A stretch of DNA of 64,000 bases from contig NC_013729.1 of the NCBI RefSeq assembly GCF_000024345.1, positions 3,782,001-3,846,000 on the forward strand, given 5' to 3'. The stretch is from Kribbella flavida DSM 17836. GTDB taxonomy: Bacteria; Actinomycetota; Actinomycetes; Propionibacteriales; Kribbellaceae. Positions 1 to 64,000 of this stretch are shown here, in pieces (the first letter of the stretch is position 1; each line of letters starts with the position of its first letter). Under the pieces are notes generated by a model, which was not told where the DNA came from, ran no database searches, and saw only the letters and a list, made by a program, of their open reading frames with translations. Made by a program: the position numbers and the translations under genes.

Positions 1-2276
1 TCCCCGGCGCCGACACGGTCCAGGTCACCAAGGACGTCGAGGCCGCGCTGGCCGCGATGCGGCCCGGCCTCGGCGACCTGCGGATCGACACCTCGCTCTA
101 CCGGCCGGCGTCGTTCATCGAGTCGTCGTTCGACCGGCTGCAGTGGGCGCTCGTTGCCGGGGGCATCCTGCTGGTGCTGCTGCTCCTGCTGCTGTTCCGC
201 GACTGGCGCCGGGCGCTGATCACGCTGGTCGCCATCCCGGTCCCGCTCGCCGTCGCGGCCGTCGTGCTGTACCTGCGCGACACCCCGATCAACTTCATGG
301 TCGTCGCCGGCCTCCTGCTCGGTCTCACCGCGATCGTGCACGACGCGATCACCGACTCCCACGGTCTCGCCGCGCGCCTGCGCGCCAGACGCCACGGAGA
401 GGATGCCGCCGGCACGGAAACCGTGGTCGCCTCGGCGGGCGCGACCCGCGGCGGCATCCTGTACGCCGCTCTGGTCGTGGCGGCAGCTGCCCTCCCGTTC
501 TTCTTCCTCACCGGTGTCGGCGACGCCTTCCTGCCGCCGCTGGTGCTCTCGTACCTGCTCGCGGTGGCGGCCTCGATGCTGGTCGCCCTGGTCCTCACGC
601 CGGTGGTGGCGGCGATGCTGCTGGCCGGCGACCACCCCGCGCCGAAAGGCCGCCACTTCGCCCGCCGGCTGAGCGCCGGGTACGACCGCCGCGCGCCCGC
701 GCTCGCCGGCCGGACCCGGGCCGCCGTCGTCACCGCAGCCGTGGTGGCGCTGATCGGCCTGGCGGCGGTGCCGTTCCTGGACACCTCGCTGCGCCCCGCG
801 CTGAAGGAACGCGACGTGCTCGTCCACCTCGAGGCGCCACCAGGCACCTCGCTGCCGAAGATGACCCAGCTCACCGAGCAGGCGGTACAGAGCCTGCGCT
901 CCGTTCCCGGCGTCGACAGCGCCGGCGGCCAGGTCGGCCGCGCGATCGCCTCCGACCAGATCGTCAACGTCAACTCCGGCGAGGTCTGGGTCAACATCGG
1001 CGCCGACGCGGAGTACGACCCGACACTCACGGCGATCCGGGACACCGTGCGCGGCATCACCGGCGTACGGGCCGACGTCCTGACGTACTCCGACGAGCGG
1101 GTGACCGACGTGCTCGACCGCAGCCGCGACGGCCTGGTGGTCCGGGTCTACGGCGACGACCCGGCGCAGCTGGACCGCACCGCCGAGGAGCTGCGCGGCC
1201 TGATGGCGGGCACGGACGGCGTCACCGGGGTCACGGTGGACCGTGCACTGACCGAGCCGACCGTCCAGGTGCAGGTCGACCTCGCCCGCGCCCAGGCCGC
1301 CGGGGTGAAACCCGGCGACGTACGCCGCGCCGCGACCGCGCTGATGGGTGGCATCACGGTGGGCAACCTGTTCGAGCAGCAGAAGGTGTTCGACGTGGTC
1401 GTCTGGGGAACGCCCGCGATCCGGCAGAACGTCGCCGGGGTCGAGAACCTGTTGATCGACAAGCCCGCCGGCGGCCACGTCCGGCTCGGCGACGTCGCCG
1501 ACGTACGGGTCGTACCGAACCAGGTCGCGATCCGGCACGAGGCGGTCGCGCCGTACCTCGACGTCGTCGCCGACGTGGGCGGCCGGGACGTCGACGCGGT
1601 CGCGGGCGACGTCCAGGCGCACCTGGGCAAGGTGCAGTTCCCGCTGGAGTACCACGCCGAGCTGCTCGGCGGCTACGAGGAGGAGCGGGCCGCCCAGCTG
1701 CGCACGATCGCGGTCGGCGCGGCCGCGGCGATCACGGTCCTGCTGTTGCTGCAGGCAGCTTTCGGGAGCTGGCGGCTGGCGCTGCTGGCCTTCGTCGTGC
1801 TGCCGCTGACGCTGTGCGGCGGACTGGTGGCGGCGGTGATCGCCGGCGGAACGTTCGGTCTGGGGTCGGTGGCCGGGCTGCTCGGTGTGCTCGGGATCGC
1901 TTCCCGGGTGGTCGTGCTGCTGATCCGCCGGTACCGGCAGGACGCCGAGACGGAGTTCGGGCCGGACCTGGTCGCACGGGGGACCAGGGACGTGCTCGAG
2001 CCGACGCTGGCGACCGTGCTGGCGGTGGCGGTCCTGATGGCGCCGATCGTGGTGGTCGGCAACGTTCCGGGCTTCGAGATCGTGCACGCGATGGCGGTGG
2101 TGATGCTCGGCGGGCTGGTGACGACGACGGTGGTCGCGCTGTTCGTCGTACCGGTGCTGTACCTGCGGTTCGGGGGTGCGTCGGAGCCGGACCTGTGGGC
2201 CGACGAGCAGGTGCCCGCGCGGCAGGAGCCGGAGCTGGTTGCGGCGAAGGCCGGCGAGCGGGAGGTCGCCCCATGA
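1..2276 (+). CDS. RND efflux permease, CusA/CzcA-like (5' end outside window)
   Basis: The frame is open from base 3 with no start codon, so the N-terminal third lies upstream of the window. The visible part corresponds to the second half of a CusA/CzcA-type inner-membrane pump: transmembrane blocks, a periplasmic pore domain and a final membrane bundle. It parallels the complete RND gene at 2753-5893 along its length, including shared stretches such as NLLIDKP. One difference stands out. The membrane helix that carries the proton-relay Asp in the family reads AIVHDAIT here (His codon 339-341), while the downstream paralogue reads DIVDDAII, and the following VEN motif is also lost. The stop overlaps the next gene's start (ATGA, 2273-2276), so translation is coupled. 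It may be a partner subunit rather than an independent pump; the substrate cannot be told from sequence. Confidence 0.85.
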   Translation, partial: PGADTVQVTKDVEAALAAMRPGLGDLRIDTSLYRPASFIESSFDRLQWALVAGGILLVLLLLLLFRDWRRALITLVAIPVPLAVAAVVLYLRDTPINFMVVAGLLLGLTAIVHDAITDSHGLAARLRARRHGEDAAGTETVVASAGATRGGILYAALVVAAAALPFFFLTGVGDAFLPPLVLSYLLAVAASMLVALVLTPVVAAMLLAGDHPAPKGRHFARRLSAGYDRRAPALAGRTRAAVVTAAVVALIGLAAVPFLDTSLRPALKERDVLVHLEAPPGTSLPKMTQLTEQAVQSLRSVPGVDSAGGQVGRAIASDQIVNVNSGEVWVNIGADAEYDPTLTAIRDTVRGITGVRADVLTYSDERVTDVLDRSRDGLVVRVYGDDPAQLDRTAEELRGLMAGTDGVTGVTVDRALTEPTVQVQVDLARAQAAGVKPGDVRRAATALMGGITVGNLFEQQKVFDVVVWGTPAIRQNVAGVENLLIDKPAGGHVRLGDVADVRVVPNQVAIRHEAVAPYLDVVADVGGRDVDAVAGDVQAHLGKVQFPLEYHAELLGGYEEERAAQLRTIAVGAAAAITVLLLLQAAFGSWRLALLAFVVLPLTLCGGLVAAVIAGGTFGLGSVAGLLGVLGIASRVVVLLIRRYRQDAETEFGPDLVARGTRDVLEPTLATVLAVAVLMAPIVVVGNVPGFEIVHAMAVVMLGGLVTTTVVALFVVPVLYLRFGGASEPDLWADEQVPARQEPELVAAKAGEREVAP

Positions 2277-2728
2277 GGTCGCGCACCGCGACTGTCCTGC
2301 CCGCGTTCGTCCGGACGCTGATCCCCGCGGTGATCCTGGCGTTCGTCCTGGGTAGCTGCGCCGGTACGGTCGCGGACTCGTACGAGATCGAGCACGAGCC
2401 CGCCCACCTGGAGACGGTGGCCGGCAGCGACCACCCCAAGATCCTGCTCGAGGAGGCGGCGGTCCGCAGGCTGTCGATCACGACCGCGCCGGTCCGCCGG
2501 GAAGCGAACCTGCTGGTCGTTCCCGGGGCGGCGGTGTTCGTCGATCCCCAGGGCAGCTGGTGGGTCTACACCAATCCCGAACCCAACACCTACCTGCGGC
2601 ACGCGATCACGATCCAGCGCCAGGCCGACGGACTCGCGTACCTGACCAGCGGGCCACCCGCCGGCACCCAGGTCGCCACCGTCGGCGTGCCGACGCTCTA
2701 CGGCGTCGAAGAAGAAGTCGGCCACTGA
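2273..2728 (+). CDS. Short lipoprotein related to RND adaptor (membrane fusion) proteins
   Basis: This is a 151-residue protein with a signal peptide ending in a lipobox, LGSC, with Cys29 as the lipidation site, so it is predicted to be an extracytoplasmic lipoprotein. The mature part resembles a piece of CusB-type adaptors: an EEAAVRRLSI segment, then a VVPGAAVF strand, then a GSWWVYTNPEP block. Full adaptors have around 400 residues with a coiled-coil hairpin, which is absent here. Actinobacteria lack the outer-membrane channel that the hairpin contacts in Gram-negative bacteria. The start overlaps the upstream RND stop by 4 nt, and the second RND gene begins 24 nt downstream, so the three genes form one operon. 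The adaptor assignment is an inference from context and local similarity. Confidence 0.75.
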   Translation: MRSRTATVLPAFVRTLIPAVILAFVLGSCAGTVADSYEIEHEPAHLETVAGSDHPKILLEEAAVRRLSITTAPVRREANLLVVPGAAVFVDPQGSWWVYTNPEPNTYLRHAITIQRQADGLAYLTSGPPAGTQVATVGVPTLYGVEEEVGH

Positions 2729-2752
2729 GGCACCGGTGAAGGGGCCACTGTC

Positions 2753-5700
2753 ATGCGCTGGATCGTCGCATCGAGTCTGAAGTTCCGTTTCCTCGTCGTC
2801 GCGCTGACCGCCTTCCTGATGTTCTTCGGCGTGCAGCAGCTCGGCCGGTCCGCGGTCGACGTGTTCCCGGAGTTCGCGCCGCCGAAGGTGGAGGTGCACA
2901 CGATCGCCATCGGGCTGGGCCCGACCGAGGTGGAAGAACTGATCACGGTCCCGATGGAGCAGTCGCTCAACGCGATCCCCGGGGTGGAGACGGTCCGGTC
3001 GCGGTCGGTCGAGCAGCTGTCCCAGGTCGTGCTGCTGTTTGCCGAAGGCACCGACCTGCTGGAGGCTCGCCAGTTGGTCGCCGAAAGACTCGCCTCGATC
3101 ACCCCGACCCTGCCGACGTGGGCGGCGCCGCCGGTGATGCTGCAACCGCTCTCGGCGACCAGCCGGGTGCTGAAGATCGGTCTGTCGCCGGCCGACCCGA
3201 GCATCGACATGATGGACCTGTCGATGACGGCGTACTGGAAGATCCGCGCCCGGCTGCTGCAGGTGCCGGGCGTGGCCAACGTCCCGATCTGGGGCGAGCG
3301 GCTGGAGATGCTCCAGGTGCAGGCCGACCCGGCGCGGATGGCGCAGCAGAAGGTCACCCTGGAGACGGTGATGACGGCGACCGCCGACGCCCTCGACGCC
3401 GGTCTGCAGCAGTACTCCGACGGCAACTTCATCGGCCGCGGCGGCTTTCTCGACGGCACCGAGCAGCGGCTCGGCATCCGGCACATGCCCCCGATCGTCG
3501 ACCACGACCACCTGGCCGGCCTGCCGATCGTCACCGCCGACGGGCGCCAGATCCGGCTGCGCGACGTCGCCGACCTCGAGCGCGACCACCAGCCGCTGAT
3601 CGGCGACGCGGTGATCAACCAGGGCGACGGCCTGATGCTGATCGTCGAGAAGTTGCCCTGGGCCAACACCCTGGACGTCACCCGCGGCGTCGAGCAGGCC
3701 TTGGCCGAGATGCGTCCCGGTCTGCAGGGCATCGCGATCGACTCGACGATCTTCCGCCCGGCCACCTTCATCGAGGACGCGATCGACAACCTGACCCGGT
3801 CGCTGATCCTCGGCGCGCTGCTGATGATCGCGATGCTCGCGCTGTTCCTGTACTCCTGGCGGACCGCGCTGATCAGCGTGGTCGCGATCCCGCTGTCGCT
3901 GCTGGCCGCGCTGCTGATCCTCACCGCCCGCGGTACGACGATCAACACGATGGTGCTGGCCGGCTTCGTGATAGCCCTGGGCGACATCGTCGACGACGCC
4001 ATCATCGGCGTCGAGAACATCGTCCGCCGGCTGCGCCAGCACCGCAGCGAAGGCAGTACCAGATCGACCGCCAAAATCATCCTGGAGGCGGTGCTGGAGG
4101 TGCGCAGCGCGATCGTCTACGCCACCTTGATCGAGGTGGTCGCGATCCTGCCGATCTTCATGCTGGCCGGGCTGTCCGGGTCGTTCTTCCGGCCGCTCGC
4201 GCTGTCGTACGCGCTGGCGCTGCTCGCCTCGATGCTGGTCGCGCTGACCGTGACGCCGGCCCTCGCGCTGATCTTCTTCCGCAATCCCCGGTCGCTGGAG
4301 CAGCGCGAGTCGCCGGTCGTGCCGCCGCTCAAGCGCGGCTACGACAAGATCCTCACCCGGCTGGTCAAGCGGCCGCGGTTCGGGTACGTCGCGGTCGCGC
4401 TCACCACGGTGCTCGGGCTGATCCTGCTGCCGCTGCTCGGTCAGTCGCTGCTGCCCAACTTCAAAGAACGCGACTTCCTCATGCACTGGCTCGGCAAGCC
4501 CGACATCTCGCTGCAGGAGGAGGTCCGCACCAGCAAGGCGGTGAACGCCGAACTGCTCACCATCCCCGGCGTGCGCAACGCCGGCTCCCACATCGGCAAC
4601 GCCCTGCTCGGCGACGAACCGCACGGCGTGTACTTCGGGGAGAACTGGATCAGCGTCGACCCCTCGGTCGACTACGACGAGACCGTCGCGTCGGTGCGTG
4701 GCGTCGTCGACGGCTATCCCGGGGTGTTCCGCGACGTGCTCACGTACCTCAAGGAACGCATCCGCGAGGTGCTCACCGGGTCCAGCGACCCGATCACGAT
4801 CCGGATCTTCGGCCAGGACCTGGAGCAGCTGCGGTCCAAGGCCGAGGAGATCAACCGGCTCGTCGGCGAGGTCGACGGCGTCGGCAAGCACTCGGTGGAC
4901 TTCCAGGACGCGATTCCGCAGATCCGCGTCGAGGTCGACCTGGCCGCCGCCCAGCGGCACGGCCTCAAACCCGGCGACGTCCGCCGCGCGGCCGCCTGGC
5001 TGATGGCCGGTGAGGAGGCCGGCGACGTCTACACCGCGGGCAAGGCGTACGACGTGCAGCTGTGGACCCCGCCGGACAAGCGGCGCAGCGTCACCGACCT
5101 GGAGAACCTGCTGATCGACAAGCCCGGTGGTGGGCAGGTCCGGCTCAAGGACGTCACCGAGATCAGCATCGTGTCGGTCCCGAACGTCGTGCAGCACGAG
5201 GACCTGTTCCGCAACATCGACGTCGGCGCCGAGCTCGACGGGTCCCGGGACCTGGGCTCGGTGGTCGCCGACATCGAGGACCGGCTGGCGCAGGTGGAGA
5301 TGCCGCTGGAGTTCCGCGCCGAGATGCTCGGCGAGTACACCGAGCGGCAGGCCGCCCAGCAGCGGCTGCTGATCTACGCGATCGCCGCCGCGGTCGGCAT
5401 CCTGCTGCTGCTCCAGGCGTCGTACCGCAGCTGGCGGCTGGCGATGATGACGTTCGTGACCCTGCCGGTCGCGCTCGTCGGCGGGGTGATCGCCGCGTAC
5501 GCGGGCTCCCGGGTGATCTCGCTCGGCTCGCTGGTCGGCTTCCTGACCGTCTTCGGCATCGTCGCCCGCAACGGCATCATGCTGATCAGCCACTGCCAGC
5601 ACCTGGAACGCGAGGAGGGCGTGCCGTTCGGTCCGGAGCTGGTCATCCGCGGCGCCACGGAACGGCTGGTGCCGATCCTGATGACCGTGCTCACCACCGG

Positions 5701-5893
5701 CCTGGCGCTGATCCCGCTGCTGGCGTCCGGCTCGATCCCCGGCCAGGAGATCGAGCATCCGATGGCCGTGGTGATTCTCGGCGGCCTGATCACCGCGACC
5801 TTGCTGAACCTGTTCGTGGTGCCCGCGTTCTACCTGCGCTTCGCCAAGTCGCGCCGGCAACGCCGTGAGGAGGCGGAGCCCGCACCGGTGTGA
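2753..5893 (+). CDS. RND efflux permease, CusA/CzcA-like (complete)
   Basis: This is a complete 1046-residue heavy-metal-efflux-type RND permease, the usual length for the family. It opens with a membrane helix and the typical VDVFPEFAPPKVEVHT segment. Two periplasmic loops alternate with two six-helix membrane blocks. The proton-relay region reads GDIVDDAIIGVEN; Asp414 aligns with the essential Asp of E. coli CusA helix 4. The ATG at 2753 has a GAAGGGG Shine-Dalgarno 8 nt upstream. It is the third gene of an operon with a partial RND paralogue and a short lipoprotein. Metal specificity is unproven: the CusA methionine triad is not evident, and drug or lipid substrates are possible. Confidence 0.93.
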   Translation: MRWIVASSLKFRFLVVALTAFLMFFGVQQLGRSAVDVFPEFAPPKVEVHTIAIGLGPTEVEELITVPMEQSLNAIPGVETVRSRSVEQLSQVVLLFAEGTDLLEARQLVAERLASITPTLPTWAAPPVMLQPLSATSRVLKIGLSPADPSIDMMDLSMTAYWKIRARLLQVPGVANVPIWGERLEMLQVQADPARMAQQKVTLETVMTATADALDAGLQQYSDGNFIGRGGFLDGTEQRLGIRHMPPIVDHDHLAGLPIVTADGRQIRLRDVADLERDHQPLIGDAVINQGDGLMLIVEKLPWANTLDVTRGVEQALAEMRPGLQGIAIDSTIFRPATFIEDAIDNLTRSLILGALLMIAMLALFLYSWRTALISVVAIPLSLLAALLILTARGTTINTMVLAGFVIALGDIVDDAIIGVENIVRRLRQHRSEGSTRSTAKIILEAVLEVRSAIVYATLIEVVAILPIFMLAGLSGSFFRPLALSYALALLASMLVALTVTPALALIFFRNPRSLEQRESPVVPPLKRGYDKILTRLVKRPRFGYVAVALTTVLGLILLPLLGQSLLPNFKERDFLMHWLGKPDISLQEEVRTSKAVNAELLTIPGVRNAGSHIGNALLGDEPHGVYFGENWISVDPSVDYDETVASVRGVVDGYPGVFRDVLTYLKERIREVLTGSSDPITIRIFGQDLEQLRSKAEEINRLVGEVDGVGKHSVDFQDAIPQIRVEVDLAAAQRHGLKPGDVRRAAAWLMAGEEAGDVYTAGKAYDVQLWTPPDKRRSVTDLENLLIDKPGGGQVRLKDVTEISIVSVPNVVQHEDLFRNIDVGAELDGSRDLGSVVADIEDRLAQVEMPLEFRAEMLGEYTERQAAQQRLLIYAIAAAVGILLLLQASYRSWRLAMMTFVTLPVALVGGVIAAYAGSRVISLGSLVGFLTVFGIVARNGIMLISHCQHLEREEGVPFGPELVIRGATERLVPILMTVLTTGLALIPLLASGSIPGQEIEHPMAVVILGGLITATLLNLFVVPAFYLRFAKSRRQRREEAEPAPV

Positions 5894-5942
5894 TCCGGCG
5901 TCCGGAGAGCGCAGTGGGGGAGCGCTCTCCGGGGCCGGATCA
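5891..5942. terminator. Bidirectional hairpin terminator after RND operon
   Basis: An 11-bp perfect stem (5902-5912 with 5922-5932, loop 5913-5921) is enclosed by a second 8-bp pairing (5891-5898 with 5935-5942). The outer arm includes the RND stop codon. It lies between convergent genes. Confidence 0.8.
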
Positions 5943-5947
5943 GGCGG

Positions 5948-6112
5948 TCAGCGCGTCGGGGCCTCGTCGAGCCAGGAACGCAGCAGCGCCCAGTCGGCCT
6001 CGGCGGCGCGGCGGCGGTCCCGCGCGCCGCGGGCCTCGGCCAGCGCGCTGACCGCCGTCAGCGCGACCAGGAGCACGACATCGAGGACGAGGACCACTTG
6101 CAAGAGGCTCAT
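5948..6112 (-). CDS. Small single-pass membrane protein, unknown function
   Basis: A 54-codon frame begins MSLLQVVLVLDVVLLVALTA, a clear membrane helix, followed by a charged Arg/Ala-rich cytoplasmic tail ending in LLRSWLDEAPTR. I chose the ATG at 6112 because the hydrophobic segment starts there; an in-frame ATG at 6178 would add 22 unstructured residues. No strong Shine-Dalgarno is visible for either start. It runs convergent to the RND operon and shares the hairpin terminator at 5891-5942. I do not recognise a family. Confidence 0.45.
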   Translation of the reverse strand: MSLLQVVLVLDVVLLVALTAVSALAEARGARDRRRAAEADWALLRSWLDEAPTR

Positions 6113-6241
6113 CGGCAACCACGGCTTCCGGGACGGACGGACACAGCGGGGAGCACCGGCACCTGTCGAGCACGGCACGTCGGTGCGCCACTTTCCATCA
6201 TGCTTTCCCGCTGCTGAGAGTCCGCTGAGGACTCCGCTGCG

Positions 6242-7162
6242 TCAACCGAGGGTTGCTGGATCCGTGTTCGCACCGCAGACCACCGACACGACCCGCTCAC
6301 CGGGCGCCGGCTTGTACGCGCCGGACGACAACGCGGCCTGAGTGACCGCCGCCCCGTGCTCCACCGCAAGCCGGTACTCCCGCCACAGCTCGGTCCGGGC
6401 GGCGACGATCGCGTCCTCCTCCACCAGCACCGACTCCACGCCGTACTTCCGCACGGCCTCGAACGCCAGCGACCCCAGCCGTCGCGCACCGAGCGAATCA
6501 GCCGCCACCCCGCTCACCGGCACGTCGACCAGCTCCCCGGCCTCCAGCGTGCGCCGCATCGTCGGCGCGAGCACCGGCTCGACCCCGACCACCTTCGCCC
6601 GGTCACCGACCGCGGTCGCGATGCCGGCGATCAGTCCACCACCACCGACCGCGACCAGGACGGTGTCGAACTTTTCAATCTGCTCCAGCAGTTCCAGCCC
6701 GAGCGTTCCCTGCCCCGCGACCACCTCCGGCTGGTCGTACGCGTGGGCCAGCATCGCGCCCGACTGCTCGCCGGCCTCCACCGCGGCGACGTAGGCCTCG
6801 GCGTACTCCGTGCCGACCTGGACCACGTCGGCGTCCAAGGTGCGCAGCCGCGCGATCTTGGCGGCGGGAGCGCTCTCCGGCACGAAGATCCGGGCCGGCA
6901 CGCCGAGCTCACGGGCGGCGTACGCGACGGCCAGTCCCGCGTTGCCGCCCGACGCGGTGACCACCCCGGAGCCGGTCAGCGCGCCCTGCTCTCTCGCGCT
7001 GAGCAGCCGGTTGAAAGCACCGCGCGGCTTGAACGAGCCGACGTGCTGAAGCAGCTCCAGCTTGAACACGCACGTCGGCGACACCTCCAGCACCGGCGTA
7101 CGGCGTACGTGGCCTGCGATGCGGTGCGCTGCCTGCTGGATGTCGTCGAGAGTCACAGTCAC
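6242..7162 (-). CDS. Threonine/serine dehydratase-like PLP enzyme
   Basis: This 306-residue protein has the fold-type II PLP signatures of threonine/serine dehydratases. The motif SFKPRGA carries the Schiff-base lysine (Lys45), SGGNAG binds the phosphate region, and VAVGGGGLIAG is the glycine loop. It would convert threonine or serine to the 2-oxo acid and ammonia in the cytoplasm. There is no C-terminal ACT regulatory domain, so it resembles catabolic or broad-range dehydratases rather than biosynthetic IlvA. The GTG at 7162 is preferred because AGGGTGG lies just upstream and homology begins at TLDDIQQAAHRIAG. It is monocistronic. A serine racemase activity cannot be excluded. Confidence 0.85.
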   Translation of the reverse strand: MTVTLDDIQQAAHRIAGHVRRTPVLEVSPTCVFKLELLQHVGSFKPRGAFNRLLSAREQGALTGSGVVTASGGNAGLAVAYAARELGVPARIFVPESAPAAKIARLRTLDADVVQVGTEYAEAYVAAVEAGEQSGAMLAHAYDQPEVVAGQGTLGLELLEQIEKFDTVLVAVGGGGLIAGIATAVGDRAKVVGVEPVLAPTMRRTLEAGELVDVPVSGVAADSLGARRLGSLAFEAVRKYGVESVLVEEDAIVAARTELWREYRLAVEHGAAVTQAALSSGAYKPAPGERVVSVVCGANTDPATLG

Positions 7163-7220
7163 GCATCCACCCTGCCACGGCTCGCCGGATCGATGCCGAG
7201 GGGCTGTTGCCACGTGCAAG

Positions 7221-7466
7221 TCAGTCATCCAGCCACTCCGCGCCGAAGGCGTCCCTGTGATAGCCACTGTGGTGTCCGAGTGTGCAGAGCCGACCAGTCA
7301 GTGGGTTCGTGCCGTCGCAGGTCCCGGGAGCCGAGGGCCGGAGGATTGGCCAGCCCCGAGGGTCGCGCTCGAGCTCGGCCGGAAGCGACGCAGAGTCTCT
7401 GGCGTCGCTTGGCTCTGTCCGCCTGAACCACTCCACGCCTGCGCGATGCCCCGTGTTCGCGTTCAT
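7221..7466 (-). CDS. Small Cys/His protein divergent from XRE regulator
   Basis: An 81-residue protein whose C-terminal half contains CDGTNPLTGRLC followed by TLGHHSGYHRD, a C-x10-C-x3-H-H-x3-H arrangement that could bind zinc. The N-terminal half is charged and low in structure. The ATG at 7466 has a GGAG about 13 nt upstream. It is transcribed away from the XRE regulator at 7544, with only 77 nt between the starts. Small proteins ending in this kind of Cys/His block occur beside XRE-type regulators in other actinobacteria as I recall, so a functional pair is plausible but inferred. I cannot assign a biochemical role. Confidence 0.6.
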   Translation of the reverse strand: MNANTGHRAGVEWFRRTEPSDARDSASLPAELERDPRGWPILRPSAPGTCDGTNPLTGRLCTLGHHSGYHRDAFGAEWLDD

Positions 7467-7543
7467 GTCGCAATCGTGCTCCGTGCGGAGGGTGCAGGGA
7501 GGTGCCAAACTAGTGGCCATCCACCGCAACGGAGGGGATCGGA

Positions 7544-8746
7544 GTGTACAGCGGGATCGGCCATTTGATCGCCCAGCTGCGCGCTGAGCGAGATCTCAGC
7601 CAAGCCCAGCTCGCCCAGCTCCTTGCGGAGGCTTCCGGGAACCCGGCCGTCACTCGCAACAAGATCAGCCGTTGGGAGCAGGGTCGGCGGCGACCGCGCC
7701 GCTACTGGCTCCAGTGGCTTGCTGTCGTGTTCGGGCTGAGCCTGGCTGACCTGGATGACCTCGTCCGGATCGCTTCTCCGACGACTGACACCAACGAGGC
7801 CGAGGCGATCGAGCTAGGGCAGCGGGTCGCCGCAAGCGACGTCGGAGGTAGGACGCTCGAGCAGTTGGAGCTGGCCGTCGATGAGCTGGCGATCGCCTAC
7901 CCGCGCGTGCAGCCCGATCTGCTTCTGCTCCGTGTACGACGTCATCTGACCTATGTCGGCAAGCTGCTCGACGCCCGAAAGACCCTCGCCGAACATCGCC
8001 GCCTGGTGGTGACCGGGTCTTGGCTCTCGTTGCTGGCGGCCACCTGCTCGATCGACCTGGCCGACCGGCCGGCAGCAGCGGCAAGACTCCGTACAGCGGC
8101 CCAGCTGGCGGAACACGCCGACCATCCCGAGCTGTCGGGATGGGCGCTCGAAACCGAGGCCTGGCAGGCCGTCACCGATGGTGACTACCGGCGCGCGATC
8201 AAGCTCAGCCAGGCCGCGCAAGCCGCGGCGCCCGTGGGCAGTTCGGCGTTCATCCAGGCCACGGCTCAGGAAGGCCGGGCGCATGCTCGACTTGGCCACA
8301 CCCGCGACACCCTCGAGGTACTCTCCAGGGTCGAACACCTCGTGGCTCCACTCGAGGTTCCTGACCAGCCGGAGCACCATTACCGGTACGACCCTGGCAA
8401 GTCGGACGCGTACGTGGCTACGACGCTTTCATGGCTCGGGGACCCAGGCGCGGTTCCAATCGCGCGGCAGGTTCTCACTCAGCTCGAGTCCCCGGCGCAC
8501 GGCGCAGTACGTCCGCGCCGAGCCGCGACGGCGAGGCTCGACCTGTCCCTTGCCCTGGTCGCGAGCGGCGAACCCGACGAGGCCAGTTCGACGACGATGG
8601 AAGCCATCACGTCCGGTCGGCTCGTACCGTCGAACTACTGGCGCGCCAGGGAGGTGATCAACGCCATCGACGCGCACGGCGTGCCAGAGGTGGCCGAGCT
8701 GCGCGATGCCTACGAGTCGCTCAAGGCTGAGGGCGCCTCGGTGTAG
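7544..8746 (+). CDS. XRE-family helix-turn-helix regulator with helical-repeat domain
   Basis: The 400-residue protein has an N-terminal XRE helix-turn-helix (about residues 8-70) with LSQAQLAQLL and the recognition segment NKISRWEQGRRRPRR. The rest is an all-alpha region with TPR-like periodicity, such as LAEHADHPELSGWALETEAW. Proteins of this build act as cytoplasmic DNA-binding regulators in actinomycetes, often in developmental or secondary-metabolism contexts. The GTG at 7544 has GGAGGGG 9 nt upstream. Codon use is somewhat less GC-biased at third positions than in neighbours. It faces the small Cys/His protein at 7221-7466. Confidence 0.8.
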   Translation: MYSGIGHLIAQLRAERDLSQAQLAQLLAEASGNPAVTRNKISRWEQGRRRPRRYWLQWLAVVFGLSLADLDDLVRIASPTTDTNEAEAIELGQRVAASDVGGRTLEQLELAVDELAIAYPRVQPDLLLLRVRRHLTYVGKLLDARKTLAEHRRLVVTGSWLSLLAATCSIDLADRPAAAARLRTAAQLAEHADHPELSGWALETEAWQAVTDGDYRRAIKLSQAAQAAAPVGSSAFIQATAQEGRAHARLGHTRDTLEVLSRVEHLVAPLEVPDQPEHHYRYDPGKSDAYVATTLSWLGDPGAVPIARQVLTQLESPAHGAVRPRRAATARLDLSLALVASGEPDEASSTTMEAITSGRLVPSNYWRAREVINAIDAHGVPEVAELRDAYESLKAEGASV

Positions 8747-8798
8747 CCAGTCAACGACCATCACCGGGGGACTGTTCCTGGCAGGGCCGCTGTGTTCG

Positions 8799-9641
8799 TC
8801 AGCCGAACGAGCGAAGGAACCTGTCCACGAGTGGGCCGGCCAGCGAGTGGAACTCGTGGAAGTACGCGTGCCGCGCTCCAGGGATCAGCTCGGCACGCGC
8901 GTGCGGGATGCGATCGGCCAGGAGCTGCGCGTTCGCGGCGGGGCTGAACACGTCGTCGGTGCCGTGCAGCACGAGGGTCGGCGCCTTGATCGACGGCAGC
9001 TCCTCCCAGGCGTCGTGGCTGTTGCTCGCGACCAGGTGCCGCCCCTTCGCGTACGCCGGCATCGCGGCATCGCCGAGGACCGGGTACGGCCCGGGGTTCC
9101 GCGCCACCCACCCGGGCGTGTACATCAGGTCGACCAGAACGGCATCCCGGGCGGTCTGGTCCGGGTGAGCGAGCGCTCTCCGGATCTCCTGACTCCGCTC
9201 GAACCCGTGCGTGCGACCGGGCGACGTACAGCCGAGCACAAGGCCGCGAACCCGCTCCGGGTGCAGGATCGCCAGCCACTGCGCGACCCGGCCGCCCATC
9301 GACGTTCCGTACACGTCGACCCGGTCCAGGCCGAGGTCGTCGAGCACAGCCACCGCGTCCTCGGCGAATCCGGTCGTGCTGTACACCCGGTCCGGCATGT
9401 CGCTGTCACCCGTGCCGCGGTAGTCCAGCGTGATCGTCCGCCGGCCGGCCTCGAAGTCGGCTCGGACCGGATCCCACCAGTGGTGGTTGTTCGACTGCCC
9501 GGCCAGCAGCAGCAACGGCGGCTCGTTGCGGTCGGCTCCTTCCAGTCCTCCCTGACCGCGGCCGCCGTGGCAGTTACCGGGGTCGCGGCCGCCGAGCTGG
9601 TAGGCGATCCGGGTTCCGTCGGGTGCGGTCGCGTGGGGCAT
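8799..9641 (-). CDS. Alpha/beta hydrolase
   Basis: A 280-residue alpha/beta-hydrolase fold protein. The nucleophile elbow is GTSMGG (Ser114), the acid is in HGTDDVF (Asp229 or Asp230), and the catalytic His is in GARHAYF (His258). A Gly-rich loop at about residues 21-38 interrupts the usual strand 2-3 region and looks like an insertion. No signal peptide is present, so it should be cytoplasmic. The family includes esterases, lipid hydrolases and haloperoxidase-like enzymes; the substrate is not predictable. It is divergent from the NAD(P)-binding protein at 9685, with 43 nt between starts. Confidence 0.85.
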   Translation of the reverse strand: MPHATAPDGTRIAYQLGGRDPGNCHGGRGQGGLEGADRNEPPLLLLAGQSNNHHWWDPVRADFEAGRRTITLDYRGTGDSDMPDRVYSTTGFAEDAVAVLDDLGLDRVDVYGTSMGGRVAQWLAILHPERVRGLVLGCTSPGRTHGFERSQEIRRALAHPDQTARDAVLVDLMYTPGWVARNPGPYPVLGDAAMPAYAKGRHLVASNSHDAWEELPSIKAPTLVLHGTDDVFSPAANAQLLADRIPHARAELIPGARHAYFHEFHSLAGPLVDRFLRSFG

Positions 9642-9684
9642 GGTGACAGTCTGCCCGTCGCGGCCCGGCGGGTAGGCTCCAGGC

Positions 9685-10335
9685 ATGCGAGTCGTGATAG
9701 CGGGTGGACACGGGCAGATCGCGTTGCGCTTGACCAGGATTCTCGCCGGGGACGGGCACCAGGTCGTCGGCCTGGTCCGCAACCCGGCGCACGAGGCCGA
9801 CGTCACCGAGGCCGGCGGCCAGGTCGCCGTGCTGGACCTCGAGCAGGCCGACGTCGCGGCGGTCGCCGACGTGCTGGCCGGCGCCGACGTCGCAATCTTC
9901 GCCGCGGGCGCCGGCCCGGGCAGCGGCAACGCCCGCAAGGACACCGTCGACCGCGGTGCGGCCGCATTGTTCGCCGAGGCCGCCGAGCGGGCCGGCGTAC
10001 GGCGGCACATCCAGGTCGGTTCGATGGGCGTCGACCGGATCGCCGAGCTCGACCCGGACGAGACCTTCACCGTCTACCTCACGGCGAAGCTCGCCGCCGA
10101 GGACGACCTGCGCTCACGCGACCTGGACTGGACGATTCTGCGCCCGGGCGCCCTCACCGACGACCCCGGCACCGGGCAGGTCCTGCTCGCGGGCCGGACC
10201 GGCTCCGGCAGCGTCGCGCGCGACGACGTCGCCCTGGTGCTGGCCGGCCTGTGCAGCACCCCGGCCTCGATCGGCCGCACCCTCGAACTGATCGCCGGCG
10301 ACACCTCCGTCGCCGCCGCGCTGGCCTCCCTCTGA
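9685..10335 (+). CDS. NAD(P)-binding atypical SDR (NmrA/HSCARG-like)
   Basis: This 216-residue protein is a Rossmann-fold atypical short-chain dehydrogenase. It has the dinucleotide-binding start VVIAGGHGQIA and the WTILRPGALTDDP segment seen in YwnB/HSCARG-like proteins. The YLTAKLAAEDDL stretch occupies the place of the Tyr-x3-Lys motif. Such proteins act as NAD(P) sensors or reductases. It is probably co-transcribed with the OsmC-like gene 31 nt downstream, which suggests a role in redox or stress response, but that is an inference. Confidence 0.82.
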   Translation: MRVVIAGGHGQIALRLTRILAGDGHQVVGLVRNPAHEADVTEAGGQVAVLDLEQADVAAVADVLAGADVAIFAAGAGPGSGNARKDTVDRGAAALFAEAAERAGVRRHIQVGSMGVDRIAELDPDETFTVYLTAKLAAEDDLRSRDLDWTILRPGALTDDPGTGQVLLAGRTGSGSVARDDVALVLAGLCSTPASIGRTLELIAGDTSVAAALASL

Positions 10336-10366
10336 CGTTGCCACTGGCAACAGATTGCGACTCTCC

Positions 10367-10807
10367 ATGGGCGACGACACGCTCCGGCAGGTGCACTTCG
10401 AGCGCACCGCGAACGGCAAGTACCTGGTGCAGAACCAGCGCGGCGGCACGCTGCCGGTCGGCTCCGGCGGCGACACCGACTTCACCCCGGTCGAGCTGCT
10501 GCTCGCGGCGATCGGGGCCTGCTCGGCGATCGACGTCGACGTGGTGACCAGCCGGCGCGCCGAGCCGACCGAGTTCCGCGCGGTCGTGCGCGGCGACAAG
10601 ATCCGGGACGCCGAGCAAGGCAACCGGATGCAGAACCTGACCGTCGAGTTCAGCATCCACTTCCCCGCCGGCGAGGCCGGTGACAAGGCCCGCGAGGCGC
10701 TACCGCGCGCGGTGAAGATGTCCCACGACCGCCTCTGCACCGTCAGCCGCACGGTCGAGCTCGGCACCCCGGTGGCCCTCACCCTCAACGCGTCCGACGA
10801 GGCCTGA
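10367..10807 (+). CDS. OsmC-family peroxide/organic hydroperoxide protein
   Basis: The protein has 146 residues and the OsmC/Ohr fold. The two redox cysteines are visible: IGACSAIDV (Cys52) and DRLCTVSRT (Cys124). The LLLAAIGAC helix is typical. OsmC proteins reduce hydroperoxides in the cytoplasm using thiol donors. The ATG at 10367 is preferred; a TTG at 10355 would add four residues. No clear Shine-Dalgarno is present, so translation may depend on the upstream gene, which ends 31 nt earlier. Confidence 0.85.
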   Translation: MGDDTLRQVHFERTANGKYLVQNQRGGTLPVGSGGDTDFTPVELLLAAIGACSAIDVDVVTSRRAEPTEFRAVVRGDKIRDAEQGNRMQNLTVEFSIHFPAGEAGDKAREALPRAVKMSHDRLCTVSRTVELGTPVALTLNASDEA

Positions 10808-10921
10808 CCCAACGCACCCCGAGGACCTGGGCGCCGCCTCATCACGGGCGCAGCAGCCGGGTCCCGGCAGGTGCACCCGAGACGACACCGCTCGCTGGTC
10901 GCGACCAGGACAGCTCGAGCG

Positions 10922-11017
10922 TCAGCCCGCCTGGTCGAGGTGCTCGTCCAACTCGTCCATCGCCGCGTACTTGCCGCGCACAGCTCGCGCCCGTGCCAGC
11001 AGCTCCGAGAACTCCAT
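10922..11017 (-). CDS. 31-codon frame downstream of cysteine hydrolase gene
   Basis: A 31-residue frame starting MEFSELLARARAVRGKYAA lies 10 nt downstream of the gene ending at 11028 and could be translated from the same mRNA. The sequence resembles the first helix of MazG-like nucleotide pyrophosphohydrolases, which would make it a truncated remnant. The frame keeps good codon bias but is very short. It may be a real small protein, a gene fragment, or chance. Confidence 0.3.
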   Translation of the reverse strand: MEFSELLARARAVRGKYAAMDELDEHLDQAG

Positions 11018-11027
11018 GCGCGGCAGG

Positions 11028-11876
11028 CTAGCGGTCAAGCGAGTGCCGCTGGAGTCGCCAGCCGTGCCGGCGGGAGGCCCGCAGGATCTCGTCGACCGTC
11101 CGGACCTTGCGCGGCGACGCCCACGCCTGCGACGGCTTGTGCAACGCCCAACCCGAACCCAGCGTCACCGCCGCGTGCTGCACTGCCCCGTCGGACGAGC
11201 GCCACACCAGCACGGTCCCCGGTACGCCGTCCCGCCCGCCGCGCGTCGCCGACTCGGCCAGCCAGGTGTCGAACGGCTGCCGCTGCACCCACTGCGACTC
11301 GGCGCCCTCGACGCCACACGCGGCCATCACCGTGCCGAAGCAGTTCGGCCCGCTGCCCTGCGCGAACGTCCCGGCCAGCTCCCGGGCGCGAGGCACCAGC
11401 CGCGCGGCGTCACGCCAGACCTCAGCTTGCACCTCCGTGTGCCGGCTCGGTTCGAACTCGTCGCTCACGATCCGCCGCAGCACCGCGTCCGGGGCAGACA
11501 GCAACGACTTCCACCACACGAACCGGTGCCCGTCGGCCTGCTCCCGGATCCGTGGCCCCAGCACGTCCTTCCACGCCCGCACCGTCGGTACGGCGTCCCG
11601 CCCGTGCTCGGTCTGCGCTCGGACCAGCTTCGCCCGGGTCGGATCCGGCAACGCCAGGAACTCGGCCTCGGACAACCACGACCGCCACAGCTCGCCGTCG
11701 AGGTCGTACACGCGATAGGTGTCCCGCAACTGCGGATCCGGTTCCTCGTCGGACAGCGGCAGGTCCCACTCGGTCGCCTGTCGCGCCGTCACGTAGAAGG
11801 GCTGCCGATCCGGCGCCAGCCAGTCGACCCACGACGTGACCAGCGACGGTGGGACGGGAATCCCGAGAACCTCCAT
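11028..11876 (-). CDS. Uncharacterised protein with NlpC/P60-like cysteine hydrolase features
   Basis: A 282-residue cytoplasmic protein that I cannot place in a named family. The C-terminal 110 residues look like a papain/NlpC-type fold: GSGPNCFGTVMAACG has a Cys (Cys179) at a helix start, GVPGTVLVW resembles the strand before the catalytic His, and VQHAAVTLG (His234) is followed by GWALHKPSQ. This arrangement matches NlpC/P60-like or YiiX-like enzymes. The N-terminal 170 residues are charged and of unknown function. The start overlaps the stop of the Lrp-type regulator upstream (TGATG), so the two are translationally coupled. Confidence 0.6.
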   Translation of the reverse strand: MEVLGIPVPPSLVTSWVDWLAPDRQPFYVTARQATEWDLPLSDEEPDPQLRDTYRVYDLDGELWRSWLSEAEFLALPDPTRAKLVRAQTEHGRDAVPTVRAWKDVLGPRIREQADGHRFVWWKSLLSAPDAVLRRIVSDEFEPSRHTEVQAEVWRDAARLVPRARELAGTFAQGSGPNCFGTVMAACGVEGAESQWVQRQPFDTWLAESATRGGRDGVPGTVLVWRSSDGAVQHAAVTLGSGWALHKPSQAWASPRKVRTVDEILRASRRHGWRLQRHSLDR

Positions 11877-12334
11877 CACGACACTGCCGGCGGTCCGACC
11901 GGGGCACGGTACGGCTGGGTCTCGCTGTAGACCAGGTTCGTCGTGGTGGAGCCGAACTCGGTGAGCTCGTTCACCAACTGCTCCAGGTGCGCCATCGATC
12001 CAGCGGCCACCTTCAGCGCGTAGCAGTCGTCGCCCGTGGTCCGCAGGCACTCGAGAATCTCGGTCCGCTCGGCCAGCAACCGGCGCAACGGTTCGTGCTT
12101 GTTGCCGGGATACTTCAGCCGCACCACCGCCAGTACGGCGTACCCGGTCCTCGCGAGGTTGATCTGGGCGCGGTACCCGCTGATCACGCCGAGCGTCTCC
12201 AGCCGCTTGACCCGCTCGGTGGTTGCCGACGCGCTCAGACTGACCCGTCGGCCCAGCTCGGTCAGCGGCAGCCGGCCGTCCCGCTGCAGCTCACCGAGAA
12301 TGGCCCAGTCGGTCGGATCCAGAGTCTCGGTCAT
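11876..12334 (-). CDS. Lrp/AsnC-family transcriptional regulator
   Basis: This is a 152-residue Lrp/AsnC regulator of standard length. The N-terminal winged helix-turn-helix spans about residues 5-60, with DWAILGELQRDGRLPLTEL and the recognition region SLSASATTERVKRLE. The RAM ligand-binding domain follows (YAVLAVVRL to ETQPY). Family members sense amino acids or related ligands and bind DNA as dimers or octamers. It is divergent from the F420-type oxidoreductase at 12428 (93 nt between starts) and coupled to the putative cysteine hydrolase downstream. Control of both directions is a reasonable inference. Confidence 0.9.
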   Translation of the reverse strand: MTETLDPTDWAILGELQRDGRLPLTELGRRVSLSASATTERVKRLETLGVISGYRAQINLARTGYAVLAVVRLKYPGNKHEPLRRLLAERTEILECLRTTGDDCYALKVAAGSMAHLEQLVNELTEFGSTTTNLVYSETQPYRAPVGPPAVS

Positions 12335-12427
12335 CCCGCCAAACTACCGACAGATCAACGGTGAAAGCCACTGGATTCCGTGAAGACTCCCTTCAAGCGG
12401 GGATGCTCGCCTGGATAGCGTGACCCC

Positions 12428-13285
12428 ATGGAAATCGGTGTGAACGTCCCCAACTTCGGCCCCGGCGCCACGCCGGAGCGGCTGCTCGCCTGGGCTCGTA
12501 CGGTCGAGGGGCTCGGCTACGACCTGCTGATGATGTCGGACCACGTCGTCATCACGCCCGACGTCGCCGAGCAGTACCCGGCGCCGTTCTACGAGCCGTT
12601 CACCACGCTCAGCTGGCTGGCCGGCAGCACCAGCACGATCCGCCTCGGGACCACTGTGGTGATCGCGCCGTACCGGCACCCGCTGCTGGTCGCGCGGATG
12701 GCGGCCAACCTGCACCAACTCAGCGGCCGCCGATTCGTGCTCGGCGTCGGTGTCGGCTGGGCCGCCCAGGAGTTCGCCGCGCTCGGTGCCGAGTTCCGCC
12801 ACCGCGGCCGGCTGACCGACGAGCTGCTCGACACCGTCACGACCGCCTGGCAGGACACCGACGACTACCGCGCCGACGGCCTCCCGATCTGGGTCGGCGG
12901 CGGAATGGACGCCGGCCCCCGTCGAGCCGTCCGGTACGGCGCCGCCTGGCACCCGCTGCGGCAGACCATGCCCTGGCTGCGCGACGCCGCGAAGTGCCTG
13001 CGGCAGGTCGCCGAGCAGCAGGGCCGGCCGGTTCCGGGCTTCGCCCCGCGGATCCTGCTGCACCTGACCGACCGGCCGCGACCGGACACCGATCGCCGGG
13101 CGGGCGAAGGATCGATCGACCAGATCCTCGCCGACCTCGACGAGTTGCGCCTGCTCGGAGCGCACACTGTCGTCCTGGACCCGTTCGTCGGCGACCCGGC
13201 CGAGACCGAGCACCCCGAGGTCGCGTGGCAGGCGCTGTCCACCGTCAAAGCACAACTGAGCTCAGCAGAAACGGAGAAACTGTGA
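12428..13285 (+). CDS. LLM-class F420-dependent oxidoreductase
   Basis: A 285-residue luciferase-like monooxygenase-fold protein. It begins MEIGVNVPNFGPGATPE and contains SDHVVITPD and IRLGTTVVIAPYRHP, which are typical of TIGR03619-type F420-dependent oxidoreductases. Such enzymes use cofactor F420 for hydride transfer on diverse substrates. The substrate is unknown. The stop overlaps the next start (GTGA, 13282-13285), so it is coupled to a nucleoside deaminase-like gene. Confidence 0.87.
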   Translation: MEIGVNVPNFGPGATPERLLAWARTVEGLGYDLLMMSDHVVITPDVAEQYPAPFYEPFTTLSWLAGSTSTIRLGTTVVIAPYRHPLLVARMAANLHQLSGRRFVLGVGVGWAAQEFAALGAEFRHRGRLTDELLDTVTTAWQDTDDYRADGLPIWVGGGMDAGPRRAVRYGAAWHPLRQTMPWLRDAAKCLRQVAEQQGRPVPGFAPRILLHLTDRPRPDTDRRAGEGSIDQILADLDELRLLGAHTVVLDPFVGDPAETEHPEVAWQALSTVKAQLSSAETEKL

Positions 13286-13713
13286 CCACCACGGCTGACG
13301 AGGGCTTCCTCCGGCGGGCGATCGAGCTCGCCGCCACCGCGGACAAGTCGGGCAACCCGCCGTTCGGTTCGCTCCTGGCCGGCCCCGACGGGACCGTGCT
13401 CGCGGAGGACCACAACACCTCCGTCACCGACAACGACATCACCGCGCATCCCGAGCTGAAGCTGGCCCGCTGGGCGGCCGCGAACCTCACCCCGGACGTC
13501 GCCGCCGGGACCACGATGTACACCAGCTGCCAGCCGTGCCGGATGTGCAGCGGCGCCCTCGAACGCTCCGGCCTGGGCCGGGTCGTCTACGCGCTGTCCG
13601 GCGACCAGCTCAACGCGCTGAAGCCCGGCGGCGGGTTCGCGCCGGTACCGGAGGACGGCCCGGCGCTGTACGACGAGGGGCGAGCCGTCGTCGAGAACTA
13701 CTACAAGAGCTGA
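13282..13713 (+). CDS. Nucleoside/cytidine deaminase-like zinc enzyme
   Basis: The protein has 143 residues and the cytidine deaminase-like fold. The zinc and proton-shuttle motif reads HPE (His56-Glu58) instead of the usual HAE, and the second motif is TSCQPCRMCSG (Cys86 and Cys89). Both catalytic elements are therefore intact in position. It may deaminate guanine, cytosine or another base or nucleoside. The GTG start at 13282 overlaps the upstream stop and has GGAG upstream inside that gene. A hairpin terminator follows at 13720-13752. Confidence 0.85.
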   Translation: MTTTADEGFLRRAIELAATADKSGNPPFGSLLAGPDGTVLAEDHNTSVTDNDITAHPELKLARWAAANLTPDVAAGTTMYTSCQPCRMCSGALERSGLGRVVYALSGDQLNALKPGGGFAPVPEDGPALYDEGRAVVENYYKS

Positions 13714-13719
13714 GGCGAC

Positions 13720-13752
13720 GTAGGGCCCGGCGAAGTCCGCGCCGGGCTCTAC
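13720..13752. terminator. Hairpin terminator between convergent genes
   Basis: A 13-bp stem with one G-T wobble pairs 13720-13732 with 13740-13752 around a 7-nt loop. It separates the deaminase gene from the convergent LppU-like gene ending at 13763. Confidence 0.75.
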
Positions 13753-13762
13753 CGCGTTGGTC

Positions 13763-14683
13763 CTACTTGGAGCCGAGGCAGAGCGTGTAGCCCGAGGAGC
13801 CGCGCGACTCGGTGTACGCCACGGTGTATCCCGGGTACTGCTCGCACTGCGCGGAGTTCGAGGAGCTGACCTTGCCGAGCACCTTGAACTCGGCCTCCGC
13901 CGAGCCACAGTCGACGACCTTCACGTTCGGGTTGCTGATCGTGCCCTTGTTCTGCACGCACGCGCCCGCCTCGGCCGACGACGCCCTGTCCAGGTTGGCG
14001 ATCACGATCACGGCGATCAGCATGACCGGCACCAGCAGGCCCAGTACGGCCGGCCGCTGGAAGAGGGGCTTGCCCAGGTTCATCGGCCGGCCGGGCGCAC
14101 CCGGAGCCGGCTCCGGCAGGTCCTTGAACGTCTTCCACGGACCGATGTTCGACAGCATGATGAACGGGTTGACGATTGCGGAACCGATACCCCACCAGCC
14201 CTGCCACATGCTCTTCGACGTCATCTCCCGCACGGTCGCGATCCCGCAGGTGCGGCAGAACGGGCCTTCCAGCTTGAGGAAGCGCATCACGACCAGCAGG
14301 CCGACGTGCCCGCGCACGGTCGCCTGCGCCGCCGGGAACGCGCCGCAGAACCGGCACTGCACAGCACCCGGCTGCGGCCCGTGCGGCATCGGCCCGGGCT
14401 GCCCGAACTGCTGAGCGCCGTACTGAGGCTGCCCGTACTGGGGCTGGCCGTACTGCGGTCCGCCCGGGTGACCGGCCTGCGGCTGACCGAACGGCGGTGC
14501 CTGCTCGTACGGCGCCTGCGGCTGCCCGTACTGCGGCTGGGACTGCTGGGGCTGGCCGTACAGGGGCTGGCCGGGCTGCTCGGTGTACTGCGGGTACGGT
14601 GCCTGGCCGACCTGGTCCTGCGGGCGACCGTAGCCGCCGGGCTGGTACGGGCTCTGGGGCGGTTGCGGGGGAGTGGTGGTCAC
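13763..14683 (-). CDS. LppU/SCO3897-like membrane protein with Gln/Pro-rich repeats
   Basis: A 306-residue protein in three parts. Residues 1 to about 105 are a Pro/Gln/Tyr-rich low-complexity tail with repeated QPQYG units. The middle holds two Cys pairs, CRFCG and CRTCG, that could form a zinc ribbon, followed by a Trp-rich amphipathic region. A membrane helix near VLGLLVPVMLIAVIVIANL precedes an extracytoplasmic domain with four Cys, including GACVQNKG and YTLCLGSK, which is typical of LppU-like proteins. The function of this family is unknown. The topology predicts a cytoplasmic disordered tail and an external disulfide-bonded domain. Confidence 0.75.
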   Translation of the reverse strand: MTTTPPQPPQSPYQPGGYGRPQDQVGQAPYPQYTEQPGQPLYGQPQQSQPQYGQPQAPYEQAPPFGQPQAGHPGGPQYGQPQYGQPQYGAQQFGQPGPMPHGPQPGAVQCRFCGAFPAAQATVRGHVGLLVVMRFLKLEGPFCRTCGIATVREMTSKSMWQGWWGIGSAIVNPFIMLSNIGPWKTFKDLPEPAPGAPGRPMNLGKPLFQRPAVLGLLVPVMLIAVIVIANLDRASSAEAGACVQNKGTISNPNVKVVDCGSAEAEFKVLGKVSSSNSAQCEQYPGYTVAYTESRGSSGYTLCLGSK

Positions 14684-14805
14684 GAATACTTCCTGTTGCT
14701 CGCTTCGGGACAGCTTTGGGACATCCGGACCTTACTCACCACCCCGGTCATCGAGCGGCTCCGCGTCCCTGCGGCCCGCGGCCTTCTGACTGCCTCGACG
14801 AGTTG

Positions 14806-15780
14806 TCACCGCGCGGCTTCGCTGCGTGCCCGATCGTTGCCGTACCGGCTGACCAGCTCGCCGCCGAGCCGGGCCAGCTCCGCCTGCACCGACGGCGGGT
14901 CGAGCACCTCGATCGACCCGCCCCAGCCGGCCAGGTGCTGCGCGATCATCAACGGACTCGGCGCCGTGACCCGGATCTTGACCAGCCCGTTGCCGGGGGA
15001 GTCGAGCACCTCGCAGTGCCGGCCGAGGCGGTCCTGCATCACCCACAGGTGCCGCTCCTGCATGACCACGGTCGCCGCGAGCAGCGACCGGTTCTGCTCC
15101 ATCTCGTCGACCACCCGGGCCCACGCCACCGACAGGTCGAAGTCGTCCGGCCGCTCCGCCGGCCGGTCGGTGACCGTTGCCTCCAGCACCCGATCGACCC
15201 GGAACGTGCGCTGACCCCTCTCGGTCCCCGCGATCAGGTACCAGACGTCGTCCTTGGCGACCAGACCGAGCGGATCCACCAGCCGCTCCGACGGCGGCGC
15301 GCCCCGGCGTCCGGCGTACGAGAGGCGGACCTTGAGCCGCCGGACGACGGCGTGCTGCAGGTCGTTGACCACGACCGGGCGGGCCTTGTCGAGCTCGCCC
15401 CAGCCGGCCGGGTCGATCACCACCGCCTCGGCCGCTGCCTCCGCGTCGCCGCGAAAGCTCTCCGGTAGCGCCCGGACGAGCTTGCGCAGCGCGGCCTTCG
15501 CCTCGGGTGCGATGGCGGCCGCCGGACCGACCAGCAGGAACAGCGCCTGCGCCTCCGTCGCGGTCAGGCCGCTCAGATCCGTTCGCGCACCCCCGAGCAG
15601 CGACCAGCCGCCGTTGCGGCCGGGCTGCGGGTAGACCGGGATGCCGGCCGTCGACAGCGCTTCGAGATCGCGCCGCGCGGTCGCCACCGAGATCTCCAGC
15701 TCGGAAGCCAGCTCCGCGGCGGTCACCCGGCCGCGGGCCTGCATCAGCAGCAGGGTCGCCACCAGCCGGTCAGCTCGCAT
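14806..15780 (-). CDS. WYL-domain transcriptional regulator (DeoR-type HTH)
   Basis: This 324-residue protein has an N-terminal DeoR-like helix-turn-helix (about residues 1-60; VTAAELASELEISVATARRD) and a WYL domain with the segment DDVWYLIAGTERGQRTFRVDRV. A WCX-like C-terminal extension follows. WYL regulators are thought to sense nucleic-acid or nucleotide ligands. A perfect 7-bp dyad lies 24 nt upstream of the start (15804-15818) and may be its own operator. It may form a unit with the glycosylase-like gene immediately upstream, whose stop is 46 nt away. Confidence 0.88.
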   Translation of the reverse strand: MRADRLVATLLLMQARGRVTAAELASELEISVATARRDLEALSTAGIPVYPQPGRNGGWSLLGGARTDLSGLTATEAQALFLLVGPAAAIAPEAKAALRKLVRALPESFRGDAEAAAEAVVIDPAGWGELDKARPVVVNDLQHAVVRRLKVRLSYAGRRGAPPSERLVDPLGLVAKDDVWYLIAGTERGQRTFRVDRVLEATVTDRPAERPDDFDLSVAWARVVDEMEQNRSLLAATVVMQERHLWVMQDRLGRHCEVLDSPGNGLVKIRVTAPSPLMIAQHLAGWGGSIEVLDPPSVQAELARLGGELVSRYGNDRARSEAAR

Positions 15781-15803
15781 GAGCCCAGTGTCGCAGCCAA
15801 AGC

Positions 15804-15818
15804 GCTCACCCGGTGAGC
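15804..15818. promoter_or_regulatory. Perfect dyad upstream of WYL regulator
   Basis: GCTCACC, one central base, then GGTGAGC form a perfect palindrome 24 nt upstream of the WYL start. It could be an autoregulatory operator; a weak terminator for the upstream gene is an alternative. Confidence 0.45.
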
Positions 15819-15825
15819 ACTTTGT

Positions 15826-16956
15826 TCACCCCGTCGCCAGCACTCGGGTCTCGACCACGGGGACGTCGTTCCACCAGCGGTCGTAGCTGCGGTAGAGCTT
15901 GGGATCGCGCTCTCTCAGCATCTCCGACAGAGCGCGCGCCTCGGCGGCGAGCCCTTGCCAGACGTCGTCCGGCAGGTGCTGGAACGCGGCCGCCTCGATC
16001 CCGCTCTCGACCCCTCGCCAGACCCCGGCGACGTACCCGTCGACCAGCAGGGTGGGCAGCACGTCACCGTTGGTGCGGGTCACCGCCGCCTTGTACTCCG
16101 GCGGGACGACGCGGCCGCGGTCGTCGTACGCGAGCAGCACGCTGTCCCACATCGCCATCAGCCGCGGCGGCACCGGCAGATCACCGGCGGGACGCGGCGC
16201 ACCGGGGACGTCGTACAGCGTGACGCCACCGGGACCCTTCAGTTCCTCGAGCTCGCCGGAGAGCGCGCTGATCGCCACCTTCACCCGAGATCGCGTGATC
16301 TTGGCGAACTGCGCGATGTCAGCGACCGACGCCGGACCGAAGCCCTGCAGATAGCGCCGAACCAGCACCTCGGTCGCCTTCTCCGCGTCCAGCACCTCCG
16401 CCCAGGGCGCGGCGACAAACACCGGCCGCTGCCCGAACGACCACGGGCCGCCGGTCGGCGCGTGCAGGAGATGCGCGGACGACCGCATCGCCCACCAGAC
16501 CTGCGCCGCCGCGTCCGTCCCGAGCCGCTCACCGAGCCATGCCTCGAGCTCCGCCCCGGTCCTGGGCTCGCTCGCGAACTGCAGCAGCTCCGCGGCCAGC
16601 ACCCGGCTGGTCTCGGCGGTCAGCCCACCCGCGGCGAACGACTGGGCGAAGCGCGCCGTCGCCGTCGCCGGCATCATCACGGCCCGGAAGTGCGCGTGCT
16701 CGTCGGCGCACACCGCGTGCAGAGTCATCCGCAGCAGACTCGCCTTCACCACCCGCTGCTCGGCGAACGCCCGATCCAGCTCCGCGGGATCGAACCCGGC
16801 CACCCGGTTGAACAGCGCGACGTACGGCGAGGCCGCGTGCTGTGCCTGCACCGCCACCACCCGGCGTACGGCGTCCTCGACACCGACCGCCTCCCGCGCC
16901 ACCAGCATCTGCCGCGCCATCGCCGCCCGATTGAGCTCCCGCTCCGTCAGCACCAT
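15826..16956 (-). CDS. AlkZ/HTH_42-family winged-helix DNA glycosylase-like protein
   Basis: The 376-residue protein belongs to the HTH_42 superfamily, tandem winged-helix proteins that include the interstrand-crosslink glycosylase AlkZ. The catalytic Q-x-Q motif is visible as VQAQHAASP, with Gln37 and Gln39. Other family features are the LLRMTLHAV segment and the C-terminal TLLVDGYVAGVWRG stretch. AlkZ-type enzymes unhook DNA crosslinks or excise alkylated bases. The single ATG at 16956 is the only good start. It is divergent from a methyltransferase at 17041. Confidence 0.8.
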   Translation of the reverse strand: MVLTERELNRAAMARQMLVAREAVGVEDAVRRVVAVQAQHAASPYVALFNRVAGFDPAELDRAFAEQRVVKASLLRMTLHAVCADEHAHFRAVMMPATATARFAQSFAAGGLTAETSRVLAAELLQFASEPRTGAELEAWLGERLGTDAAAQVWWAMRSSAHLLHAPTGGPWSFGQRPVFVAAPWAEVLDAEKATEVLVRRYLQGFGPASVADIAQFAKITRSRVKVAISALSGELEELKGPGGVTLYDVPGAPRPAGDLPVPPRLMAMWDSVLLAYDDRGRVVPPEYKAAVTRTNGDVLPTLLVDGYVAGVWRGVESGIEAAAFQHLPDDVWQGLAAEARALSEMLRERDPKLYRSYDRWWNDVPVVETRVLATG

Positions 16957-17040
16957 CCGCGCATTCCACCACGAACACCGGGCCGCGTGGACCCCGAAAA
17001 CCCGTCGGCGCGGCCGCTGAGCCCGGGGTACCGTCCGTAG

Positions 17041-17802
17041 GTGGACGCCATCCGCCGGCACACGGCCACCAACCGCACCAGCTGGAACCAGATCGCGCCG
17101 TCCCGGCCGACCCCACCACCGCGGTTCTACCTCGACGGCGGCTCCACCCTCGACGACTTCGAACCCGGTCTGCTGCCCGACCTCGCCGGCCGCCGCATGC
17201 TGCACCTCGCCTGCGCCAACGGCGCCGACTCCATCTCCTGGGCCTTCCGCGGCGCCTCGGTCACCGGCGTCGACATCAGCGACGTCGCTGTGGCGGCCGC
17301 CAACACCCTCGCCCAGGCCACCGGCGCCGACGCCCGTTTCCTTGCCGCCGACATCTACGATCTGCCGGCCCACCTCACCGACTTCGACGTCGTCTACTCC
17401 AGCTGGGGCGTCGTCTGCTGGCTGCCCGACCTCGACCGCTGGGCCGAGATCGTCGCCGCCCGCCTCCGCCCCGGCGGCACCTTTCTCCTGTGCGAGCACC
17501 ACCCGATCTGGGAGGTCCTGGCCGTCCGCAGCGACACCCTCGAGGTCACCGTCGACTACTTCGGCCGCAACCTCCCGACCACGCAGACCTACGACCAGTC
17601 GAAGCGCCCCACCGGCTCGACAGCCACCACCGAGTTCGACGCCTTCCTCTGGCCGGTCAGCGACGTCGTCATGAGCCTCGTCAACGCCGGCCTCCAGCTG
17701 ACCCACTTCACCGAGGCCGCCCAGCCCGACATGTACCCCGGCCTCACCCGCAGCACCTTCGTCCCAGCCACCTACACCATCAGAACCACCAAGCCGGTCT
17801 GA
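17041..17802 (+). CDS. SAM-dependent methyltransferase (class I)
   Basis: A 253-residue class I methyltransferase. Motif I is MLHLACANGADSISW, with Cys in place of the usual Gly, followed by TGVDISD and FDVVYSSWGVVCWL. The start is GTG. The substrate is unknown; similar proteins are annotated as ubiquinone/menaquinone- or small-molecule methyltransferases. It is divergent from the AlkZ-like gene (84 nt between starts). A broken TIGR03086-like fragment follows directly after its stop. Confidence 0.85.
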   Translation: MDAIRRHTATNRTSWNQIAPSRPTPPPRFYLDGGSTLDDFEPGLLPDLAGRRMLHLACANGADSISWAFRGASVTGVDISDVAVAAANTLAQATGADARFLAADIYDLPAHLTDFDVVYSSWGVVCWLPDLDRWAEIVAARLRPGGTFLLCEHHPIWEVLAVRSDTLEVTVDYFGRNLPTTQTYDQSKRPTGSTATTEFDAFLWPVSDVVMSLVNAGLQLTHFTEAAQPDMYPGLTRSTFVPATYTIRTTKPV

Positions 17803-17812
17803 CGGCCCACTG

Positions 17813-18152
17813 CTCGGCGACGATCCACTGGCAGCCGTCCACGCCACCTGCGCCGACCAACTCGACGCCTTCCAGCACGCCGACCAGCGTCAGCTGCTGC
17901 ACCACCCGATCGGCGACATCGCCTACGACACCTTCGTCCGCTTCCGCCTCGGCGAGCTCGTCATCCACGGCTGGGACCTCAGCGTCGGCGCCGGCCTCGG
18001 CCCCCACCTGAACCCTGCGCTCGCCAACGGCCTCTGGGCCCTCGTCGAACCACACCGAAATGCGCGCGATGGGCACCTACGGCCGCGGCGCGACGGGGAA
18101 GAGGCACCCAACCATCGAAGCCCGCTTGCTCGACGCGTACGGGCGCTCGTGA
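17813..18152 (+). pseudogene. Truncated, frameshifted TIGR03086 (mycothiol isomerase-like) remnant
   Basis: After the methyltransferase stop, a frame reads DDPLAAVHATCADQLDAF and then FRLGELVIHGWDLSVGAG, hallmarks of the TIGR03086/DinB-like proteins related to mycothiol-dependent maleylpyruvate isomerase. The N-terminal third, with the first helices and metal His, is missing. Near 18045-18057 the reading frame changes; the family-like tail MRAMGTYGRGATGKR is in another frame and stops at 18152. The gene is therefore 5'-truncated and frameshifted. Codon use is still that of a real gene, so the decay is recent. Confidence 0.7.
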
Positions 18153-18192
18153 CCGGCTGAACTCCACCTGGCGGGGAGTCACTGAACTCCGC

Positions 18193-18912
18193 CTAGCGGG
18201 GAATCAGGACGCAGAACTGGTTGCCGTCGGGGTCGGCCATCGCGAGGCCGGTGGGCTCGCACGGGGCATCGTCGATGCGGGTCGCGCCGAGGGCGGCCAG
18301 GCGGTCGGCCTGTGCCTGCTGGTCGCCGTCGGCCGGGGGAGCGAGGTCGAAGTGCAGGCGGGTCCTGCCCTGCCTGACGTCCAGCGGCGGACCGCCCCAG
18401 GTGAGCTTCGGGCCACCGTGCGGCGAGCGGATCGCGGTCTCCTCGTCCTGGTCCCAGACCAGCGGCCAGTCCAGCGCCTTGCTCCAGAAGTACCCGAGAT
18501 CCTGCGTCCCGTCGCCGGCCAGTGCGCCGATGAAGCCGCAGTCGGCCAGGAAGTTGTTGCCCGGCTCGATCACGCAGAACTCGTTGCCCTCAGGATCGGC
18601 CAGTACGACGTGCTCCTCCTCCGGGAGCTGCCCGACGTCGTGGTGCCGGCCGCCGAGCTCGAGCGCCCTGGCGACCGTCTGCTGCTGGTCCTCCAAGGAC
18701 GTGCTCGTGAGGTCGAAGTGCATCTGGTTCGGCCCGGCCTTCGGCTCACTCGTCGCCTTGAACCGGATCCGGAACCCGGTGTCGTCGTTCGGCACCAGCA
18801 CGACGTCCTCGTCGTCGTGGACCAACTCGAAGCCCAGCACGCCGGACCAGAAGCGCCCGAGCGCCGGCGGGTCGTTCGCGAAGAAGCACAAGGCGAATAG
18901 GTTGGGCGTCAT
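18193..18912 (-). CDS. Two-domain VOC (glyoxalase-fold) protein
   Basis: The 239-residue protein consists of two VOC modules of about 120 residues each. The first starts LFALCFFANDPPALGRFWSGVLGFE and ends ADPEGNEFCVIEPG; the second ends MADPDGNQFCVLIPR. The repeated DPxGNxFCV signature and the conserved metal-site Glu are visible in both. VOC proteins include dioxygenases, epimerases and antibiotic-binding proteins. Nothing nearby reveals the substrate. Confidence 0.85.
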   Translation of the reverse strand: MTPNLFALCFFANDPPALGRFWSGVLGFELVHDDEDVVLVPNDDTGFRIRFKATSEPKAGPNQMHFDLTSTSLEDQQQTVARALELGGRHHDVGQLPEEEHVVLADPEGNEFCVIEPGNNFLADCGFIGALAGDGTQDLGYFWSKALDWPLVWDQDEETAIRSPHGGPKLTWGGPPLDVRQGRTRLHFDLAPPADGDQQAQADRLAALGATRIDDAPCEPTGLAMADPDGNQFCVLIPR

Positions 18913-19277
18913 CCCGCTCCCTCATTCCGGCGCCGCGGCGGCGGCCGTCCTGAAGCGAACGCTAAGCGCCGGGGGAGTACCACGCAACGCGATTATCCAG
19001 CACTCGGCTGACCGGGCAACGGATCCGGGAAACACTGCTACTCGAGACATCACGGCGCCGACTTTGGGCACCGTTCAGCCACGGATTCGCCGCGAACTCG
19101 GCTGGTGGGTGCTCAAGGCGGGATCACTTGCCGGGCTGTCACGGTGTTCGACGGAGGTCGGCCGAGCAGCGGGGCAGTGAAAACCAGGTGCGCCGGCGCG
19201 AGCGGGTGGAGTTCGATGGGCGGACGCATCATGCTGCTGACCGCGGCGGCTTCCCACCCGGAAGGCAGGACAGCACC
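18913..19277. other. Intergenic region without recognisable gene
   Basis: These 365 bases separate a leftward VOC gene from a rightward GNAT gene and should hold both promoters. I see no coding frame with convincing family features, no strong hairpin and no repeat. Confidence 0.5.
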
Positions 19278-19922
19278 ATGAAGAACCATCCGCTCCTGGC
19301 GGTACGCGTCACCACGCCGGCTGTGGAGTTGCGGGCTGCCAGCGACGATCTGCTGGACGAACTGGCGGACGTGGTCCGGGCCGGCAAGGCGCACGCCGAC
19401 CCAGCGCCGTACGACGACCCGATGTCGTTGTACGAGCCAGATCCAGAGCTCCGGGTGGCCCGGTGGCTGCGGTCGATCTGGCGCGGCCGGGGGCGGGTCG
19501 AGCCCGACGCCTGGCGGCTGTACTTCGTGGTCGTCGTGGGCGGGCGCCCGGTAGGGATGCAGGACCTCATCGGGGTCCACTTCCGCACCTTCGGCACGGT
19601 CACCAGCTTCTCCTGGCTGGCCGACGACCACCGCGGACGCGGGGTGGGACAGGAGATGCGGGCCGCGATCCTGCACCTCGCGTTCGACGGGCTGGGAGCG
19701 AGCGAAGCGAGCAGCGACGCCTTCACGGACAACCACGGGTCGAACGCGATCTCACGGAAGCTCGGCTACCAGCCGAACGGTTCGGACTGGGCCACCCGGC
19801 AAGGCGAGCCCGGCCTGCTGAACCACTGGCGCCTGACCAGAGACAACTGGGAGCAGCGACGCCGAGACGACATCCAGCTCCACAATGTCGAGGCCTGTCA
19901 CGCTCTCCTGCCGTTGTCCTGA
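19278..19922 (+). CDS. GNAT-family N-acetyltransferase
   Basis: A 214-residue acetyltransferase. The acetyl-CoA loop motif appears as DDHRGRGVGQEMRAA, preceded by the RPVGMQDLIGVH strand and followed by DNHGSNAISRKLGYQ, as in the RimJ/RimL group. The ATG at 19278 was chosen because family similarity begins soon after it. A run of GAGCGAGCGAAGCGAGC inside the gene resembles a REP-type motif also seen at 33780. The substrate is unknown. Confidence 0.82.
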   Translation: MKNHPLLAVRVTTPAVELRAASDDLLDELADVVRAGKAHADPAPYDDPMSLYEPDPELRVARWLRSIWRGRGRVEPDAWRLYFVVVVGGRPVGMQDLIGVHFRTFGTVTSFSWLADDHRGRGVGQEMRAAILHLAFDGLGASEASSDAFTDNHGSNAISRKLGYQPNGSDWATRQGEPGLLNHWRLTRDNWEQRRRDDIQLHNVEACHALLPLS

Positions 19923-19950
19923 CGACATTCGAACCAGCGCGCAACGCACT

Positions 19951-19981
19951 TGACCTGGAGTGGACTCCAGGTTCTAGCGTC
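19951..19981 (+). promoter_or_regulatory. MerR-type promoter of aldo/keto reductase gene
   Basis: A -35 box TTGACC (19951-19956) and a -10 box TAGCGT (19976-19981) are 19 bp apart. The spacer is centred on a perfect 9-bp dyad, ACCTGGAGT and ACTCCAGGT (19954-19962 and 19965-19973). A long spacer with a central dyad is the signature of MerR-regulated promoters. Confidence 0.75.
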
Positions 19982-20015
19982 GTGAGCTCGTGATGTCACC
20001 GGAGAGGGTGGTTCG

Positions 20016-21017
20016 ATGGAGTACCGCAATCTGGGCAGGACCGGACTGAAGGTCAGTGAGGTGTGCCTGGGAGCGATGCATTTCGGTGGCCCGGCCGACG
20101 AGCAGACCGGTGTGCGGATGCTCGACGCGTTCGTCGAGGCCGGCGGCACGTTCATCGACACCGCCGACGTGTACAACGCGGGGGAGTCGGAGGCCGTCAT
20201 CGGCCGGTGGCTGAAGGGCCGCGACCGCGACGCGCTCGTGGTCGCCACCAAGGTGTACGGGACCATGGGGGAGGGACCGAACGACGACGGACTGAGCCGC
20301 AAGCACATTCTCGCCGCCGTTGAGGCGAGTCTGCGCCGCCTCGGCACCGACTACATCGACCTGTACTACACGCACGTGTGGGACACGGCCACGCCGATCG
20401 AGGAGACCCTGTCCACGCTGGACACCCTGGTGACGTCGGGCAAGGTTCGCTACCTGGGAGCCAGCAACGTCACCGGTTGGCAGCTGCAGAAGTCCGTCGA
20501 CATCGCGCGGCGGGCAGGCATGCACGGCTACAGCGCGCTGCAACCGCTGTACAACCTGCTCGACCGCGAGGCCGAGTGGGAACTGCTGGCCGTCTGCCGC
20601 AACGAAGGCCTCGGCGTGATGCCGTGGAGCCCGTTGCGGGCCGGGTGGCTGGCAGGCCGGTTCCACCGGGGGATGGACGCGCCGCCGGAAGGGACCCGGG
20701 TGGCGGCAGCGGCCGAGCGGGGGCTCCTGGAGTCGTGGGAGTACTACGCCAACGAGCGGACCTGGACGGTGCTCGACGCGCTGCACGCGATCGCGGGTGA
20801 GACCGGGCGGAGTGTCGCGCAGGTGGCGCTGCGCTGGCTGATCCAGACCGATCCCGTCACCGCGCCGATCATCGGTCCCCGCACCTTCGAGCACTACACC
20901 GACAACATCGGCGCAGCCGGCTGGTCGCTCAGCGACGAGCAGCTCGCCCAGCTCACGACCGTCAGCGAGAAGCCGGCCGTCTACCCGTACGACCTCCTGC
21001 GCGGCTTCAACCGCTGA
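20016..21017 (+). CDS. Aldo/keto reductase
   Basis: The 333-residue protein is an NADPH-dependent aldo/keto reductase with a TIM-barrel fold. The catalytic tetrad is visible: Asp48 and Tyr53 in FIDTADVYN, Lys79 in VVATKVYG, and His120 in DLYYTHVWD. It would reduce aldehydes or ketones in the cytoplasm. The start ATG follows GGAGAGGG. The promoter at 19951-19981 is of MerR type, so expression is likely induced by a small molecule through a regulator encoded elsewhere. A hairpin terminator follows. Confidence 0.92.
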
Positions 21018-21033
21018 CCGCCTCCGGTCCGCG

Positions 21034-21062
21034 GGGTCCGGCTGCGGCTGCCGGCCGGACCC
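21034..21062 (+). terminator. Hairpin terminator after aldo/keto reductase
   Basis: A perfect 9-bp stem, GGGTCCGGC (21034-21042) with GCCGGACCC (21054-21062), begins 16 nt after the stop codon. Confidence 0.7.
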
Positions 21063-21115
21063 GACGACCTCGCAGTGTTCTAGGGTCCACGTCAAACTCC
21101 GACGACGGGATCGCC

Positions 21116-21823
21116 ATGAAAGCTGATCACTACGACACATTCGCCGAGAGCTACGCGCGGGAGAACGAGTCCGGCCTGTTCAACGCCTACTACGCGCGCC
21201 CGGCGATCATCGAGCTCGCCGGGGACGTGAGCGGCCGGAGCATCCTGGACGCCGGCTGCGGCGCGGGACCGCTCTCGGCCGTGCTGCGGGACCGGGGCGC
21301 ACAGATCACCGCTTTCGACTCCAGCCCGGAGATGGTGGCTCTGGCGCAGCGGCGGCTCGGAACGGACGCCAGGGTGCTGCTGGCCGACCTCACCGCGCCG
21401 TTGCCGTTCGGCACGGGGGAGTTCGACGACGTGGTGGCGTCCCTGGTGCTGCACTACTTCGAGGACTGGTCGGGGCCTTTGGCCGAGCTGCACCGCGTAC
21501 TGAAGCCGGGTGGCCGCCTGATCCTCTCGGTGAACCACCCGGTGATCCGACCAGTGGTCTACCCGGAGGCCGACTACTTCGCGACCTCGCCGTACACCGA
21601 GGAGTACACGTTCGACGGCCACACCGCATCGCTGACCTTCTGGCACCGGCCGTTGCACGCGATGACCGACGCTTTCACCCGGGCCGGCTTCGCGATCTCG
21701 GTCATCAGCGAGCCGCCGTACTCACCCGAGACGCCGCGCGAACTGCTGCCGCCGGACCTGGGGGACCGTACGTCGTTCCTCTGCTTCCTCTTCTTCGTGC
21801 TCGAGGCCCGGCCGGTCGGCTGA
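21116..21823 (+). CDS. SAM-dependent methyltransferase (class I)
   Basis: The 235-residue protein is a class I methyltransferase of the UbiE/Methyltransf_11 type. Motif I reads SILDAGCGAGPLSAVL, followed by ITAFDSSPEMV, a LPFGTGEFDDVVASLVLHY motif II region and VLKPGGRLILSV. The substrate is unknown. It has its own short upstream region after a terminator and is followed 54 nt later by a pterin dehydratase/VOC fusion gene. Confidence 0.87.
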   Translation: MKADHYDTFAESYARENESGLFNAYYARPAIIELAGDVSGRSILDAGCGAGPLSAVLRDRGAQITAFDSSPEMVALAQRRLGTDARVLLADLTAPLPFGTGEFDDVVASLVLHYFEDWSGPLAELHRVLKPGGRLILSVNHPVIRPVVYPEADYFATSPYTEEYTFDGHTASLTFWHRPLHAMTDAFTRAGFAISVISEPPYSPETPRELLPPDLGDRTSFLCFLFFVLEARPVG

Positions 21824-21877
21824 GCAGAAACCCGCTCCCGGACAGCCTGCGTACCAACTCTGGACTAGGGTCCGTCT

Positions 21878-22585
21878 ATGGACATGCTCAAGGGTGAGCA
21901 GATCGCCGCGGCAGACCTGGCCGACTGGCGCAAGCTCGCCCAGGGACTGCATGCCCGCTACCTGGTTGACGACTTCAGCACCGGCGCACGGTTCGTCGCC
22001 GCGGTGGCCGGCGCGGGTGACGCGCTCGGCCACCACCCGCGCGTGTCGATCGGCAACGGGTACGTCGACCTCAAGCTCGTCACCGACGACGCCGTCTACC
22101 GCGAGGACGACGGCACCGAGCACATCGTCGAGTGGGTGACTCAGCAGGACATCGACCTCGCGCGACGGATCACCGAGATCGCCGCCGACCACCAGCTCGA
22201 CGCCGACCCGGCCGCGGTCAGCCACATCGAGCTCGGTCTCGACACCGCCCGCTCCGCCACCATCGCCCCGGTGTGGGCCGCCCTGCTGGCCGGGAGCGCC
22301 GAGGCCCAGGGGCGCGGAACCCCCAGCGACGAGATCCGGGACGCCACCGGGCGGGTACCGAACCTGTGGTTCGGCGATGCCGACGAGAACGGGACTCCGC
22401 GTCAGCGGTTCCACATCGAGGTCTACGTGGCGCCCGAGGTGGCCGAGCAACGGATCGCCGCCGCCGTCGCCGCGGGCGGGAGCGTCGTCGACGACAGCAA
22501 TGCGCCCTCGCTGACCGTGATCGCCGACCAGGACGGCAACGAGGCAGTCCTCTGCGTCGACACATCCGCCGCGACAACCGATTGA
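21878..22585 (+). CDS. Pterin-4a-carbinolamine dehydratase-like / VOC fusion protein
   Basis: This 235-residue protein joins two domains. Residues 1-95 resemble pterin-4a-carbinolamine dehydratase, with FVAAVAGAGDALGHHPRVSI carrying the diagnostic HHP and a GYVDLKLVT strand. Residues 110-230 are a VOC module ending VIADQDGNEAVLCVD. PCD recycles hydroxylated tetrahydrobiopterin and dimerises HNF1 in animals; in bacteria the role is often unclear. Fusion to VOC modules occurs in actinobacteria. No aromatic hydroxylase gene is nearby. Confidence 0.8.
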   Translation: MDMLKGEQIAAADLADWRKLAQGLHARYLVDDFSTGARFVAAVAGAGDALGHHPRVSIGNGYVDLKLVTDDAVYREDDGTEHIVEWVTQQDIDLARRITEIAADHQLDADPAAVSHIELGLDTARSATIAPVWAALLAGSAEAQGRGTPSDEIRDATGRVPNLWFGDADENGTPRQRFHIEVYVAPEVAEQRIAAAVAAGGSVVDDSNAPSLTVIADQDGNEAVLCVDTSAATTD

Positions 22586-22596
22586 AAGGTGCGGCC

Positions 22597-23181
22597 ATGG
22601 CTGACGAGTCGTCGTACACCATTGCCGCGCTCAGCCCCGCGACCTGGTCGGCCTTCGATGCGCTGGTGCAGCGGCACAACGGCATCTTCGGGGGCTGCTG
22701 GTGCATCTGGTTCCACCCCGACGGGCCCGAGCGCGGCCAGGGCGCGGAGGCCAACCGAGCTCTGAAGAAGGCCTACGTCGAGCAGGCGCACGCCGCACTG
22801 GTGATGGACGGCGACGAGGCTGTCGCGTGGGCCGAGTACGGCACTCCGGCCGAGTTGCCCACTCTTCACCACCGCAAGCAGTACGACGCCACCAAGACCG
22901 CGGATCCCGACTACCGCATCACCTGCGTCTTCGTGGACAAGCGGCACCGGCGACGGGGCGTGACCGAGCTGGCGATCACCGGTGCGCTCGACCTGATCGC
23001 GCAGGCCGGCGGCGGGCGGGTCGAGAGCTATCCGCACGACCTGACCAACCAGACCAAGAAGATGTCGTCGTCGTTCCTCTACAACGGCACCCGTCGGCTC
23101 TACGAGCGGCTCGGTTTCAGCTACGACCGACCCAAGGGACTGAAGAACTGCGTCATGGTGAAAACGGTCGATCCGGCATGA
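22597..23181 (+). CDS. GNAT-family N-acetyltransferase
   Basis: The protein has 194 residues. The acetyl-CoA region is VFVDKRHRRRGVTELAITGAL, and the C-terminal TRRLYERLGFSYDRPKG is typical. An N-terminal FGGCWCIWFHPD segment, with two Cys and Trp residues, characterises a subgroup of actinobacterial GNAT proteins. The start ATG is preceded by GAAAGGT and lies 11 nt after the preceding stop, so the two genes form one transcription unit. The substrate is unknown. Confidence 0.83.
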   Translation: MADESSYTIAALSPATWSAFDALVQRHNGIFGGCWCIWFHPDGPERGQGAEANRALKKAYVEQAHAALVMDGDEAVAWAEYGTPAELPTLHHRKQYDATKTADPDYRITCVFVDKRHRRRGVTELAITGALDLIAQAGGGRVESYPHDLTNQTKKMSSSFLYNGTRRLYERLGFSYDRPKGLKNCVMVKTVDPA

Positions 23182-23371
23182 GCCGTTGCTGCCGGGGGAG
23201 TAGATGAGACCTCTTTGACGCAGCGCCCAGCAAATGACCGAGCGGACCAGCTCGCGCTGTCCGCGAGCGTGCCCGGACGGGTTGTCCTTGCGAAAACCAT
23301 TGGTGCCCGGCTCCCTGCGCTGATGGACTGACGTCCCATCGTGACTCTGCCGCGTAACGGAGGTAGCGGTT

Positions 23372-24127
23372 GTGACGGACTATGACGTGCTTGCCGAGGT
23401 GTACGAATGGCTCATCGCAGAGGCAAAGTTGCCTCCAGCCGAGTTCGCCGCGTCGTTCGATGACGTCCTCAGTCTCCTGCCGTCGAACGCTCACGTGCTC
23501 GACTGTTCGTGCGGAACCGGACAGTTGGCGGTTGGCCTCGCCGGTCGTGGCCTGCAGGTTGTCGCAACTGACGCCAGCGAAGCGATGGTTCGCCGGACTG
23601 CAGAGTTGTCTGCGGAGTTCGGGGCATCCGTCCGGGCTGTGCGGGCGAACTGGGAAGAGTTGCCCGACCATTTCGAGGACGACACGTTCGACATGGTGTT
23701 CTGTGTCGGCAATTCGCTTCACCATGCCATGGGCGCGACCGGCAGGGGTGCTGCTCTGGAGTCGATGTCACGCCTTCTGAGCCCTGGCGGGCGCTTGGTA
23801 CTCACCTCCCGCACCTGGGAACTCGTGAGGGCCAGAGGTTCCCGGCTCGACATCAGTGACCGACTCGTCCGCCGGAACGGTCGCGATGCCGTCGTGGTCT
23901 ACCGCTGGGAGATTGCGCCGCAGTGGGAGGAGGAGCACCACATCGAGATTGCGATCGCGCAAGTTGATGCGACCGGGTCGGTTCTTGTCCGCTCGGAACT
24001 GCTGTCCTGCTGGCCCTACCGGTACGAGGAACTCGAAGTCGAGCTGCACCGGGTCGGACTCCGGACTGAAGTGAGCACGTTCGATCTGGAGGCCGAGAAC
24101 TACATGGTGGTCGCGAGCAAGGTATAA
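23372..24127 (+). CDS. SAM-dependent methyltransferase next to dif
   Basis: A 251-residue class I methyltransferase. It has HVLDCSCGTGQLAVGL as motif I, VVATDASEAMV, and DTFDMVFCVGNSLHHAMG. The GTG at 23372 has GGAGG 9 nt upstream. Codons ending in T or A (ttg, gtt, agt, gaa) are noticeably more frequent than in neighbouring genes, hinting at acquisition from another genome. It ends 17 nt before a dif-like site. The substrate is unknown; the protein resembles glycine/sarcosine- or small-molecule methyltransferases. Confidence 0.85.
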   Translation: MTDYDVLAEVYEWLIAEAKLPPAEFAASFDDVLSLLPSNAHVLDCSCGTGQLAVGLAGRGLQVVATDASEAMVRRTAELSAEFGASVRAVRANWEELPDHFEDDTFDMVFCVGNSLHHAMGATGRGAALESMSRLLSPGGRLVLTSRTWELVRARGSRLDISDRLVRRNGRDAVVVYRWEIAPQWEEEHHIEIAIAQVDATGSVLVRSELLSCWPYRYEELEVELHRVGLRTEVSTFDLEAENYMVVASKV

Positions 24128-24144
24128 CCACTCGGACCACCAGT

Positions 24145-24172
24145 AGTTGACATAATGTCCATTATCGGCGCT
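24145..24172 (-). other. dif: dif-like chromosome dimer resolution site
   Basis: Read on the minus strand this 28-bp site has a XerC-type arm AGCGCCGATAA, a 6-bp centre TGGACA, and a XerD-type arm TTATGTCAACT. By my alignment it matches E. coli dif at 20 of 28 positions, including the inner dyad ATAAT/ATTAT and the right arm TTATGT-AA-T. The GATAAT, centre, ATTATGT layout is also what I recall of actinobacterial dif sites. Such sites mark the replication terminus of circular chromosomes and are recombined by XerC and XerD. Confidence 0.75.
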
Positions 24173-24187
24173 CTATTGGAGGCGGCT

Positions 24188-24691
24188 TCAGCGTGCTCCC
24201 GGCGCTTGGTTCCAGCTGGGTGTGAAGTCGGCGCTCTGCACGTACTGCATCGCCGCGACGTACTTCGGGTCGGTCATCCGCTCGGCCATCTCGGCCTCGG
24301 TCAGCTCGGCGACCCGGGACTGGATCCAGTACAGATTGCCGAACGGGTCGCGGACCCGGCCGACCTGGTCGCCCCAGAACAGCTCGGTCACCTCGGTCAC
24401 CGACGTCCCGCCGGCGGCGACCGCCTGCCGGTGGGTCGCCGCCGCGTCCTCGACGTACAGCCGCAGGAACGCCGGCGTCACCGGCCAGTCCGGCCGGGAG
24501 TCGAACATCATCACCATCGCGTTGCCGATCCGCATCTCCGCGTGCCCGATCACGCCCTGGTCGTCGACCACCCGGCCGCAGTCCTCGGCGTCGAACGCCC
24601 TGGTCAGGTAGTCCATCAACGCGTTCGTGTCGTGCGAGATCATCCAGGGCGTGATGGTGGTGTAGCCGGCCGGGATCGAGTCGAAGCTCAT
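24188..24691 (-). CDS. VOC-family (PhnB-like glyoxalase-fold) protein
   Basis: The 167-residue protein is a single VOC module of the PhnB/YcgI type. It starts with ITPWMISHDTNALMDYLTRAF and ends with GRVRDPFGNLYWIQSR, the expected final strand. A C-terminal extension contains MTDPKYVAAMQYVQ. The start ATG follows AAAGG about 8 nt upstream on the coding strand. It lies just inside the dif-like site, between the two dif-like sequences. Confidence 0.83.
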   Translation of the reverse strand: MSFDSIPAGYTTITPWMISHDTNALMDYLTRAFDAEDCGRVVDDQGVIGHAEMRIGNAMVMMFDSRPDWPVTPAFLRLYVEDAAATHRQAVAAGGTSVTEVTELFWGDQVGRVRDPFGNLYWIQSRVAELTEAEMAERMTDPKYVAAMQYVQSADFTPSWNQAPGAR

Positions 24692-24862
24692 GGTGGTGCC
24701 TTTCTGCTGCGGTCGTTGACATCCACAAAGCTACGGCGGGTAGCGGACAGGTACTGTCCTCTTCTCGACTTGGCCCTGACGCGGCGCCAGCCCTCAGTGG
24801 ACCGAGTACGCCGAACGCGGCAACCATGGCACCGGCAACCGCCATGAATGCCTACCTCGCCG

Positions 24863-25009
24863 CTGTATCGCGCGCTCGTACGTCACCGATCCCCGCGACG
24901 TCGAGTACCTCGACGCGCTGGAGCCAGGCCTAGCCGAGTGGTTGCGGGACGCCTCAACGCCGCCGCGGCCGTCCAGGGCGTCGACGCGGAGATCGCGAGC
25001 CGGCCGTGA
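24863..25009 (+). pseudogene. Decayed 3' fragment of a TipA-type MerR regulator
   Basis: The plus strand reads LYRAL, then after a frame change YVTDPRDVEYLDALEPGLAE and WLRDA, then after a further one-base loss NAAAAVQGVDAEIASRP and a stop. The LYRAL-x-YVxDPR and EPGLAEWLRDA patterns are those of the TipAS ligand-binding domain of MerR-family regulators. At least two frameshifts and the loss of the DNA-binding half show that it is a dead remnant. It lies between the two dif-like sites. Confidence 0.5.
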
Positions 25010-25058
25010 TCCAGCCGGTCCCCCGGCCGGGGTGAGAACCCCTCTCGGCGGAGATGCT

Positions 25059-25086
25059 GTCATGCATAATCACCATTATGCAGCAC
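25059..25086 (+). other. Second dif-like dyad upstream of tyrosine recombinase
   Basis: GCATAA (25064-25069), centre TCACCA, and TTATGC (25076-25081) form a perfect 6-bp inverted repeat with the same 6-bp spacing as dif. The outer arm positions diverge from dif. The site is 94 bp upstream of a tyrosine recombinase start, so it may be that enzyme's own target. A palindrome CCCCGGCCGGGG lies at 25021-25032. Nothing else is recognisable between 25090 and 25180. Confidence 0.45.
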
Positions 25087-25180
25087 TTCTGACATTCGGT
25101 TGCTCTCAGCAATCAACTCTGGCGGGGCGGCTGATCGGCCGCGGGCAAACTGTCGGTGGCGCCCGGTAGGAACTGCGGGT

Positions 25181-26137
25181 ATGAGAGTGCTCGACGCGCA
25201 GGCCGCGTTCTTCGCCGCCCGGCGGCCGCGGAAGGACTCCCCGCACACCACCGCCGCCTACCGCCGCGACCTCGCCGGCATCACCGCGCTGCTGACCGAC
25301 GACCCCGACAGCCTCCAGGTCGAGGACCTGACCGCGCCGGCGCTGCGCGCGGCGTTCGGTGCGTTCGCGGACGGCCACGCGAAGAGTTCGGTGCTGCGGG
25401 CCTGGTCGACGTGGAACCAGTTCCTCACCTTCTGCGTGTCCGACGGTCTGCTCGCCGGCAACCCGATGGGCGCGGTGGCACGGCCGAAGACCCCTCCCCT
25501 GTCCCCCAAGCCGCTGCGTGGTGAGGACACCCCGGAGCGCCTGTTGCAGGCCGCCGCCGACGGCGTACGCCGGGGGCGCGATCCGTGGCCGGAGCGGGAC
25601 GTGCTGGTGATTGCGCTCGGGCTGGTCGCCGGGCTGCGCTCGGCCGAGATGCGCATGCTGACGGCCGACTCACTCGCCGGGCGTCCCGGTGAGATGCGCC
25701 TGCACGTGCACGGCAAAGGCAGCCGGGACCGGTCGATCCCGGTCGAGCCGATCATGGAGCGGATCATCGCGGCGTACCTCGACTCGTGCGCCCGGCGCTT
25801 TCCGCGCAAGCGGTTCGGCCGCAGTGCGAAGCTGCTGCTGGACCGCGAGGGCAGCCCGATCGGCCGCGGCGGCCTGGAGTACCTGGTGAAGTCCTGCTAT
25901 CGGTGGGCCGGCCTGCACGACCGCGTCCCGGTCGGTGCGAACTTGCACGCCCTGCGGCACACCTTCGCGACCCGGCTGGCCGAGGACGGCGCCACCGCGT
26001 CGGAGATCATGGCTCTACTCGGCCACGCCAGCCTGGCCACCAGCCAGAACTACATCGAAGCCACCGGCCGCGAGCAGCGCGCCGCTACCGCCAGCAACCG
26101 CACGTACCGGACCCTCGACAAGGTGCTCGACGAGTAG
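25181..26137 (+). CDS. Tyrosine recombinase/integrase (Xer-like)
   Basis: The 318-residue protein has the size and two-domain build of XerC/XerD. An N-terminal SAM-like core-binding domain (about residues 5-100) precedes the catalytic domain. All catalytic residues are present: Arg153 in AGLRSAEM, Lys179 in HGKGSRDR, the HALRH motif with His256 and Arg259, His282 in LLGHAS, and the nucleophile Tyr291 in SQNYIEAT. AGGAA lies about 10 nt before the ATG. It is close to two dif-like sites. It could be a housekeeping Xer protein or the recombinase of a small integrative element; the usual actinobacterial xerC and xerD contexts are not present. Confidence 0.88.
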   Translation: MRVLDAQAAFFAARRPRKDSPHTTAAYRRDLAGITALLTDDPDSLQVEDLTAPALRAAFGAFADGHAKSSVLRAWSTWNQFLTFCVSDGLLAGNPMGAVARPKTPPLSPKPLRGEDTPERLLQAAADGVRRGRDPWPERDVLVIALGLVAGLRSAEMRMLTADSLAGRPGEMRLHVHGKGSRDRSIPVEPIMERIIAAYLDSCARRFPRKRFGRSAKLLLDREGSPIGRGGLEYLVKSCYRWAGLHDRVPVGANLHALRHTFATRLAEDGATASEIMALLGHASLATSQNYIEATGREQRAATASNRTYRTLDKVLDE

Positions 26138-26189
26138 CCTGGCCGCAGCGCGGTTGCCAACGACAGGCGCCCTGAGGAAGGTGCGGCGA

Positions 26190-26898
26190 GTGACGAAACG
26201 TTTCGTGCTCAAGCTGTCGGGTCAGGCGATCGCCGGCGGCGACACCTTCGGCTTCGACAGCGACCGGGTGACCCATCTGGCCACCGAGGTGCTGGCCGCC
26301 CGGGCCGCCGGGGCGGAGATCGCGGTGGTGATCGGTGGCGGCAACGTGTTCCGTGGCAACCGGTCCGAGGAGTGGGGCATCGACCGGGTCGAGGCGGACA
26401 ACATCGGCATGCTCGGCACGGTGATCAACGCGGTGCTGCTGCGGAGCCGGTTGACGACGCTCGGCGAGTACGACGTCCGGCTGATGACGGCGATCCCGAT
26501 CAACAACCTGGCCGAGCCGTACATCCGGCTGCGGGCGCTGCGGCACCTGGCGAAGGGCTCGATCGTGGTGCTGGCCTGCGGCAACGGTCAGCCGTTCACC
26601 ACCACGGACTACCCGGCCGTGCAGCGGGCGATCGAGCTCGGCGCGCACGGATTGCTGGTCGCGAAGAACGGCGCCGACGGCATCTACGACGCCGACCCGA
26701 ACAAGGTGCCGACGGCGCGACCCTTCGAGCGGCTGGGCTACCAGGAGGCGATCGACCGGCAGCTGCGGGTGATGGACCAGTCGGCGTTCGTCCTGGCCCG
26801 CGACCACCGGCTCCCGCTGCACGTTTTCGACATCGACCCCCCCCGGTGCGGCGGCCGCGATCTGCCGCAGTACGCCGGTCGGAACGGTGGTCAGCTGA
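26190..26898 (+). CDS. UMP kinase-like protein (paralogue), frameshift near the 3' end
   Basis: The sequence encodes an amino-acid-kinase-fold protein close to bacterial UMP kinase: FVLKLSGQAI, IGGGNVFRG, NIGMLGTVINAV and AKNGADGIYDADP. It would phosphorylate UMP to UDP. The GTG at 26190 has GAGGAAGG 8 nt upstream. As given, a run of eight C residues (26837-26844) shifts the frame; with seven, the protein continues DIDPPGAAAAICRSTPVGTVV and stops at 26896-26898 after 235 residues, the normal length. The canonical pyrH lies between tsf and frr, so this isolated, divergent copy is probably a paralogue. Confidence 0.75.
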
Positions 26899-27713
26899 GT
26901 CGCTGCAGGCTGCGCGCGATCGTGTCGAGGTGCGGCTGGATCCAGTCCCCACCCGCCTCGTACTCGATCCGGACCGTCACCGCCGCCCAGACCGCCTGGT
27001 AGAGGCCGAACGTGCGATCCAACGCGTCCGACGGCGTCAGTCCGTACCCGTCCAGTACGGCGTTCGTCGCGTCGGCCCCCCGCGAGCGAGAACCGTCCGA
27101 GGTCGAACAACGGATCCCCGTACAGGGCGTCACCCCAGTCGATGATCGCGGTCAGCTCGCCGTCGAGCGCGTAGACGTGCCGCGGATGCAGGTCGCCGTG
27201 CAGCAACGCCGGCCTGGCGGGTTCGAGTTCGTCGCTCGCCTGCTCGACCAGCGCGCCGAGCCGTCGTCGATGCTCGTCGGGCAACACACCGGCAGCACTG
27301 ATGCCGACCAGCGACCGCACCGCATCCAGCAGGACCTCCGCCCAGGTCGAACGCAGCGGCCCGCCGAGGAGGCCGTACCCATCCGCCGGCCCCGCGTGCA
27401 GCTTCACAAGCTGACGACCAAGCTCCGGCAGCACCTGGGAAGCGTCGGTCGCACTCACCGGCCGCCCTTCCACCTCACGCTGGACGAGGTAGCCGGGGCC
27501 GTCGGCAACGATGTCGGGAGCCGGTACGCCGGCCGCTCGCGCCAGTCGGCAGGCGCGGACCTCGGCGTCGGTCGCGGCGCCGCTCTTCACGTGGTACGTG
27601 TCCCCCGCCCTCGTGCGGACGCGGAACGTCTCGTTGCCGATGAAACCCTGCACGGACTCGACCGTCACGAACGGCCCGAGCCGTCCGGCTGCTGCTGTCA
27701 CGACGTCGATCAC
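26891..27713 (-). pseudogene. Aminoglycoside phosphotransferase-family kinase, frameshifted
   Basis: The frame starting at 27713 encodes an APH/choline kinase-fold phosphotransferase with LLHGDLHPRHVYA (catalytic loop) and IIDWGDALYGDP (metal-binding Asp). A run of six C residues on the plus strand (27076-27081) then shifts the frame. With five, the protein continues SLAGADATNAVLDGYG and ends at 26891 with RSLQRLS, a normal family ending and length of about 273 residues. Either the gene is broken or the sequence carries a homopolymer error. The substrate is unknown. It converges on the UMP kinase-like gene with an 8-nt overlap. Confidence 0.75.
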
Positions 27714-27815
27714 CGACCCGACCCTAGCCGGTGGAGCGTGCAGACCCGTCCGTCAAGCGCGAACCCGATGCTGCGAGGCCCGGCACAGCAGCACGCTGCG
27801 CCGTTCCCGGCACCG

Positions 27816-27853
27816 AAAACCGATTGCCGCACTGCGGCCGGGTGCGGTGTACT
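27816..27853 (+). promoter_or_regulatory. WhiB7-like promoter of ribosomal protection gene
   Basis: An AAAA run (27816-27819) lies 4 bp upstream of a -35-like TTGCCG (27824-27829), followed after 18 bp by a -10-like TGTACT (27848-27853). A short AT-rich element just upstream of the -35 is the known mark of WhiB7-dependent promoters, which control intrinsic antibiotic resistance genes in actinobacteria. The -10 match is only moderate. Confidence 0.45.
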
Positions 27854-27891
27854 CGGAAGCGTCCCGTAGGTACCAGTGAAGGAGCGCCGGC

Positions 27892-28002
27892 ATGCGACCT
27901 GGCTTCGTGTCCACCCCGTTCTGCACTGACACCTGTTCGAGGGACATGAAGCTGCGTGAAAGCACTGAACCTGGGAATCCTGGCGCATGTCGACGCCGGT
28001 AA
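27892..28002 (+). CDS. Putative leader peptide of ribosomal protection gene
   Basis: A 36-codon frame begins ATG at 27892 with GGAG 8 nt upstream, a better ribosome site than that of the main gene. It reads MRPGFVSTPFCTDTCSRDMK and overlaps the main gene start (27956) by 47 nt in another frame. Leader frames upstream of ribosome-targeting resistance genes commonly act as attenuators: stalled ribosomes change mRNA folding and raise expression. This role is an inference; the peptide itself is unlikely to have another function. Confidence 0.5.
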   Translation: MRPGFVSTPFCTDTCSRDMKLRESTEPGNPGACRRR

Positions 28003-29962
28003 GACGAGCCTGACCGAGCGGCTGCTGTACGCCGCCGGGGTCATCGACGAAGTCGGCAGCGTCGACGACGGCAGCACCCAGACCGACTCGCTCGCGCTGG
28101 AACGGCAGCGCGGCATCACGATCAAGTCCGCCGTCGTCTCGTTCGCGATCGGCGACGTCACCGTCAACCTGATCGACACCCCCGGCCACCCGGACTTCAT
28201 CGCCGAGGTGGAGCGGGCGCTCGGCGTGCTCGACGGCGCCGTGCTGGTGGTGTCGGCGGTGGAGGGCGTGCAGGCACAGACCCGCGTCCTGCTGCGCACG
28301 CTGCAACGCCTGCGCATCCCGACGCTGATCTTCGTCAACAAGATCGACCGTCGCGGCGCCCGGCACGAGGCCCTGCTGCGGGATCTCGCGAGCAGGCTGT
28401 CCACGGGCGTCGTCGCGATGGGCCGCACCGACGGCCTCGGCACGCGCGGCGCGAGCTTCACGCCGTACGGCCCGGGTGATCCGGGGTTCGCGATCAGCCT
28501 GGTCGAGCTGCTCGCCGAGCACGACGACCAGTTGCTGGAAACCTATGTGGAGAACGAGAAAGCGCTCTCCTACGATGCTCTGCGCGCCGGCCTGGCCGAG
28601 CAGACCCGCCGGGCGCTCGTGCACCCGGTGTACTTCGGATCGGCGATCACCGGAGCCGGCACCGAGCAACTGATCGCCGGGATCCGCGAGCTGCTGCCGG
28701 CGCCCGAAGGCGATCGGGAGGCACCGGTGGCGGGATCGGTGTTCAAGGTGGAGCGCGGTCCGGCCGGTGAGAAGGTCGCGTACGTCCGGATGTTCGCCGG
28801 CGAGCTGCGAACCCGGGACACGGTGCGGTTCCGCGGCGACCGGGGCGCGAAGGTGACCGCGATCAGCGTGTTCGGCGACGGCGCGACGGCGACCGCCCGG
28901 ACCGTCACCGCCGGCCAGATCGGCAAGCTCTGGGGTCTCGGCGACATCCGGATCGGCGACGCGATCACCGACGGCAGCGGCGCCGGCCCGGTCCGTGAGA
29001 TCGCTCCGGAGAGCGCGTTCTTCGCTCCGCCGACGTTGGAGACCGTGGTGCTGCCGGTGCGTGCGTCGGACCGTGGCAACCTTCGGGCCGCGCTGGCCCA
29101 GCTCGCCGAGCAGGACCCGTTGATCAACCTGCGGCAGGACGACCTGCGCCAGGAGACCTTCGTCTCGCTCTACGGCGAGGTGCAGAAGGAGGTCATCCAG
29201 ACGACGCTGGCCACGGAGTACGGGCTGGACGTGACGTTCCGGGAGACCACCACGATCCACATCGAGCGGCTGGACGGGATCGGTGCGGCGGTCGAGTTCA
29301 ACAAGGTCGACCCGAACCCGTTCCTCGCCACGATCGGTCTCCGGGTCGAACCGGCACCGGCCGGTGCCGGGGTGACGTTCGAGCTGGAGGTCGAGCTCGG
29401 CTCGATGCCGTACGCGTTCATCAAGGCGGTCGAGGAAACCGTGCACGAGACGCTGCAGCAGGGACTGCACGGTTGGCAGATTCCGGACTGCCGGGTGGTG
29501 ATGACGCACTCGGGCTACTCGGCGCGGCAGAGTCACGCGCACGCGGTGTTCGACAAGAGCATGTCGAGCACCGCGGGCGACTTCCGGTTGCTGACGCCGC
29601 TTGTGCTGACGGCGGCTCTACGCCGGGCCGGGACCACGGTGCACGAGCCGCTGCACGCCTTCCAGCTGGAGATTCCGACCGACACGGTGCGCGCTGTGCT
29701 GGCGGCGCTCGCGCGGCTGCGAGCGATCCCCCGAGTACCCGCGCTCGACGCAGACGTGTCGGTGCTGGAGGGCGAGATCCCTGCGGCAGCCGTCTACCAG
29801 CTGGAGCAACAGCTGCCGGCGCTGACTCGCGGCGAAGGGGTGCTGGAGTCGGCGTTCGAGCGGTACCAGCCGGTGACCGGTGCGATCCCGGTCCGGGAGC
29901 GCACCGACCACGACCCGCTCAACCGCCGCGAGTACCTGCTGCACGTGCTGCGCCGGGTGTGA
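27956..29962 (+). CDS. Tetracycline resistance ribosomal protection protein, OtrA/TetM-like
   Basis: The 668-residue protein is an EF-G-like translational GTPase of the TetM/OtrA class. The P-loop is AHVDAGKTSL, switch I region ERQRGITI, G3 motif DTPGHPDF and G4 motif NKID. Domain III-V follow, and the C-terminal domain carries HSGYSARQSHAH near the tip that contacts the ribosomal A site. These proteins dislodge tetracycline from the 30S subunit. The start GTG at 27956 overlaps a 36-codon upstream frame. A strong hairpin terminator follows directly. It is most likely intrinsic resistance, since codon use matches the genome. Confidence 0.9.
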   Translation: MKALNLGILAHVDAGKTSLTERLLYAAGVIDEVGSVDDGSTQTDSLALERQRGITIKSAVVSFAIGDVTVNLIDTPGHPDFIAEVERALGVLDGAVLVVSAVEGVQAQTRVLLRTLQRLRIPTLIFVNKIDRRGARHEALLRDLASRLSTGVVAMGRTDGLGTRGASFTPYGPGDPGFAISLVELLAEHDDQLLETYVENEKALSYDALRAGLAEQTRRALVHPVYFGSAITGAGTEQLIAGIRELLPAPEGDREAPVAGSVFKVERGPAGEKVAYVRMFAGELRTRDTVRFRGDRGAKVTAISVFGDGATATARTVTAGQIGKLWGLGDIRIGDAITDGSGAGPVREIAPESAFFAPPTLETVVLPVRASDRGNLRAALAQLAEQDPLINLRQDDLRQETFVSLYGEVQKEVIQTTLATEYGLDVTFRETTTIHIERLDGIGAAVEFNKVDPNPFLATIGLRVEPAPAGAGVTFELEVELGSMPYAFIKAVEETVHETLQQGLHGWQIPDCRVVMTHSGYSARQSHAHAVFDKSMSSTAGDFRLLTPLVLTAALRRAGTTVHEPLHAFQLEIPTDTVRAVLAALARLRAIPRVPALDADVSVLEGEIPAAAVYQLEQQLPALTRGEGVLESAFERYQPVTGAIPVRERTDHDPLNRREYLLHVLRRV

Positions 29963-29984
29963 CCGGGCGAGGACGCTCGCCCGG
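29963..29984. terminator. Hairpin terminator after ribosomal protection gene
   Basis: CCGGGCGAG (29963-29971) and CTCGCCCGG (29976-29984) form a perfect 9-bp stem with a 4-nt loop, starting at the base after the stop codon. Confidence 0.8.
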
Positions 29985-30070
29985 CCGGTCGGCCGGCGTC
30001 CAACTCGCGCGCCAGCCCGGCGGTCAGCGGGCACCGAGAATGCATGGCGGCGACGCGCGGCGGGGCACTG

Positions 30071-30475
30071 TCAGGTGAAGAGGCAGAAGGGGTGACCGGC
30101 CGGGTCGAGCAGGACGCGGACGCTGTCCTGCGGCTGGAAGTCGGCGAGCACCGCGCCCTGCGCGATCGCGTGCGCGGTCGCCGCTTCCAGGTCGTCGACC
30201 GCAATGTCGAGGTGCTGGGTCGCGTTCTGCGCGCCCTTCTCGGCCGGCCACACCGGCTTGGCCCACTGCTCTTCGTACTCGAAGTTCAGCGTGACCTCGC
30301 CGGTGCCTTCGGCGGCGCGCAGCTGGGCCCAGCCGTCCTCCGGCGGGTGGCCCTCGCGCGGCCCTTCCGAGGTGGTCACCGGACGACCCAGCAGGCGCGC
30401 GTAGAACTCGGCCAGCGCCCGGGGGTCGGGCGCCATGATCGTCACAGAAGTCACCTGAACATTCAGTCCGTTCAT
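30071..30475 (-). CDS. VOC-family (glyoxalase-fold) protein
   Basis: The 134-residue protein is a single VOC module. It begins VQVTSVTIMAPDPRALAEFY and ends VRVLLDPAGHPFCLFT; the DPAGHPFCL signature is typical of actinobacterial members. The start at 30475 (MNGLNVQ) is chosen because homology begins there; an upstream in-frame start would add eight residues. It lies 43 nt downstream of a GNAT gene on the same strand and is probably co-transcribed. The substrate is unknown. Confidence 0.83.
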   Translation of the reverse strand: MNGLNVQVTSVTIMAPDPRALAEFYARLLGRPVTTSEGPREGHPPEDGWAQLRAAEGTGEVTLNFEYEEQWAKPVWPAEKGAQNATQHLDIAVDDLEAATAHAIAQGAVLADFQPQDSVRVLLDPAGHPFCLFT

Positions 30476-30518
30476 GTCCTGGACGCTACCAACGCCCACG
30501 GACAGTTTCCGGCCCGTC

Positions 30519-30995
30519 TCAGGGAGCGTCGGCGACCAGCTGGACCGAGTGCCGGCGGAAGCCGTGCCGCTCGTACAGCCGCAGGGCGTTCTCGTTGGCG
30601 GCGTAGGCGTTGACCTCCAGCCGGGCGGCGCCGCGGTCGCGGGCCCACGCGACGAAGCCGTCGATGAGCCGGCCCCCTGCTCCCCCGCCGCGGACGGCGG
30701 GCCGCACGTACATGCTGACCAGTTCGGCGCGCGACGCCGTCCACATCTCCGACGGCGGCCGGAAGCCGCCGATCAGGTGGCCGACGACTTCCTCGTCGCC
30801 GGTGGTTGCCACCAGCACCAAAGCGTTCGGGTCGGCCAGCAGGCCGGTGCACCACTCGGCGCCGTGGGTGGCGGGCCAGGCGGCGTTCCGGAGGTGATCG
30901 CGCTCTGCGGCGTCCTCGGCGAAGAGGGCAGCGCACGAGCTGACCAAGCCGTCGAGGTCAGCGGCGATCGCGGTACGGACGTTCGGTTGGCTCAT
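30519..30995 (-). CDS. GNAT-family N-acetyltransferase
   Basis: A 158-residue acetyltransferase with the acetyl-CoA loop VRPAVRGGGAGGRLIDGF and the C-terminal NENALRLYERHGFRRHS motif. It is likely co-transcribed with the VOC gene downstream and follows the PrmC-like gene by 26 nt, so the three may form an operon. No substrate can be inferred. Confidence 0.85.
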   Translation of the reverse strand: MSQPNVRTAIAADLDGLVSSCAALFAEDAAERDHLRNAAWPATHGAEWCTGLLADPNALVLVATTGDEEVVGHLIGGFRPPSEMWTASRAELVSMYVRPAVRGGGAGGRLIDGFVAWARDRGAARLEVNAYAANENALRLYERHGFRRHSVQLVADAP

Positions 30996-31021
30996 CGGGT
31001 GCGGCCTCCGGTCGTCGGGGT

Positions 31022-31810
31022 TCAGGGCACGGGCACGGCCCGGGTGGCCACGACAGTAGTCGCGAAGCGGTCCGCGTCGGTGGTGACGACCGCGGAGAGG
31101 CCATGCCGCCGAAACACGTCGATGGCGATCGCGGCTTGCTCGTTGCTCGTCTCGGTGACGACGAGGCCCCCGGGGACAAGCCAGTCCGAGGCCTCGGCTG
31201 CGACCCGGCGGAGCAGGTCGAGGCCGTCGGAGCCGCCGTCCAGCGTGACAAGTGGTTCGTGCAGGCGGGCCTCCGCCGGCAGCAGCCGAACCTGGTCGCT
31301 CGGCACGTACGGGACGTTGGCGAGCAAGAGGTCGACGCGACCGCGCAGCGTGGTCGGCAGACGGGCGTACAGGTCGCCCTCGAAGACCTGGCCGCCGATC
31401 GGGGCCAGGTTGCGGCGGGCGTTCTGCACCGCGGCCGGGTGAACATCGGTGGCAGAGAGCTCGGTGCCCGGTACCGCGGAGGCTAGGGCGAGCCCGAGAG
31501 CGCCCGAGCCGCAGCAGAGGTCGACCACCACGGCTCCTGGACGGCAGCGCGCAATCGCTTCGTCGACCAGATGCTCGGTCCGGCGGCGCGGCACGAAGAC
31601 GTCCGCGTCGAGTGCCACCCGCAGGCCACGGAACTCCGCCCAACCGACGACGTGCTCCAGCGGGCGGCCGGCGACGCGCTGCTCGACCATCTCCGCGAGC
31701 TGCCGATCGTCGGTCGCGGTGGCGAGAATCATCGCCGCCTCGTCCTCGGCGAAGACGCAGCCGGCGGCGCGCAGGGTGCTGACGACGGAGGTGGGGGTGA
31801 GGGCTGTCAC
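31022..31810 (-). CDS. PrmC-related methyltransferase (TIGR03704-like)
   Basis: The 262-residue protein is related to HemK/PrmC glutamine-N5 methyltransferases. The N-terminal helical part contains VGWAEFRGLRVALDADVFVP and PRRRTEHLVDEAI; motif I is VVDLCCGSGALGLAL. The PrmC catalytic NPPY motif is replaced by NVPYVPS, as in the PrmC-related subfamily (NAPYVP-type) whose substrate is unknown. The GTG start at 31810 has AAGGA about 8 nt upstream. It is divergent from the YciI gene at 31917. Confidence 0.82.
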   Translation of the reverse strand: MTALTPTSVVSTLRAAGCVFAEDEAAMILATATDDRQLAEMVEQRVAGRPLEHVVGWAEFRGLRVALDADVFVPRRRTEHLVDEAIARCRPGAVVVDLCCGSGALGLALASAVPGTELSATDVHPAAVQNARRNLAPIGGQVFEGDLYARLPTTLRGRVDLLLANVPYVPSDQVRLLPAEARLHEPLVTLDGGSDGLDLLRRVAAEASDWLVPGGLVVTETSNEQAAIAIDVFRRHGLSAVVTTDADRFATTVVATRAVPVP

Positions 31811-31916
31811 AGGGTCCTTTCGACGAGCGCCGTTCACCCTATGACAGCCGGGGCAGCCGATGTCGAGGCGGCGCCGGCGGCTCCGACGTACCCTCGAACG
31901 CAACCGAGGAGGCGCT

Positions 31917-32267
31917 GTGAAGTACATGCTGCTGATCTACGGCAACGAACAGACCTGGCAGGCGCTGGCGGACGAGGGCATCGAGACGGTGTACGACGTG
32001 CACCGCGGGGTGCTGGCCGAGACGCGGGAGCGCGGCGAGCTGATCGCCGCCGACGGGCTGACCACGGAGCGGGCGCGCGTCGTCCAGCTGCTCGACGGTT
32101 CGCCGGCCGTGACCGACGGCCCGTTCACCGAGGCGAAGGAGGTGCTGGCGGGCTACTACCTGCTGGACTGCGACCTGGAGCGCGCGACCGAGCTGGCCGC
32201 CCGGCTGCCAGAGGCGAAGTACTCGCCGGTCGAGGTGAGGGCGTTGACCACGGCGTTCGAGCAGTGA
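31917..32267 (+). CDS. YciI/DGPF-family protein
   Basis: The 116-residue protein has the YciI-like fold with the name-giving segment VTDGPFTEAKEVLAGYYLLD. It begins MKYMLLIYGNEQTW, as expected for the family. The GTG at 31917 is preceded by a perfect GAGGAGG. Such proteins often sit beside ECF sigma factors in actinobacteria, but no sigma factor gene is adjacent here. The biochemical role is unknown. Confidence 0.87.
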   Translation: MKYMLLIYGNEQTWQALADEGIETVYDVHRGVLAETRERGELIAADGLTTERARVVQLLDGSPAVTDGPFTEAKEVLAGYYLLDCDLERATELAARLPEAKYSPVEVRALTTAFEQ

Positions 32268-32864
32268 GGTGCTGTCAGCGACTTGCCGGGCTCAGCTCGG
32301 CGTTGACCTGAGACCGACGAGTCGCTGCGGCCTGGTGTTCTAGTGTGGGCCTGCCGGCGCCAGGGTGACCCCACCTGTGGCGGGTTCGTCGCCCCTGCCG
32401 CAGCCACCCTGAACGAACACCGTCGCGCCTCGGCGCGGTACCTGGGTACCTTCCCGCAGACGCAGCGTGGTGGTCAGACCGTTGCTCAAGGTCAGAACCG
32501 CCACGCGTCGCGGCCGCCCGGCCGGGATCGACGAGGTCACCTCGTGGATGCCGGTGCAGACCGCTGGTTGGATCGAGGCCCTGCCGAGCTTTGTCGCGCC
32601 GTGACTCCTCACATCACGGCGCTGCTCGGCGAGCCGCTTCATCGCTGACACAGATCCCCTCCTCTTCGGGTCCCCCGAGGGACAGTTCCAGAACGCAACC
32701 GTCCGCACGGTACGGCAGGCTCGCCGCACCGTCCGCGTGCACGGTTGTCGGCACCCCGGCACGCCTCACCGCATCGGAGTGATCACGGCAGCCTTGCGGA
32801 GAGTGACGACGTTTTCAAGGGATGACGTCGGGTTTCCCGCCTGCCGGAACAAATGTCCACCGCG
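32268..32864. other. Long intergenic region with weak coding signal
   Basis: These 597 bases lie between the YciI gene and the convergent ABC permease gene. The only candidate is a 100-codon leftward frame at 32340-32642. No strong terminator hairpin or repeat was seen, although the permease operon must end here. Confidence 0.4.
32340..32642 (-). CDS. Doubtful 100-residue frame, possible gene remnant
   Basis: The second half of this frame reads VLTLSNGLTTTLRLREGTQV and PRRGATVFVQGGCG, with GC-rich third positions and a beta-rich pattern like an extracellular domain. The first half is basic and poor in pattern. There is no signal peptide and no clear Shine-Dalgarno. It may be the end of a degraded gene for a secreted protein. 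I do not recognise a family. Confidence 0.25.
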   Translation of the reverse strand: MKRLAEQRRDVRSHGATKLGRASIQPAVCTGIHEVTSSIPAGRPRRVAVLTLSNGLTTTLRLREGTQVPRRGATVFVQGGCGRGDEPATGGVTLAPAGPH

Positions 32865-33770
32865 CTACTGCCCACCGAAACCGGTGGTCGCGATGCCCTT
32901 GATGATCTGGCGCTGGAAGAAGAGGAAAACGACCACCAGCGGCAGGGCCGCCAGGATCGCCGAGGCCATGTTCTGCGCGTACTGCAGGCCGTAGGCGCTC
33001 TTCACCGTCTGCAGGCCGACCGGCAGCGTCATCAGGTCGGCGTCGGTGGTGACGATGAACGGCCACAGAAAATTGTTCCAGGCGCCGATGAACACGAAGA
33101 TCGCGACCGCGGCCAGGATCGGCCGCGACAACGGCAGCACGATCGACCAGAACACCCGCAGCCGGTGCGCGCCGTCGACCCGGGCGGCGTCCTCGAGCTC
33201 GACCGGGATCTGGTCGAAGAAGCGTTTCAGGATCAGCACCATCGCGGGCGCGAACGCCTGCGGGAGAATGATGCCCCAGTAGGTGTCGACCAGGTCGAAG
33301 GCCAGCATCTGCCGGAACAACGGCACGATCAGCAGCTGCGGCGGGATGATGATGGCGGCGATGATCGCGCCGTACAGCCAGCGCCGGCCGCGGAAGGCGA
33401 CCCGGGAGAAGGCGTAGCCGGCCAGCGCCGACGTCGCGACCGTGACCAGGGTGATCGCCGCCGAGGTCAGCAGGCTGTTCCACGCCCACAGCGGCAGCTC
33501 ACCGGCCGACAGCACCTTGCGGTAGGCGTCGAAGCCGAAGCCGTCGGGCGGTGACAGGCTGAGCGTCGACGCGCCGGCGTCCGCCTCGCTCTTCAGCGAC
33601 GTGAGCACCGCCCACGCGAACGGCACCAGCCAGGTCGCGGCCAGGAACGCCAACACCAGCAGCGCCACCATGCGCGACAGGCTCCACGGGTTCTCCCCCG
33701 GTTTGTGGCCCTGCTTGTACGCCGTCCGCCCGGCGCGCTGGATCCCCCGGGACAAGGTGTACGTGCTCAT
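32865..33770 (-). CDS. Sugar ABC transporter permease (MalG/AraQ-type)
   Basis: A 301-residue permease of the MalG type with six predicted membrane helices. The cytoplasmic EAA loop is visible as EDAARVDGAHRLRVFWSIV followed by LPLSRP, the site that docks the ATPase. It would form the channel with the MalF-type permease at 33847. The start codon overlaps the stop of a 27-codon REP-like frame (ATGA, 33767-33770). The locus encodes no ATPase; actinobacterial sugar importers usually share one MsiK-like ATPase encoded elsewhere. Confidence 0.92.
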   Translation of the reverse strand: MSTYTLSRGIQRAGRTAYKQGHKPGENPWSLSRMVALLVLAFLAATWLVPFAWAVLTSLKSEADAGASTLSLSPPDGFGFDAYRKVLSAGELPLWAWNSLLTSAAITLVTVATSALAGYAFSRVAFRGRRWLYGAIIAAIIIPPQLLIVPLFRQMLAFDLVDTYWGIILPQAFAPAMVLILKRFFDQIPVELEDAARVDGAHRLRVFWSIVLPLSRPILAAVAIFVFIGAWNNFLWPFIVTTDADLMTLPVGLQTVKSAYGLQYAQNMASAILAALPLVVVFLFFQRQIIKGIATTGFGGQ

Positions 33771-33850
33771 CGGCGTCCTCGCTTCGCTCCGGGCGCCGAC
33801 GAGACACGACGTACCCTGTGCTCGATGATGAACTCGCTACGCTCGCTCAT
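33767..33850 (-). repeat. REP-like element forming a 27-codon coupling frame
   Basis: The segment between the two permease genes is built from the motif GAGCGTAGCGAG at one end and GAGCGAAGCGAG inside an imperfect GGCGCCC/GGACGCC stem at the other. It also forms a frame of 27 codons (MSERSEFIIEHRVRR and on) whose start overlaps the first permease stop (ATGA, 33847-33850) and whose stop overlaps the second permease start (ATGA, 33767-33770). I recall similar SERSEFI-type translations between genes in related genomes, which suggests a dispersed repeat. Confidence 0.6.
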
Positions 33851-34791
33851 GGCGCACTCCTGCGGTTGATCAGCTTGTACTGCGCGATCGACACCAGCAC
33901 GATGATCGCGAAGAAGAGGTAGGAGATCGCCGAGGAGTAGCCGAACCGGTAACCGGTGAAGCCGGCCTCGTAGATGTACTGCACGATCGAGCGGGTCGAT
34001 CCGGCCGGGCCGCCGTTGGTCAGCATGTAGATCTGGTCGAACACCTTCAGCGAGGCCAGCACCTGCAGGGTCAGGATCAGCGCCGTGGTCGGCGCGAGCT
34101 GCGGAACGACGATCGAGAACAGCTGCCGCCACTTGCCGGCGCCGTCGATCGCGGCCGCCTCGAACTGCTGCTCGGGGATGTTCTGCAGCGCGGCGAGGTA
34201 GAGCAGGAAGTTGAACCCGATGGTCCACCACAGCGTGGTCACCACGACCGAGATCATCGCGACGTTCGGGTCCTGCAGCCAGGCGACCGGTGCGATGCCC
34301 AGCTCGGCGAGCACGCCGTTGATCAGCCCGAGCTTCGGGTTGTACATCCAGCTCCAGAACAGCACCACGACGGTGGAGGCGAGCAGGTAGGGCAGAAAGA
34401 AGGAGAGGCGCCACAGCCAGCGACCCGGCAGTCCGAGGTTCACCAGCAGCGCGAACGCCAGCGACAGCAGCACCAGCGGGACCGTGCTGAGCAGGGTGAA
34501 CCACAAGGTGTTGCCGAGCGAACGCCACATGTCGGGGTCCTGCAGCGCCTCGCTGTAGTTGGCCAGCCCGATCAGCTTGCCGTTCGCGCCGGTCAACGTC
34601 TCCCCGGTGAAGCTCAGGTACAGGCCGTAGACGGCGGGCACCACCAGGAACAGCACGAACAGCAGCGCGAACGGCGCTGCGAAGGCCCAGCCGGTCAGCG
34701 ATTCGTCACGCCGTGCCCGGGCCGCACCCATCCGGTTGCCTCCGGCAACGACCAGGCCGGCCGTGGCGGGGCTGTCGACAGCTGTCGGCAT
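33847..34791 (-). CDS. Sugar ABC transporter permease (MalF/UgpA-type)
   Basis: The 314-residue permease has six predicted membrane helices, starting at WAFAAPFALLFVLFLVVPAV. The EAA loop reads EQQFEAAAIDGAGKWRQLFS and then IVVPQLAP. I chose the ATG at 34791, which has AAGGGAG 7 nt upstream; a GTG at 34812 would add seven residues. It is 21 nt downstream of the binding-protein gene and overlaps the coupling frame at its end. It partners the MalG-type permease at 32865. Confidence 0.92.
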   Translation of the reverse strand: MPTAVDSPATAGLVVAGGNRMGAARARRDESLTGWAFAAPFALLFVLFLVVPAVYGLYLSFTGETLTGANGKLIGLANYSEALQDPDMWRSLGNTLWFTLLSTVPLVLLSLAFALLVNLGLPGRWLWRLSFFLPYLLASTVVVLFWSWMYNPKLGLINGVLAELGIAPVAWLQDPNVAMISVVVTTLWWTIGFNFLLYLAALQNIPEQQFEAAAIDGAGKWRQLFSIVVPQLAPTTALILTLQVLASLKVFDQIYMLTNGGPAGSTRSIVQYIYEAGFTGYRFGYSSAISYLFFAIIVLVSIAQYKLINRRSAP

Positions 34792-34812
34792 CCCGATCTC
34801 CCTTCTCCTCAC

Positions 34813-36114
34813 TCAGACCGGTTGCGGGCGGTCGAGCAGCTTGTTCAGCCGCTGGACGAACCCGTCGAAACCGGCCGCCGGGTCCCCGCTGCCGAGGTAG
34901 ACGTTCTGCACGTTCTCCGCGAAGTACTTGTGGAAGTCGCTGCCGGCGCCGCTGAACCACACGTCCGGGTCGTAGTTCACGTACGCCGGGATGCCGACGT
35001 AGTGCGACTGCGGCTTCAGCTGCTGGTACTCCGTGCTCGTGACCACCGGCTGGTACGCCGGGATGTGGCCGGCGCCGGCCCAGGTGACGGAGCGCTTCAG
35101 CAGCTCGGCGACCAGCTGGTAGGTGTGCCGGCGGCGTTCCGGCGACACCGTCGACTGCCGGGGCAGCACAAAGGTGTGCGAGTCGGCGTACGCGGCCTGC
35201 TGCCCGAACAGGGTGGGGATCGGCCGGGCGTCGAACGGCAGCTTCGACTCCTTCAGCACCGGCAGCTCCCAGACGCCGCCGAAGAACAGGCCGCTCTCGC
35301 CGTGCAGGAACTCGCTGGTCGCCGTGCCGCCGTCGCCGCTGCGGGTCGCGATGGTGTCGTTCAGCAGCGAGCGGACGAAGCCGAGCACCTTCACCGCGGC
35401 GGCCTCGTCGACCTGCGCCGGTGATCCGGGCACGAGCTTCATCTCGGCGCCGGTCTGGCGGTACAGGGTGTAGAACAGCCGCCACATCTGCGAGCCGTCA
35501 CCGAGGTAGCCGTACGACAGGCCGTGCTTGCCGGTGACTCGCTGCAGCTTGGCCGCGACCTCGACGAACGCCTCGGGGCTGTTCATCGCCTGGATCGCGT
35601 CGGTGACGCCGGCCTTCTCCGCGTGCTGGGTGTTGTAGTAGAGCACGAAGGGATGGGTGTCGAGCGCGATCGAGTAGAGCTTGCCGTCGTACACGCCCTT
35701 CTGCCAGACCAGCGGCGGGAAGTCGCTCTCCCGGACCCCGACCTCGGCGAGCAGGTCGACGTCCCACGGCTCCAGCAGGCCGCCGGGCGCGTAGCCGGCG
35801 ATCCGGGACGCGTGCATCACCGCGAGGTCCGGGGCGCGGCCGCCGGCGGAGGCCATCGCGAGCTTGGTGTAGTACGGCGGACCCCAGGCGAGCACGGTCT
35901 GCTCGGCGCGGAAGCCGGCGTTCATCGCGTTCACGGCGTCGACCAGGCCGGCCATCACGATGCCGTCGCCGCCGCTCATCAGGTGCCAGTAGCTGAGGTC
36001 GCTCGCGGAGTCACCGGCACCCGGCGTACAGCCGAGCAGCAGGCCTCCGCCGGCCAGCGCGGCGGCTCCGGAGAGCAGGCGGCGCCGGGAGAGCGGACGG
36101 TCGAACACTGTCAT
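34813..36114 (-). CDS. Sugar ABC transporter substrate-binding lipoprotein
   Basis: The 433-residue protein is an extracytoplasmic family 1 solute-binding protein. Its signal peptide has a twin-arginine motif SRRRLL and a lipobox ending LLLGC (Cys29), so it is probably a Tat-exported lipoprotein. The mature part has the usual sugar-binding layout, with APDLAVMHASRIAGYAPGG and YYNTQHAEKAGV. AAGGAGA lies 8 nt before the ATG. It is the first gene of the importer operon. A candidate LacI operator overlaps the promoter at 36145-36162. The sugar is unknown. Confidence 0.92.
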   Translation of the reverse strand: MTVFDRPLSRRRLLSGAAALAGGGLLLGCTPGAGDSASDLSYWHLMSGGDGIVMAGLVDAVNAMNAGFRAEQTVLAWGPPYYTKLAMASAGGRAPDLAVMHASRIAGYAPGGLLEPWDVDLLAEVGVRESDFPPLVWQKGVYDGKLYSIALDTHPFVLYYNTQHAEKAGVTDAIQAMNSPEAFVEVAAKLQRVTGKHGLSYGYLGDGSQMWRLFYTLYRQTGAEMKLVPGSPAQVDEAAAVKVLGFVRSLLNDTIATRSGDGGTATSEFLHGESGLFFGGVWELPVLKESKLPFDARPIPTLFGQQAAYADSHTFVLPRQSTVSPERRRHTYQLVAELLKRSVTWAGAGHIPAYQPVVTSTEYQQLKPQSHYVGIPAYVNYDPDVWFSGAGSDFHKYFAENVQNVYLGSGDPAAGFDGFVQRLNKLLDRPQPV

Positions 36115-36144
36115 CAGATCGTCTCCTTCGCAGGCGGCACCGAT

Positions 36145-36162
36145 CATTACATCGTTGCAATG
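36145..36162 (-). promoter_or_regulatory. Candidate LacI operator overlapping importer promoter
   Basis: On the minus strand CATTGCAACGATGTAATG is an imperfect 18-bp palindrome with a central CG, the usual form of LacI-family operators. It overlaps a plausible promoter: TTGTCA followed after 16 bp by TAATGA. The LacI gene ends just upstream. Confidence 0.6.
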
Positions 36163-36207
36163 CGCTGACAAGACCTGACCGTAATGGTTTGTGTTGATTT
36201 GCGTTAC

Positions 36208-37254
36208 CTACTGCGCGGTGCTATCCCGCCGGATCACCCGGTGCGGGACGACGATCCGCCGGGGTGCCGCGGCCGGATCGGCCATCCGCTCGGCGAGCAG
36301 GTCGAGCGCGCTCCCGACGAAGGCACGCCGGTCGAAGTCGACGGTGGTCAGCGGCGGCACGGTGTAGCGGCTCTCCAGGATGTTGTCGAAGCCGGCCACC
36401 GCGCAGTCCGTGGGCACGGCCACGCCGGCGGTCCACAGGGCCGACAGCGCGCCGGTCGCGATCGTGTCGGTGAAGCAGAAGAACGCGTCGGGTGGTTCGT
36501 GCGCCTGGAGGTAGCGACCCACGACCGTCGCCGCGCCTTCCGGGCTCCACCGGTCCAGCGCGATCTCCAGCGTCGGGTCGTGCAGGCCGGCCCGGGTGAG
36601 GACCTCGCGGTAGCCGATGACGCGCAGCCTGGCGGCCGCCGTACCGGCGGAGTCCGTGCGACCGCCGACGCGCCCGGTCCCGGTCGCGCCACCAGGGGCT
36701 TCGGGAGTGCCGACGGCGGCGATGCGGCGGCAGCCCTGGTCGACCAGGTGCTGCGTCATGTCGCGGGCGGCGCCGATGTTGTCGATGCAAACCTGGCTGA
36801 CCACGTCCTGCTCGACGTCGCCGATCAGCACGACCGGCGGCAGCGGACCGGCCGACATCACCGCGCTGTCGTCGAGGTTGACCGGGTTGAGGACCAGCCC
36901 GTCGATCTGGTGCGCGCGAGCCTTGGAGAGCAGGTCGAACTCGCGGTCCGGTTCGGCCGCGGTCTGCTCGATCTGGACTCCCCACCCGCGGTCGTGCGCC
37001 AGCTCGACGACCAGGTGGGTGATCTCGGCGGAGTACGGCCGGAGCAGGTCCGGCAGGGCCAGGCCGATCATGCCGGACCGGCCGTTGCGCAGGCCGCGAG
37101 CACTCAGGTTGGGCACGTAGTCGAGCTCGCTGAGCGCCTTCTCGACCCGCGCGCGGGTCTCCGGGCGGACGAACACCACGCCGTTGATGACGTTCGACAC
37201 CGTCTTCGGCGACACGCCGGCCAGCTTGGCGACGTCCTTGACGGTGGCACGCAT
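36208..37254 (-). CDS. LacI-family transcriptional regulator
   Basis: The 348-residue regulator has an N-terminal LacI helix-turn-helix (VKDVAKLAGVSPKTVSNVIN) with the hinge helix LSARGLRNGRS, then a periplasmic-binding-protein-like effector domain. The segment GTGRVGGRTDSAGTAAA around residue 195 looks like an insertion in the effector domain. It is encoded directly upstream of the sugar importer on the same strand, so it most likely represses that operon until the sugar binds. Confidence 0.92.
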   Translation of the reverse strand: MRATVKDVAKLAGVSPKTVSNVINGVVFVRPETRARVEKALSELDYVPNLSARGLRNGRSGMIGLALPDLLRPYSAEITHLVVELAHDRGWGVQIEQTAAEPDREFDLLSKARAHQIDGLVLNPVNLDDSAVMSAGPLPPVVLIGDVEQDVVSQVCIDNIGAARDMTQHLVDQGCRRIAAVGTPEAPGGATGTGRVGGRTDSAGTAAARLRVIGYREVLTRAGLHDPTLEIALDRWSPEGAATVVGRYLQAHEPPDAFFCFTDTIATGALSALWTAGVAVPTDCAVAGFDNILESRYTVPPLTTVDFDRRAFVGSALDLLAERMADPAAAPRRIVVPHRVIRRDSTAQ

Positions 37255-37325
37255 GGGGCCATTCTCACCGACCCTCGGGCCGGGCCGGGGATGCCATCGT
37301 TGTCATCCGTACGGCGGCCGGCAAC

Positions 37326-38042
37326 TCACCGCGTCGTGAGCGCGCCGCCGTTGACGTGCAGCACCTGGCCGGTCACGTGGCCGGCCTGCGGGGAGGCGAC
37401 GAAGTGGATCACCGCCGCCACGTCGGCCGGCGTTCCGGCCCGCTTCGTCATCGTTGAATCGAGCAACCAGGTGCGGCGCTCGTCGGTCAGCTGGTCGCGG
37501 AAGAACTCGGTGTCGGCGGTGTAGCCCGGCGCCACCACGTTGGAGGTGACTCCGCGCGGACCGAGCTCGGCCGCGACCTCCAGGCTCCAGGTGGCCAGGG
37601 CCGACTTGGCGGCGCCGTACGAACCGCCGCCGCGGGTCCCGGCGATCGATCCCAGGTGGATCACCGCGGTGGTGAGTCGCGCAGCCAGCGCGCTGGTGGT
37701 GAGAACCGCCGACAGCACGTTCGCCTCGTAATTGGCCAGCCAGTTCCGCCGAAGCCGCTGCAGGTCGTCCCCCGCGGCCGGAGTCTCCAGGTCGGTGTTG
37801 CCGCCCGCGTTGTTCACCAGTACGTCGATCCGCCCCGGCAACTGCTCGGCGAACGCGGCGACCTGTGCGGGATCGGCCGCGTCGCAGACGATCGCCTTGG
37901 CGCCGAGCTCGTCCGCCGTCCGGGTCAGTACGTCGCCGCGGCGGCCGGTGATCACCACGTCGTCACCGTCGGCGCGGAACCGCTCCGCGGTGGCCCGGCC
38001 GATGCCGGTCGCTCCCCCGGTCACCACGATCGTCCTGGCCAT
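37326..38042 (-). CDS. Short-chain dehydrogenase/reductase
   Basis: A 238-residue classical SDR. It has the cofactor motif TGGATGIG, NNAGG, the catalytic Ser in HLGSIAG, and the SYGAAKSAL motif with Tyr and Lys. It would oxidise or reduce an alcohol or ketone using NADP(H). Two adjacent palindromes lie between it and the divergent MarR gene, so it is the probable target of that regulator. Confidence 0.93.
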   Translation of the reverse strand: MARTIVVTGGATGIGRATAERFRADGDDVVITGRRGDVLTRTADELGAKAIVCDAADPAQVAAFAEQLPGRIDVLVNNAGGNTDLETPAAGDDLQRLRRNWLANYEANVLSAVLTTSALAARLTTAVIHLGSIAGTRGGGSYGAAKSALATWSLEVAAELGPRGVTSNVVAPGYTADTEFFRDQLTDERRTWLLDSTMTKRAGTPADVAAVIHFVASPQAGHVTGQVLHVNGGALTTR

Positions 38043-38056
38043 CTCGGGTCCCTTTC

Positions 38057-38084
38057 GTTTAGGCCTAAACGTTTAGGTCTAAAC
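38057..38084. promoter_or_regulatory. Two adjacent MarR-type operators
   Basis: GTTTAGGCCTAAAC (38057-38070) is a perfect 14-bp palindrome. It is followed without a gap by GTTTAGGTCTAAAC (38071-38084), which has one mismatched pair. They fill the 55-bp gap between the SDR and MarR starts. Confidence 0.82.
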
Positions 38085-38097
38085 GTACCATGGCCGT

Positions 38098-38649
38098 ATG
38101 CCCGACAAGTCCTCCCGGCCGCCGGCCGACGCGTACCCGTTCGACGCCCCCAGCGACTATCCGGCGGCGGAGATCGCCCGCGCCTGGCAGCGCGAACGGC
38201 CCGGGGTGCCGACCGACTCGATCGGCATCGTCACTCCCCTGTGGCGGCTGGCCAAGTTGTTCGCCGACGACCGCCGGCGACTGCTCGCCGAGCTCGGCGT
38301 CGACCCGGCCACGCTGGACCTGCTCAGCGTGCTGCGGCGCAGCGGCCCGCCGTACGAGCTGAGCACGCGGGAGCTCACCGCGCGGACGCTGGTCACGGCC
38401 GGCGCGATCTCCCAACGGGTCAGCCGGGCCGAGGAGGCCGGGCTGGTCAGCCGACGCACCGAGCAGGACGGCTCCCGGCTCGTCACCGTGTCGCTCACTC
38501 CGCACGGGCACGACCTGATCGAGCGAACAGTCGACCAGGTCCTGACCCGGGAGGCGGAGCTGGTGTCGTCGCTGACACCACAGCGACGCGACCTGCTCGC
38601 CGACCATTTGGAGGAGCTGCTCGAGGCCGTTCGCAGCCAGGTGAGGTGA
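38098..38649 (+). CDS. MarR-family transcriptional regulator
   Basis: The 183-residue protein is a MarR-family winged-helix regulator with an N-terminal extension. The DNA-binding part includes LSTRELTARTLVTAGAISQR and the wing RRTEQDGSRLVTVSLT. MarR proteins bind palindromes as dimers and release them on ligand binding. The start ATG at 38098 lies only 13 nt from the operators and lacks a Shine-Dalgarno, so the transcript may be leaderless. It is likely to repress itself and the divergent SDR gene. Confidence 0.9.
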   Translation: MPDKSSRPPADAYPFDAPSDYPAAEIARAWQRERPGVPTDSIGIVTPLWRLAKLFADDRRRLLAELGVDPATLDLLSVLRRSGPPYELSTRELTARTLVTAGAISQRVSRAEEAGLVSRRTEQDGSRLVTVSLTPHGHDLIERTVDQVLTREAELVSSLTPQRRDLLADHLEELLEAVRSQVR

Positions 38650-38757
38650 ACCTGGGCCTTCACCACGTCGTAGAAGGTTGAGTCTTGGCCGTCACCGCGA
38701 ACTTGGCTCAGCTCGCTGGAAAGCTTTCATGGGTGCTTCAATGAGACGATTGAAGGC

Positions 38758-41055
38758 ATGCCTGCTTCGAAGTTGACCGCGCCGGCCGCCTTCGCGGCCG
38801 CCGACAGCCACGACGTCATCCAGGTGCGGGGCGCCCGGGAGAACAATCTCAGCGGCGTCTCGCTGGACATCCCCAAGCGCCGCCTGACCGTCTTCACCGG
38901 GGTCTCCGGCTCCGGCAAGTCCTCCCTGGTGTTCGACACGATCGCCGCGGAGTCCCAGCGGCTGATCAACGAGACCTACACCGCCTTCGTCCAGAACTTC
39001 ATGCCCAGCCTGTCCCGGCCCGACGTCGACGCGCTGCGCAACCTGAGCGCGGCGATCATCGTCGACCAGGAGCGGATCGGGGCGAACGCCCGCTCGACCG
39101 TCGGCACCGCGACCGACGCGCACACCATGCTGCGGATCCTGTTCAGCCGGATCGGTACGCCGCCGGCCGGGCCGCCGTCGGCCTTCAGCTTCAACCGCGC
39201 CGAGGGCATGTGCCCGGGCTGCGAAGGTCTCGGCAAGTCCACCGAGATCGACCTCGACGAGCTCGTCGACCGGGACCGTACGCTGAACGAGGACGCGATC
39301 AAGGCGCCGGGGTTCGGCGTCGGCACCTGGTACTGGCAGCTGTTCGCGCAGTCCGGGCTGTTCGATCCGGACCTGCCGCTGCGGGACTACCCGGCCGAGC
39401 AGTGGCAGCAGTTCCTGTACCAGCCGTCGACCAAGGTGAAGGTCGGCACCAGCAACCTCACCTTCGAGGGCCTCGTGGTGAAGGTGAAGCGGCAGTACCT
39501 CAGCAAGGATCTCGACGCACTGCAGAGTCAGGCCCGCGCCTTCGCCGACCGGGCGCTGAAGCTGGCCGAGTGCCCGGACTGTGGCGGCAGCCGGCTGAAC
39601 GAAGCTGCCCGGGCGGTCCGGATCAACGGCGTCGGCATCGCCGAGTGCTCCGCGATGCAGATCAGCGACCTGGCCGAGTTCGTCCGCGGCATCACCGATC
39701 CGTCGGTCGGTCCGTTGCTCGACAACCTGCGCGAGACGCTGCAGTCGATGGTCGAGATCGGGCTGGGCTACCTCAGCCTGGACCGCGAGTCGTCGACGCT
39801 GTCCGGCGGCGAGGCGCAACGGGTGAAGCTGGTCCGGCACCTCGGGTCCGCGCTCACCGATGTCACCTACGTGTTCGACGAGCCGACGGTCGGGCTGCAC
39901 CCGCACGACATCCAGCGCATGAACGACCTGCTGCTGCAGCTGCGGGACAAGGGCAACACCGTGCTTGTCGTCGAGCACAAACCGGAGACGATCCGGATCG
40001 CTGACCACGTCGTCGACCTCGGTCCCGGCGCCGGGCTGGCCGGCGGCCGGCTCTGCTACGCGGGCGACCTGGAGGGCCTGACCAGGTCCGGCACGCTGAC
40101 CGGCCGGTACCTGGACCACAAGGTGACGCTGCGGGAGAACGTCCGGACGCCTAAGGGCAGCCTGCGGATCGAGGGCGCCTCGCTGCACAACTTGCAGGAC
40201 GTCAGCGTCGACATTCCGCTCGGCGTGCTCACGGTCGTCACCGGGGTCGCCGGGTCGGGCAAGAGCTCGCTGGTGCACGGGTCGCTGGCCGGCCGGGACG
40301 GCGTGATCGTCGCCGGGCAGGAGCCGATCCGCGGTTCCCGGCGCAGCAACCCCGCGACGTACACCGGGCTGCTCGACCCGATCCGGGCGGAGTTCGCGAA
40401 GGCCAACAAGGTGAAGCCCGGGCTGTTCAGCGCGAACTCGGTCGGCGCCTGCACGACCTGCAAGGGGCTCGGGCTGGTGTACACCGATCTCGGCATGATG
40501 GCCGAGGTGTCGTCGGTGTGCGAGCAGTGCAACGGGGCCCGGTTCACCCCGGAGGTGCTGGCGTACCGGCTGCGCGGGAAGAACATCAACGAGGTCCTGC
40601 GGATGACGGTGACCGAGGCGCGCGAGTTCTTCCCGGCCGGCCCGGCGCGGGCGATCCTGGACCGGCTCTCGAGGGTCGGCCTGGGCTACCTGAGCCTCGG
40701 CCAGCCGCTGACCACCTTGTCCGGCGGAGAGCGGCAGCGGATGAAGCTGGCGATCAACATGAGCAAGAGCGGCTCGATCTACATCCTGGACGAGCCGACG
40801 ACCGGCCTGCACCTGGCCGACGTGGACCAGCTGCTCGGCATGCTCGACGAGCTGGTGGACGACGGCAACACGGTGATCGTGATCGAGCACCACCAAGCGG
40901 TGATGGCGCACGCCGACTGGCTGATCGACCTCGGACCGGGCGCCGGCCACGACGGCGGCCGCATCGTGTTCACCGGCATCCCGGCCGACCTGGTCGAGAG
41001 CAGCGGCTCCCTCACCGCCGAGCACCTGCGCGCGTACGTCGGCGCGACCGACTGA
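38758..41055 (+). CDS. UvrA-like excinuclease ATPase (short class)
   Basis: A 765-residue UvrA-type tandem ABC ATPase. It has two Walker A motifs, GVSGSGKSSL and GVAGSGKSSL, two signature motifs, TLSGGEAQR and TLSGGERQR, and zinc-binding Cys pairs such as CPGCEGLG, CTTCKGLG and CEQC. Housekeeping UvrA has about 950 residues; this shorter form belongs to the UvrA2/DrrC-like class, which has been linked to resistance against DNA-binding drugs. The UvrB-interacting region is likely to be reduced. It is not next to uvrB or uvrC. Confidence 0.88.
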   Translation: MPASKLTAPAAFAAADSHDVIQVRGARENNLSGVSLDIPKRRLTVFTGVSGSGKSSLVFDTIAAESQRLINETYTAFVQNFMPSLSRPDVDALRNLSAAIIVDQERIGANARSTVGTATDAHTMLRILFSRIGTPPAGPPSAFSFNRAEGMCPGCEGLGKSTEIDLDELVDRDRTLNEDAIKAPGFGVGTWYWQLFAQSGLFDPDLPLRDYPAEQWQQFLYQPSTKVKVGTSNLTFEGLVVKVKRQYLSKDLDALQSQARAFADRALKLAECPDCGGSRLNEAARAVRINGVGIAECSAMQISDLAEFVRGITDPSVGPLLDNLRETLQSMVEIGLGYLSLDRESSTLSGGEAQRVKLVRHLGSALTDVTYVFDEPTVGLHPHDIQRMNDLLLQLRDKGNTVLVVEHKPETIRIADHVVDLGPGAGLAGGRLCYAGDLEGLTRSGTLTGRYLDHKVTLRENVRTPKGSLRIEGASLHNLQDVSVDIPLGVLTVVTGVAGSGKSSLVHGSLAGRDGVIVAGQEPIRGSRRSNPATYTGLLDPIRAEFAKANKVKPGLFSANSVGACTTCKGLGLVYTDLGMMAEVSSVCEQCNGARFTPEVLAYRLRGKNINEVLRMTVTEAREFFPAGPARAILDRLSRVGLGYLSLGQPLTTLSGGERQRMKLAINMSKSGSIYILDEPTTGLHLADVDQLLGMLDELVDDGNTVIVIEHHQAVMAHADWLIDLGPGAGHDGGRIVFTGIPADLVESSGSLTAEHLRAYVGATD

Positions 41056-41060
41056 CCCAT

Positions 41061-41123
41061 CGACCTTGAGCACGGCTCAGCCGTCTTCGGCGGCTGGAAA
41101 CGGCCGAGCCGTGCTCAAGGTCG
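41061..41123. terminator. 18-bp inverted repeat with inner hairpin
   Basis: Positions 41061-41078 and 41106-41123 are perfect inverted repeats of 18 bp. The 27-nt loop contains a second small hairpin (AGCCG with CGGCT), so the DNA could form a cruciform. It lies between the UvrA-like gene and the convergent HxlR gene and probably terminates both. Confidence 0.7.
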
Positions 41124-41192
41124 CGCAACCGCTCCGGTGGTGGTGGTGGGGCGAGGGTGTTGCGGGGCGGGAGGTTGTCGACGCTGCGACGG

Positions 41193-41615
41193 TCAGCGGA
41201 TCTCGGTGTCCGGGTGGTCGAGGTCGTAGGACTCGCGGGCCCGCGCGATGTCGGCGCGGTGCTCGAGCGACCAATCGGCGAGTGCTTTGACCAGGTGAGT
41301 CAGGCTGACGCCGGTCTCGGTGAGCCGATAGTCGACCTGAGCCGGCACGGTCGGGTAGACGGTCCGGTGGACGAGGCCGTCTCGCTCGAGGCGGCGCACC
41401 GTCAGGGTCAGCATGCGCTGGGAGATCCCGTCAATGGCGCGCTGGAGCTCCCGGAAGCGCCGCGGCCCGTTGGCGAGCTCGACCACGACGAGCACCGACC
41501 ACTTGTCGCCGACCCGGTCGAGCACGTCACGGATCCCGCAGTCGGGGTGGTCGGGCTGTCCGCACGGCTCGAGCTCGGCGGCTCCAGCGGTTACACCAGT
41601 GTGCGTCACTGACAC
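41193..41615 (-). CDS. HxlR-family transcriptional regulator
   Basis: A 140-residue HxlR-type winged-helix regulator. The core reads VGDKWSVLVVVELANGPRRF, RELQRAIDGISQRMLT, and the wing VYPTVPAQVDYRLTETG. Conserved Cys residues near the N-terminus (Cys18, Cys26) could act in redox or electrophile sensing, as in some family members. It is divergent from the NmrA-like gene at 41703, which is its probable target. Confidence 0.9.
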   Translation of the reverse strand: MSVTHTGVTAGAAELEPCGQPDHPDCGIRDVLDRVGDKWSVLVVVELANGPRRFRELQRAIDGISQRMLTLTVRRLERDGLVHRTVYPTVPAQVDYRLTETGVSLTHLVKALADWSLEHRADIARARESYDLDHPDTEIR

Positions 41616-41665
41616 GAAACTGCCTCCTTGTGGGCCGGCCCGGGCCGGTCGAAGCTCTCATCGTA

Positions 41666-41681
41666 GGTACTGACCAGAACC
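41666..41681. promoter_or_regulatory. Candidate HxlR operator
   Basis: GGTACT and AGAACC, separated by four bases, form an inverted repeat with one mismatch (GGTACT pairs ideally with AGTACC). It lies in the 87-bp gap between the HxlR and NmrA-like starts, and HxlR proteins often bind sites of this kind. Confidence 0.5.
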
Positions 41682-41702
41682 ACGGTAGGAGACAGCACCC
41701 CA

Positions 41703-42518
41703 ATGATCATGGTCACCGGCGCGAACGGACAGCTCGCCTCCCTCACGCTGCACGCGTTGGCCGAGCGCCACATCCCCGCCGTGGGTGGGAGCCGATCGCC
41801 GGCTGACGGGCAGCGACGCCTCGACTTCGACGACCCCGCGAGCCTCGACCTCGCCGGTGTTTCGACGCTGGTCCTGGTCTCGGCGGGGTACGCCGAGGAT
41901 GACCAGGTGGTCGCCCGCCACCGCGCCGTTCTCGACGCTGCGGTGCGCGACCGTGTCGGTCACGTCGTCTACACGAGCCTGGTCGGTGACGGTGACCACC
42001 TCGCCATCGCGCCCGCCCACCGGGCGACCGAGCTGCTGATCAAGGCCAGCGGGCTCGGGTGGACGATCCTGCGCAACGGGCTCTATGCCGAACTGTTCGG
42101 AGCGCTGCTGGGGTGGACCACCGACGGCCTGGAATCAGCGTTCGGCGACGGAGCGCTCGCTGCCGTGGCGCGGGCGGACCTGGCCGCGGCCGCAGCCGCC
42201 GTGGCCGGCGATCCGGCCGCGCACGCCGGCAAGACCTACGACCTGGTGGGTGAACCGATCACCGCGGCCGACGTCGCCGAGAAGTTGGGAGTCGAGCACC
42301 GAGCTGTCGGGCTGGGCGAGTACCGTGCCCGGCTGCTCGCCGACGACTCTCTGCTGCCGTTCCAGCCGCCGATGCTCGCCTCGATCGCGACCAGCGTTCG
42401 CCACGGGTTCCTCAGCAACACCAGTTCCGACCTGGCGCACCTGCTCGGTCGACCACTCACCGACTCGCTCAGCGTCGCGACTCGGACCGCGGCCGCGCTG
42501 CGCCCCGCCGCCCGCTGA
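41703..42518 (+). CDS. NmrA-family NAD(P)-binding oxidoreductase
   Basis: The 271-residue protein is an atypical SDR of the NmrA/quinone oxidoreductase 2 (QorB) type. The nucleotide-binding motif is VTGANGQLA; LGWTILRNGLYAE and TYDLVGEPITAADVAEKLG are typical QorB-like segments. Proteins of this kind reduce quinones or sense NADP. The HxlR gene lies divergently upstream, a common arrangement for quinone- or aldehyde-responsive genes such as E. coli qorB-ytfH. Confidence 0.87.
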   Translation: MIMVTGANGQLASLTLHALAERHIPAVGGSRSPADGQRRLDFDDPASLDLAGVSTLVLVSAGYAEDDQVVARHRAVLDAAVRDRVGHVVYTSLVGDGDHLAIAPAHRATELLIKASGLGWTILRNGLYAELFGALLGWTTDGLESAFGDGALAAVARADLAAAAAAVAGDPAAHAGKTYDLVGEPITAADVAEKLGVEHRAVGLGEYRARLLADDSLLPFQPPMLASIATSVRHGFLSNTSSDLAHLLGRPLTDSLSVATRTAAALRPAAR

Positions 42519-42528
42519 CGCGGGTGAT

Positions 42529-43923
42529 TCATCGCAACGGGCTGGCTGGGGCCAGGCGGTGGGCGGCGGTGACGAGGTCGGTGAGGTCGGCGGTGGCGGC
42601 GAAGTTGAGGCGCAGCCAGGAGCCGGGGCGCTCGGCGGCGAAGTACCGGCTGCCGGCGCTCACGGCGACGCCGAGATCGCGCGCCGCCTCGGCCACCGCT
42701 GGGTCGTCGGTCTGGATCCGCACCCAGATGTGCAGGCCGCCGGCCGGGAGGTGGTCGACGGCCCAGTCCGGCCGCTGCTCGGCCAAGGCGGTGACGACCG
42801 TGTGGCAGCGTTGACGTAGCGCGGTCGCGAGGGTTTTCAGGTGGCGCTCCCAGGCCGGCGAGCTGATCAGTTCGAGAGCCGCTTCCTGCAACGGGCGGGG
42901 GACGAAGAAGTCGTCGACCTGCCGGATGGCACGCAGTCGCTCGCGCACCGGACCGCGGGCGACCAGTGCGCCGATCCGCAGGCTCGGTGCGGCCGGTTTG
43001 GTCAACGAGGTCACCAGGACCACGGTTCCGTCGCGATCGTCGCTGAGCAGCGGGCCGGGTGGGGCGACCGGACCACCGTGGCCGAGGAAACGGGCGAAGT
43101 CGTCCTCGATCACGAACGCGCCCGCCGCCCGGGCGACCTCCACCACCTGACGCCGGCGATCCGCCGACAGCACCGCGCCGGTCGGGTTCTGGTACGTCGG
43201 CTGGCAGTAGAGCACCCGGGCGCCGGACCGGGCGAATGCCTCCGCGAGCAGGTCGGGTCGCAGGCCCTCGGCGTCGGTCGGCACCGGCACCGGGCGCAGA
43301 CCGGCGGCGCGAGCGGCGGCGAGTGCGCCGGGGTAGGTCGGTGACTCGACGAGCACCGGACTGCCCGGAGCGGCGATCGCGCGGAAGGCGATCGACAGCG
43401 CACTCTGACCGCCGCCGGTGACCAGTACGTCGTCCGGCGCGACGCTCGGTCCGCACCAGGCGGCGAAGACGGCTCGCAACGACTGCAACCCGTTCACCGG
43501 CGCACGGTCCCAGGCATCGGGCCGGCGCGCGGCGCGGGCGAGGGCACTGCTGAGGGCGCGGACCGGCTGCAAGGACTGGTGCAGGTAACCGCCGTCGAGG
43601 CGGATCGTGCCGGGCGGCCAGGCGTTGTCGAGCGGCCGTCCGGGGTCGACGGCCCGGTCGGCCAGGGCAACGGTCTGCCAGCCGAAGTCGGGAAGCGCTG
43701 CTGCGTGCCGGGCCGGCGTGGCGACGAAGGTGCCGCTGCCTGGCCGCGTCTCGACGACGCCTTCCGCCGCGAGCTGAGCGATCACTCTGGCGACCGTGCC
43801 CGGCCCGACCCGGTACCGGTCGACCAGTTCCCGGCTGCTCGGCAGCTTCTCTCCGGGCGCCGAGCGCTGAACGACGGCGCGCAGCCCGTCGATCAGCCGG
43901 TCAGTAGTGCTACGCTCGTTCAT
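42529..43923 (-). CDS. MocR-type regulator (GntR HTH plus aminotransferase domain)
   Basis: The 464-residue protein is a MocR/PdxR-like chimera. Residues 1-75 are a GntR winged helix (KLPSSRELVDRYRVGPGTVA), and residues 100-460 are a fold-type I aminotransferase domain with the PLP Lys in SLTKPAAPSLRIG. Such regulators bind PLP, often with an amino compound, and control a divergent gene. The ATG at 43923 overlaps the ATG of the divergent aminotransferase gene (CATG). Two palindromic repeats flank the start codons. Confidence 0.9.
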   Translation of the reverse strand: MNERSTTDRLIDGLRAVVQRSAPGEKLPSSRELVDRYRVGPGTVARVIAQLAAEGVVETRPGSGTFVATPARHAAALPDFGWQTVALADRAVDPGRPLDNAWPPGTIRLDGGYLHQSLQPVRALSSALARAARRPDAWDRAPVNGLQSLRAVFAAWCGPSVAPDDVLVTGGGQSALSIAFRAIAAPGSPVLVESPTYPGALAAARAAGLRPVPVPTDAEGLRPDLLAEAFARSGARVLYCQPTYQNPTGAVLSADRRRQVVEVARAAGAFVIEDDFARFLGHGGPVAPPGPLLSDDRDGTVVLVTSLTKPAAPSLRIGALVARGPVRERLRAIRQVDDFFVPRPLQEAALELISSPAWERHLKTLATALRQRCHTVVTALAEQRPDWAVDHLPAGGLHIWVRIQTDDPAVAEAARDLGVAVSAGSRYFAAERPGSWLRLNFAATADLTDLVTAAHRLAPASPLR

Positions 43924-43944
43924 GAGAGAGAACACTAGCGCTAC
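43905..43944. promoter_or_regulatory. Paired MocR operator sites flanking overlapping starts
   Basis: TAGTGCTAC (43905-43913) and TAGCGCTAC (43936-43944) are near-identical, internally palindromic 9-mers spaced 31 bp apart, about three helical turns. The two divergent start codons lie between them, so each site is inside one gene's coding sequence. Confidence 0.6.
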
Positions 43945-45145
43945 TGCGACCACTCCGGAACCGCTACTGGACCTGGAAGCTCTGCGCGCCGACACTCCTG
44001 GTACAGCTCAGGTCGTTCACTTCAACAACGCCGGCTGCGGGCTGCTCGCCACCCCGGTCCTGAACGCCGTCCTGCAGCACCTCGAGCTGGAGGCACAGAT
44101 CGGCGGCTACGAGGCGGCGGCCGCGCGGACCGACCAGGTCCGGAGCTTCTACACCGAACTCGCGGAGCTGCTCAACTGCGCTCCCGGCAACGTCGCCTTC
44201 GCCGGCAGTGCCACCCACGCGTACGCGACCGCGCTGTCCGCGATCCCGTTCGAGCGGGGCGACGTCATCCTCGCCACCCGGAACGACTTCATCTCCAACC
44301 AGCTCGCGTTCCTGTCGCTGCGCCGCCGGTTCGGGGTCGAGATCGTGCACGCGCCGGATCTGCCGGAAGGCGGCGTCGACGTCGAGGCGATGGCGGCGCT
44401 GATGCGTTCCCGCCGCCCCCGGCTGGTCGCGGCCACCCACATCCCGACCAACTCCGGGCTCGTTCAGCCGATCGAGCAGATCGGGCGGCACTGCCGCGAG
44501 CTGGAGCTGCTGTACCTCGTCGACGCCTGCCAGTCGGTCGGCCAGCTCCCGCTCGACGTGGCCCGGATCGGCTGCGACTTTCTCACCGGGACCTGCCGCA
44601 AGTTCCTGCGAGGACCACGGGCCACCGGGTTCCTGTTCGTCTCCGACCGTGTGCTCGCGGCCGGGTACGAGCCGCTGTTCATCGACATGCACGGCGCTCG
44701 CTGGACCACGCCCGGGAACTACACCCCGAGCCCGACGGCCAGCCGCTTCGAGGAGTGGGAGTTCCCGTACGCCGCGGTGATCGGCAGCGCGGAAGCCGTT
44801 CGGTACGCCCGCCGGGTCGGCCTGGACCCGATCTCCCGCCGTACTCCGGATCTGGCGGCGCGGCTGCGGAACCAGCTGGACGCGCTGCCCGGCGTACGGG
44901 CGCTGGATCGGGGCCGGCGGCTCGGCGCGCTCGTCACCGTCGCCGTCGAGGGACGGCAGCCGCAGGAGTTCAAGGCGGCGCTGGACGCCCGGCGCATCAA
45001 CTCCGCGCTGAGCTTTCGAGAATTCGCGCAGTACGACTTCGGGGACAAGGACGTCGACTGGTGCGTGCGGCTCTCACCGCACTACTACAACACCGAGGAC
45101 GAGGTCGAGCAGGTGGTCGCCGCGTTCCGCGAGCTGACCCGATGA
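43922..45145 (+). CDS. Class V aminotransferase-fold PLP enzyme
   Basis: The 407-residue protein has the class V aminotransferase fold (cysteine desulfurase, isopenicillin N epimerase or EgtE-like). The start contains VHFNNAGCGLLATPVL, the PLP aspartate lies in YLVDACQSVGQLPLD, and the Schiff-base lysine in GTCRKFLRGPRATGF. The reaction is unknown; epimerase, lyase or transaminase activities are possible. It is coupled to an MFS exporter gene by an ATGA overlap and is controlled, by inference, by the divergent MocR regulator. Confidence 0.88.
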   Translation: MRENTSATATTPEPLLDLEALRADTPGTAQVVHFNNAGCGLLATPVLNAVLQHLELEAQIGGYEAAAARTDQVRSFYTELAELLNCAPGNVAFAGSATHAYATALSAIPFERGDVILATRNDFISNQLAFLSLRRRFGVEIVHAPDLPEGGVDVEAMAALMRSRRPRLVAATHIPTNSGLVQPIEQIGRHCRELELLYLVDACQSVGQLPLDVARIGCDFLTGTCRKFLRGPRATGFLFVSDRVLAAGYEPLFIDMHGARWTTPGNYTPSPTASRFEEWEFPYAAVIGSAEAVRYARRVGLDPISRRTPDLAARLRNQLDALPGVRALDRGRRLGALVTVAVEGRQPQEFKAALDARRINSALSFREFAQYDFGDKDVDWCVRLSPHYYNTEDEVEQVVAAFRELTR

Positions 45146-46434
45146 CCGCACGAACCGCCGGGGCAACCACTGCCCCGCCGACGCTGTGGGCCAACCGGGA
45201 CTTCCGCCGGTTCTGGTGCGGCGAGACGCTGTCGCTGCTCGGGAACCAGGTCACCACGCTCGCACTGCCGCTGACCGCACTGCAGGTCTTCGGCGCCTCC
45301 GACGAGGAGGTCGGCCTGCTGCGGTTCCTGCAACTGCTGCCCTATCTCGGGCTCGCGCTGATCTTCGGCGTCTGGGTGGACCGGGCGCGGCGCCGGCGAG
45401 TGATGCTCGGCGCCAATCTCACCCGGCTGGTCCTGCTCGCCGCGATTCCGGTGCTGCACTGGCTCGACCTGCTGACCCTGCCCACTCTGTTGCTGATGGC
45501 CACCGCCGTCGGCGTTGCGTCGGTGCTGTTCGACGTGAGCTGGATGGCGTACGTGCCGGTGCTGGTGCGGGAGCCGAAGCAGTACGTCGAGGCGAGCGCG
45601 AAGCTCGGCATGAGCTCGTCCGCGACGGACGTCGCCGGTCCCGGCCTGGCCGGTCTGCTGATCGGCTGGCTGACCGCGCCGGTCGCGCTCGTCGTCGACG
45701 CCTGCTCGTACGCCGTGTCGGTGGTGACGCTGCTGCTGATCCGTACGCCGGAGCCGGTCCCGGCGAAGCAGCGCCGGCACGCCGGTCGTGAACTGCGCGA
45801 GGGGGTGCGCTGGGTGTTCGGGCGGCCGCTGCTGCGGGCGCTCGCGCTGATCGGGTTCTGCTGCAACTTCTCGATGGTCACGGTCTGGACGATGTTCCTG
45901 CTCTACGGCAGCCAGGACCTGCGGCTCAGCGCCCGGACCCTCGGCTTCGTGTTCGCCTGTGCCTCGGTCGGCGGCCTGGTCGGGGCGGTCGTCGCGCAAC
46001 GGGTGATCGCCCGGTTCCCGCTCGGCCGGGTGTACCTGGTCGCGCAGTCGACGTTGCTGCTCGGGCCGGCGCTGATCCCCCTGGCTGCCGGGCCGAGGCC
46101 GTTGCTGATCGCCACGATCATCGTCTCGTTCTCCCTGACCTACCTCGGTCTCGGAGTGGCCGGCGTGATCATCGTGAGCCTGCGCCAGACGACGACTCCG
46201 CAGGCGCTCATGGGCCGGATGACCGCGGTGTTCCGTACGTTGCTGTTCGGTGGCGGCGCGCTCGGCGGACTGGCCGCGGGTCTGCTGTCCGCGGCGCTCG
46301 GCGGCCGAGGCGCGTTGACGGTCGCCGCCATCGCCTCGGCCCTGGTCGTGCCGGCGCTGCTGCTGTCTCCGGTGGTCCGGCTGCGGACGTTCCCGGATCC
46401 GCCACCGGCGGTCGACCAGCCGGTCCCGGCCTGA
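45142..46434 (+). CDS. MFS transporter
   Basis: A 430-residue major facilitator superfamily protein with about 12 predicted membrane helices and the loop motif GVWVDRARRRRVM between helices 2 and 3. It resembles drug- or metabolite-exporting MFS proteins of the MdtH/TetV kind in actinobacteria. Its start overlaps the aminotransferase stop (ATGA, 45142-45145), so the two act in one operon. A plausible role is export of the aminotransferase substrate or product. Confidence 0.9.
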   Translation: MTARTAGATTAPPTLWANRDFRRFWCGETLSLLGNQVTTLALPLTALQVFGASDEEVGLLRFLQLLPYLGLALIFGVWVDRARRRRVMLGANLTRLVLLAAIPVLHWLDLLTLPTLLLMATAVGVASVLFDVSWMAYVPVLVREPKQYVEASAKLGMSSSATDVAGPGLAGLLIGWLTAPVALVVDACSYAVSVVTLLLIRTPEPVPAKQRRHAGRELREGVRWVFGRPLLRALALIGFCCNFSMVTVWTMFLLYGSQDLRLSARTLGFVFACASVGGLVGAVVAQRVIARFPLGRVYLVAQSTLLLGPALIPLAAGPRPLLIATIIVSFSLTYLGLGVAGVIIVSLRQTTTPQALMGRMTAVFRTLLFGGGALGGLAAGLLSAALGGRGALTVAAIASALVVPALLLSPVVRLRTFPDPPPAVDQPVPA

Positions 46435-46465
46435 TCGAGCTCGCCTGCGCCGGGCCGCTGCCCGA

Positions 46466-47293
46466 TCAGCTCCTGGTGACCACCTCGGCCGCCAGCGACT
46501 CGATCAGCTCGCGCCACGCGGCACGGTGCTCCGCGGCAGGTCCGGTCAGGGTCACGACCAGCCGAGCTCCGCCGTTGCCGTCGCGCAGCTTCCAGGTGAC
46601 CGTGCCGTGCTGCCACGGATAGCTCAGCCGGGCCGGTTCGGCCGCCTCGGTCGCCGGCCCCGGATCAATGCCCTTGGCAACAAACCCCACCGGCGGGAGT
46701 GATCCGGCAGCCGGCTCGGCGCCGCCGGCCAGCCGGGACCAGACTTCCTCCTTCGGCGCGGTCAGTTGCCGCTCGAAGCGCAGCGAGCCGTCGTCGCGCA
46801 GCTCGCCGTCGTCCAGCCCGAACTGCTTCACGAAGTGCTCGTGCAGAACGGAGTAGTGCTCACGCGGTACCGCACTTCCGCCGAGTGCCTTGTCGAGCGC
46901 GTCCAGGCACAGGATCCAGCCGCTGGTGAGGCTGGCCGAGCTCGCGCGGTCGTCGTAGGTCGAGGTCAGCGCGAGCACGCAGCCCTCGGCCGTCGGCGTC
47001 ACTTCCCAGCGCTGCACCTCGCTCCCCCAGGTGAACTCCAGCAGCCGCGGCGGATCGTAGGCGCGGATCACGCCGGTGTTGTCCGGATCGTCGACGAAGT
47101 CGTCCTCGCCGTCGGCGAAGGTGAACACGATCCGCCCGTCGAGCCGCAGGTCAGCCTCCACCAGCGCCGGGTACCAGTGCGCCAGCTCGGCCGGATCGGT
47201 CAGGGCGCGCCAGACCTTCTCCGGCGGATGCGCCAGCCGGCGCTCCATCCGCAGCACGGTCCGGCCGTTCTCGGTCGTCAGCGTTTCACTCAT
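46466..47293 (-). CDS. Two-domain SRPBCC (AHSA1-like) protein
   Basis: The 275-residue protein has two START/Bet v1-like halves. The first, with RRLAHPPEKVWRALTDPAEL and LLEFTWGSEVQRWEVTP, is a classic AHSA1 module. The second begins FERQLTAPKEEVWSRLAGGA and is more diverged. These proteins bind hydrophobic ligands. They are usually encoded with an ArsR regulator, which is missing here. The ATG at 47293 is 7 nt downstream of a -10 box, so the mRNA is probably leaderless. Confidence 0.85.
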   Translation of the reverse strand: MSETLTTENGRTVLRMERRLAHPPEKVWRALTDPAELAHWYPALVEADLRLDGRIVFTFADGEDDFVDDPDNTGVIRAYDPPRLLEFTWGSEVQRWEVTPTAEGCVLALTSTYDDRASSASLTSGWILCLDALDKALGGSAVPREHYSVLHEHFVKQFGLDDGELRDDGSLRFERQLTAPKEEVWSRLAGGAEPAAGSLPPVGFVAKGIDPGPATEAAEPARLSYPWQHGTVTWKLRDGNGGARLVVTLTGPAAEHRAAWRELIESLAAEVVTRS

Positions 47294-47299
47294 ACCGTT

Positions 47300-47329
47300 T
47301 ATATACCGTATAAGGCATATACGGGACAA
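47300..47329 (-). promoter_or_regulatory. Leaderless promoter with central operator for SRPBCC gene
   Basis: On the minus strand, TTGTCC (47329-47324) and TATATA (47305-47300) are separated by 18 bp. The spacer region is nearly filled by a perfect inverted repeat, CCGTATA (47306-47312) with TATACGG (47318-47324). A repressor bound there would block RNA polymerase. Confidence 0.65.
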
Positions 47330-47332
47330 GCA

Positions 47333-47366
47333 GAAGGCCCGGTGAACCGCGGTCCACCGGGCCTTC
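47333..47366 (-). terminator. Terminator of M4 metallopeptidase gene
   Basis: GAAGGCCCGGTG (47333-47344) and CACCGGGCCTTC (47355-47366) form a perfect 12-bp stem with a 10-nt loop, followed on the minus strand by a T-rich stretch. It starts 6 nt after the peptidase stop. Confidence 0.85.
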
Positions 47367-47372
47367 GTCAGC

Positions 47373-49679
47373 TCACTTCGAGCAGGTGTAGACAGTGGCG
47401 TTGTCCAGCCACCAGTTGCCCGGGATCAGGTCGGCGAAGTCCTTGCCGTGCCCGGTCCAGCGGAACTTCAGCTGCTTGCCGGTGAACTCCGACAGGTCCA
47501 GCCGGCTGGTCTCCCAGCCCCCGGAGTTGCCGTGCCAGGCGGCCGGCTCGCCGGCGAAGTTCGGGTCGACGGTCGGCCCGTTCTTCCAGCTCAGCCCAGC
47601 GCTGTCCTTCCAGGTCGCGCCACCGTTGTCGGAGTACTCCAGGGTGGCCGTGCCGGTCCGGACGCCGAAGATGATGAACACGTTGTAGAAGTTGTACGCG
47701 TGGGTGAACCGCAGGTACGTCTTCGGCTTCTTGATCTTGGTGCCGTTCGCGGTCTGCAGACTGATCGAGCCCTCCGGGTCGGTCACCACGCCGAGCATCG
47801 AGTCGTCGCCGTCCTGCGAGTACGACGTGTCGACCATCGAGCCCTCGAGGCCCTCGGCCTTGCCGAGCACCCAGCCCTCACCGCGCACGATCTTGCCGTC
47901 GGGGTACGACGCGAAGCTGGTCTTGAACAGGTTCTTCGTCTTCGCGCCAACGGTGTCGCAGACCGGGGCCTGCGCGGGCTTGCCGATGGCCGGCTCGAAG
48001 TCCATCTCGGTGGCCTTGATCGCGAGCTCGACCTGGGCGCAGTCGGCCTTGGTCATGCCCGACTTCTTTTTCTTGGCGAGCTTGGCGCAGCTGGCGCGCA
48101 GGCCTTCGGCCAGGTCGCCGTAGTCGGCTCCGCTGGTGAGCACCTTCTGGGTCTCGTGCCACAGCACCTGCGAGCGGGCCAGGCCGATGCCGAGCAGCTT
48201 CTGCCCGTTGAAGGCACCGCCGTCGGCGATCAGGTACGCCGCCTTGTTGCCGACGCCGGAGTTCAGGTGCACGCCGCCGTTGTCCTGGAAGAACTCGTCG
48301 TCGAACCAGTGGGCGCTGCGCATCCGGTCCGGGTGACCGAACTGGGTCGGGTCGGACATGCTGCGGATCACGCCGAGGCTGGAGCCCTCGCCCATCTGCC
48401 AGCGGTTCGCCGCGGTGTCGTCCTTGCTGCCGTTGGTCAGGTCGACGAACTCGCCGAAGATGTCGGAGAACGCCTCGTTGATCGCGCCCGCCTCCCACAG
48501 GTAGGCCAGGGCCGAGGTGTGCTGGGTGACACCGTGCGCCAGTTCGTGACCGGTGATGTCGTCGGTGCTGACCCCCTCGCCGAAGGCCATCTGCTCGCCG
48601 TTCCAGAACGCGTTGGCGAACGGGCACGCGCCGTCGACGCAGATCCGGACCGTGCCGCGCAGCGCCTTGCCCTGGCCGTCGCCGTAGTCGACGCCGATCA
48701 GCTCGGTCAGATCCGTGCCGATCGAGGCGAAGGTGTCGGAGGTGTCGCCGAAGTACTCGTAGATCTGGTCGACGTCCACGACGCCGGACGGCGCCTGGCC
48801 CTCGGTGCGGGTGGGCGCGAAGGCCTTGCCGCAGCGGACGTCCTCGCCGCCGGTCTGGATGATCGCGCGGTTCGCGTCACAGACCACCCGGTTGATGTGC
48901 TCGGTCAGGTCCCAGGCGAGCAGCGCCTGACCGGCCGACGCGTGCACCATCGCCTGCCACCGGGTGTCGCCCGGGCCGGTCACGTCGTACAGGTAGACCG
49001 GGATGGCGACCGAGCCCGGCTGGCGGGTCATCAGGCTGAGGTCGAACCAGCGCGGACCCTTCAGCTTCGCGGTCAGCTTGCCGGCATCCAGCTTGCCGCG
49101 GGTCGCGACAGCCTTGAGGGCGGCCGCCTGCGCGGTGGTCCTGGCCGCGTCGGCCTTGTCGGCGGCCGGGAAGTTGCCGTACGTCGCGAGCGCGACCTCA
49201 CCGTTCGCGGCTTCCAGGGCGCCGGACTTGTCCAGGGTGGTGACGATCTCCCCGCCGAACACCTCGACGCCGTCGATGACCTGCTGGAAACGGACCTGCG
49301 AGCCGTACTCGTTCAGGGTGCTCGTGTCCGGCACCAGGTCGGCCGGGCGGGCGCCGAAGTACGGTGCGACCTGGGTGACCTGGGCCTTGGCGACAGCCAC
49401 GGCGTCGGGCTTGCTGGTGGCGGACCGGCCGGCCTTCGTGCTCACCGACGCGGGCGCCTTCAGTGGAGTGGCCGGACGGACGGAGTGGGCGCGGCCGGTG
49501 GCGTCGCGCTTGGTGACCAGACCGGCGCCGCCGGCCTTCGGCGTCCCGACGGTGCGAACCTCGGGACTCGCGGCGGTGGCCTGGTCCTGAGCCGGGGCGC
49601 TGTTGGCCACTCCCGGCACCGTGAGGCTGAGTGAGACTGCGCCGACTGCTAAGCCGGTCAGCCAGGTGCGAGCTTTCAC
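47373..49679 (-). CDS. Secreted M4-family (thermolysin-like) metallopeptidase
   Basis: The protein has about 768 residues. A signal peptide (TWLTGLAVGAVSLSLTVPGV) leads into an FTP/PepSY propeptide, then the M4 catalytic domain with HELAHGVTQH near residue 378 and the third zinc ligand in GAINEAFSDIFGE. The active-site His lies in GGVHLNSGVGN. A C-terminal beta-sandwich domain (about 150 residues, RWTGHGKDFADL) resembles MAM-like or carbohydrate-binding modules. I chose the GTG at 49679, 8 nt after GGGAGG; an ATG two codons earlier is too close to that site. It secretes a broad-specificity endopeptidase. Confidence 0.92.
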   Translation of the reverse strand: MKARTWLTGLAVGAVSLSLTVPGVANSAPAQDQATAASPEVRTVGTPKAGGAGLVTKRDATGRAHSVRPATPLKAPASVSTKAGRSATSKPDAVAVAKAQVTQVAPYFGARPADLVPDTSTLNEYGSQVRFQQVIDGVEVFGGEIVTTLDKSGALEAANGEVALATYGNFPAADKADAARTTAQAAALKAVATRGKLDAGKLTAKLKGPRWFDLSLMTRQPGSVAIPVYLYDVTGPGDTRWQAMVHASAGQALLAWDLTEHINRVVCDANRAIIQTGGEDVRCGKAFAPTRTEGQAPSGVVDVDQIYEYFGDTSDTFASIGTDLTELIGVDYGDGQGKALRGTVRICVDGACPFANAFWNGEQMAFGEGVSTDDITGHELAHGVTQHTSALAYLWEAGAINEAFSDIFGEFVDLTNGSKDDTAANRWQMGEGSSLGVIRSMSDPTQFGHPDRMRSAHWFDDEFFQDNGGVHLNSGVGNKAAYLIADGGAFNGQKLLGIGLARSQVLWHETQKVLTSGADYGDLAEGLRASCAKLAKKKKSGMTKADCAQVELAIKATEMDFEPAIGKPAQAPVCDTVGAKTKNLFKTSFASYPDGKIVRGEGWVLGKAEGLEGSMVDTSYSQDGDDSMLGVVTDPEGSISLQTANGTKIKKPKTYLRFTHAYNFYNVFIIFGVRTGTATLEYSDNGGATWKDSAGLSWKNGPTVDPNFAGEPAAWHGNSGGWETSRLDLSEFTGKQLKFRWTGHGKDFADLIPGNWWLDNATVYTCSK

Positions 49680-49685
49680 AGGCAT

Positions 49686-50199
49686 TTCCTCCCAGTACTA
49701 CGTGTCGCCGGAGAACCCCACGCCCCAAGCTCGCCTCGGCCGGTAACGACCGCCTCGGCGCGGGATGCCGCGGCCGGATGCGGGTGACGGCTGCACCCTG
49801 TCATCCGCCGATGACGCCTCGCGACCTCTCGTGACCCATGTCACACCAACGGATTCGGTGCTTCACAGAGGGTCATTTCCGACCCGGGCGTGCACGCTCG
49901 GGGCTGCCTACCGAGCGTGCTGGCACAACTGGGTCGCGGCACCGAAACGCCAACGCCGTAAGGGTTTTTCAGCACTCAGCGGGGTGCGGCGCAAGCCGCG
50001 GTCGCCCGGGCTCCTCGGCTGCGGGCCGGCCGTCCGGCGTACGACGTCGGCCACCCCTCCGGGGCCGGCCTCGGACACCGGACGGTCGAAGCCAGTGGCC
50101 CGAGTGCGTGGGGAGACGCCCTGGGACAGGCCACTGCGGCACCTCTGCATCACATCACGATCAGAGGTGCCGCGCAGGTTTTCCGGTGTCCGCGCCGGC
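49686..50199. other. Intergenic region between two leftward secreted-enzyme genes
   Basis: This 514-base stretch must hold the peptidase promoter at its left end and the SGNH terminator at its right end (50136-50173). I see no credible gene. A T-rich run at 49973-49977 is the only notable AT-rich patch. Confidence 0.45.
50136..50173 (-). terminator. Terminator of SGNH hydrolase gene
   Basis: GCGGCACCTCTG (50136-50147) and CAGAGGTGCCGC (50162-50173) pair perfectly over 12 bp with a 14-nt loop, 27 nt after the gene's stop. Confidence 0.82.
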
Positions 50200-50988
50200 T
50201 CAAGTCAGCTGCGGGCCGACCAGGTTGGCGTACCCGGCCTGGCCGGCGGTGTTCGGGTGGTAGGACTCGCTGACCGGGTTCGACAGGCCGTTGATCCACT
50301 CCGGGCTACCGCAGACGGCATGGCCGATGAACGCCGAGGTCGGGTTCACGAACGGGAATCCGGCCGCGCCCGCGGCAGCGCCGATCTTGGCGTTGAGCAG
50401 GTCGGCGGTCTGGTTCAGCCGGGTCATCTCGGCGGCGCTGAAGAAGGTGCCGGCGTTGCAGTCGGTGCCGTTGAACAGCCGGGGGTAGCCGACCACGACG
50501 ATCTTCGCGGCGGTGGCCCGGCTGCGGACCGTCGCGTAGAGCGTGGTCAGCCGGCCGGGCAGCGTGTTGTTGATGGTGGCCTGCGCGGTGTTGATCGCCC
50601 CGTCGCAGTTGGCCAGCCAGGCCGGCTTGGCGCACTCGGTGATCACCGACGAGAAGCCCGCGTCGTTGCCGCCGACCTGCAGGGTGACGAACTCGATGCC
50701 GCTGTTCAGCGGGCCGAGCTGGTTCGCGGTGACGTCGGCGACCCGGGCACCGGAGCACGCGACGAAGGTGAGGTTGGCGCCGATCCGGGCGGCGTCGACG
50801 TACGGGTAGGCCTTGGTTGAGCGCTGGCAGGCACCGCTGTCGGCCAGGTAGGTGCGGGTGCCGACACCGGAGGCGTAGGAGTCGCCGAGCGCGACGTAGT
50901 CGGGAGCCGCCGCCTGGGCGACGGTGGGGCTGAACAGGGCCGTCGCGCCGACGACGGCGGCACTGAGCACAGCGGCGAGGGACTTCAT
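50200..50988 (-). CDS. Secreted SGNH/GDSL hydrolase (lipase/esterase)
   Basis: The 262-residue protein has a Sec signal peptide ending AQAA and an SGNH hydrolase domain like the Streptomyces lipase SCO7513. The four blocks are visible: ALGDSYASG (Ser), FVACSGARV (Gly), LQVGGNDAGF (Asn) and the SYHPNTAGQ His motif. Six Cys could form three disulfides, as in that lipase group. Such enzymes hydrolyse lipids or acyl esters outside the cell. The start ATG at 50988 is set by the signal peptide. Confidence 0.92.
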   Translation of the reverse strand: MKSLAAVLSAAVVGATALFSPTVAQAAAPDYVALGDSYASGVGTRTYLADSGACQRSTKAYPYVDAARIGANLTFVACSGARVADVTANQLGPLNSGIEFVTLQVGGNDAGFSSVITECAKPAWLANCDGAINTAQATINNTLPGRLTTLYATVRSRATAAKIVVVGYPRLFNGTDCNAGTFFSAAEMTRLNQTADLLNAKIGAAAGAAGFPFVNPTSAFIGHAVCGSPEWINGLSNPVSESYHPNTAGQAGYANLVGPQLT

Positions 50989-51129
50989 GGGGCGGACCGC
51001 CTTTGCACTGGAAGGGTGAGCGCAGAAGCACTGACAGTCACGATCTCCCAGCACACGGTGACAAGCAAGCCTTCGGTTGGATATTCACCATGAGTTCGGC
51101 AGTTCGGTAACTCCGGTGGCTTTCCGTCC

Positions 51130-51825
51130 TCACGCCGTACGCCGGACGTGCTGCAGCGTCGCCGCGAGCCAGGTCCAGGCGAGCACGATCGCAGCCCAGA
51201 AGGCGAGTGTGACCCCGGCGCCCGCGGAACCGGACGCGATGCCGGCGAACGCGGCCAGGAACAGCACACCGGTGGCGTACGAGGCGACTGCCCGACCGCG
51301 CCGGCAGGTCGCGGCGAAGCGGCGGCCGATCGCGACGCAGGCGATCACGAAGGCGAGGAAGCCGATCCCACCGGCGGCGAAGTGGGCGACGCCGTGCCAG
51401 CTCATCGCGACGGGCTGACCGTCGGGGGTTCCGGCCGGGAAGCCGAGCGCCGGGTCCGGCAGGAGAAGGCCGGCCGCCACTGTGCCGAGACCGAAGACCG
51501 TCAGCAGCCGAGGTGCCCACGTGCTGCCCAGCGCGCCACTGCGCCGCAGCCCGAGCGCGCCGAGGACGACAAGGACGCCGGTGACGACGAAGTTGGCGCT
51601 CTGGATCCAGCCGAGATCGCCGAGCGTCAGCATGCTGCCGGCGTGCTTGCGGGGGTCGAACCCGTCGCGGGTGAGCGCCTGGGCGGTCACGACCACGAGG
51701 TTCAGCGGCCCGGCGAGCACGCCGAGTCCGAGCAACGTCCTGGCCGGCGACGGCTGTGCTGACCCCGCGGCGTGCGCAGCACCGGCGGTCGACGGGGTGG
51801 GGAAGCCTGCGGTGGTGGTGTTCAT
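51130..51825 (-). CDS. DUF998-family membrane protein
   Basis: A 231-residue integral membrane protein with six predicted helices and the DUF998 layout: LLGLGVLAGPLNLVVVTAQ, then DPRKHAGSMLTLGDLGWIQ, and MSWHGVAHFAAGGIGF. The N-terminal 30 residues are a Ser/Ala/Thr-rich cytoplasmic tail. The function is unknown. The ATG at 51825 has AAGGAC 7 nt upstream. It lies 77 nt downstream of the cobalt/nickel importer operon and may be read through from it, but no functional link is evident. Confidence 0.82.
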   Translation of the reverse strand: MNTTTAGFPTPSTAGAAHAAGSAQPSPARTLLGLGVLAGPLNLVVVTAQALTRDGFDPRKHAGSMLTLGDLGWIQSANFVVTGVLVVLGALGLRRSGALGSTWAPRLLTVFGLGTVAAGLLLPDPALGFPAGTPDGQPVAMSWHGVAHFAAGGIGFLAFVIACVAIGRRFAATCRRGRAVASYATGVLFLAAFAGIASGSAGAGVTLAFWAAIVLAWTWLAATLQHVRRTA

Positions 51826-51902
51826 CGGCCTGTCCTTCCGGGTGGTGGTTTCACCAACGCGTCGGACGGATGCGGCCGGGATCGACACCGGGAGGGAAAT
51901 CG

Positions 51903-52673
51903 TCAGCGCTCGGGGCCAGGGACCGAGAGCGGGTCGAAGCCGTAGGGCAGTTCGAGGCGGTGAGCGGCCATCAGCGCCTGGTCGGCCAGCAGGTCGCGGG
52001 TCTTGCCGTCGGCGACGATGCGGCCGTCGTCCATCAGCAGGCTGCGCTCGCACAACTGCAGGGCGTACGGCAGGTCGTGGGTGATCATCAGCAGCGTGAC
52101 GTCCAGGCCGGACAGGATGTCGGCGAGCTCGCGCCGGCTGGCCGGGTCGAGGTTGCTCGACGGCTCGTCGAGCACGAGCACCTCCGGGCGCATCGCGAGC
52201 ACGGTGGCGACGGCGACCCGGCGACGCTGACCGAACGACAGATGATGCGGTGCGACGTCCGCGTGGTCCTGCATGCCGACCTGGACCAGTGCCTCGTGCA
52301 CCCGGTCCCGCAGTTCCGCGCCACGCAGCCCGAGGTTCGCCGGCCCGAAGGCGACGTCGTCGCGCACGGTCGGCATGAACAGCTGGTCGTCGGGATCCTG
52401 GAACACCAGCCCGACCTTGCGCCGGATCGCGGGCAGGTGCTCGCGGTGCAGGTCGGTGCCCCCGACCTGGATGCGCCCGCTGCCGGTGCCACCGGCCACC
52501 GAACCGAGAATGCCGTTCAGGTGCAGGACCAACGTCGTCTTGCCCGCGCCGTTCGGACCGAGCAAAGCGACCCGCTCCCCGCGCTGCACGGTGAAGTCCA
52601 CCCCGAACAACGCCTGCCGGCCGTCGGGGTAGGCGAAGACCAGACGCTCGACGTGGATCGAAGGACCGCTCAC
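51903..52673 (-). CDS. cbiO: ECF transporter ATPase, cobalt/nickel-type (CbiO)
   Basis: A 256-residue ABC ATPase. The Walker A motif is GPNGAGKTTL, the Q-loop region VFQDPDDQLF is typical of CbiO, the signature is HLSFGQRRRVA, and Walker B is VLVLDEPSSNLDP. It would energise metal uptake together with CbiQ and CbiM. The GTG start overlaps the cbiQ stop (GTGA, 52670-52673). Nickel (NikO) and cobalt (CbiO) versions cannot be told apart by sequence alone. Confidence 0.9.
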   Translation of the reverse strand: MSGPSIHVERLVFAYPDGRQALFGVDFTVQRGERVALLGPNGAGKTTLVLHLNGILGSVAGGTGSGRIQVGGTDLHREHLPAIRRKVGLVFQDPDDQLFMPTVRDDVAFGPANLGLRGAELRDRVHEALVQVGMQDHADVAPHHLSFGQRRRVAVATVLAMRPEVLVLDEPSSNLDPASRRELADILSGLDVTLLMITHDLPYALQLCERSLLMDDGRIVADGKTRDLLADQALMAAHRLELPYGFDPLSVPGPER

Positions 52674-53437
52674 AAGCCGACCACCCTAGCCGCGACCGCC
52701 ACGGCCACCGCCGCCAGGGACATCGCCAGCCCTTCCAGCCACTGCGCCCGCCCCGCACCACCGACGGCGAGTTGCGGCATCCGCCCGGTGTAGCCGCGGG
52801 ACTGCATCGCCAGGTGCACCCGCTCGCCGCGCTCGAAGCTGCGCACGAACAGCGCACCGACACCGCCGGCGACCGCCGTCAGCTGACCCGCGCGACCGCC
52901 GGCGTACCCGCGCGACTCGCGGGCGATCCGCATCCGGTGCAGGTCGTCAGACACCACACCGAGGTAGCGGACCATGAACGACAGGATCGCCACCAGCGTC
53001 GGCGGCAGCCGCAACCGCTCGAGCCCGGCGAGCAGGTCACGCGGACTCGTCGTCGCCGACAGCACGATCGCCGCCAGTACGCCGAGTGTGCCCTTGGCGA
53101 GCACGTTCCAGGCGCCGAGCACGCCGGACTGCGACAGCGACACCCCGAGCACCTCGACGCTCGGACCGGTCGCCACGAACGGCAGCAGCAGCGCGAACAC
53201 GATGAACGGCGTCTCCACCGCGAGGCGCCGCAGCACGGTCGTGAGCGGGAGCTTGGCGATGGCGACACAGCCGGCCAGCAGCACGGCGTACAGCGCGAAG
53301 GCCCAGAAGACGGCGGCCGGGGTGGAGACCACGGCGAGCACGAACAGCAGCAGGGCGACGATCTTCACCTGCGCCGGCAACCGGTGGATCCGGCTGCCGG
53401 TGAGCACGAGCAGGCCGTCCCCGGCGGCAGCGCTCAC
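52670..53437 (-). CDS. cbiQ: ECF transporter transmembrane protein, cobalt/nickel-type (CbiQ)
   Basis: The 255-residue T-component has five or so membrane helices and the two Ala-Arg-Gly coupling helices: RIARESRGYAGG and LAMQSRGYTGRMP. These motifs bind the ATPase groove. It begins with GTG at 53437 and lies 28 nt after the cbiM stop. It joins CbiM and CbiO into the group I ECF importer. Confidence 0.9.
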   Translation of the reverse strand: MSAAAGDGLLVLTGSRIHRLPAQVKIVALLLFVLAVVSTPAAVFWAFALYAVLLAGCVAIAKLPLTTVLRRLAVETPFIVFALLLPFVATGPSVEVLGVSLSQSGVLGAWNVLAKGTLGVLAAIVLSATTSPRDLLAGLERLRLPPTLVAILSFMVRYLGVVSDDLHRMRIARESRGYAGGRAGQLTAVAGGVGALFVRSFERGERVHLAMQSRGYTGRMPQLAVGGAGRAQWLEGLAMSLAAVAVAVAARVVGL

Positions 53438-53465
53438 GACGACCTCAGCCGGACCGCCGGCGGCA

Positions 53466-54497
53466 TCAAACGACCTTGTCGGCGCGGGCCGCGGAGCGCA
53501 GGGAGGCGAGCTTGGCGACCGCCAGGCCGACCGCGATCGTGACCAGCACGCCGATGATGCCGGCCAGCGCGCCGGAGACCTGACCGTTGCCGATGCCGCT
53601 CACGCCGTAGTCGGCGAGCGGGCTGCCGGCCACCGCGGAGTCCTTCGCGGCGCTCTCGAAGCCGAGCTTGCCGCCGACGAACTCCAGACCGTCGGGGTGC
53701 GCGCTCGCGAACAGGCTGACGAAGCCGGCGATGAGCAGGGTGACCGCGACGCCGACGCCGAGGCTGCGCCCGGCAGGCTTGGCCGCGATCAGCCGGTCCG
53801 GCGACACGGTCGTGGAGTTGCCGTCGGCGCCGACCAGGACGAGGTCGGAGCGCAGGTGCCGGGCAGCGTACACGAGGTCGGGACGGGTCGCGACCACCGC
53901 ACTCAGCACGGCCGCGGTGATCACCGCCTCACCGAGCCCGATCAGGACGTGCCAGCCGACCATCGCGGTCATCAGTTGGCCGAGCGGGATCTCGACCGCG
54001 CCCCCGGCGGCGTACAGGCCGGTGAAGGCGAGTGCCGCGGCCGGGACGGAGACCAGTGCGCCGAGCGCTGCCGACGGGACGATGGTGCCCACCCGCTTCG
54101 GCAGCACCTGGATCAGGGCGCGGGTGACGAAGTAGCCGACCAGGACCGTGACCAGTCCCATCAGTGTGATGTTGGTGCCGAGCGCGGTCAGGCCGCCGTC
54201 GGCGAACAGCAGTCCCTGCACGAGCAGCACGGTCGACATCACCAGCACCGCCGTCCACGGACCGACCAGTGCGGCGGCGAGCACTCCGCCGAGCAGGTGC
54301 CCGCTGGTGCCGGCGCCGACCGGGAAGTTCACCATCTGCACGGCGAAGACGAAGGCCGCGGTCAGCCCGGCCAGCGCCGGCCCGGTCTCGCGGATCTCTT
54401 GGTTGGCGCGCCGCAGGCTGACCCCGACGGCACCGGCCGCGATCAGTCCGGTCGCCAGCGACGTCGGTGCGTCGAAGAACCCGTCAGGAACGTGCAT
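53466..54497 (-). CDS. cbiM: Cobalt/nickel ECF substrate-binding component, CbiM fused to CbiN-like domain
   Basis: The 343-residue membrane protein starts MHVPDGFFDAPTS, the CbiM/NikM N-terminus in which the amino group and His2 bind the metal. The motifs FVFAVQMVNFPVGAGTSGHL and VGWHVLIGLGEA are typical. The C-terminal 100 residues carry the AHPDGLEFVG motif of PDGLE/CbiN-like proteins, so the M and N components are fused. It is the first gene of the operon. No cobalamin riboswitch was found upstream. Confidence 0.9.
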   Translation of the reverse strand: MHVPDGFFDAPTSLATGLIAAGAVGVSLRRANQEIRETGPALAGLTAAFVFAVQMVNFPVGAGTSGHLLGGVLAAALVGPWTAVLVMSTVLLVQGLLFADGGLTALGTNITLMGLVTVLVGYFVTRALIQVLPKRVGTIVPSAALGALVSVPAAALAFTGLYAAGGAVEIPLGQLMTAMVGWHVLIGLGEAVITAAVLSAVVATRPDLVYAARHLRSDLVLVGADGNSTTVSPDRLIAAKPAGRSLGVGVAVTLLIAGFVSLFASAHPDGLEFVGGKLGFESAAKDSAVAGSPLADYGVSGIGNGQVSGALAGIIGVLVTIAVGLAVAKLASLRSAARADKVV

Positions 54498-54647
54498 GCG
54501 CACATTCTTGAGGCACCTGCGACCGGATCGCAACAATCGCTCGCCGGTCACCGGCGCGTCAGCACCGGGTTCACCCACGCTGCCTACCCTGTCGCCCCCG
54601 CAACGGCACGGGGCGCTGGCGGCGAATTCCTCCGGTCCCGGCGACAA

Positions 54648-54680
54648 CGGCGCGTCCACCGGGTCCAGGTGGACGCGCCG
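54648..54680. promoter_or_regulatory. 13-bp hairpin in divergent cbiM/phosphodiesterase region
   Basis: Positions 54648-54660 and 54668-54680 form a perfect 13-bp stem with a 7-nt loop, in the gap between divergent starts at 54497 and 54723. It does not lie after any gene, so it is not an ordinary terminator. It may be an operator or a leader structure for cbiM. Confidence 0.55.
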
Positions 54681-54722
54681 GCCGGCGGCTAGCCTGCTGG
54701 TCTATCCGAGGAGGCAGCAGAA

Positions 54723-55472
54723 TTGTTCGTGATCGCTCACTTGAGTGACCCGCACCTGGACGGAACGCCCGAGGCACAGGACCGGCTGCGCCGCGTGACG
54801 GCGTACGTGCGGTCGTTCACCCGGCCGGTTGACGTCGTCCTGGTCACCGGCGACCTGGCCGACCACGGCACGGAGTACGCCGAGGTCGCCGCGGAGCTGG
54901 CCGCCTTCGACGTCCCGGTGCTCGTGCTCCCCGGCAACCACGACCTCAGTGAGCCGTTCCGCGCCGGTCTCACGGCGTACGTCGACTCCCCCGGCGCCGG
55001 TCATCCCGTGCACCAGGTCCGGGACGTCGGCGGCGCCCGGTTCGTGCTGCTCGACACCACCGTGCCCGGCGAGGACCACGGCGAGCTCGCCGCGGAATCC
55101 CTCGGCTGGCTGGACGGGGTACTGTCCGAGCCCACTGACGGGCCGGTTTTTGTCGCGTTCCACCACCCGCCCGTCGGTCTGCACGCCCCGGCGATCGACC
55201 AGTGGCTGCTGCGGGACGCCGCGCCGTTCGCCGCCGTCCTGCGCCGGCACCCCGTCACCGCCTTGTTCGCCGGTCACCTGCACAACGGCGTCGCCACGAC
55301 CTTCGCCGATCTCCCGCTCCTGCTGGCGCCGGGGATCCGCTCAGCCGTCCCGCTGCCGTTCGAACCCGCGGCCGCCCAGGGCTTGCTCGACCCGACCGCT
55401 CCCCCGGGCCTGGCCCTCCACCTCCACACGCCGGACGCCGCCGTGGTCACCAAGTTCGTCCACCTGCCGTAG
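54723..55472 (+). CDS. Calcineurin-like metallophosphoesterase (CpdA-like)
   Basis: The 249-residue protein has all metallophosphoesterase motifs: LSDPHLDG, VTGDLADHG, LPGNHDLSE, VAFHHPPVG and FAGHLHNG. This set fits class III cyclic nucleotide phosphodiesterases of the CpdA/GpdQ type, which hydrolyse cAMP or phosphodiesters with two metal ions. The TTG at 54723 is chosen because AGGAGG is 8 nt upstream; GTG at 54729 is possible. A strong hairpin terminator follows. Confidence 0.88.
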   Translation: MFVIAHLSDPHLDGTPEAQDRLRRVTAYVRSFTRPVDVVLVTGDLADHGTEYAEVAAELAAFDVPVLVLPGNHDLSEPFRAGLTAYVDSPGAGHPVHQVRDVGGARFVLLDTTVPGEDHGELAAESLGWLDGVLSEPTDGPVFVAFHHPPVGLHAPAIDQWLLRDAAPFAAVLRRHPVTALFAGHLHNGVATTFADLPLLLAPGIRSAVPLPFEPAAAQGLLDPTAPPGLALHLHTPDAAVVTKFVHLP

Positions 55473-55487
55473 CAGGCCCGCACGACA

Positions 55488-55532
55488 ACGGCGGCGACCA
55501 CCAGGAAGTGTGCTTCCCGTGGTCGCCGCCGT
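55488..55532. terminator. Bidirectional hairpin terminator
   Basis: A perfect 14-bp stem (55488-55501 with 55519-55532) encloses a second short stem, GGAAG (55504-55508) with CTTCC (55513-55517). It separates the phosphodiesterase gene from the convergent lipoamide dehydrogenase gene. Confidence 0.85.
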
Positions 55533-55552
55533 GGTGAGCGCGGAGCCTGGCG

Positions 55553-56950
55553 TCAGAAGTTGATCATGTGGCCCTCGAGGCCGTGGAAGGCCTCCTGCAG
55601 GGCTTCGCTCAGGGTCGGGTGGGCGTGCACGTTGCGGGCGAGTTCCTTGGTGGTCAGGTCCCACTTCTGGGCCAGCGTGAGCTCGGGCAGCAGCTCGGTG
55701 ACCTCGGGGCCGATCAGGTGGGCGCCCAGCAGCTCGCCGTACTTGGCGTCGCTGATCACCTTGACGAAACCGGTGGCGTCGCCCAGGCCGTGCGCCTTGC
55801 CGTTGGCGGTGAAGGGGAACTTGGCGACCTTGACGTCGTAGCCCTTCTCCTTGGCCTGCTCCTCGGTGTAGCCGAAGCTGGCGACCTGGGGCTGGCAGAA
55901 GGTGGCCCGCGGGATCATCACGTAGTCCAGCTCCATCGTCTCGTGCCCGGCGATGGTCTCGGCCGCGATCACGCCCATCGCCTCGGCGGCGTGGGCGAGC
56001 ATCAGCTTCGCGTTCACGTCGCCGATGGCGAAGATGTTCGGCACGTTCGTGCGCAGGAAGCCGTCGACGTCGATCGCGCCGCGCTCGGTCAGCTTCACGC
56101 CGATCTTGTCCAGGCCGTAGCCGTCGACGCGCGGCTGGAAGCCGATCGCCTGCATCACCTTGTCGGCCTCCAGCGTCTGCTGGTTGCCGTCCTTGCCGGT
56201 GACGGTGACCTTCACCTTGTCGCCGGAGTCGTCGATCGTGTCGACCCGGGTCGAGGTGAGCACGTCGACGCCGAGCTTCTTGTACGCCTTCGCGAGCTCC
56301 TTGGAGACCTCGACGTCCTCCAGCGGGACGATCCGGTCCAGGAACTCCACGATCGTCACCTTGACGCCGTAGTTGGCCAGCACGTACGCGAACTCGACGC
56401 CGATCGCACCGGCGCCGGCGATCACGATGCTGCCGGGCAGCTCCTCGGTGAGGATCTGCTCCTCGTAGGTCACCACCCGGTCGCTCAGCTGGGTGCCGGG
56501 CAGCAGCTTGGTGGTCGCGCCGGTCGCGATGATGCAGTGGTCGAAGGTGACGGTCTCCGAGGCGCCGTCGTTCAGCGCGACGTCGAGGGTGTTGGCGTCG
56601 ACGAAGCTGCCCCAGCCGTCGAACTCGGTGATGCCGTTCTTCTTCATCAGGAAGTGCACGCCCTTGACGCGGCCGTCGGCCACCTTCCGGCTGCGCTGCA
56701 CGGCCGTCGGGAAGTCGAAGCTCACCTCGCCGCTGATGCCGAAGGTCTTCGCCTCCTTGCCGAAGATGTGCGCCAGCTCGGCGTTGCGCAGCAGCGCCTT
56801 GGACGGGATGCAGCCCACGTTCAGGCAGACACCGCCCCAGTACTTCTTCTCGATGATGGCGGTCTTGAGCCCGAGCTGGGCGGCGCGGATCGCCGCGACG
56901 TACCCACCCGGGCCGGCGCCGAGGACAACAACGTCAAAGTGCGAGGCCAT
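55553..56950 (-). CDS. lpdA: Dihydrolipoyl dehydrogenase
   Basis: The 465-residue flavoprotein is the E3 subunit of 2-oxo acid dehydrogenase complexes. The FAD-binding motif is [20 protein letters not shown], the redox disulfide is in [15 protein letters not shown], the NAD-binding motif is [15 protein letters not shown], and the C-terminal active-site His lies in [13 protein letters not shown]. It reoxidises dihydrolipoamide with NAD+. A -10-like TAAAGT ends 7 nt before the ATG on the coding strand, so the mRNA is probably leaderless. The usual E1/E2 genes are not adjacent. Confidence 0.95.
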
Positions 56951-57129
56951 GCGATGAACTTTAGTGCCTCGCGCCAGCTGCCCGTGCCGGTGGGCCGCCC
57001 CGCGCCCGGCCGGGTGGTGGTCACGATCGGTGAGCAGGGCTTCCGCCCGGCCCCGCCGACGCCTACGCTGGCCTCGCACGGGGGCCGTCCTCCTTCGTGC
57101 GCGTGGGGCGAGAAGCCGATGGGGGCCGG

Positions 57130-59244
57130 ATGAGGAACAGGCGCGGGCTGCGGTTCGCCGCACTGGGCACGCTGCTGGCCGGCTTCGCCCTGCCCGCGTA
57201 CGCCGACGACCCCACGCCGCCGCCGGCCTCGGTGACCGACGTGAACCGGTCGCTGGAGCAGCTGCAGGCCGAGGCCGCCGCCGTGCAGGCCGACTTCGCC
57301 AAGGCCACCATCGCCTACACCAACGCGCTGCGGACCGCCCAGGCCACCGAGGCCGCCGCCAAGCGGGCCGAACAGTTCGCCGCCACTAAGAAGACACGCT
57401 CCGAGGCCGAGCGGCGCAAGCTCGGGCTGCTCACCGCCCAGGCTTACCAGCTGGGCATCCCGACCGCGCTGGGCGCCGAGTCGATGCTCTGGTCCCTGGC
57501 CCCCGTCGCGGAGAACCTGCAGGAGATCGCCGACCGGCAGACCGCCATCAAGCAGCTCAGCAGCAACCAGGTCGCGCAGTACAACGCGGCCAGCGCCGCG
57601 GAGAACGCAGCCGGGACGGCCGCCAACGACGCGACCACCAAACGCAAGGCCGCCGACGCCGCGGCCACGAAGGCCCGTCAGCTGAGCCAGGAGGTGCAGC
57701 AGAAGGCGGCGAACGCCGCGATGACGATGCAGGGCCAGCTCGCCGACCTGGCCGGCGCCACCCAGCTCTCGCAGCAGCTGCAGTCGACCCGCAACCAGCA
57801 GGCCAAGTCCCGCTGGCAGACCTATCTGGCCGAGCTCGCGGCCGCCGGGGTGAAGGCGCCCGCCGCGAGCGCTCTGCGCAACCCGGGGAAGCTGCCGGCC
57901 GGTCTGAAGCCGTTGACCGCCGCCGGCAAGCCGGTGCCCGGCGCCGCCTCCGTCGTCGACGGTGGCCGCGCGGTCCGGGTGCTGCCGGCCGAGACGATCC
58001 ACGCGGTCAACCAGGCGTTCGCCCTGCTCGGCAAGCCGTACGGCGTCGCCGCCACCGGCCCGGAAAAATACGGCTGCCTCGGCGCCGCCCGGACCGCCTG
58101 GCAGCCCTACACGACGCTGCCGAACCTGATCGGCAAGGTCTACCCGAACTACCAGCAGGTGCCGGGCGCCTCGGTCCAGCCGGGCGACCTGTTGGTGATG
58201 GGCAGCCGCTCGGTCGGCCTGTTCCACATCGGCATCGCGCTCGACGGTGGCGAGATGATCGCCGCCGACGAAGGCAAGGGCTCGGTCGTGGTCACCGCCG
58301 TCCCGGACAGCCTGTACGCCGCGCTCCGGCCGACGCTGGGCAAGCCGGTCAAGCCCCAGGTTGCCCCGGCCGCGACCTCCGAGGCGTACGCGTTCCGCTG
58401 CGGCAACACCGCCACGTCGTACGACGTCGGCAGCGGCGCGTGGACCTGGCCGCTGGCCGACGGCAGGTACGAGATCGGCACGCCGTACGGCCAGTCCGGC
58501 GCGCTGTGGTCCAGCGGCGTGCACACCGGTCAGGACTTCCCCGCCGCCACCGGTACGCCGGTCCGGGCGGTCACCGCGGGCACGATCCGGGTCGAGCACC
58601 CGGCCTGGGCCGGCAACCTGGTCCGGATCGATCACGGCAACGGCCTGGAGACGCTGTACGCGCACCTCAGCTCGATCACTGTCGCCGACGGCAGCCGGGT
58701 CGCCGCCGGCCAGCAGATCGGTGCGGTCGGCAATGAAGGCAACTCGACCGGCCCGCACCTGCACTTCGAGGTCCGGCTCGGCGGCGACCCGGTCAACCCG
58801 ATGTCGTTCCTGGCGACCGGCAGCACGAGTCTGGGCTGGGGTGGCTACAGCAACGGCATGATCCCGCTGTCCAAGCTCTGTGCCGTCGGCAACGGTCACT
58901 CGCTGCGCTGCGACGCCGCGGCGGCCTACTCGCAGCTGGCCACGGCCTACCGGAACCGCTTCGGCAAGGCGCTGTGCATCACCGACTCCTACCGCTCCTA
59001 CGCCTCCCAGGTCGACCTGTACGGCCGCAAGCCGTCGCTCGCCGCCCTGCCCGGTACGTCGAACCACGGCTGGGGCGTCGCCATCGACCTGTGCGGCGGC
59101 GTCGACCGGTTCGGCACCGCCCAGCACCAGTGGATGGTGCAGAACGCCGCGGCGTACGGCTGGGTGCACCCGGAGTGGGCCAAGCAGGGCGGCAACCGCG
59201 AGGAGCCGTGGCACTGGGAGTTCGGCCGCCCTGCCAGTGCGTGA
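57130..59244 (+). CDS. Secreted multi-domain peptidoglycan hydrolase (NlpC/P60-like, M23, VanY)
   Basis: The 704-residue secreted protein has a signal peptide, then a coiled-coil region (about residues 35-250) like RipA-type hydrolases. Next is an NlpC/P60-like domain with Cys316 in [12 protein letters not shown] and His366 in [11 protein letters not shown]. An M23 domain follows, with HTGQD (His465) and GPHLHFEV (His543 and His545). Last is a VanY/M15B carboxypeptidase domain with [12 protein letters not shown] (His646) and EPWHWEFG (His695). All M23 and VanY metal ligands are intact. The Cys motif lacks the usual CSG, so the first domain's activity is uncertain. It should cleave several peptidoglycan bonds outside the membrane. 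Confidence 0.87.
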
Positions 59245-59352
59245 CCATGGTTTGAGCAGCGGGTGAACACTGCCTGACCAGGGTGGAATTCAGGGCCGAG
59301 TCAGGGGTCACAGTTGCCAGGAACGAGCCCCTGCAGCACGTACGCTGTGGTG

Positions 59353-59811
59353 GTGGCCGAGCAGACCAGTCCGGACCGCACGGACGACAACATCACGCTG
59401 GACGCCCAGGACGACCGCTGGGAGTGGCGGCGCAGGATCCGTGCTGATCCGCGCAAGCACGCGATCTACCGGATCGGCGTGGGCGTGGTCGGTGGCGTGC
59501 TGATCATCGCCGCCCCGCTGACCGGCTGGCTGCCGGGACCGGGCGGCATTCCCTTGTTCATCGCGGGTCTGGCCGTGCTGGCCAGCGAGTTCGAGTGGGC
59601 CCAGCGGCTGCTGTACCGGGTGAAGGGCTGGGTCCAGGAGCTCACCGCCTGGACGGGCAAGCAGCCGGCCTGGCTGAAGGCGCTCGGGACGCTCGCGCTG
59701 TTCGTCTGCGTCCTGGTGGGAATCTGGCTCTACCTGGCCGTGCTGGGCGTGCCCGGCTGGCTGCCGGACAGCTGGGAGTCGTTCCTGCACAAGCTTCCGC
59801 TGCTGAAGTAG
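59353..59811 (+). CDS. PGPGW-type transmembrane protein (TIGR02611-like)
   Basis: The 152-residue membrane protein has the GWLPGPGGIPLFIAGLAVLA segment of the PGPGW/TIGR02611 family and two or three predicted helices, with a charged N-terminal tail. The function is unknown. Three consecutive GTG codons (59347-59355) could start it. I prefer 59353 because TACGCT at 59341-59346 is a -10-like element 6 nt upstream, giving a leaderless mRNA. It ends 2 nt before the convergent TetR gene's stop. Confidence 0.75.
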   Translation: MAEQTSPDRTDDNITLDAQDDRWEWRRRIRADPRKHAIYRIGVGVVGGVLIIAAPLTGWLPGPGGIPLFIAGLAVLASEFEWAQRLLYRVKGWVQELTAWTGKQPAWLKALGTLALFVCVLVGIWLYLAVLGVPGWLPDSWESFLHKLPLLK

Positions 59812-59813
59812 GA

Positions 59814-60371
59814 CTACCTCAGCAACCACTGCCTGGTCAGCTCGAGCACGTCCGCGCGCGTGCGCTCACCGTGGCGCGCGGCCACCAACGAGTTGCCGAT
59901 CCGCAGCGTGAAGGCGAGCAGGCTGCGCACCTCGACGTCCTCCTCGTCCTCGCAGATGCCGCCGAACAGCAGCCGCAGGTAGTCCATCCGGCGGTCGTCC
60001 ACCCGCTGGAGCCGGCGTGCGACCTGCTCGTCGCGCCGGGCCCAGTCGCGGATCGCCAGGTCGGCGGCGGTACCGGTCACCGGCACGTCCGGTGCCGCGA
60101 CCAGGGTGAACAGCCGGTCCAGCCGGGTCCGGGCGTCGCCGCCCTCGCTCTCGACCCGCTCGATGAGCGCCTCGGTGGTCTCCCGCTCCCAGGTGTCGAG
60201 GATCTCGGTGAGCAGCGCGTCGCGGTTCTTGAAGTAGCCGTAGAAGCCGCCCTTGGTGACGCCGAGCGCCTGGGCGATCGGCTCGATCCGGACGGCTTCC
60301 GGGCCGCCGGCCGCGAGCATCCGCAGCCCCTGCTCGATCCAGCGGCCGCGCGGTGTCCGGGTCGCACCCAC
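59814..60371 (-). CDS. TetR-family transcriptional regulator
   Basis: The 185-residue protein is a TetR regulator. The helix-turn-helix is in residues 1-50, with IEPIAQALGVTKGGFYGYFK. The C-terminal half is an all-helical ligand domain. The GTG at 60371 has AGGAG 9 nt upstream. It is divergent from the DUF2867 gene at 60477; two palindromic operators lie between them, so it should repress both genes. Confidence 0.9.
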   Translation of the reverse strand: MGATRTPRGRWIEQGLRMLAAGGPEAVRIEPIAQALGVTKGGFYGYFKNRDALLTEILDTWERETTEALIERVESEGGDARTRLDRLFTLVAAPDVPVTGTAADLAIRDWARRDEQVARRLQRVDDRRMDYLRLLFGGICEDEEDVEVRSLLAFTLRIGNSLVAARHGERTRADVLELTRQWLLR

Positions 60372-60399
60372 GCTGTGTCTCCTCTCACATCGCGCCGAT

Positions 60400-60451
60400 C
60401 TGTACGCCACCGTACAGACCGGTCTACGGTCGTTGTGTACGGCATCGTATA
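60400..60451. promoter_or_regulatory. Two TetR-type operators
   Basis: CTGTACG and CGTACAG (60400-60406 and 60411-60417) form a perfect 7-bp inverted repeat with a 4-bp gap. A second site, TGTACG and CGTATA (60436-60441 and 60446-60451), has the same 4-bp gap and one mismatch, and overlaps the promoter of the DUF2867 gene. Confidence 0.72.
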
Positions 60452-60476
60452 GCCGACTGCTGCGAAGGGCCCACCG

Positions 60477-61103
60477 ATGAGACTTCCGCCGACCGAACAC
60501 ACCGAGCGCCCGTGGCGCGTGCACGAGATCACCCCCGACTTCGCGCTCGAGGACGTCTGGGCGCTGCCGACCCCTGGTGGCCCGGACGACTTCGAGCGGC
60601 TGCTGGCCCGGTTCTCCGAGCCGCGCCCCGGCGAGCCGTTCCTGCTCTCGTCGCCGCCGGCCCGCTTCCTGATGGCGTTGCGGTGGAAGCTCGGAGCTCT
60701 GTTCGGGTGGGACAAGGACAAGGCCAGTCTCGGAAAGCGGGTCCCGACGTTGCGGGACCGGCTGCCGGCCGACCTGCTGGCCGGTCCTCGTGGGCCGGAG
60801 ACGGAGGACGGGCCGTTCAGCTCGGTGTTCCGTACCCACGACGAGTGGGCGGCCGAGCTCGCGAACGCGACGGTGCACGGTGTGCTGCACCTGGGATGGG
60901 TCCCCGACGGCACCGGCGGCTACCGCGGGCAGATGGCGGTCCTGGTGAAACCGAACGGCCCGCTCGGCGCGGCGTACATGAGATTGATCAAGCCGTTCCG
61001 CTACCTGTGGGTCTACCCCGACCTCCTGCGCTCGATCGGCCGGGGCTGGGACGCGGATTCGCAGCAGCGAGCGGATACTGCGGGACCGGGATCCCCCCGC
61101 TGA
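60477..61103 (+). CDS. DUF2867-family protein
   Basis: The 208-residue protein is like DUF2867 proteins (SRPBCC-like fold) seen in actinobacteria: HEITPDFALEDVWALPTPGG near the start and GQMAVLVKPNGPLGAAYMRLIKPFRY near the end. GAAGGG lies 7 nt before the ATG. The family's usual end is near PDLLRSIGRGW; a 20-residue tail follows that overlaps the convergent FAD monooxygenase gene by 116 nt. The function is unknown. It is controlled, by inference, by the TetR regulator at 59814-60371. Confidence 0.78.
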   Translation: MRLPPTEHTERPWRVHEITPDFALEDVWALPTPGGPDDFERLLARFSEPRPGEPFLLSSPPARFLMALRWKLGALFGWDKDKASLGKRVPTLRDRLPADLLAGPRGPETEDGPFSSVFRTHDEWAAELANATVHGVLHLGWVPDGTGGYRGQMAVLVKPNGPLGAAYMRLIKPFRYLWVYPDLLRSIGRGWDADSQQRADTAGPGSPR

Positions 61104-62232
61104 TCTTCTCGCCGACTTTCAGCATGCTGTTCAGCAGCAGCGGCGTGCTCATCAGCCGGTTGCGAGCGGCGATGCCGAAGCGAGTCCCCGGCGCGAGGAA
61201 CTTGCCGGTCCGGTCGCCGCCCTGCTGGGTACTGCGGACCGGCTTGCGCAGCAACCGCTCGTACGCCGAGAACGCGGCGCCCTGATCCGGCTGGGTCGCC
61301 AGCTCCCCGGCCAGCACGTAGGCAGCGAGGATCGCGGTCCCGGTCCCCATCCCGCCGACGGTCGCGCCGTACCCGGCGTCGCCCAGCAGCACGATCCGGC
61401 CGGTCGACCACCGTTGCACGTCCACCCGGCTGATCGAGTCGAAGTACAGGTCGGTCGTGGCGTCGAGGCCGCCGAGCAGCTCCGGAACTCGCCACCCCAG
61501 GTCGGCGAAGTGGTCCCGCACCAGCTGCTTGTGCTGCTCTGGATCGCGCCGGTCGTAGCTCAGCTCAGCCGACTTGAAGACCACCCAGGCGCCGGCCCGG
61601 GCCGGATCCCGGGCGTTGACACCGAAGCTCGCCATCCGGCCCGGCACGTTGTACATCAGCGGCTCCGGCTCCGCGCCGAAGACGTTGGGCAGGTCCCACC
61701 CGGCGACGTAGTAGCCGAGATGCCGGACGTAGTCCCGCTCCGGGCCGAAGGCGATCCGGCGTACCGCCGAGTGCAGACCGTCCGCGCCGACGACCAGGTC
61801 GTAGGTCTCCTCGATGCCACTCTCGAACGTGACGTCGACGCCCTTCGCGTGCTGCTCCAGCTTCGCCACCGAGTCACCGAACCGGTACGCCGCTCGCTCG
61901 CGGCTGTGCTCGTACAGCACCTGAGCCAGATCCGACCGCAACACCTCCAGCGCTCCCCCGGCGAACTCGGGCGGCAGCCGCAGCAACGTCCGGCCACCCT
62001 CGTCCACGAAGCGCATCGGGCTTCCCCCGGTCTGCCGCTCACGCAGCTCGGCCAGCACACCCATCCGTTGCAGCACCCGCAGCTGCGACTCGCCGCGGAA
62101 GTCGACCGCGTACCCGCCGGATCGCAGGGCCGGAGCCAGCTCGACCACGGTCACGGCGTACCCGGCGCGCCCGAGCCACAGCGCGAGCGCGGGACCGGCG
62201 ACGCTGGCGCCGGAAATCAGAACTCTACGCAT
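60988..62232 (-). CDS. FAD-dependent monooxygenase (PheA/TfdB-type)
   Basis: The 414-residue flavoprotein is a class A FAD monooxygenase. The Rossmann motif is ISGASVAGPALALWLGRAGY, the DG motif is VVGADGLHSAVRR, and the second FAD motif is VLLGDAGYGATVGGMGTGTA. It would hydroxylate an aromatic or polyketide substrate using NADPH and oxygen, and the Tet(X)-like members inactivate tetracyclines. The C-terminal 30 residues are Pro/Gly/Arg-rich and overlap the DUF2867 gene, so the stop may be non-native. A TetR gene is divergent. Confidence 0.9.
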   Translation of the reverse strand: MRRVLISGASVAGPALALWLGRAGYAVTVVELAPALRSGGYAVDFRGESQLRVLQRMGVLAELRERQTGGSPMRFVDEGGRTLLRLPPEFAGGALEVLRSDLAQVLYEHSRERAAYRFGDSVAKLEQHAKGVDVTFESGIEETYDLVVGADGLHSAVRRIAFGPERDYVRHLGYYVAGWDLPNVFGAEPEPLMYNVPGRMASFGVNARDPARAGAWVVFKSAELSYDRRDPEQHKQLVRDHFADLGWRVPELLGGLDATTDLYFDSISRVDVQRWSTGRIVLLGDAGYGATVGGMGTGTAILAAYVLAGELATQPDQGAAFSAYERLLRKPVRSTQQGGDRTGKFLAPGTRFGIAARNRLMSTPLLLNSMLKVGEKISGGIPVPQYPLAAANPRPSPGRSSAGGRGRPTGSGTA

Positions 62233-62251
62233 GGAACCTCCCGGGAAACGT

Positions 62252-62299
62252 GGAACTGTATCCATCGGACACAGTAAAGTGTATGGTAGACACAGTTCC
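62252..62299. promoter_or_regulatory. Inverted repeats in monooxygenase/TetR gap
   Basis: GGAACTGT (62252-62259) and ACAGTTCC (62292-62299) form a perfect inverted repeat 32 bp apart. A second dyad, GTGT and ACAC, lies at 62279-62293. One or both are likely TetR binding sites. Confidence 0.55.
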
Positions 62300-62326
62300 G
62301 CTGGAATGACAACCGGAGGAGCCGGC

Positions 62327-63028
62327 GTGAGCGATCTGCTGTGGAACCGCAAGCCGGCGCCGCGCCGCGGCCCGAAACCGGCGACCACACTGACCGGCAT
62401 CGCCGAGGCCGCGGTGGCGGTCGCCGACGCCGAGGGCCTGGAGGCGGTGTCGATGCAGCGGGTGGCCGGCGAGCTCGGCCTCACCAAGATGGCGCTCTAC
62501 CGCTACCTGCCGGGCAAGGCCGAACTGGTCGCCGTGATGAGCGACCTGGCCGTCGGGGTGCCGCCCGAGCGTCCGGCCAGCGGATGGCGGGAGGCACTGT
62601 CGAACTGGACGCACGACCTCTACCGGGCCTTCGAGCGGCACCCATGGTTGCTTCAGTCAACGATTGGCCGGCGCCCGATCGGTCCGAACGAGCTGACCTG
62701 GACCGACCGCGGCCTGACTGCCCTGGCCGGTACCGGACTCTCCGGCACCGAGCAGCTCGACATGATCCTCGTGCTCAGCGGACACGTCCGCACGACGGCC
62801 CAGCAGACCCTGACCATTCCCGGCGTCAGCACCGGAGTGACCGAGCAGGACATCACCGCAGCTCTGGTCCGGGCCGTCACCGAGCAGCCGGAGCGGTTTC
62901 CGGGCCTGGCGGCGGCGCTGCGCGACCCCGGCGATCAGCACAATGCGGGATTCACCTTCGGCCTGCAGCGGATTCTGGACGGTCTCGAGGTGCTGATCGG
63001 GCGATCCGCGGGCCGCCCGCGTGACTGA
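62327..63028 (+). CDS. TetR-family transcriptional regulator (TetR_C-like ligand domain)
   Basis: The 233-residue protein is a TetR regulator. The DNA-binding domain contains MQRVAGELGLTKMALYRYL, and the C-terminal half resembles the TetR_C ligand domain of tetracycline-type repressors. The GTG at 62327 has GGAGGA 6 nt upstream. It is divergent from the FAD monooxygenase gene, so it likely induces that gene on drug or metabolite binding. Its end overlaps the convergent AraC gene by 77 nt. Confidence 0.88.
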   Translation: MSDLLWNRKPAPRRGPKPATTLTGIAEAAVAVADAEGLEAVSMQRVAGELGLTKMALYRYLPGKAELVAVMSDLAVGVPPERPASGWREALSNWTHDLYRAFERHPWLLQSTIGRRPIGPNELTWTDRGLTALAGTGLSGTEQLDMILVLSGHVRTTAQQTLTIPGVSTGVTEQDITAALVRAVTEQPERFPGLAAALRDPGDQHNAGFTFGLQRILDGLEVLIGRSAGRPRD

Positions 63029-63896
63029 ACAGGGCGCGGTAGTTGGACGCGCTCAAGCCGAAGTGCGACTTGAACCGGCGGGCGAAGTAGTTCTGGTCGG
63101 GCCACCCCACCGCCTCACCGATCCGGCTGATCGGCTCGTCGGTGTGCAGCAGGCGATGGGCCGCCAGCTCGACCCGGTGACGTGACAGGTAGGCCATCGG
63201 CGGTAGACCGGTGGCCGACTTGAACAACCGGACCAGGTACCCCGGGGCCAGGTGCAGCTCGTCGGCCAGCTCGGTCAGCGTCCACTGGTACGCCGGCCGG
63301 GCCTCCATCCTGCGCATCGCGTCGAGCACCGCCGGATGCGTGTGCCCGTCACCCCGGCTGTCGCCGGCGTCGGCGACAGCGCGCGCCAGACAGCTCAGCA
63401 CCAGCGAGAGGCGGCCGACGATGTCACCGCGGTGCAGGCTCACCGGATGGTCGCGCAGCTGCTCCAGTCCGTCGAGATGGTCGAGCAGCTCGGCGAGGGT
63501 GCCCGCGTCGAGGTGGGTGGTGAGCATGCCTCGCCGCTGCGCGGAGAACGGACCGGTCCACAGCAGGTAGCCGAGCAGCGGGTCCTCACGGGTCCAGGCC
63601 AGCTCGCGCTGCATCAGGTCGGCGGAGAAGCAGCAGTTGTAGAGCCGCAGATCGTGGCAGTCCTCGTACCCGTGCCACACGCCCGGCCGGAGCAGGACCA
63701 CGTCGCCCGTGGTCAACCGCTGCCGCCCGGCGAGACTGAGATGCACGCCGTCGCCGCCGATCACGACGGCCACCTCGAAGAAGCTGTGGGTGTGCACCGC
63801 GTGGCTGTCCTCGTGCAGGTAGCGGCCCGCGTACGCCAGCGTGCCGTCGACGAAGTGCAGCAGCGTCCGGGTCGCCCGGACCGGCGGTTCGTGCAT
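62952..63896 (-). CDS. AraC-family transcriptional regulator
   Basis: The 314-residue protein has an N-terminal cupin sensor domain (VHTHSFFEVAVVIGGDGVH) and a C-terminal pair of AraC helix-turn-helices (LTELADELHLAPGYLVRLFK and ISRIGEAVGWPDQNYFARRF). AraC proteins of this kind usually activate sugar or metabolite genes in response to a ligand. The family's usual end is near YRALF; a 20-residue basic tail follows and overlaps the TetR gene. Its target lies outside the window or is not evident. Confidence 0.9.
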   Translation of the reverse strand: MHEPPVRATRTLLHFVDGTLAYAGRYLHEDSHAVHTHSFFEVAVVIGGDGVHLSLAGRQRLTTGDVVLLRPGVWHGYEDCHDLRLYNCCFSADLMQRELAWTREDPLLGYLLWTGPFSAQRRGMLTTHLDAGTLAELLDHLDGLEQLRDHPVSLHRGDIVGRLSLVLSCLARAVADAGDSRGDGHTHPAVLDAMRRMEARPAYQWTLTELADELHLAPGYLVRLFKSATGLPPMAYLSRHRVELAAHRLLHTDEPISRIGEAVGWPDQNYFARRFKSHFGLSASNYRALFSHAGGPRIARSAPRDRPESAAGRR

Positions 63897-64000
63897 GCTC
63901 CAACATACGAGCCGATGTGCATTTTGTGCTACCACGAGTGCACTGCGGGCTATGCCGGGCCCAGCGCCGGCCCCAAGATCGGGGAACAGGCGAAACCTCC

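Follow-up and report, generated by a model that had tools for sequence, protein, structure and literature searches.

Chromosome dimer resolution is normally described in terms of one Xer system per chromosome. Dimers are resolved at the dif site by XerCD together with FtsK (PMC5357621). dif is where FtsK and the Xer recombinases act, and it lies near the place where the replication forks meet, not necessarily at the same spot (PMC3025954). Actinobacterial dif sites have been predicted for Frankia alni, Actinoplanes and Kutzneria (PMC3025954, PMC3364876, PMC4210621), and the F. alni dif (CACGCCGATAATGCACATTATGTCAAGT) was the actinobacterial seed used by Kono et al. 2011 (PMC3025954).

Single-recombinase systems, namely XerS/difSL and XerH/difH (PMC5357621) and XerL/dif of the Legionellales (PMC9765430), replace XerCD/dif by one recombinase that acts on a dif-like terminus site of its own. 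IMEX, such as CTXphi, VGJphi, GGI and LME-1 (PMC5357621, PMC9765430), integrate at dif; they contain a sequence mimicking dif and are usually bounded by two dif-like copies. Xer-like recombinases are also found on large actinobacterial plasmids of Mycobacterium, Rhodococcus and Dietzia.

The window analyzed here, a stretch of 64,000 nucleotides of a Kribbella chromosome, contains a dif site, a gene for a third Xer-type recombinase (X3) and a further dif-like site (site B). The likeliest reading of the sequences is that X3 and site B constitute a second, single-recombinase Xer system at the terminus, beside XerCD/dif.

Chromosomal dif site

The initial annotation had proposed a chromosomal dif on the minus strand at positions 24145-24172 of the window, where the plus strand reads AGTTGACATAATGTCCATTATCGGCGCT. 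The claimed 11-6-11 layout is exact: on the minus strand, the XerC arm AGCGCCGATAA and the XerD arm TTATGTCAACT flank the centre TGGACA. The site is intergenic, as had been stated: a methyltransferase gene stops at 24127, a glyoxalase-family gene convergent with it occupies 24188-24691 on the minus strand, and the gap that separates the two measures 60 bp. The glyoxalase-family gene, which stands between dif and site B, has no same-cluster homologue at dif in the other congeneric genomes and is probably a local insertion.

In comparison with E. coli dif, the reported agreement at 20 of 28 positions was reproduced, and all inner ATAA/TTAT arm bases agree; the statement that all central dyad bases agree was somewhat generous, since only four of the central six match. 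The F. alni dif, taken as printed in PMC3025954, agrees at 24 of 28 positions. When an actinobacterial-type dif pattern was searched with up to three mismatches, one match was obtained in the window and none in 100 shuffles.

The genome, which named relatives place in or near Kribbella, is a single contig of 7,579,488 bp, in which the 28-mer occupies positions 3,806,145-3,806,172. If this contig is a circle opened at oriC, the site lies opposite oriC, 50.2% of the way round from the only dnaA gene (position 1,128). A scan of the 7.58-Mb genome with up to three mismatches returned the 28-mer once and a reversed-pattern control not at all; within the same limit, no second match and no better dif was found elsewhere. 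GC skew was mostly positive before dif and mostly negative after it in the sampled stretches, and its cumulative maximum within 400 kb fell about 31 kb from dif, consistent with the expected skew switch nearby.

Exactly one copy of dif was present in each of the 38 congeneric genomes, although the bases that flank it are largely unalignable among them. In the class as a whole, a dif match was obtained in 243 of 296 genomes, and in none of the sampled genomes of one large genus (f18/g22). Among the genus loci L182-L219, dif sequences ending in ACAT or CCAT were observed, a possible trace of Xer-mediated integration at dif.

Genes for XerC and XerD are located elsewhere in the same genome, at 5,117,782 and 5,520,405. 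XerD scores above its NCBIfam cut-off, and XerC reaches 299 bits, below its cut-off of 335.

With a single copy in mid-chromosome, conservation among relatives and the convergence of a KOPS-like motif described below, the identity of the 28-mer as chromosomal dif is virtually certain. It is settled short of experiment and, taken alone, adds one more ordinary example of a familiar type of site. All checks suggested in the initial annotation turned out favourably. The designation as a dif site thus holds, while the accompanying term "replication terminus" was loose wording (PMC3025954).

KOPS-like motif around dif

Skew and KOPS-like motifs were computed from 0.8 Mb of genome stretches, the skew being sampled. 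All octamers in the 0.8 Mb were ranked by their orientation bias about dif. The top oriented octamer was CGGGGGAG, with 91 copies pointing toward dif and 7 pointing away. For the heptamer CGGGGGA, 101 of 108 copies within 200 kb point toward dif. The survey of oriented CGGGGGA(G) in the genome itself spanned positions 3,606,146-4,006,145.

When the switch point for CGGGGGA was left floating, the best interval extended from -952 to +874 bp (about 1.8 kb), with dif inside. The motif had been chosen with dif as the divide, which did not predetermine how sharply its orientation switches. The innermost copies, both pointing to dif, are situated at 23193-23199 on the plus strand (left arm, offset -952) and at 25019-25025 on the minus strand (right arm, offset +874), the second one between dif and site B. 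The CGGGGGA motif would be the one read by FtsK. The dif site provides a firm terminus landmark for the genus and, in addition, a KOPS-like motif.

A third Xer-type recombinase beside dif

Positions 25181-26137 of the plus strand encode X3, a tyrosine recombinase of the Xer type with a Pfam Phage_integrase domain and a SAM-like N-terminal domain. Its identity to XerD and XerC of the same genome is 27-29%, and the catalytic residues common to XerC and XerD are kept (R154, K180, H257, R260, H283 and Y292, P0001 numbering). Assignment of X3 to the NCBIfam XerC or XerD equivalog was rejected, since it scored 146 bits for XerC (cut-off 335) and 117 bits for XerD (cut-off 330). In the tree, X3 groups with its relatives in a single clade that is separate from both XerC and XerD (100/100 in a more careful tree).

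Within the genus, X3 was carried by 15 of 38 genomes and absent in 23. All 15 carriers have it on the same strand as dif, at a distance of 0.4-2.6 kb, and its dN/dS of about 0.1-0.16 indicates purifying selection. Because X3 is missing from those 23 Kribbella genomes, it is dispensable and presumably redundant with XerCD/dif.

Among the best 80 of 221 X3 relatives in named genomes, belonging to Kribbella, Amycolatopsis, Kutzneria, Lentzea, Saccharothrix and other genera, dif lies upstream on the same strand in 78. The Kribbella copies form one clade nested in Pseudonocardiaceae, a tree topology which suggests that X3 was gained horizontally by Kribbella. A phage origin was rejected, as no match to X3 was obtained in 50,697 phage records.

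In the window, X3 is followed at 26172-30000 by two genes, one for an additional, pyrH-like UMP kinase and one for a ribosomal-protection protein of the Otr(A)-like type. According to clustering, these genes follow X3 in most of the X3-carrying Kribbella genomes and lie beside dif in no genome lacking X3. Their linkage to X3 was found in Kribbella only and not in other genera, and the idea that they form one unit with X3 was discarded.

Relatives of X3 with 36-41% identity were found on 59 plasmids, one per record. On large plasmids of Mycobacterium, Mycolicibacterium and Rhodococcus (loci L270, L273, L274 and L276), a palindrome of the site B form is situated upstream of the single X3 relative. 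Such a palindrome was present upstream in four of the eight plasmid relatives examined, and the pair of recombinase and palindrome is a candidate multimer-resolution system.

Site B, a dif-like site accompanying X3

Site B was spotted by reading aligned leaders of X3. It is located at 25059-25086 on the plus strand and reads GTCATGCATAA-TCACCA-TTATGCAGCAC, again in an 11-6-11 arrangement. The site has the dif layout and the inner ATAA/TTAT bases of dif; its outer arms differ and are close to symmetric.

All 15 X3-carrying genomes of the genus have site B, at a single place per genome, whereas the 23 genomes without X3 all lack it (Fisher p 6e-11, uncorrected for relatedness). In the class survey it was detected in 27 of 296 genomes, nearly the same set as the X3 carriers. 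The mismatches between the two sets fall mostly into one family (f6), where X3 relatives may be plasmid-borne. In another genome (G067), dif and site B are placed on a 4.9-kb contig without X3, and five X3-carrying genomes have site B variants with more than one mismatch, which were detected by local inspection. Two chromosomes of family f6 (G218:C2 and G296:C32, loci L284 and L285) have a site-B-like palindrome at 936 and 779 bp from dif, respectively, and no close X3 in the vicinity; the first of these genomes encodes an X3 relative on a different contig, at a distance of about 1.8 kb from a dif-like sequence.

A comparison of 60 distinct site B sequences revealed that the inner arm bases, TG(C/G)ATAA and TTAT(C/G)CA, show almost no variation. 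Each of the six central positions varies, with 37 different centres, and the variable C/G at inner base 7 matches between the two arms in 53 of the 60. Nearly invariant inner arms around a free centre are what would be anticipated for a target of a tyrosine recombinase in which crossover spans 6 bp. Palindromy alone was not accepted as proof, since 46 places in the window, site B included, reach a symmetry of at least 9/11. A search near X3 for a degenerate second dif, using the dif pattern with up to six mismatches, yielded none that was convincing. Judged from sequence, site B is probably the recombination site of X3.

Spacing between site B and dif

Across 95 loci, the median distance from dif to site B was 459 bp, with a 10-90% range of 279-577 bp; a few loci depart from this spacing (up to 4.2 kb). 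At 17 loci of other families the distance was 299-952 bp, and at these same loci X3 lies anywhere from 47 bp to 6.9 kb from site B, with site B downstream of X3 in two. Site B tracks dif, not the X3 gene or its promoter. The KOPS-like sequence TCCCCC occurred within 150 bp of site B, on the side of dif, at 50 of 78 loci, compared with 7.2 expected.

A palindromic dif candidate in family f16

X3 is present in six genomes of family f16 (G156, G219, G261, G080, G304 and G318; loci L235, L238, L239 and L288-L290). No dif within two mismatches was found in these six genomes, and site B was found in each of them. About 430-700 bp from site B, they carry an almost perfect palindrome that reads ACCAGACAGAA-N6-TTCTGTCTGGT or differs slightly from it. 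Visual comparison of the half-site with the XerD arm ACTTGACATAA gives agreement at 8 of 11 positions. Three of the six genomes contain the palindrome twice.

In the two genomes of this family that were examined for oriented motifs, GGGGGAG was the top heptamer, and the switch interval holds both the palindrome and site B. Each of the six genomes encodes one XerC/XerD-like recombinase, which groups with XerD in the tree; XerC was not found in these drafts by one profile search. This combination of features has the appearance of a natural transition in which XerCD/dif gave way to a dif served by one recombinase.

Discussion

Several explanations other than a pair of Xer systems were weighed. 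The 28-mer includes TTGACA and palindromic stretches, features that a chance palindrome or a transcription-factor operator might also display. Neither would be expected of a sequence that is unique, conserved class-wide and placed in mid-chromosome at the convergence point of a KOPS-like motif, in a genome where the search within three mismatches gave no better dif, and such an origin is extremely improbable. An operator can likewise be proposed for site B, which would then control the expression of X3, through X3 itself or another regulator, and would not be a recombination site. Its position about 70-130 bp upstream of the X3 start in most named loci is in line with that proposal. In other families, however, site B lies up to 6.9 kb from X3, and downstream of it in two genomes, yet remains 0.3-1 kb from dif. 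A spacing to dif that is kept while X3 moves speaks for a site that has to lie where FtsK delivers the DNA, not for an operator of X3, and an 11-6-11 structure with a free central hexamer is the layout of an Xer site. Control of X3 is thus quite an improbable function for site B.

It was also considered whether X3 and site B might be the relic or passenger of a mobile element, IMEX-like or plasmid-derived, which inserted at or near dif and left site B behind as an attachment site that serves no function at the terminus today. The nesting of the Kribbella copies in Pseudonocardiaceae, with the horizontal gain that it implies, the patchy presence of X3 in the genus and the existence of plasmid homologues would all fit such a history. 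Moreover, X3-carrying genomes possess genes that are missing beside dif in the others, for example the pyrH/otr(A)-like block, and the right-arm end of dif is changed (ACAT/CCAT) in 9 of the 15 carriers and in none of the 23 non-carriers (p 3e-5, uncorrected for relatedness). On the other hand, there is one site B and one dif per Kribbella genome and therefore no flanking repeats, and the neighbouring genes differ between genera, so that mainly X3, site B and dif are shared. The distance between dif and site B is maintained across families even where X3 has moved off, X3 is under purifying selection, and it is on none of the 50,697 phage records. Taken together, a relic or passenger of this kind is unlikely. 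The best overall explanation, and a probable one, is that the 28-mer is dif and that X3 and site B form a second Xer system alongside it.

According to this two-system explanation, XerC would bind the AGCGCCGATAA arm of dif and XerD the TTATGTCAACT arm. FtsK would join the sister copies of dif at the division septum, where XerCD recombination would turn the dimer into monomers. X3 alone would bind both arms of the near-symmetric 28-bp site B and would recombine two sister copies of it. With site B only about 0.25-1 kb from dif, delivery by the same FtsK motors may be envisaged. We infer that X3 cuts site B and acts in dimer resolution or in another late step at the terminus; of these roles, chromosome dimer resolution is slightly favoured.

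If site B is held at a set distance from dif, this would mean either redundancy at the terminus, or another late step, for instance in septation in actinobacteria that branch and form spores, or a plasmid system that has been domesticated and is widespread. Broadening the view beyond Kribbella, there is about an even chance that several actinobacterial families possess XerCD/dif and a homodimeric X3/site B system roughly half a kilobase apart, and that a lineage without a recognisable XerC has kept X3/site B while its dif was rebuilt as a palindrome of two XerD-type half-sites.

No description of a dif-linked third Xer recombinase beside an intact XerCD/dif was found in the open-access papers searched (subscription journals being outside the scope of the search), which do contain predictions of actinobacterial dif sites. 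With these predictions in Frankia alni, Actinoplanes and Kutzneria, the 28-mer shares its layout, sequence, single copy opposite oriC and the accompanying XerC and XerD, and it exhibits no material difference from the XerCD/dif of circular chromosomes.

The Xer-like recombinases of large actinobacterial plasmids resemble X3 in sequence, and several have the upstream palindrome. In contrast to X3, they are not located at a chromosomal dif; their function is likewise only inferred. As in IMEX, foreign genes appear beside dif in Kribbella and the right arm of dif has possibly been exchanged. IMEX differ in their two flanking dif-like sites; each X3-carrying genome of the genus has a single dif and a single site B, and the additional site goes with a recombinase of its own.

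The closest resemblance is to XerS/difSL, XerH/difH and XerL/dif. Like these, X3 is a single recombinase, with its catalytic residues intact, that has a dif-like terminus site to itself, and its gene lies near that site, as is the case for XerS and XerH. Those systems stand in place of XerC and XerD, whereas both proteins are encoded in this genome, and X3/site B coexists with a complete set of XerC, XerD and dif. Unlike the recombinases of the XerS, XerH and XerL systems, X3 belongs to a separate clade that exists beside XerC and XerD.

Follow-up and report, generated by a model that had tools for sequence, protein, structure and literature searches.

The window analysed here, 64,000 nucleotides at positions 3,782,001-3,846,000 of the Kribbella flavida DSM 17836 genome, contains two dif-spaced dyads, the second of which precedes a gene for a tyrosine recombinase. 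The features are as follows:

24145..24172, minus strand: site 1, the chromosomal dif, by match to published actinobacterial dif
24173..25058, no strand assigned: spacer from dif to site 2, with a passenger VOC gene and a TipAS remnant
24188-24691, minus strand: VOC gene (PF00903)
about 24803-25030, plus strand: TipAS remnant, weak match (23.1 bits, curated cut-off 23.8 bits)
25059..25086, no strand assigned: site 2, predicted site of the third recombinase, 28 bp, found in exactly the Kribbella gene carriers
25181..26137, plus strand: third Xer-like tyrosine recombinase, 318 aa (PF00589 and PF02899)
26190..26844, plus strand: UMP-kinase-like (AA_kinase) neighbour (PF00696)

Read on the minus strand, site 1 consists of the XerC arm AGCGCCGATAA, the core TGGACA and the XerD arm TTATGTCAACT, and it agrees with the Frankia alni dif, CACGCCGATAATGCACATTATGTCAAGT, quoted in PMC3025954. 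The genome is complete and consists of a single contig of 7.58 Mb that starts with dnaA; site 1 is located at 50.2% of the contig from that gene. Site 2 has the arms GTCATGCATAA and TTATGCAGCAC around the 6-bp core TCACCA, and its end lies 94 bp upstream of the ATG at 25181. The sequence-only reading had reported a second dyad with dif spacing (GCATAA-TCACCA-TTATGC) and a complete recombinase reading frame 94 bp behind it, and was accurate on both counts. When the window was searched with the pattern CATAATNNNCATTAT at up to two mismatches, sites 1 and 2 alone were retrieved (four strand hits, chance mean 0.09), and at zero to one mismatch the shared dyad pattern is confined to these two sites in the whole genome. 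Between them, the same reading had placed a VOC gene, which is indeed present, and a dead TipA fragment, for which a plausible remnant is left, its match falling just under the cut-off. Comparison across genera revealed no conserved element in the DNA that separates dif from site 2, and the module of site 2 and recombinase gene holds no phage or element genes. The UMP-kinase-like gene (family F4 of our locus map) is often the downstream neighbour in Kribbella carriers and lies outside the core module; near its end, a run of eight C (about 26840-26850) may be a frameshift or a sequencing error.

All 38 Kribbella genomes have one copy of dif; G028 contains an additional weak match at three mismatches. 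The Kribbella dif starts with GTTGAC in 37 of the 38 genomes and with CTTGAC in G033, and most Pseudonocardiaceae loci have CTTGAC or CTTAAC in this place; these start letters weakly suggest that the Kribbella dif itself was not imported. A methyltransferase gene cassette of about 850 bp (window positions about 23276-24127) lies no more than about 3.2 kb from dif in 13 of the 38 genomes, 12 of which share one orientation, and occurs in carriers as well as in non-carriers of the third recombinase. Its copies are 88-96% identical, compared with 70-88% for other genes in the area, and it looks like a cassette that moves among dif regions.

Relationships of the third recombinase

The third recombinase combines a Phage_integrase domain (PF00589) with a SAM-like domain (PF02899) and contains all six catalytic residues (R-K-H-R-H-Y), features that place it in the tyrosine recombinase superfamily. 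None of these residues is lost in any of the 36 proteins of the family that were examined, 25 from chromosomes and 11 from plasmids, and the gene is under purifying selection, with a dN/dS of about 0.1 within Kribbella. Among solved structures, Escherichia coli XerD (1a0p) is nearest by sequence. The same genome encodes an XerD that scores above its model cut-off and an XerC-like protein, to which the third recombinase is 35% and 32% identical, respectively. Against the curated XerC and XerD models it reaches 146 and 117 bits and thus stays far below both cut-offs (335 and 330), and in a tree of 69 proteins calculated with a quick method it belongs to a clade of 25 of its own, apart from XerC and XerD and sister to actinobacterial plasmid recombinases. 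Judged by model cut-offs and clade, it is an orthologue of neither XerC nor XerD and is extra to the usual pair, a point that the sequence-only reading had put up for checking. Assignment to the XerS family is likewise not indicated, as the score against the XerS model NF003462 is too low (48.5 bits, cut-off 267) and the core of the predicted site has 6 bp and is not of the 11-bp difSL type.

The closest kin outside the chromosomal family are recombinases from plasmids of Mycobacterium, Mycolicibacterium and Rhodococcus (33-41% identical). In 10 of 12 plasmid homologues examined, a set that does not include the matches on Mycobacterium ulcerans, M. liflandii and M. pseudoshottsii plasmids, an 11-6-11 dyad that is either site 2-like or a coherent variant of it lies upstream of the gene; the Rhodococcus plasmid variant reads TTGCTAGATAA-N6-TTATCTAGCAA. 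On the Rhodococcus plasmid pN2, two unlike 11-6-11 dyads precede the recombinase gene, with each arm type present once. As the plasmid homologues are accompanied by the same kind of dyad, resolution of plasmid multimers is likely to be their related job; we found no functional description of these plasmid recombinases. Phage relatives are more remote, the best among the matches listed being about 30% identical. The exact site 2 palindrome occurs in 21 viral contigs, none of which encodes a homologous recombinase at E 1e-3; since, in addition, most of these contigs are AT-rich, we ascribe this occurrence to chance. A phage origin of the module was rejected on these grounds.

Site 2, its gene and its tie to dif

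Site 2 follows the consensus tSATGSATAA-N6-TTATSCATSa with an 11-6-11 bp layout. Over the 126 loci compared, the arms change little (T-S-A-T-G-S-A-T-A-A and complement) and positions 12-17 are variable, which defines arms of 11 bp and a core of 6 bp. A C-to-G change affects both arms at once in Saccharothrix and in Kribbella G033, as would be fitting if a single protein reads both arms; in Lentzea, it is found on one arm only. Site 2 is no copy of dif; its arms are different, and their inner TTAT resembles the XerD arm of dif.

Within Kribbella, the gene is present in 15 of 38 genomes (85-91% identical), and site 2 occurs, as one copy each, in exactly these 15 and, like the gene, is absent from the other 23 (p about 6e-11 for the concordance). 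The two findings that the sequence-only reading had named as fatal, relatives with the same gene order and no dyad or a housekeeping recombinase present everywhere, were accordingly not encountered: dyad-less relatives lack the gene as well, and more than half of the Kribbella genomes compared do without it. On an rpoB tree, the distribution of carriers requires two changes, which could be two losses from an ancestor that had the system or two gains, and among Kribbella carriers gene distances track those of rpoB (Mantel r 0.68). The Kribbella protein is 86% identical to its Amycolatopsis counterpart, and the corresponding values for XerD and XerC are 65% and 61%; transfer of the gene between the Kribbella and Pseudonocardiaceae lineages is therefore likely. 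The gene tree places Kribbella within the Pseudonocardiaceae, non-significantly (AU p 0.17).

A scan of GTDB contigs with the protein alone yielded 80 loci (75-91% identity), nearly all from Kribbella and Pseudonocardiaceae and mostly from the latter. Site 2 is present in all 80, dif lies nearby in 79, the exception being a contig end, and the order is always dif, site 2, gene. Two names among the 80 look misplaced, namely Streptomyces sp. SID13031 (identical to Kribbella G036) and Rhodococcus rhodnii. A class-wide sample of 394 genomes added 29 carriers with E-values below 1e-70, the one pair measured being about 58% identical; site 2 was found in 29/29 and dif was in reach in 22, at 286-954 bp. 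In the family sample f20 (61 genomes), the gene is present in 22, site 2 in 24 and both in 21. The system is absent from 344 or more sampled genomes besides the 23 of Kribbella, and also from G003, in which it was probably lost. In Saccharothrix luteola NEAU-S10, the module is found on two scaffolds with identical spacing, either as an assembly duplicate or as a true second copy.

The median distance between dif and site 2 amounts to 500, 469 and 474 bp in three locus sets, with a maximum of 4.2 kb. In Kribbella and Pseudonocardiaceae, site 2 is typically located 60-130 bp upstream of the gene. There are 27 loci in which the gene is 1.1-7.4 kb away from site 2 or on its far side; 24 of these loci have a dif, and there site 2 is still 281-1206 bp from it. 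Site 2 is thus tied to dif beyond its link to the gene. In six loci of samples f20 and f40, dif is inverted or lies on the opposite side of the module, which suggests that the module was placed near dif more than once.

Carriers without XerC and dif

Most carriers keep XerCD/dif. Ten carriers from sample f20, themselves mostly drafts that share ancestry, possess one strong XerC/D match only and are thus without XerC; for seven of them, the tree shows this sole match to be of the XerD type. In these seven, whole-genome scans detected no dif at up to two mismatches, and in the remaining three no dif was found in the 3-20 kb around site 2. In f20 carriers with XerC, dif lies within 1.3 kb of site 2 in all 13 that could be checked (Fisher p about 1e-5). 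XerD was examined in eight XerC-less carriers (the proteins of G473 and G493 were left out), and six of them (L355, L356, L359-L362) have lost the catalytic tyrosine and kept the XerD reading frame; the open frame is perhaps retained because XerD still serves without recombining, for instance in SMC unloading. The six catalytic residues of the third recombinase are intact in the XerC-less carriers, and site 2 is still there. Some non-carriers in sample f20 also lack a second strong XerC/D match, so that loss of XerC is not restricted to genomes with this system. Were an XerC-less chromosome linear, the system would have to be kept for something other than dimer resolution. In a check for a linear chromosome, no terminal inverted repeats were found in the dif-less G475; as guides to the origin, the skew was too noisy and dnaA was not among the sampled stretches.

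Possible roles of the site 2 system

One gene is linked to one cognate dif-like site, and this site adjoins dif, half-way around the genome from dnaA in K. flavida. We consider it probable that gene and site form a single-recombinase system of the Xer type, probably derived from a plasmid, that resides beside dif as a second and sometimes sole terminus recombination system. Against this reading stand the many sampled genomes that live without the system and the non-carriers that likewise have no second strong XerC/D match. The two 11-bp arms of site 2 are nearly identical, and the recombinase most likely binds both of them; it would act as a homo-oligomer and, across the 6-bp core, would recombine site 2 copies on sister chromosomes or on the halves of a dimer. 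Dimers would thereby be resolved at the terminus next to XerCD/dif and without depending on it, possibly with a need for FtsK. Actinobacterial plasmids likewise carry members of this family together with a site of this kind, so that the system was probably recruited from a plasmid-type replicon, its chromosomal site being held in a narrow zone around dif.

In having one tyrosine recombinase and its own terminal site near the gene, the system resembles XerS/difSL of Streptococcus and Lactococcus and XerH/difH of Helicobacter and Campylobacter, both single-recombinase systems (reviewed in PMC5357621), and the suggestion in the sequence-only reading of a lone recombinase with an adjacent site on the XerS/difSL model has gained good support. 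XerS and XerH, however, act in place of XerCD/dif and have about 355 residues, whereas the 318-residue protein usually occurs beside intact XerCD/dif, as in K. flavida, and the difSL core has 11 bp instead of 6. With XerCD/dif it shares the fold family (from sequence models), the catalytic residues and a 28-bp, 11-6-11 terminus site, but it differs in its low identity, separate clade and symmetric non-dif arms. Its sister clade has the same or a coherently varied 28-bp dyad upstream of the gene; those recombinases are plasmid-borne and have no dif, whereas the present one is chromosomal and beside dif. IMEX and the pdif modules of Vibrio and Acinetobacter also bring a further Xer-type site to dif or its vicinity, but these use host XerCD on dif copies, while site 2 is non-dif and comes with its own recombinase. 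A search of the open-access literature turned up no previous account of an Xer-type site that accompanies dif and is served by a recombinase of its own, though such an absence is weak evidence.

The reading put foremost at the outset, an Xer-exploiting integrative element inserted at dif by Xer recombination and bounded on both sides by a dif-like site, draws on the two dif-spaced dyads around 890 bp and on the seemingly horizontal acquisition of the gene in Kribbella. It is nevertheless highly improbable: an IMEX-type insert has two flanking dif copies, but dif is single throughout Kribbella, the arms of site 2 are different and site 2 exists only where the gene is; moreover, Kribbella and Pseudonocardiaceae share the gene order around unrelated intervening DNA, and element genes are missing. 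We regard it as equally improbable that site 2 is a mere operator through which the recombinase gene is controlled by its own product or by a different regulator. Its palindromic nature and usual position upstream of the gene would suit an operator, but half-sites and core have the exact Xer geometry, and among the 27 loci with a displaced gene, those that have dif still have it no more than 1.2 kb from site 2.

The tight placement near dif would also agree with a role without recombination, i.e., marking the terminus or unloading SMC complexes, the latter being ascribed to XerD near the Bacillus terminus (Karaboja 2021, as cited in PMC8357415). This is quite unlikely, since the catalytic residues are intact in all family members examined and catalysis is apparently selected. 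Unlikely, too, is a variation of XerCD in which the third recombinase pairs with XerD, or XerC, on site 2 or dif. Such pairing would account for the XerD-like inner TTAT and for the XerD frame retained in XerC-less carriers, but the nearly symmetric, co-varying arms are what one protein would predict, and most XerD proteins of XerC-less carriers examined have lost the catalytic tyrosine. Given the terminus placement, the plasmid kin, the conserved catalytic residues and the persistence without XerC and dif, we favour a putative second dimer-resolution system.

More tentatively, and with somewhat less than even confidence, we propose that this plasmid-derived system resides beside dif in several actinobacterial families, works in parallel to XerCD/dif and took over in some lineages after XerC, dif and XerD catalysis had been lost, which would make these lineages living intermediates of XerCD replacement. 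The compact pair of recombinase and 28-bp site is also offered for actinomycete genetics. The pairing described here may show how single-recombinase systems come to replace XerCD: carriers of both systems, carriers of the new system only and non-carriers coexist in cultured genera, so that gain, coexistence and takeover are testable.
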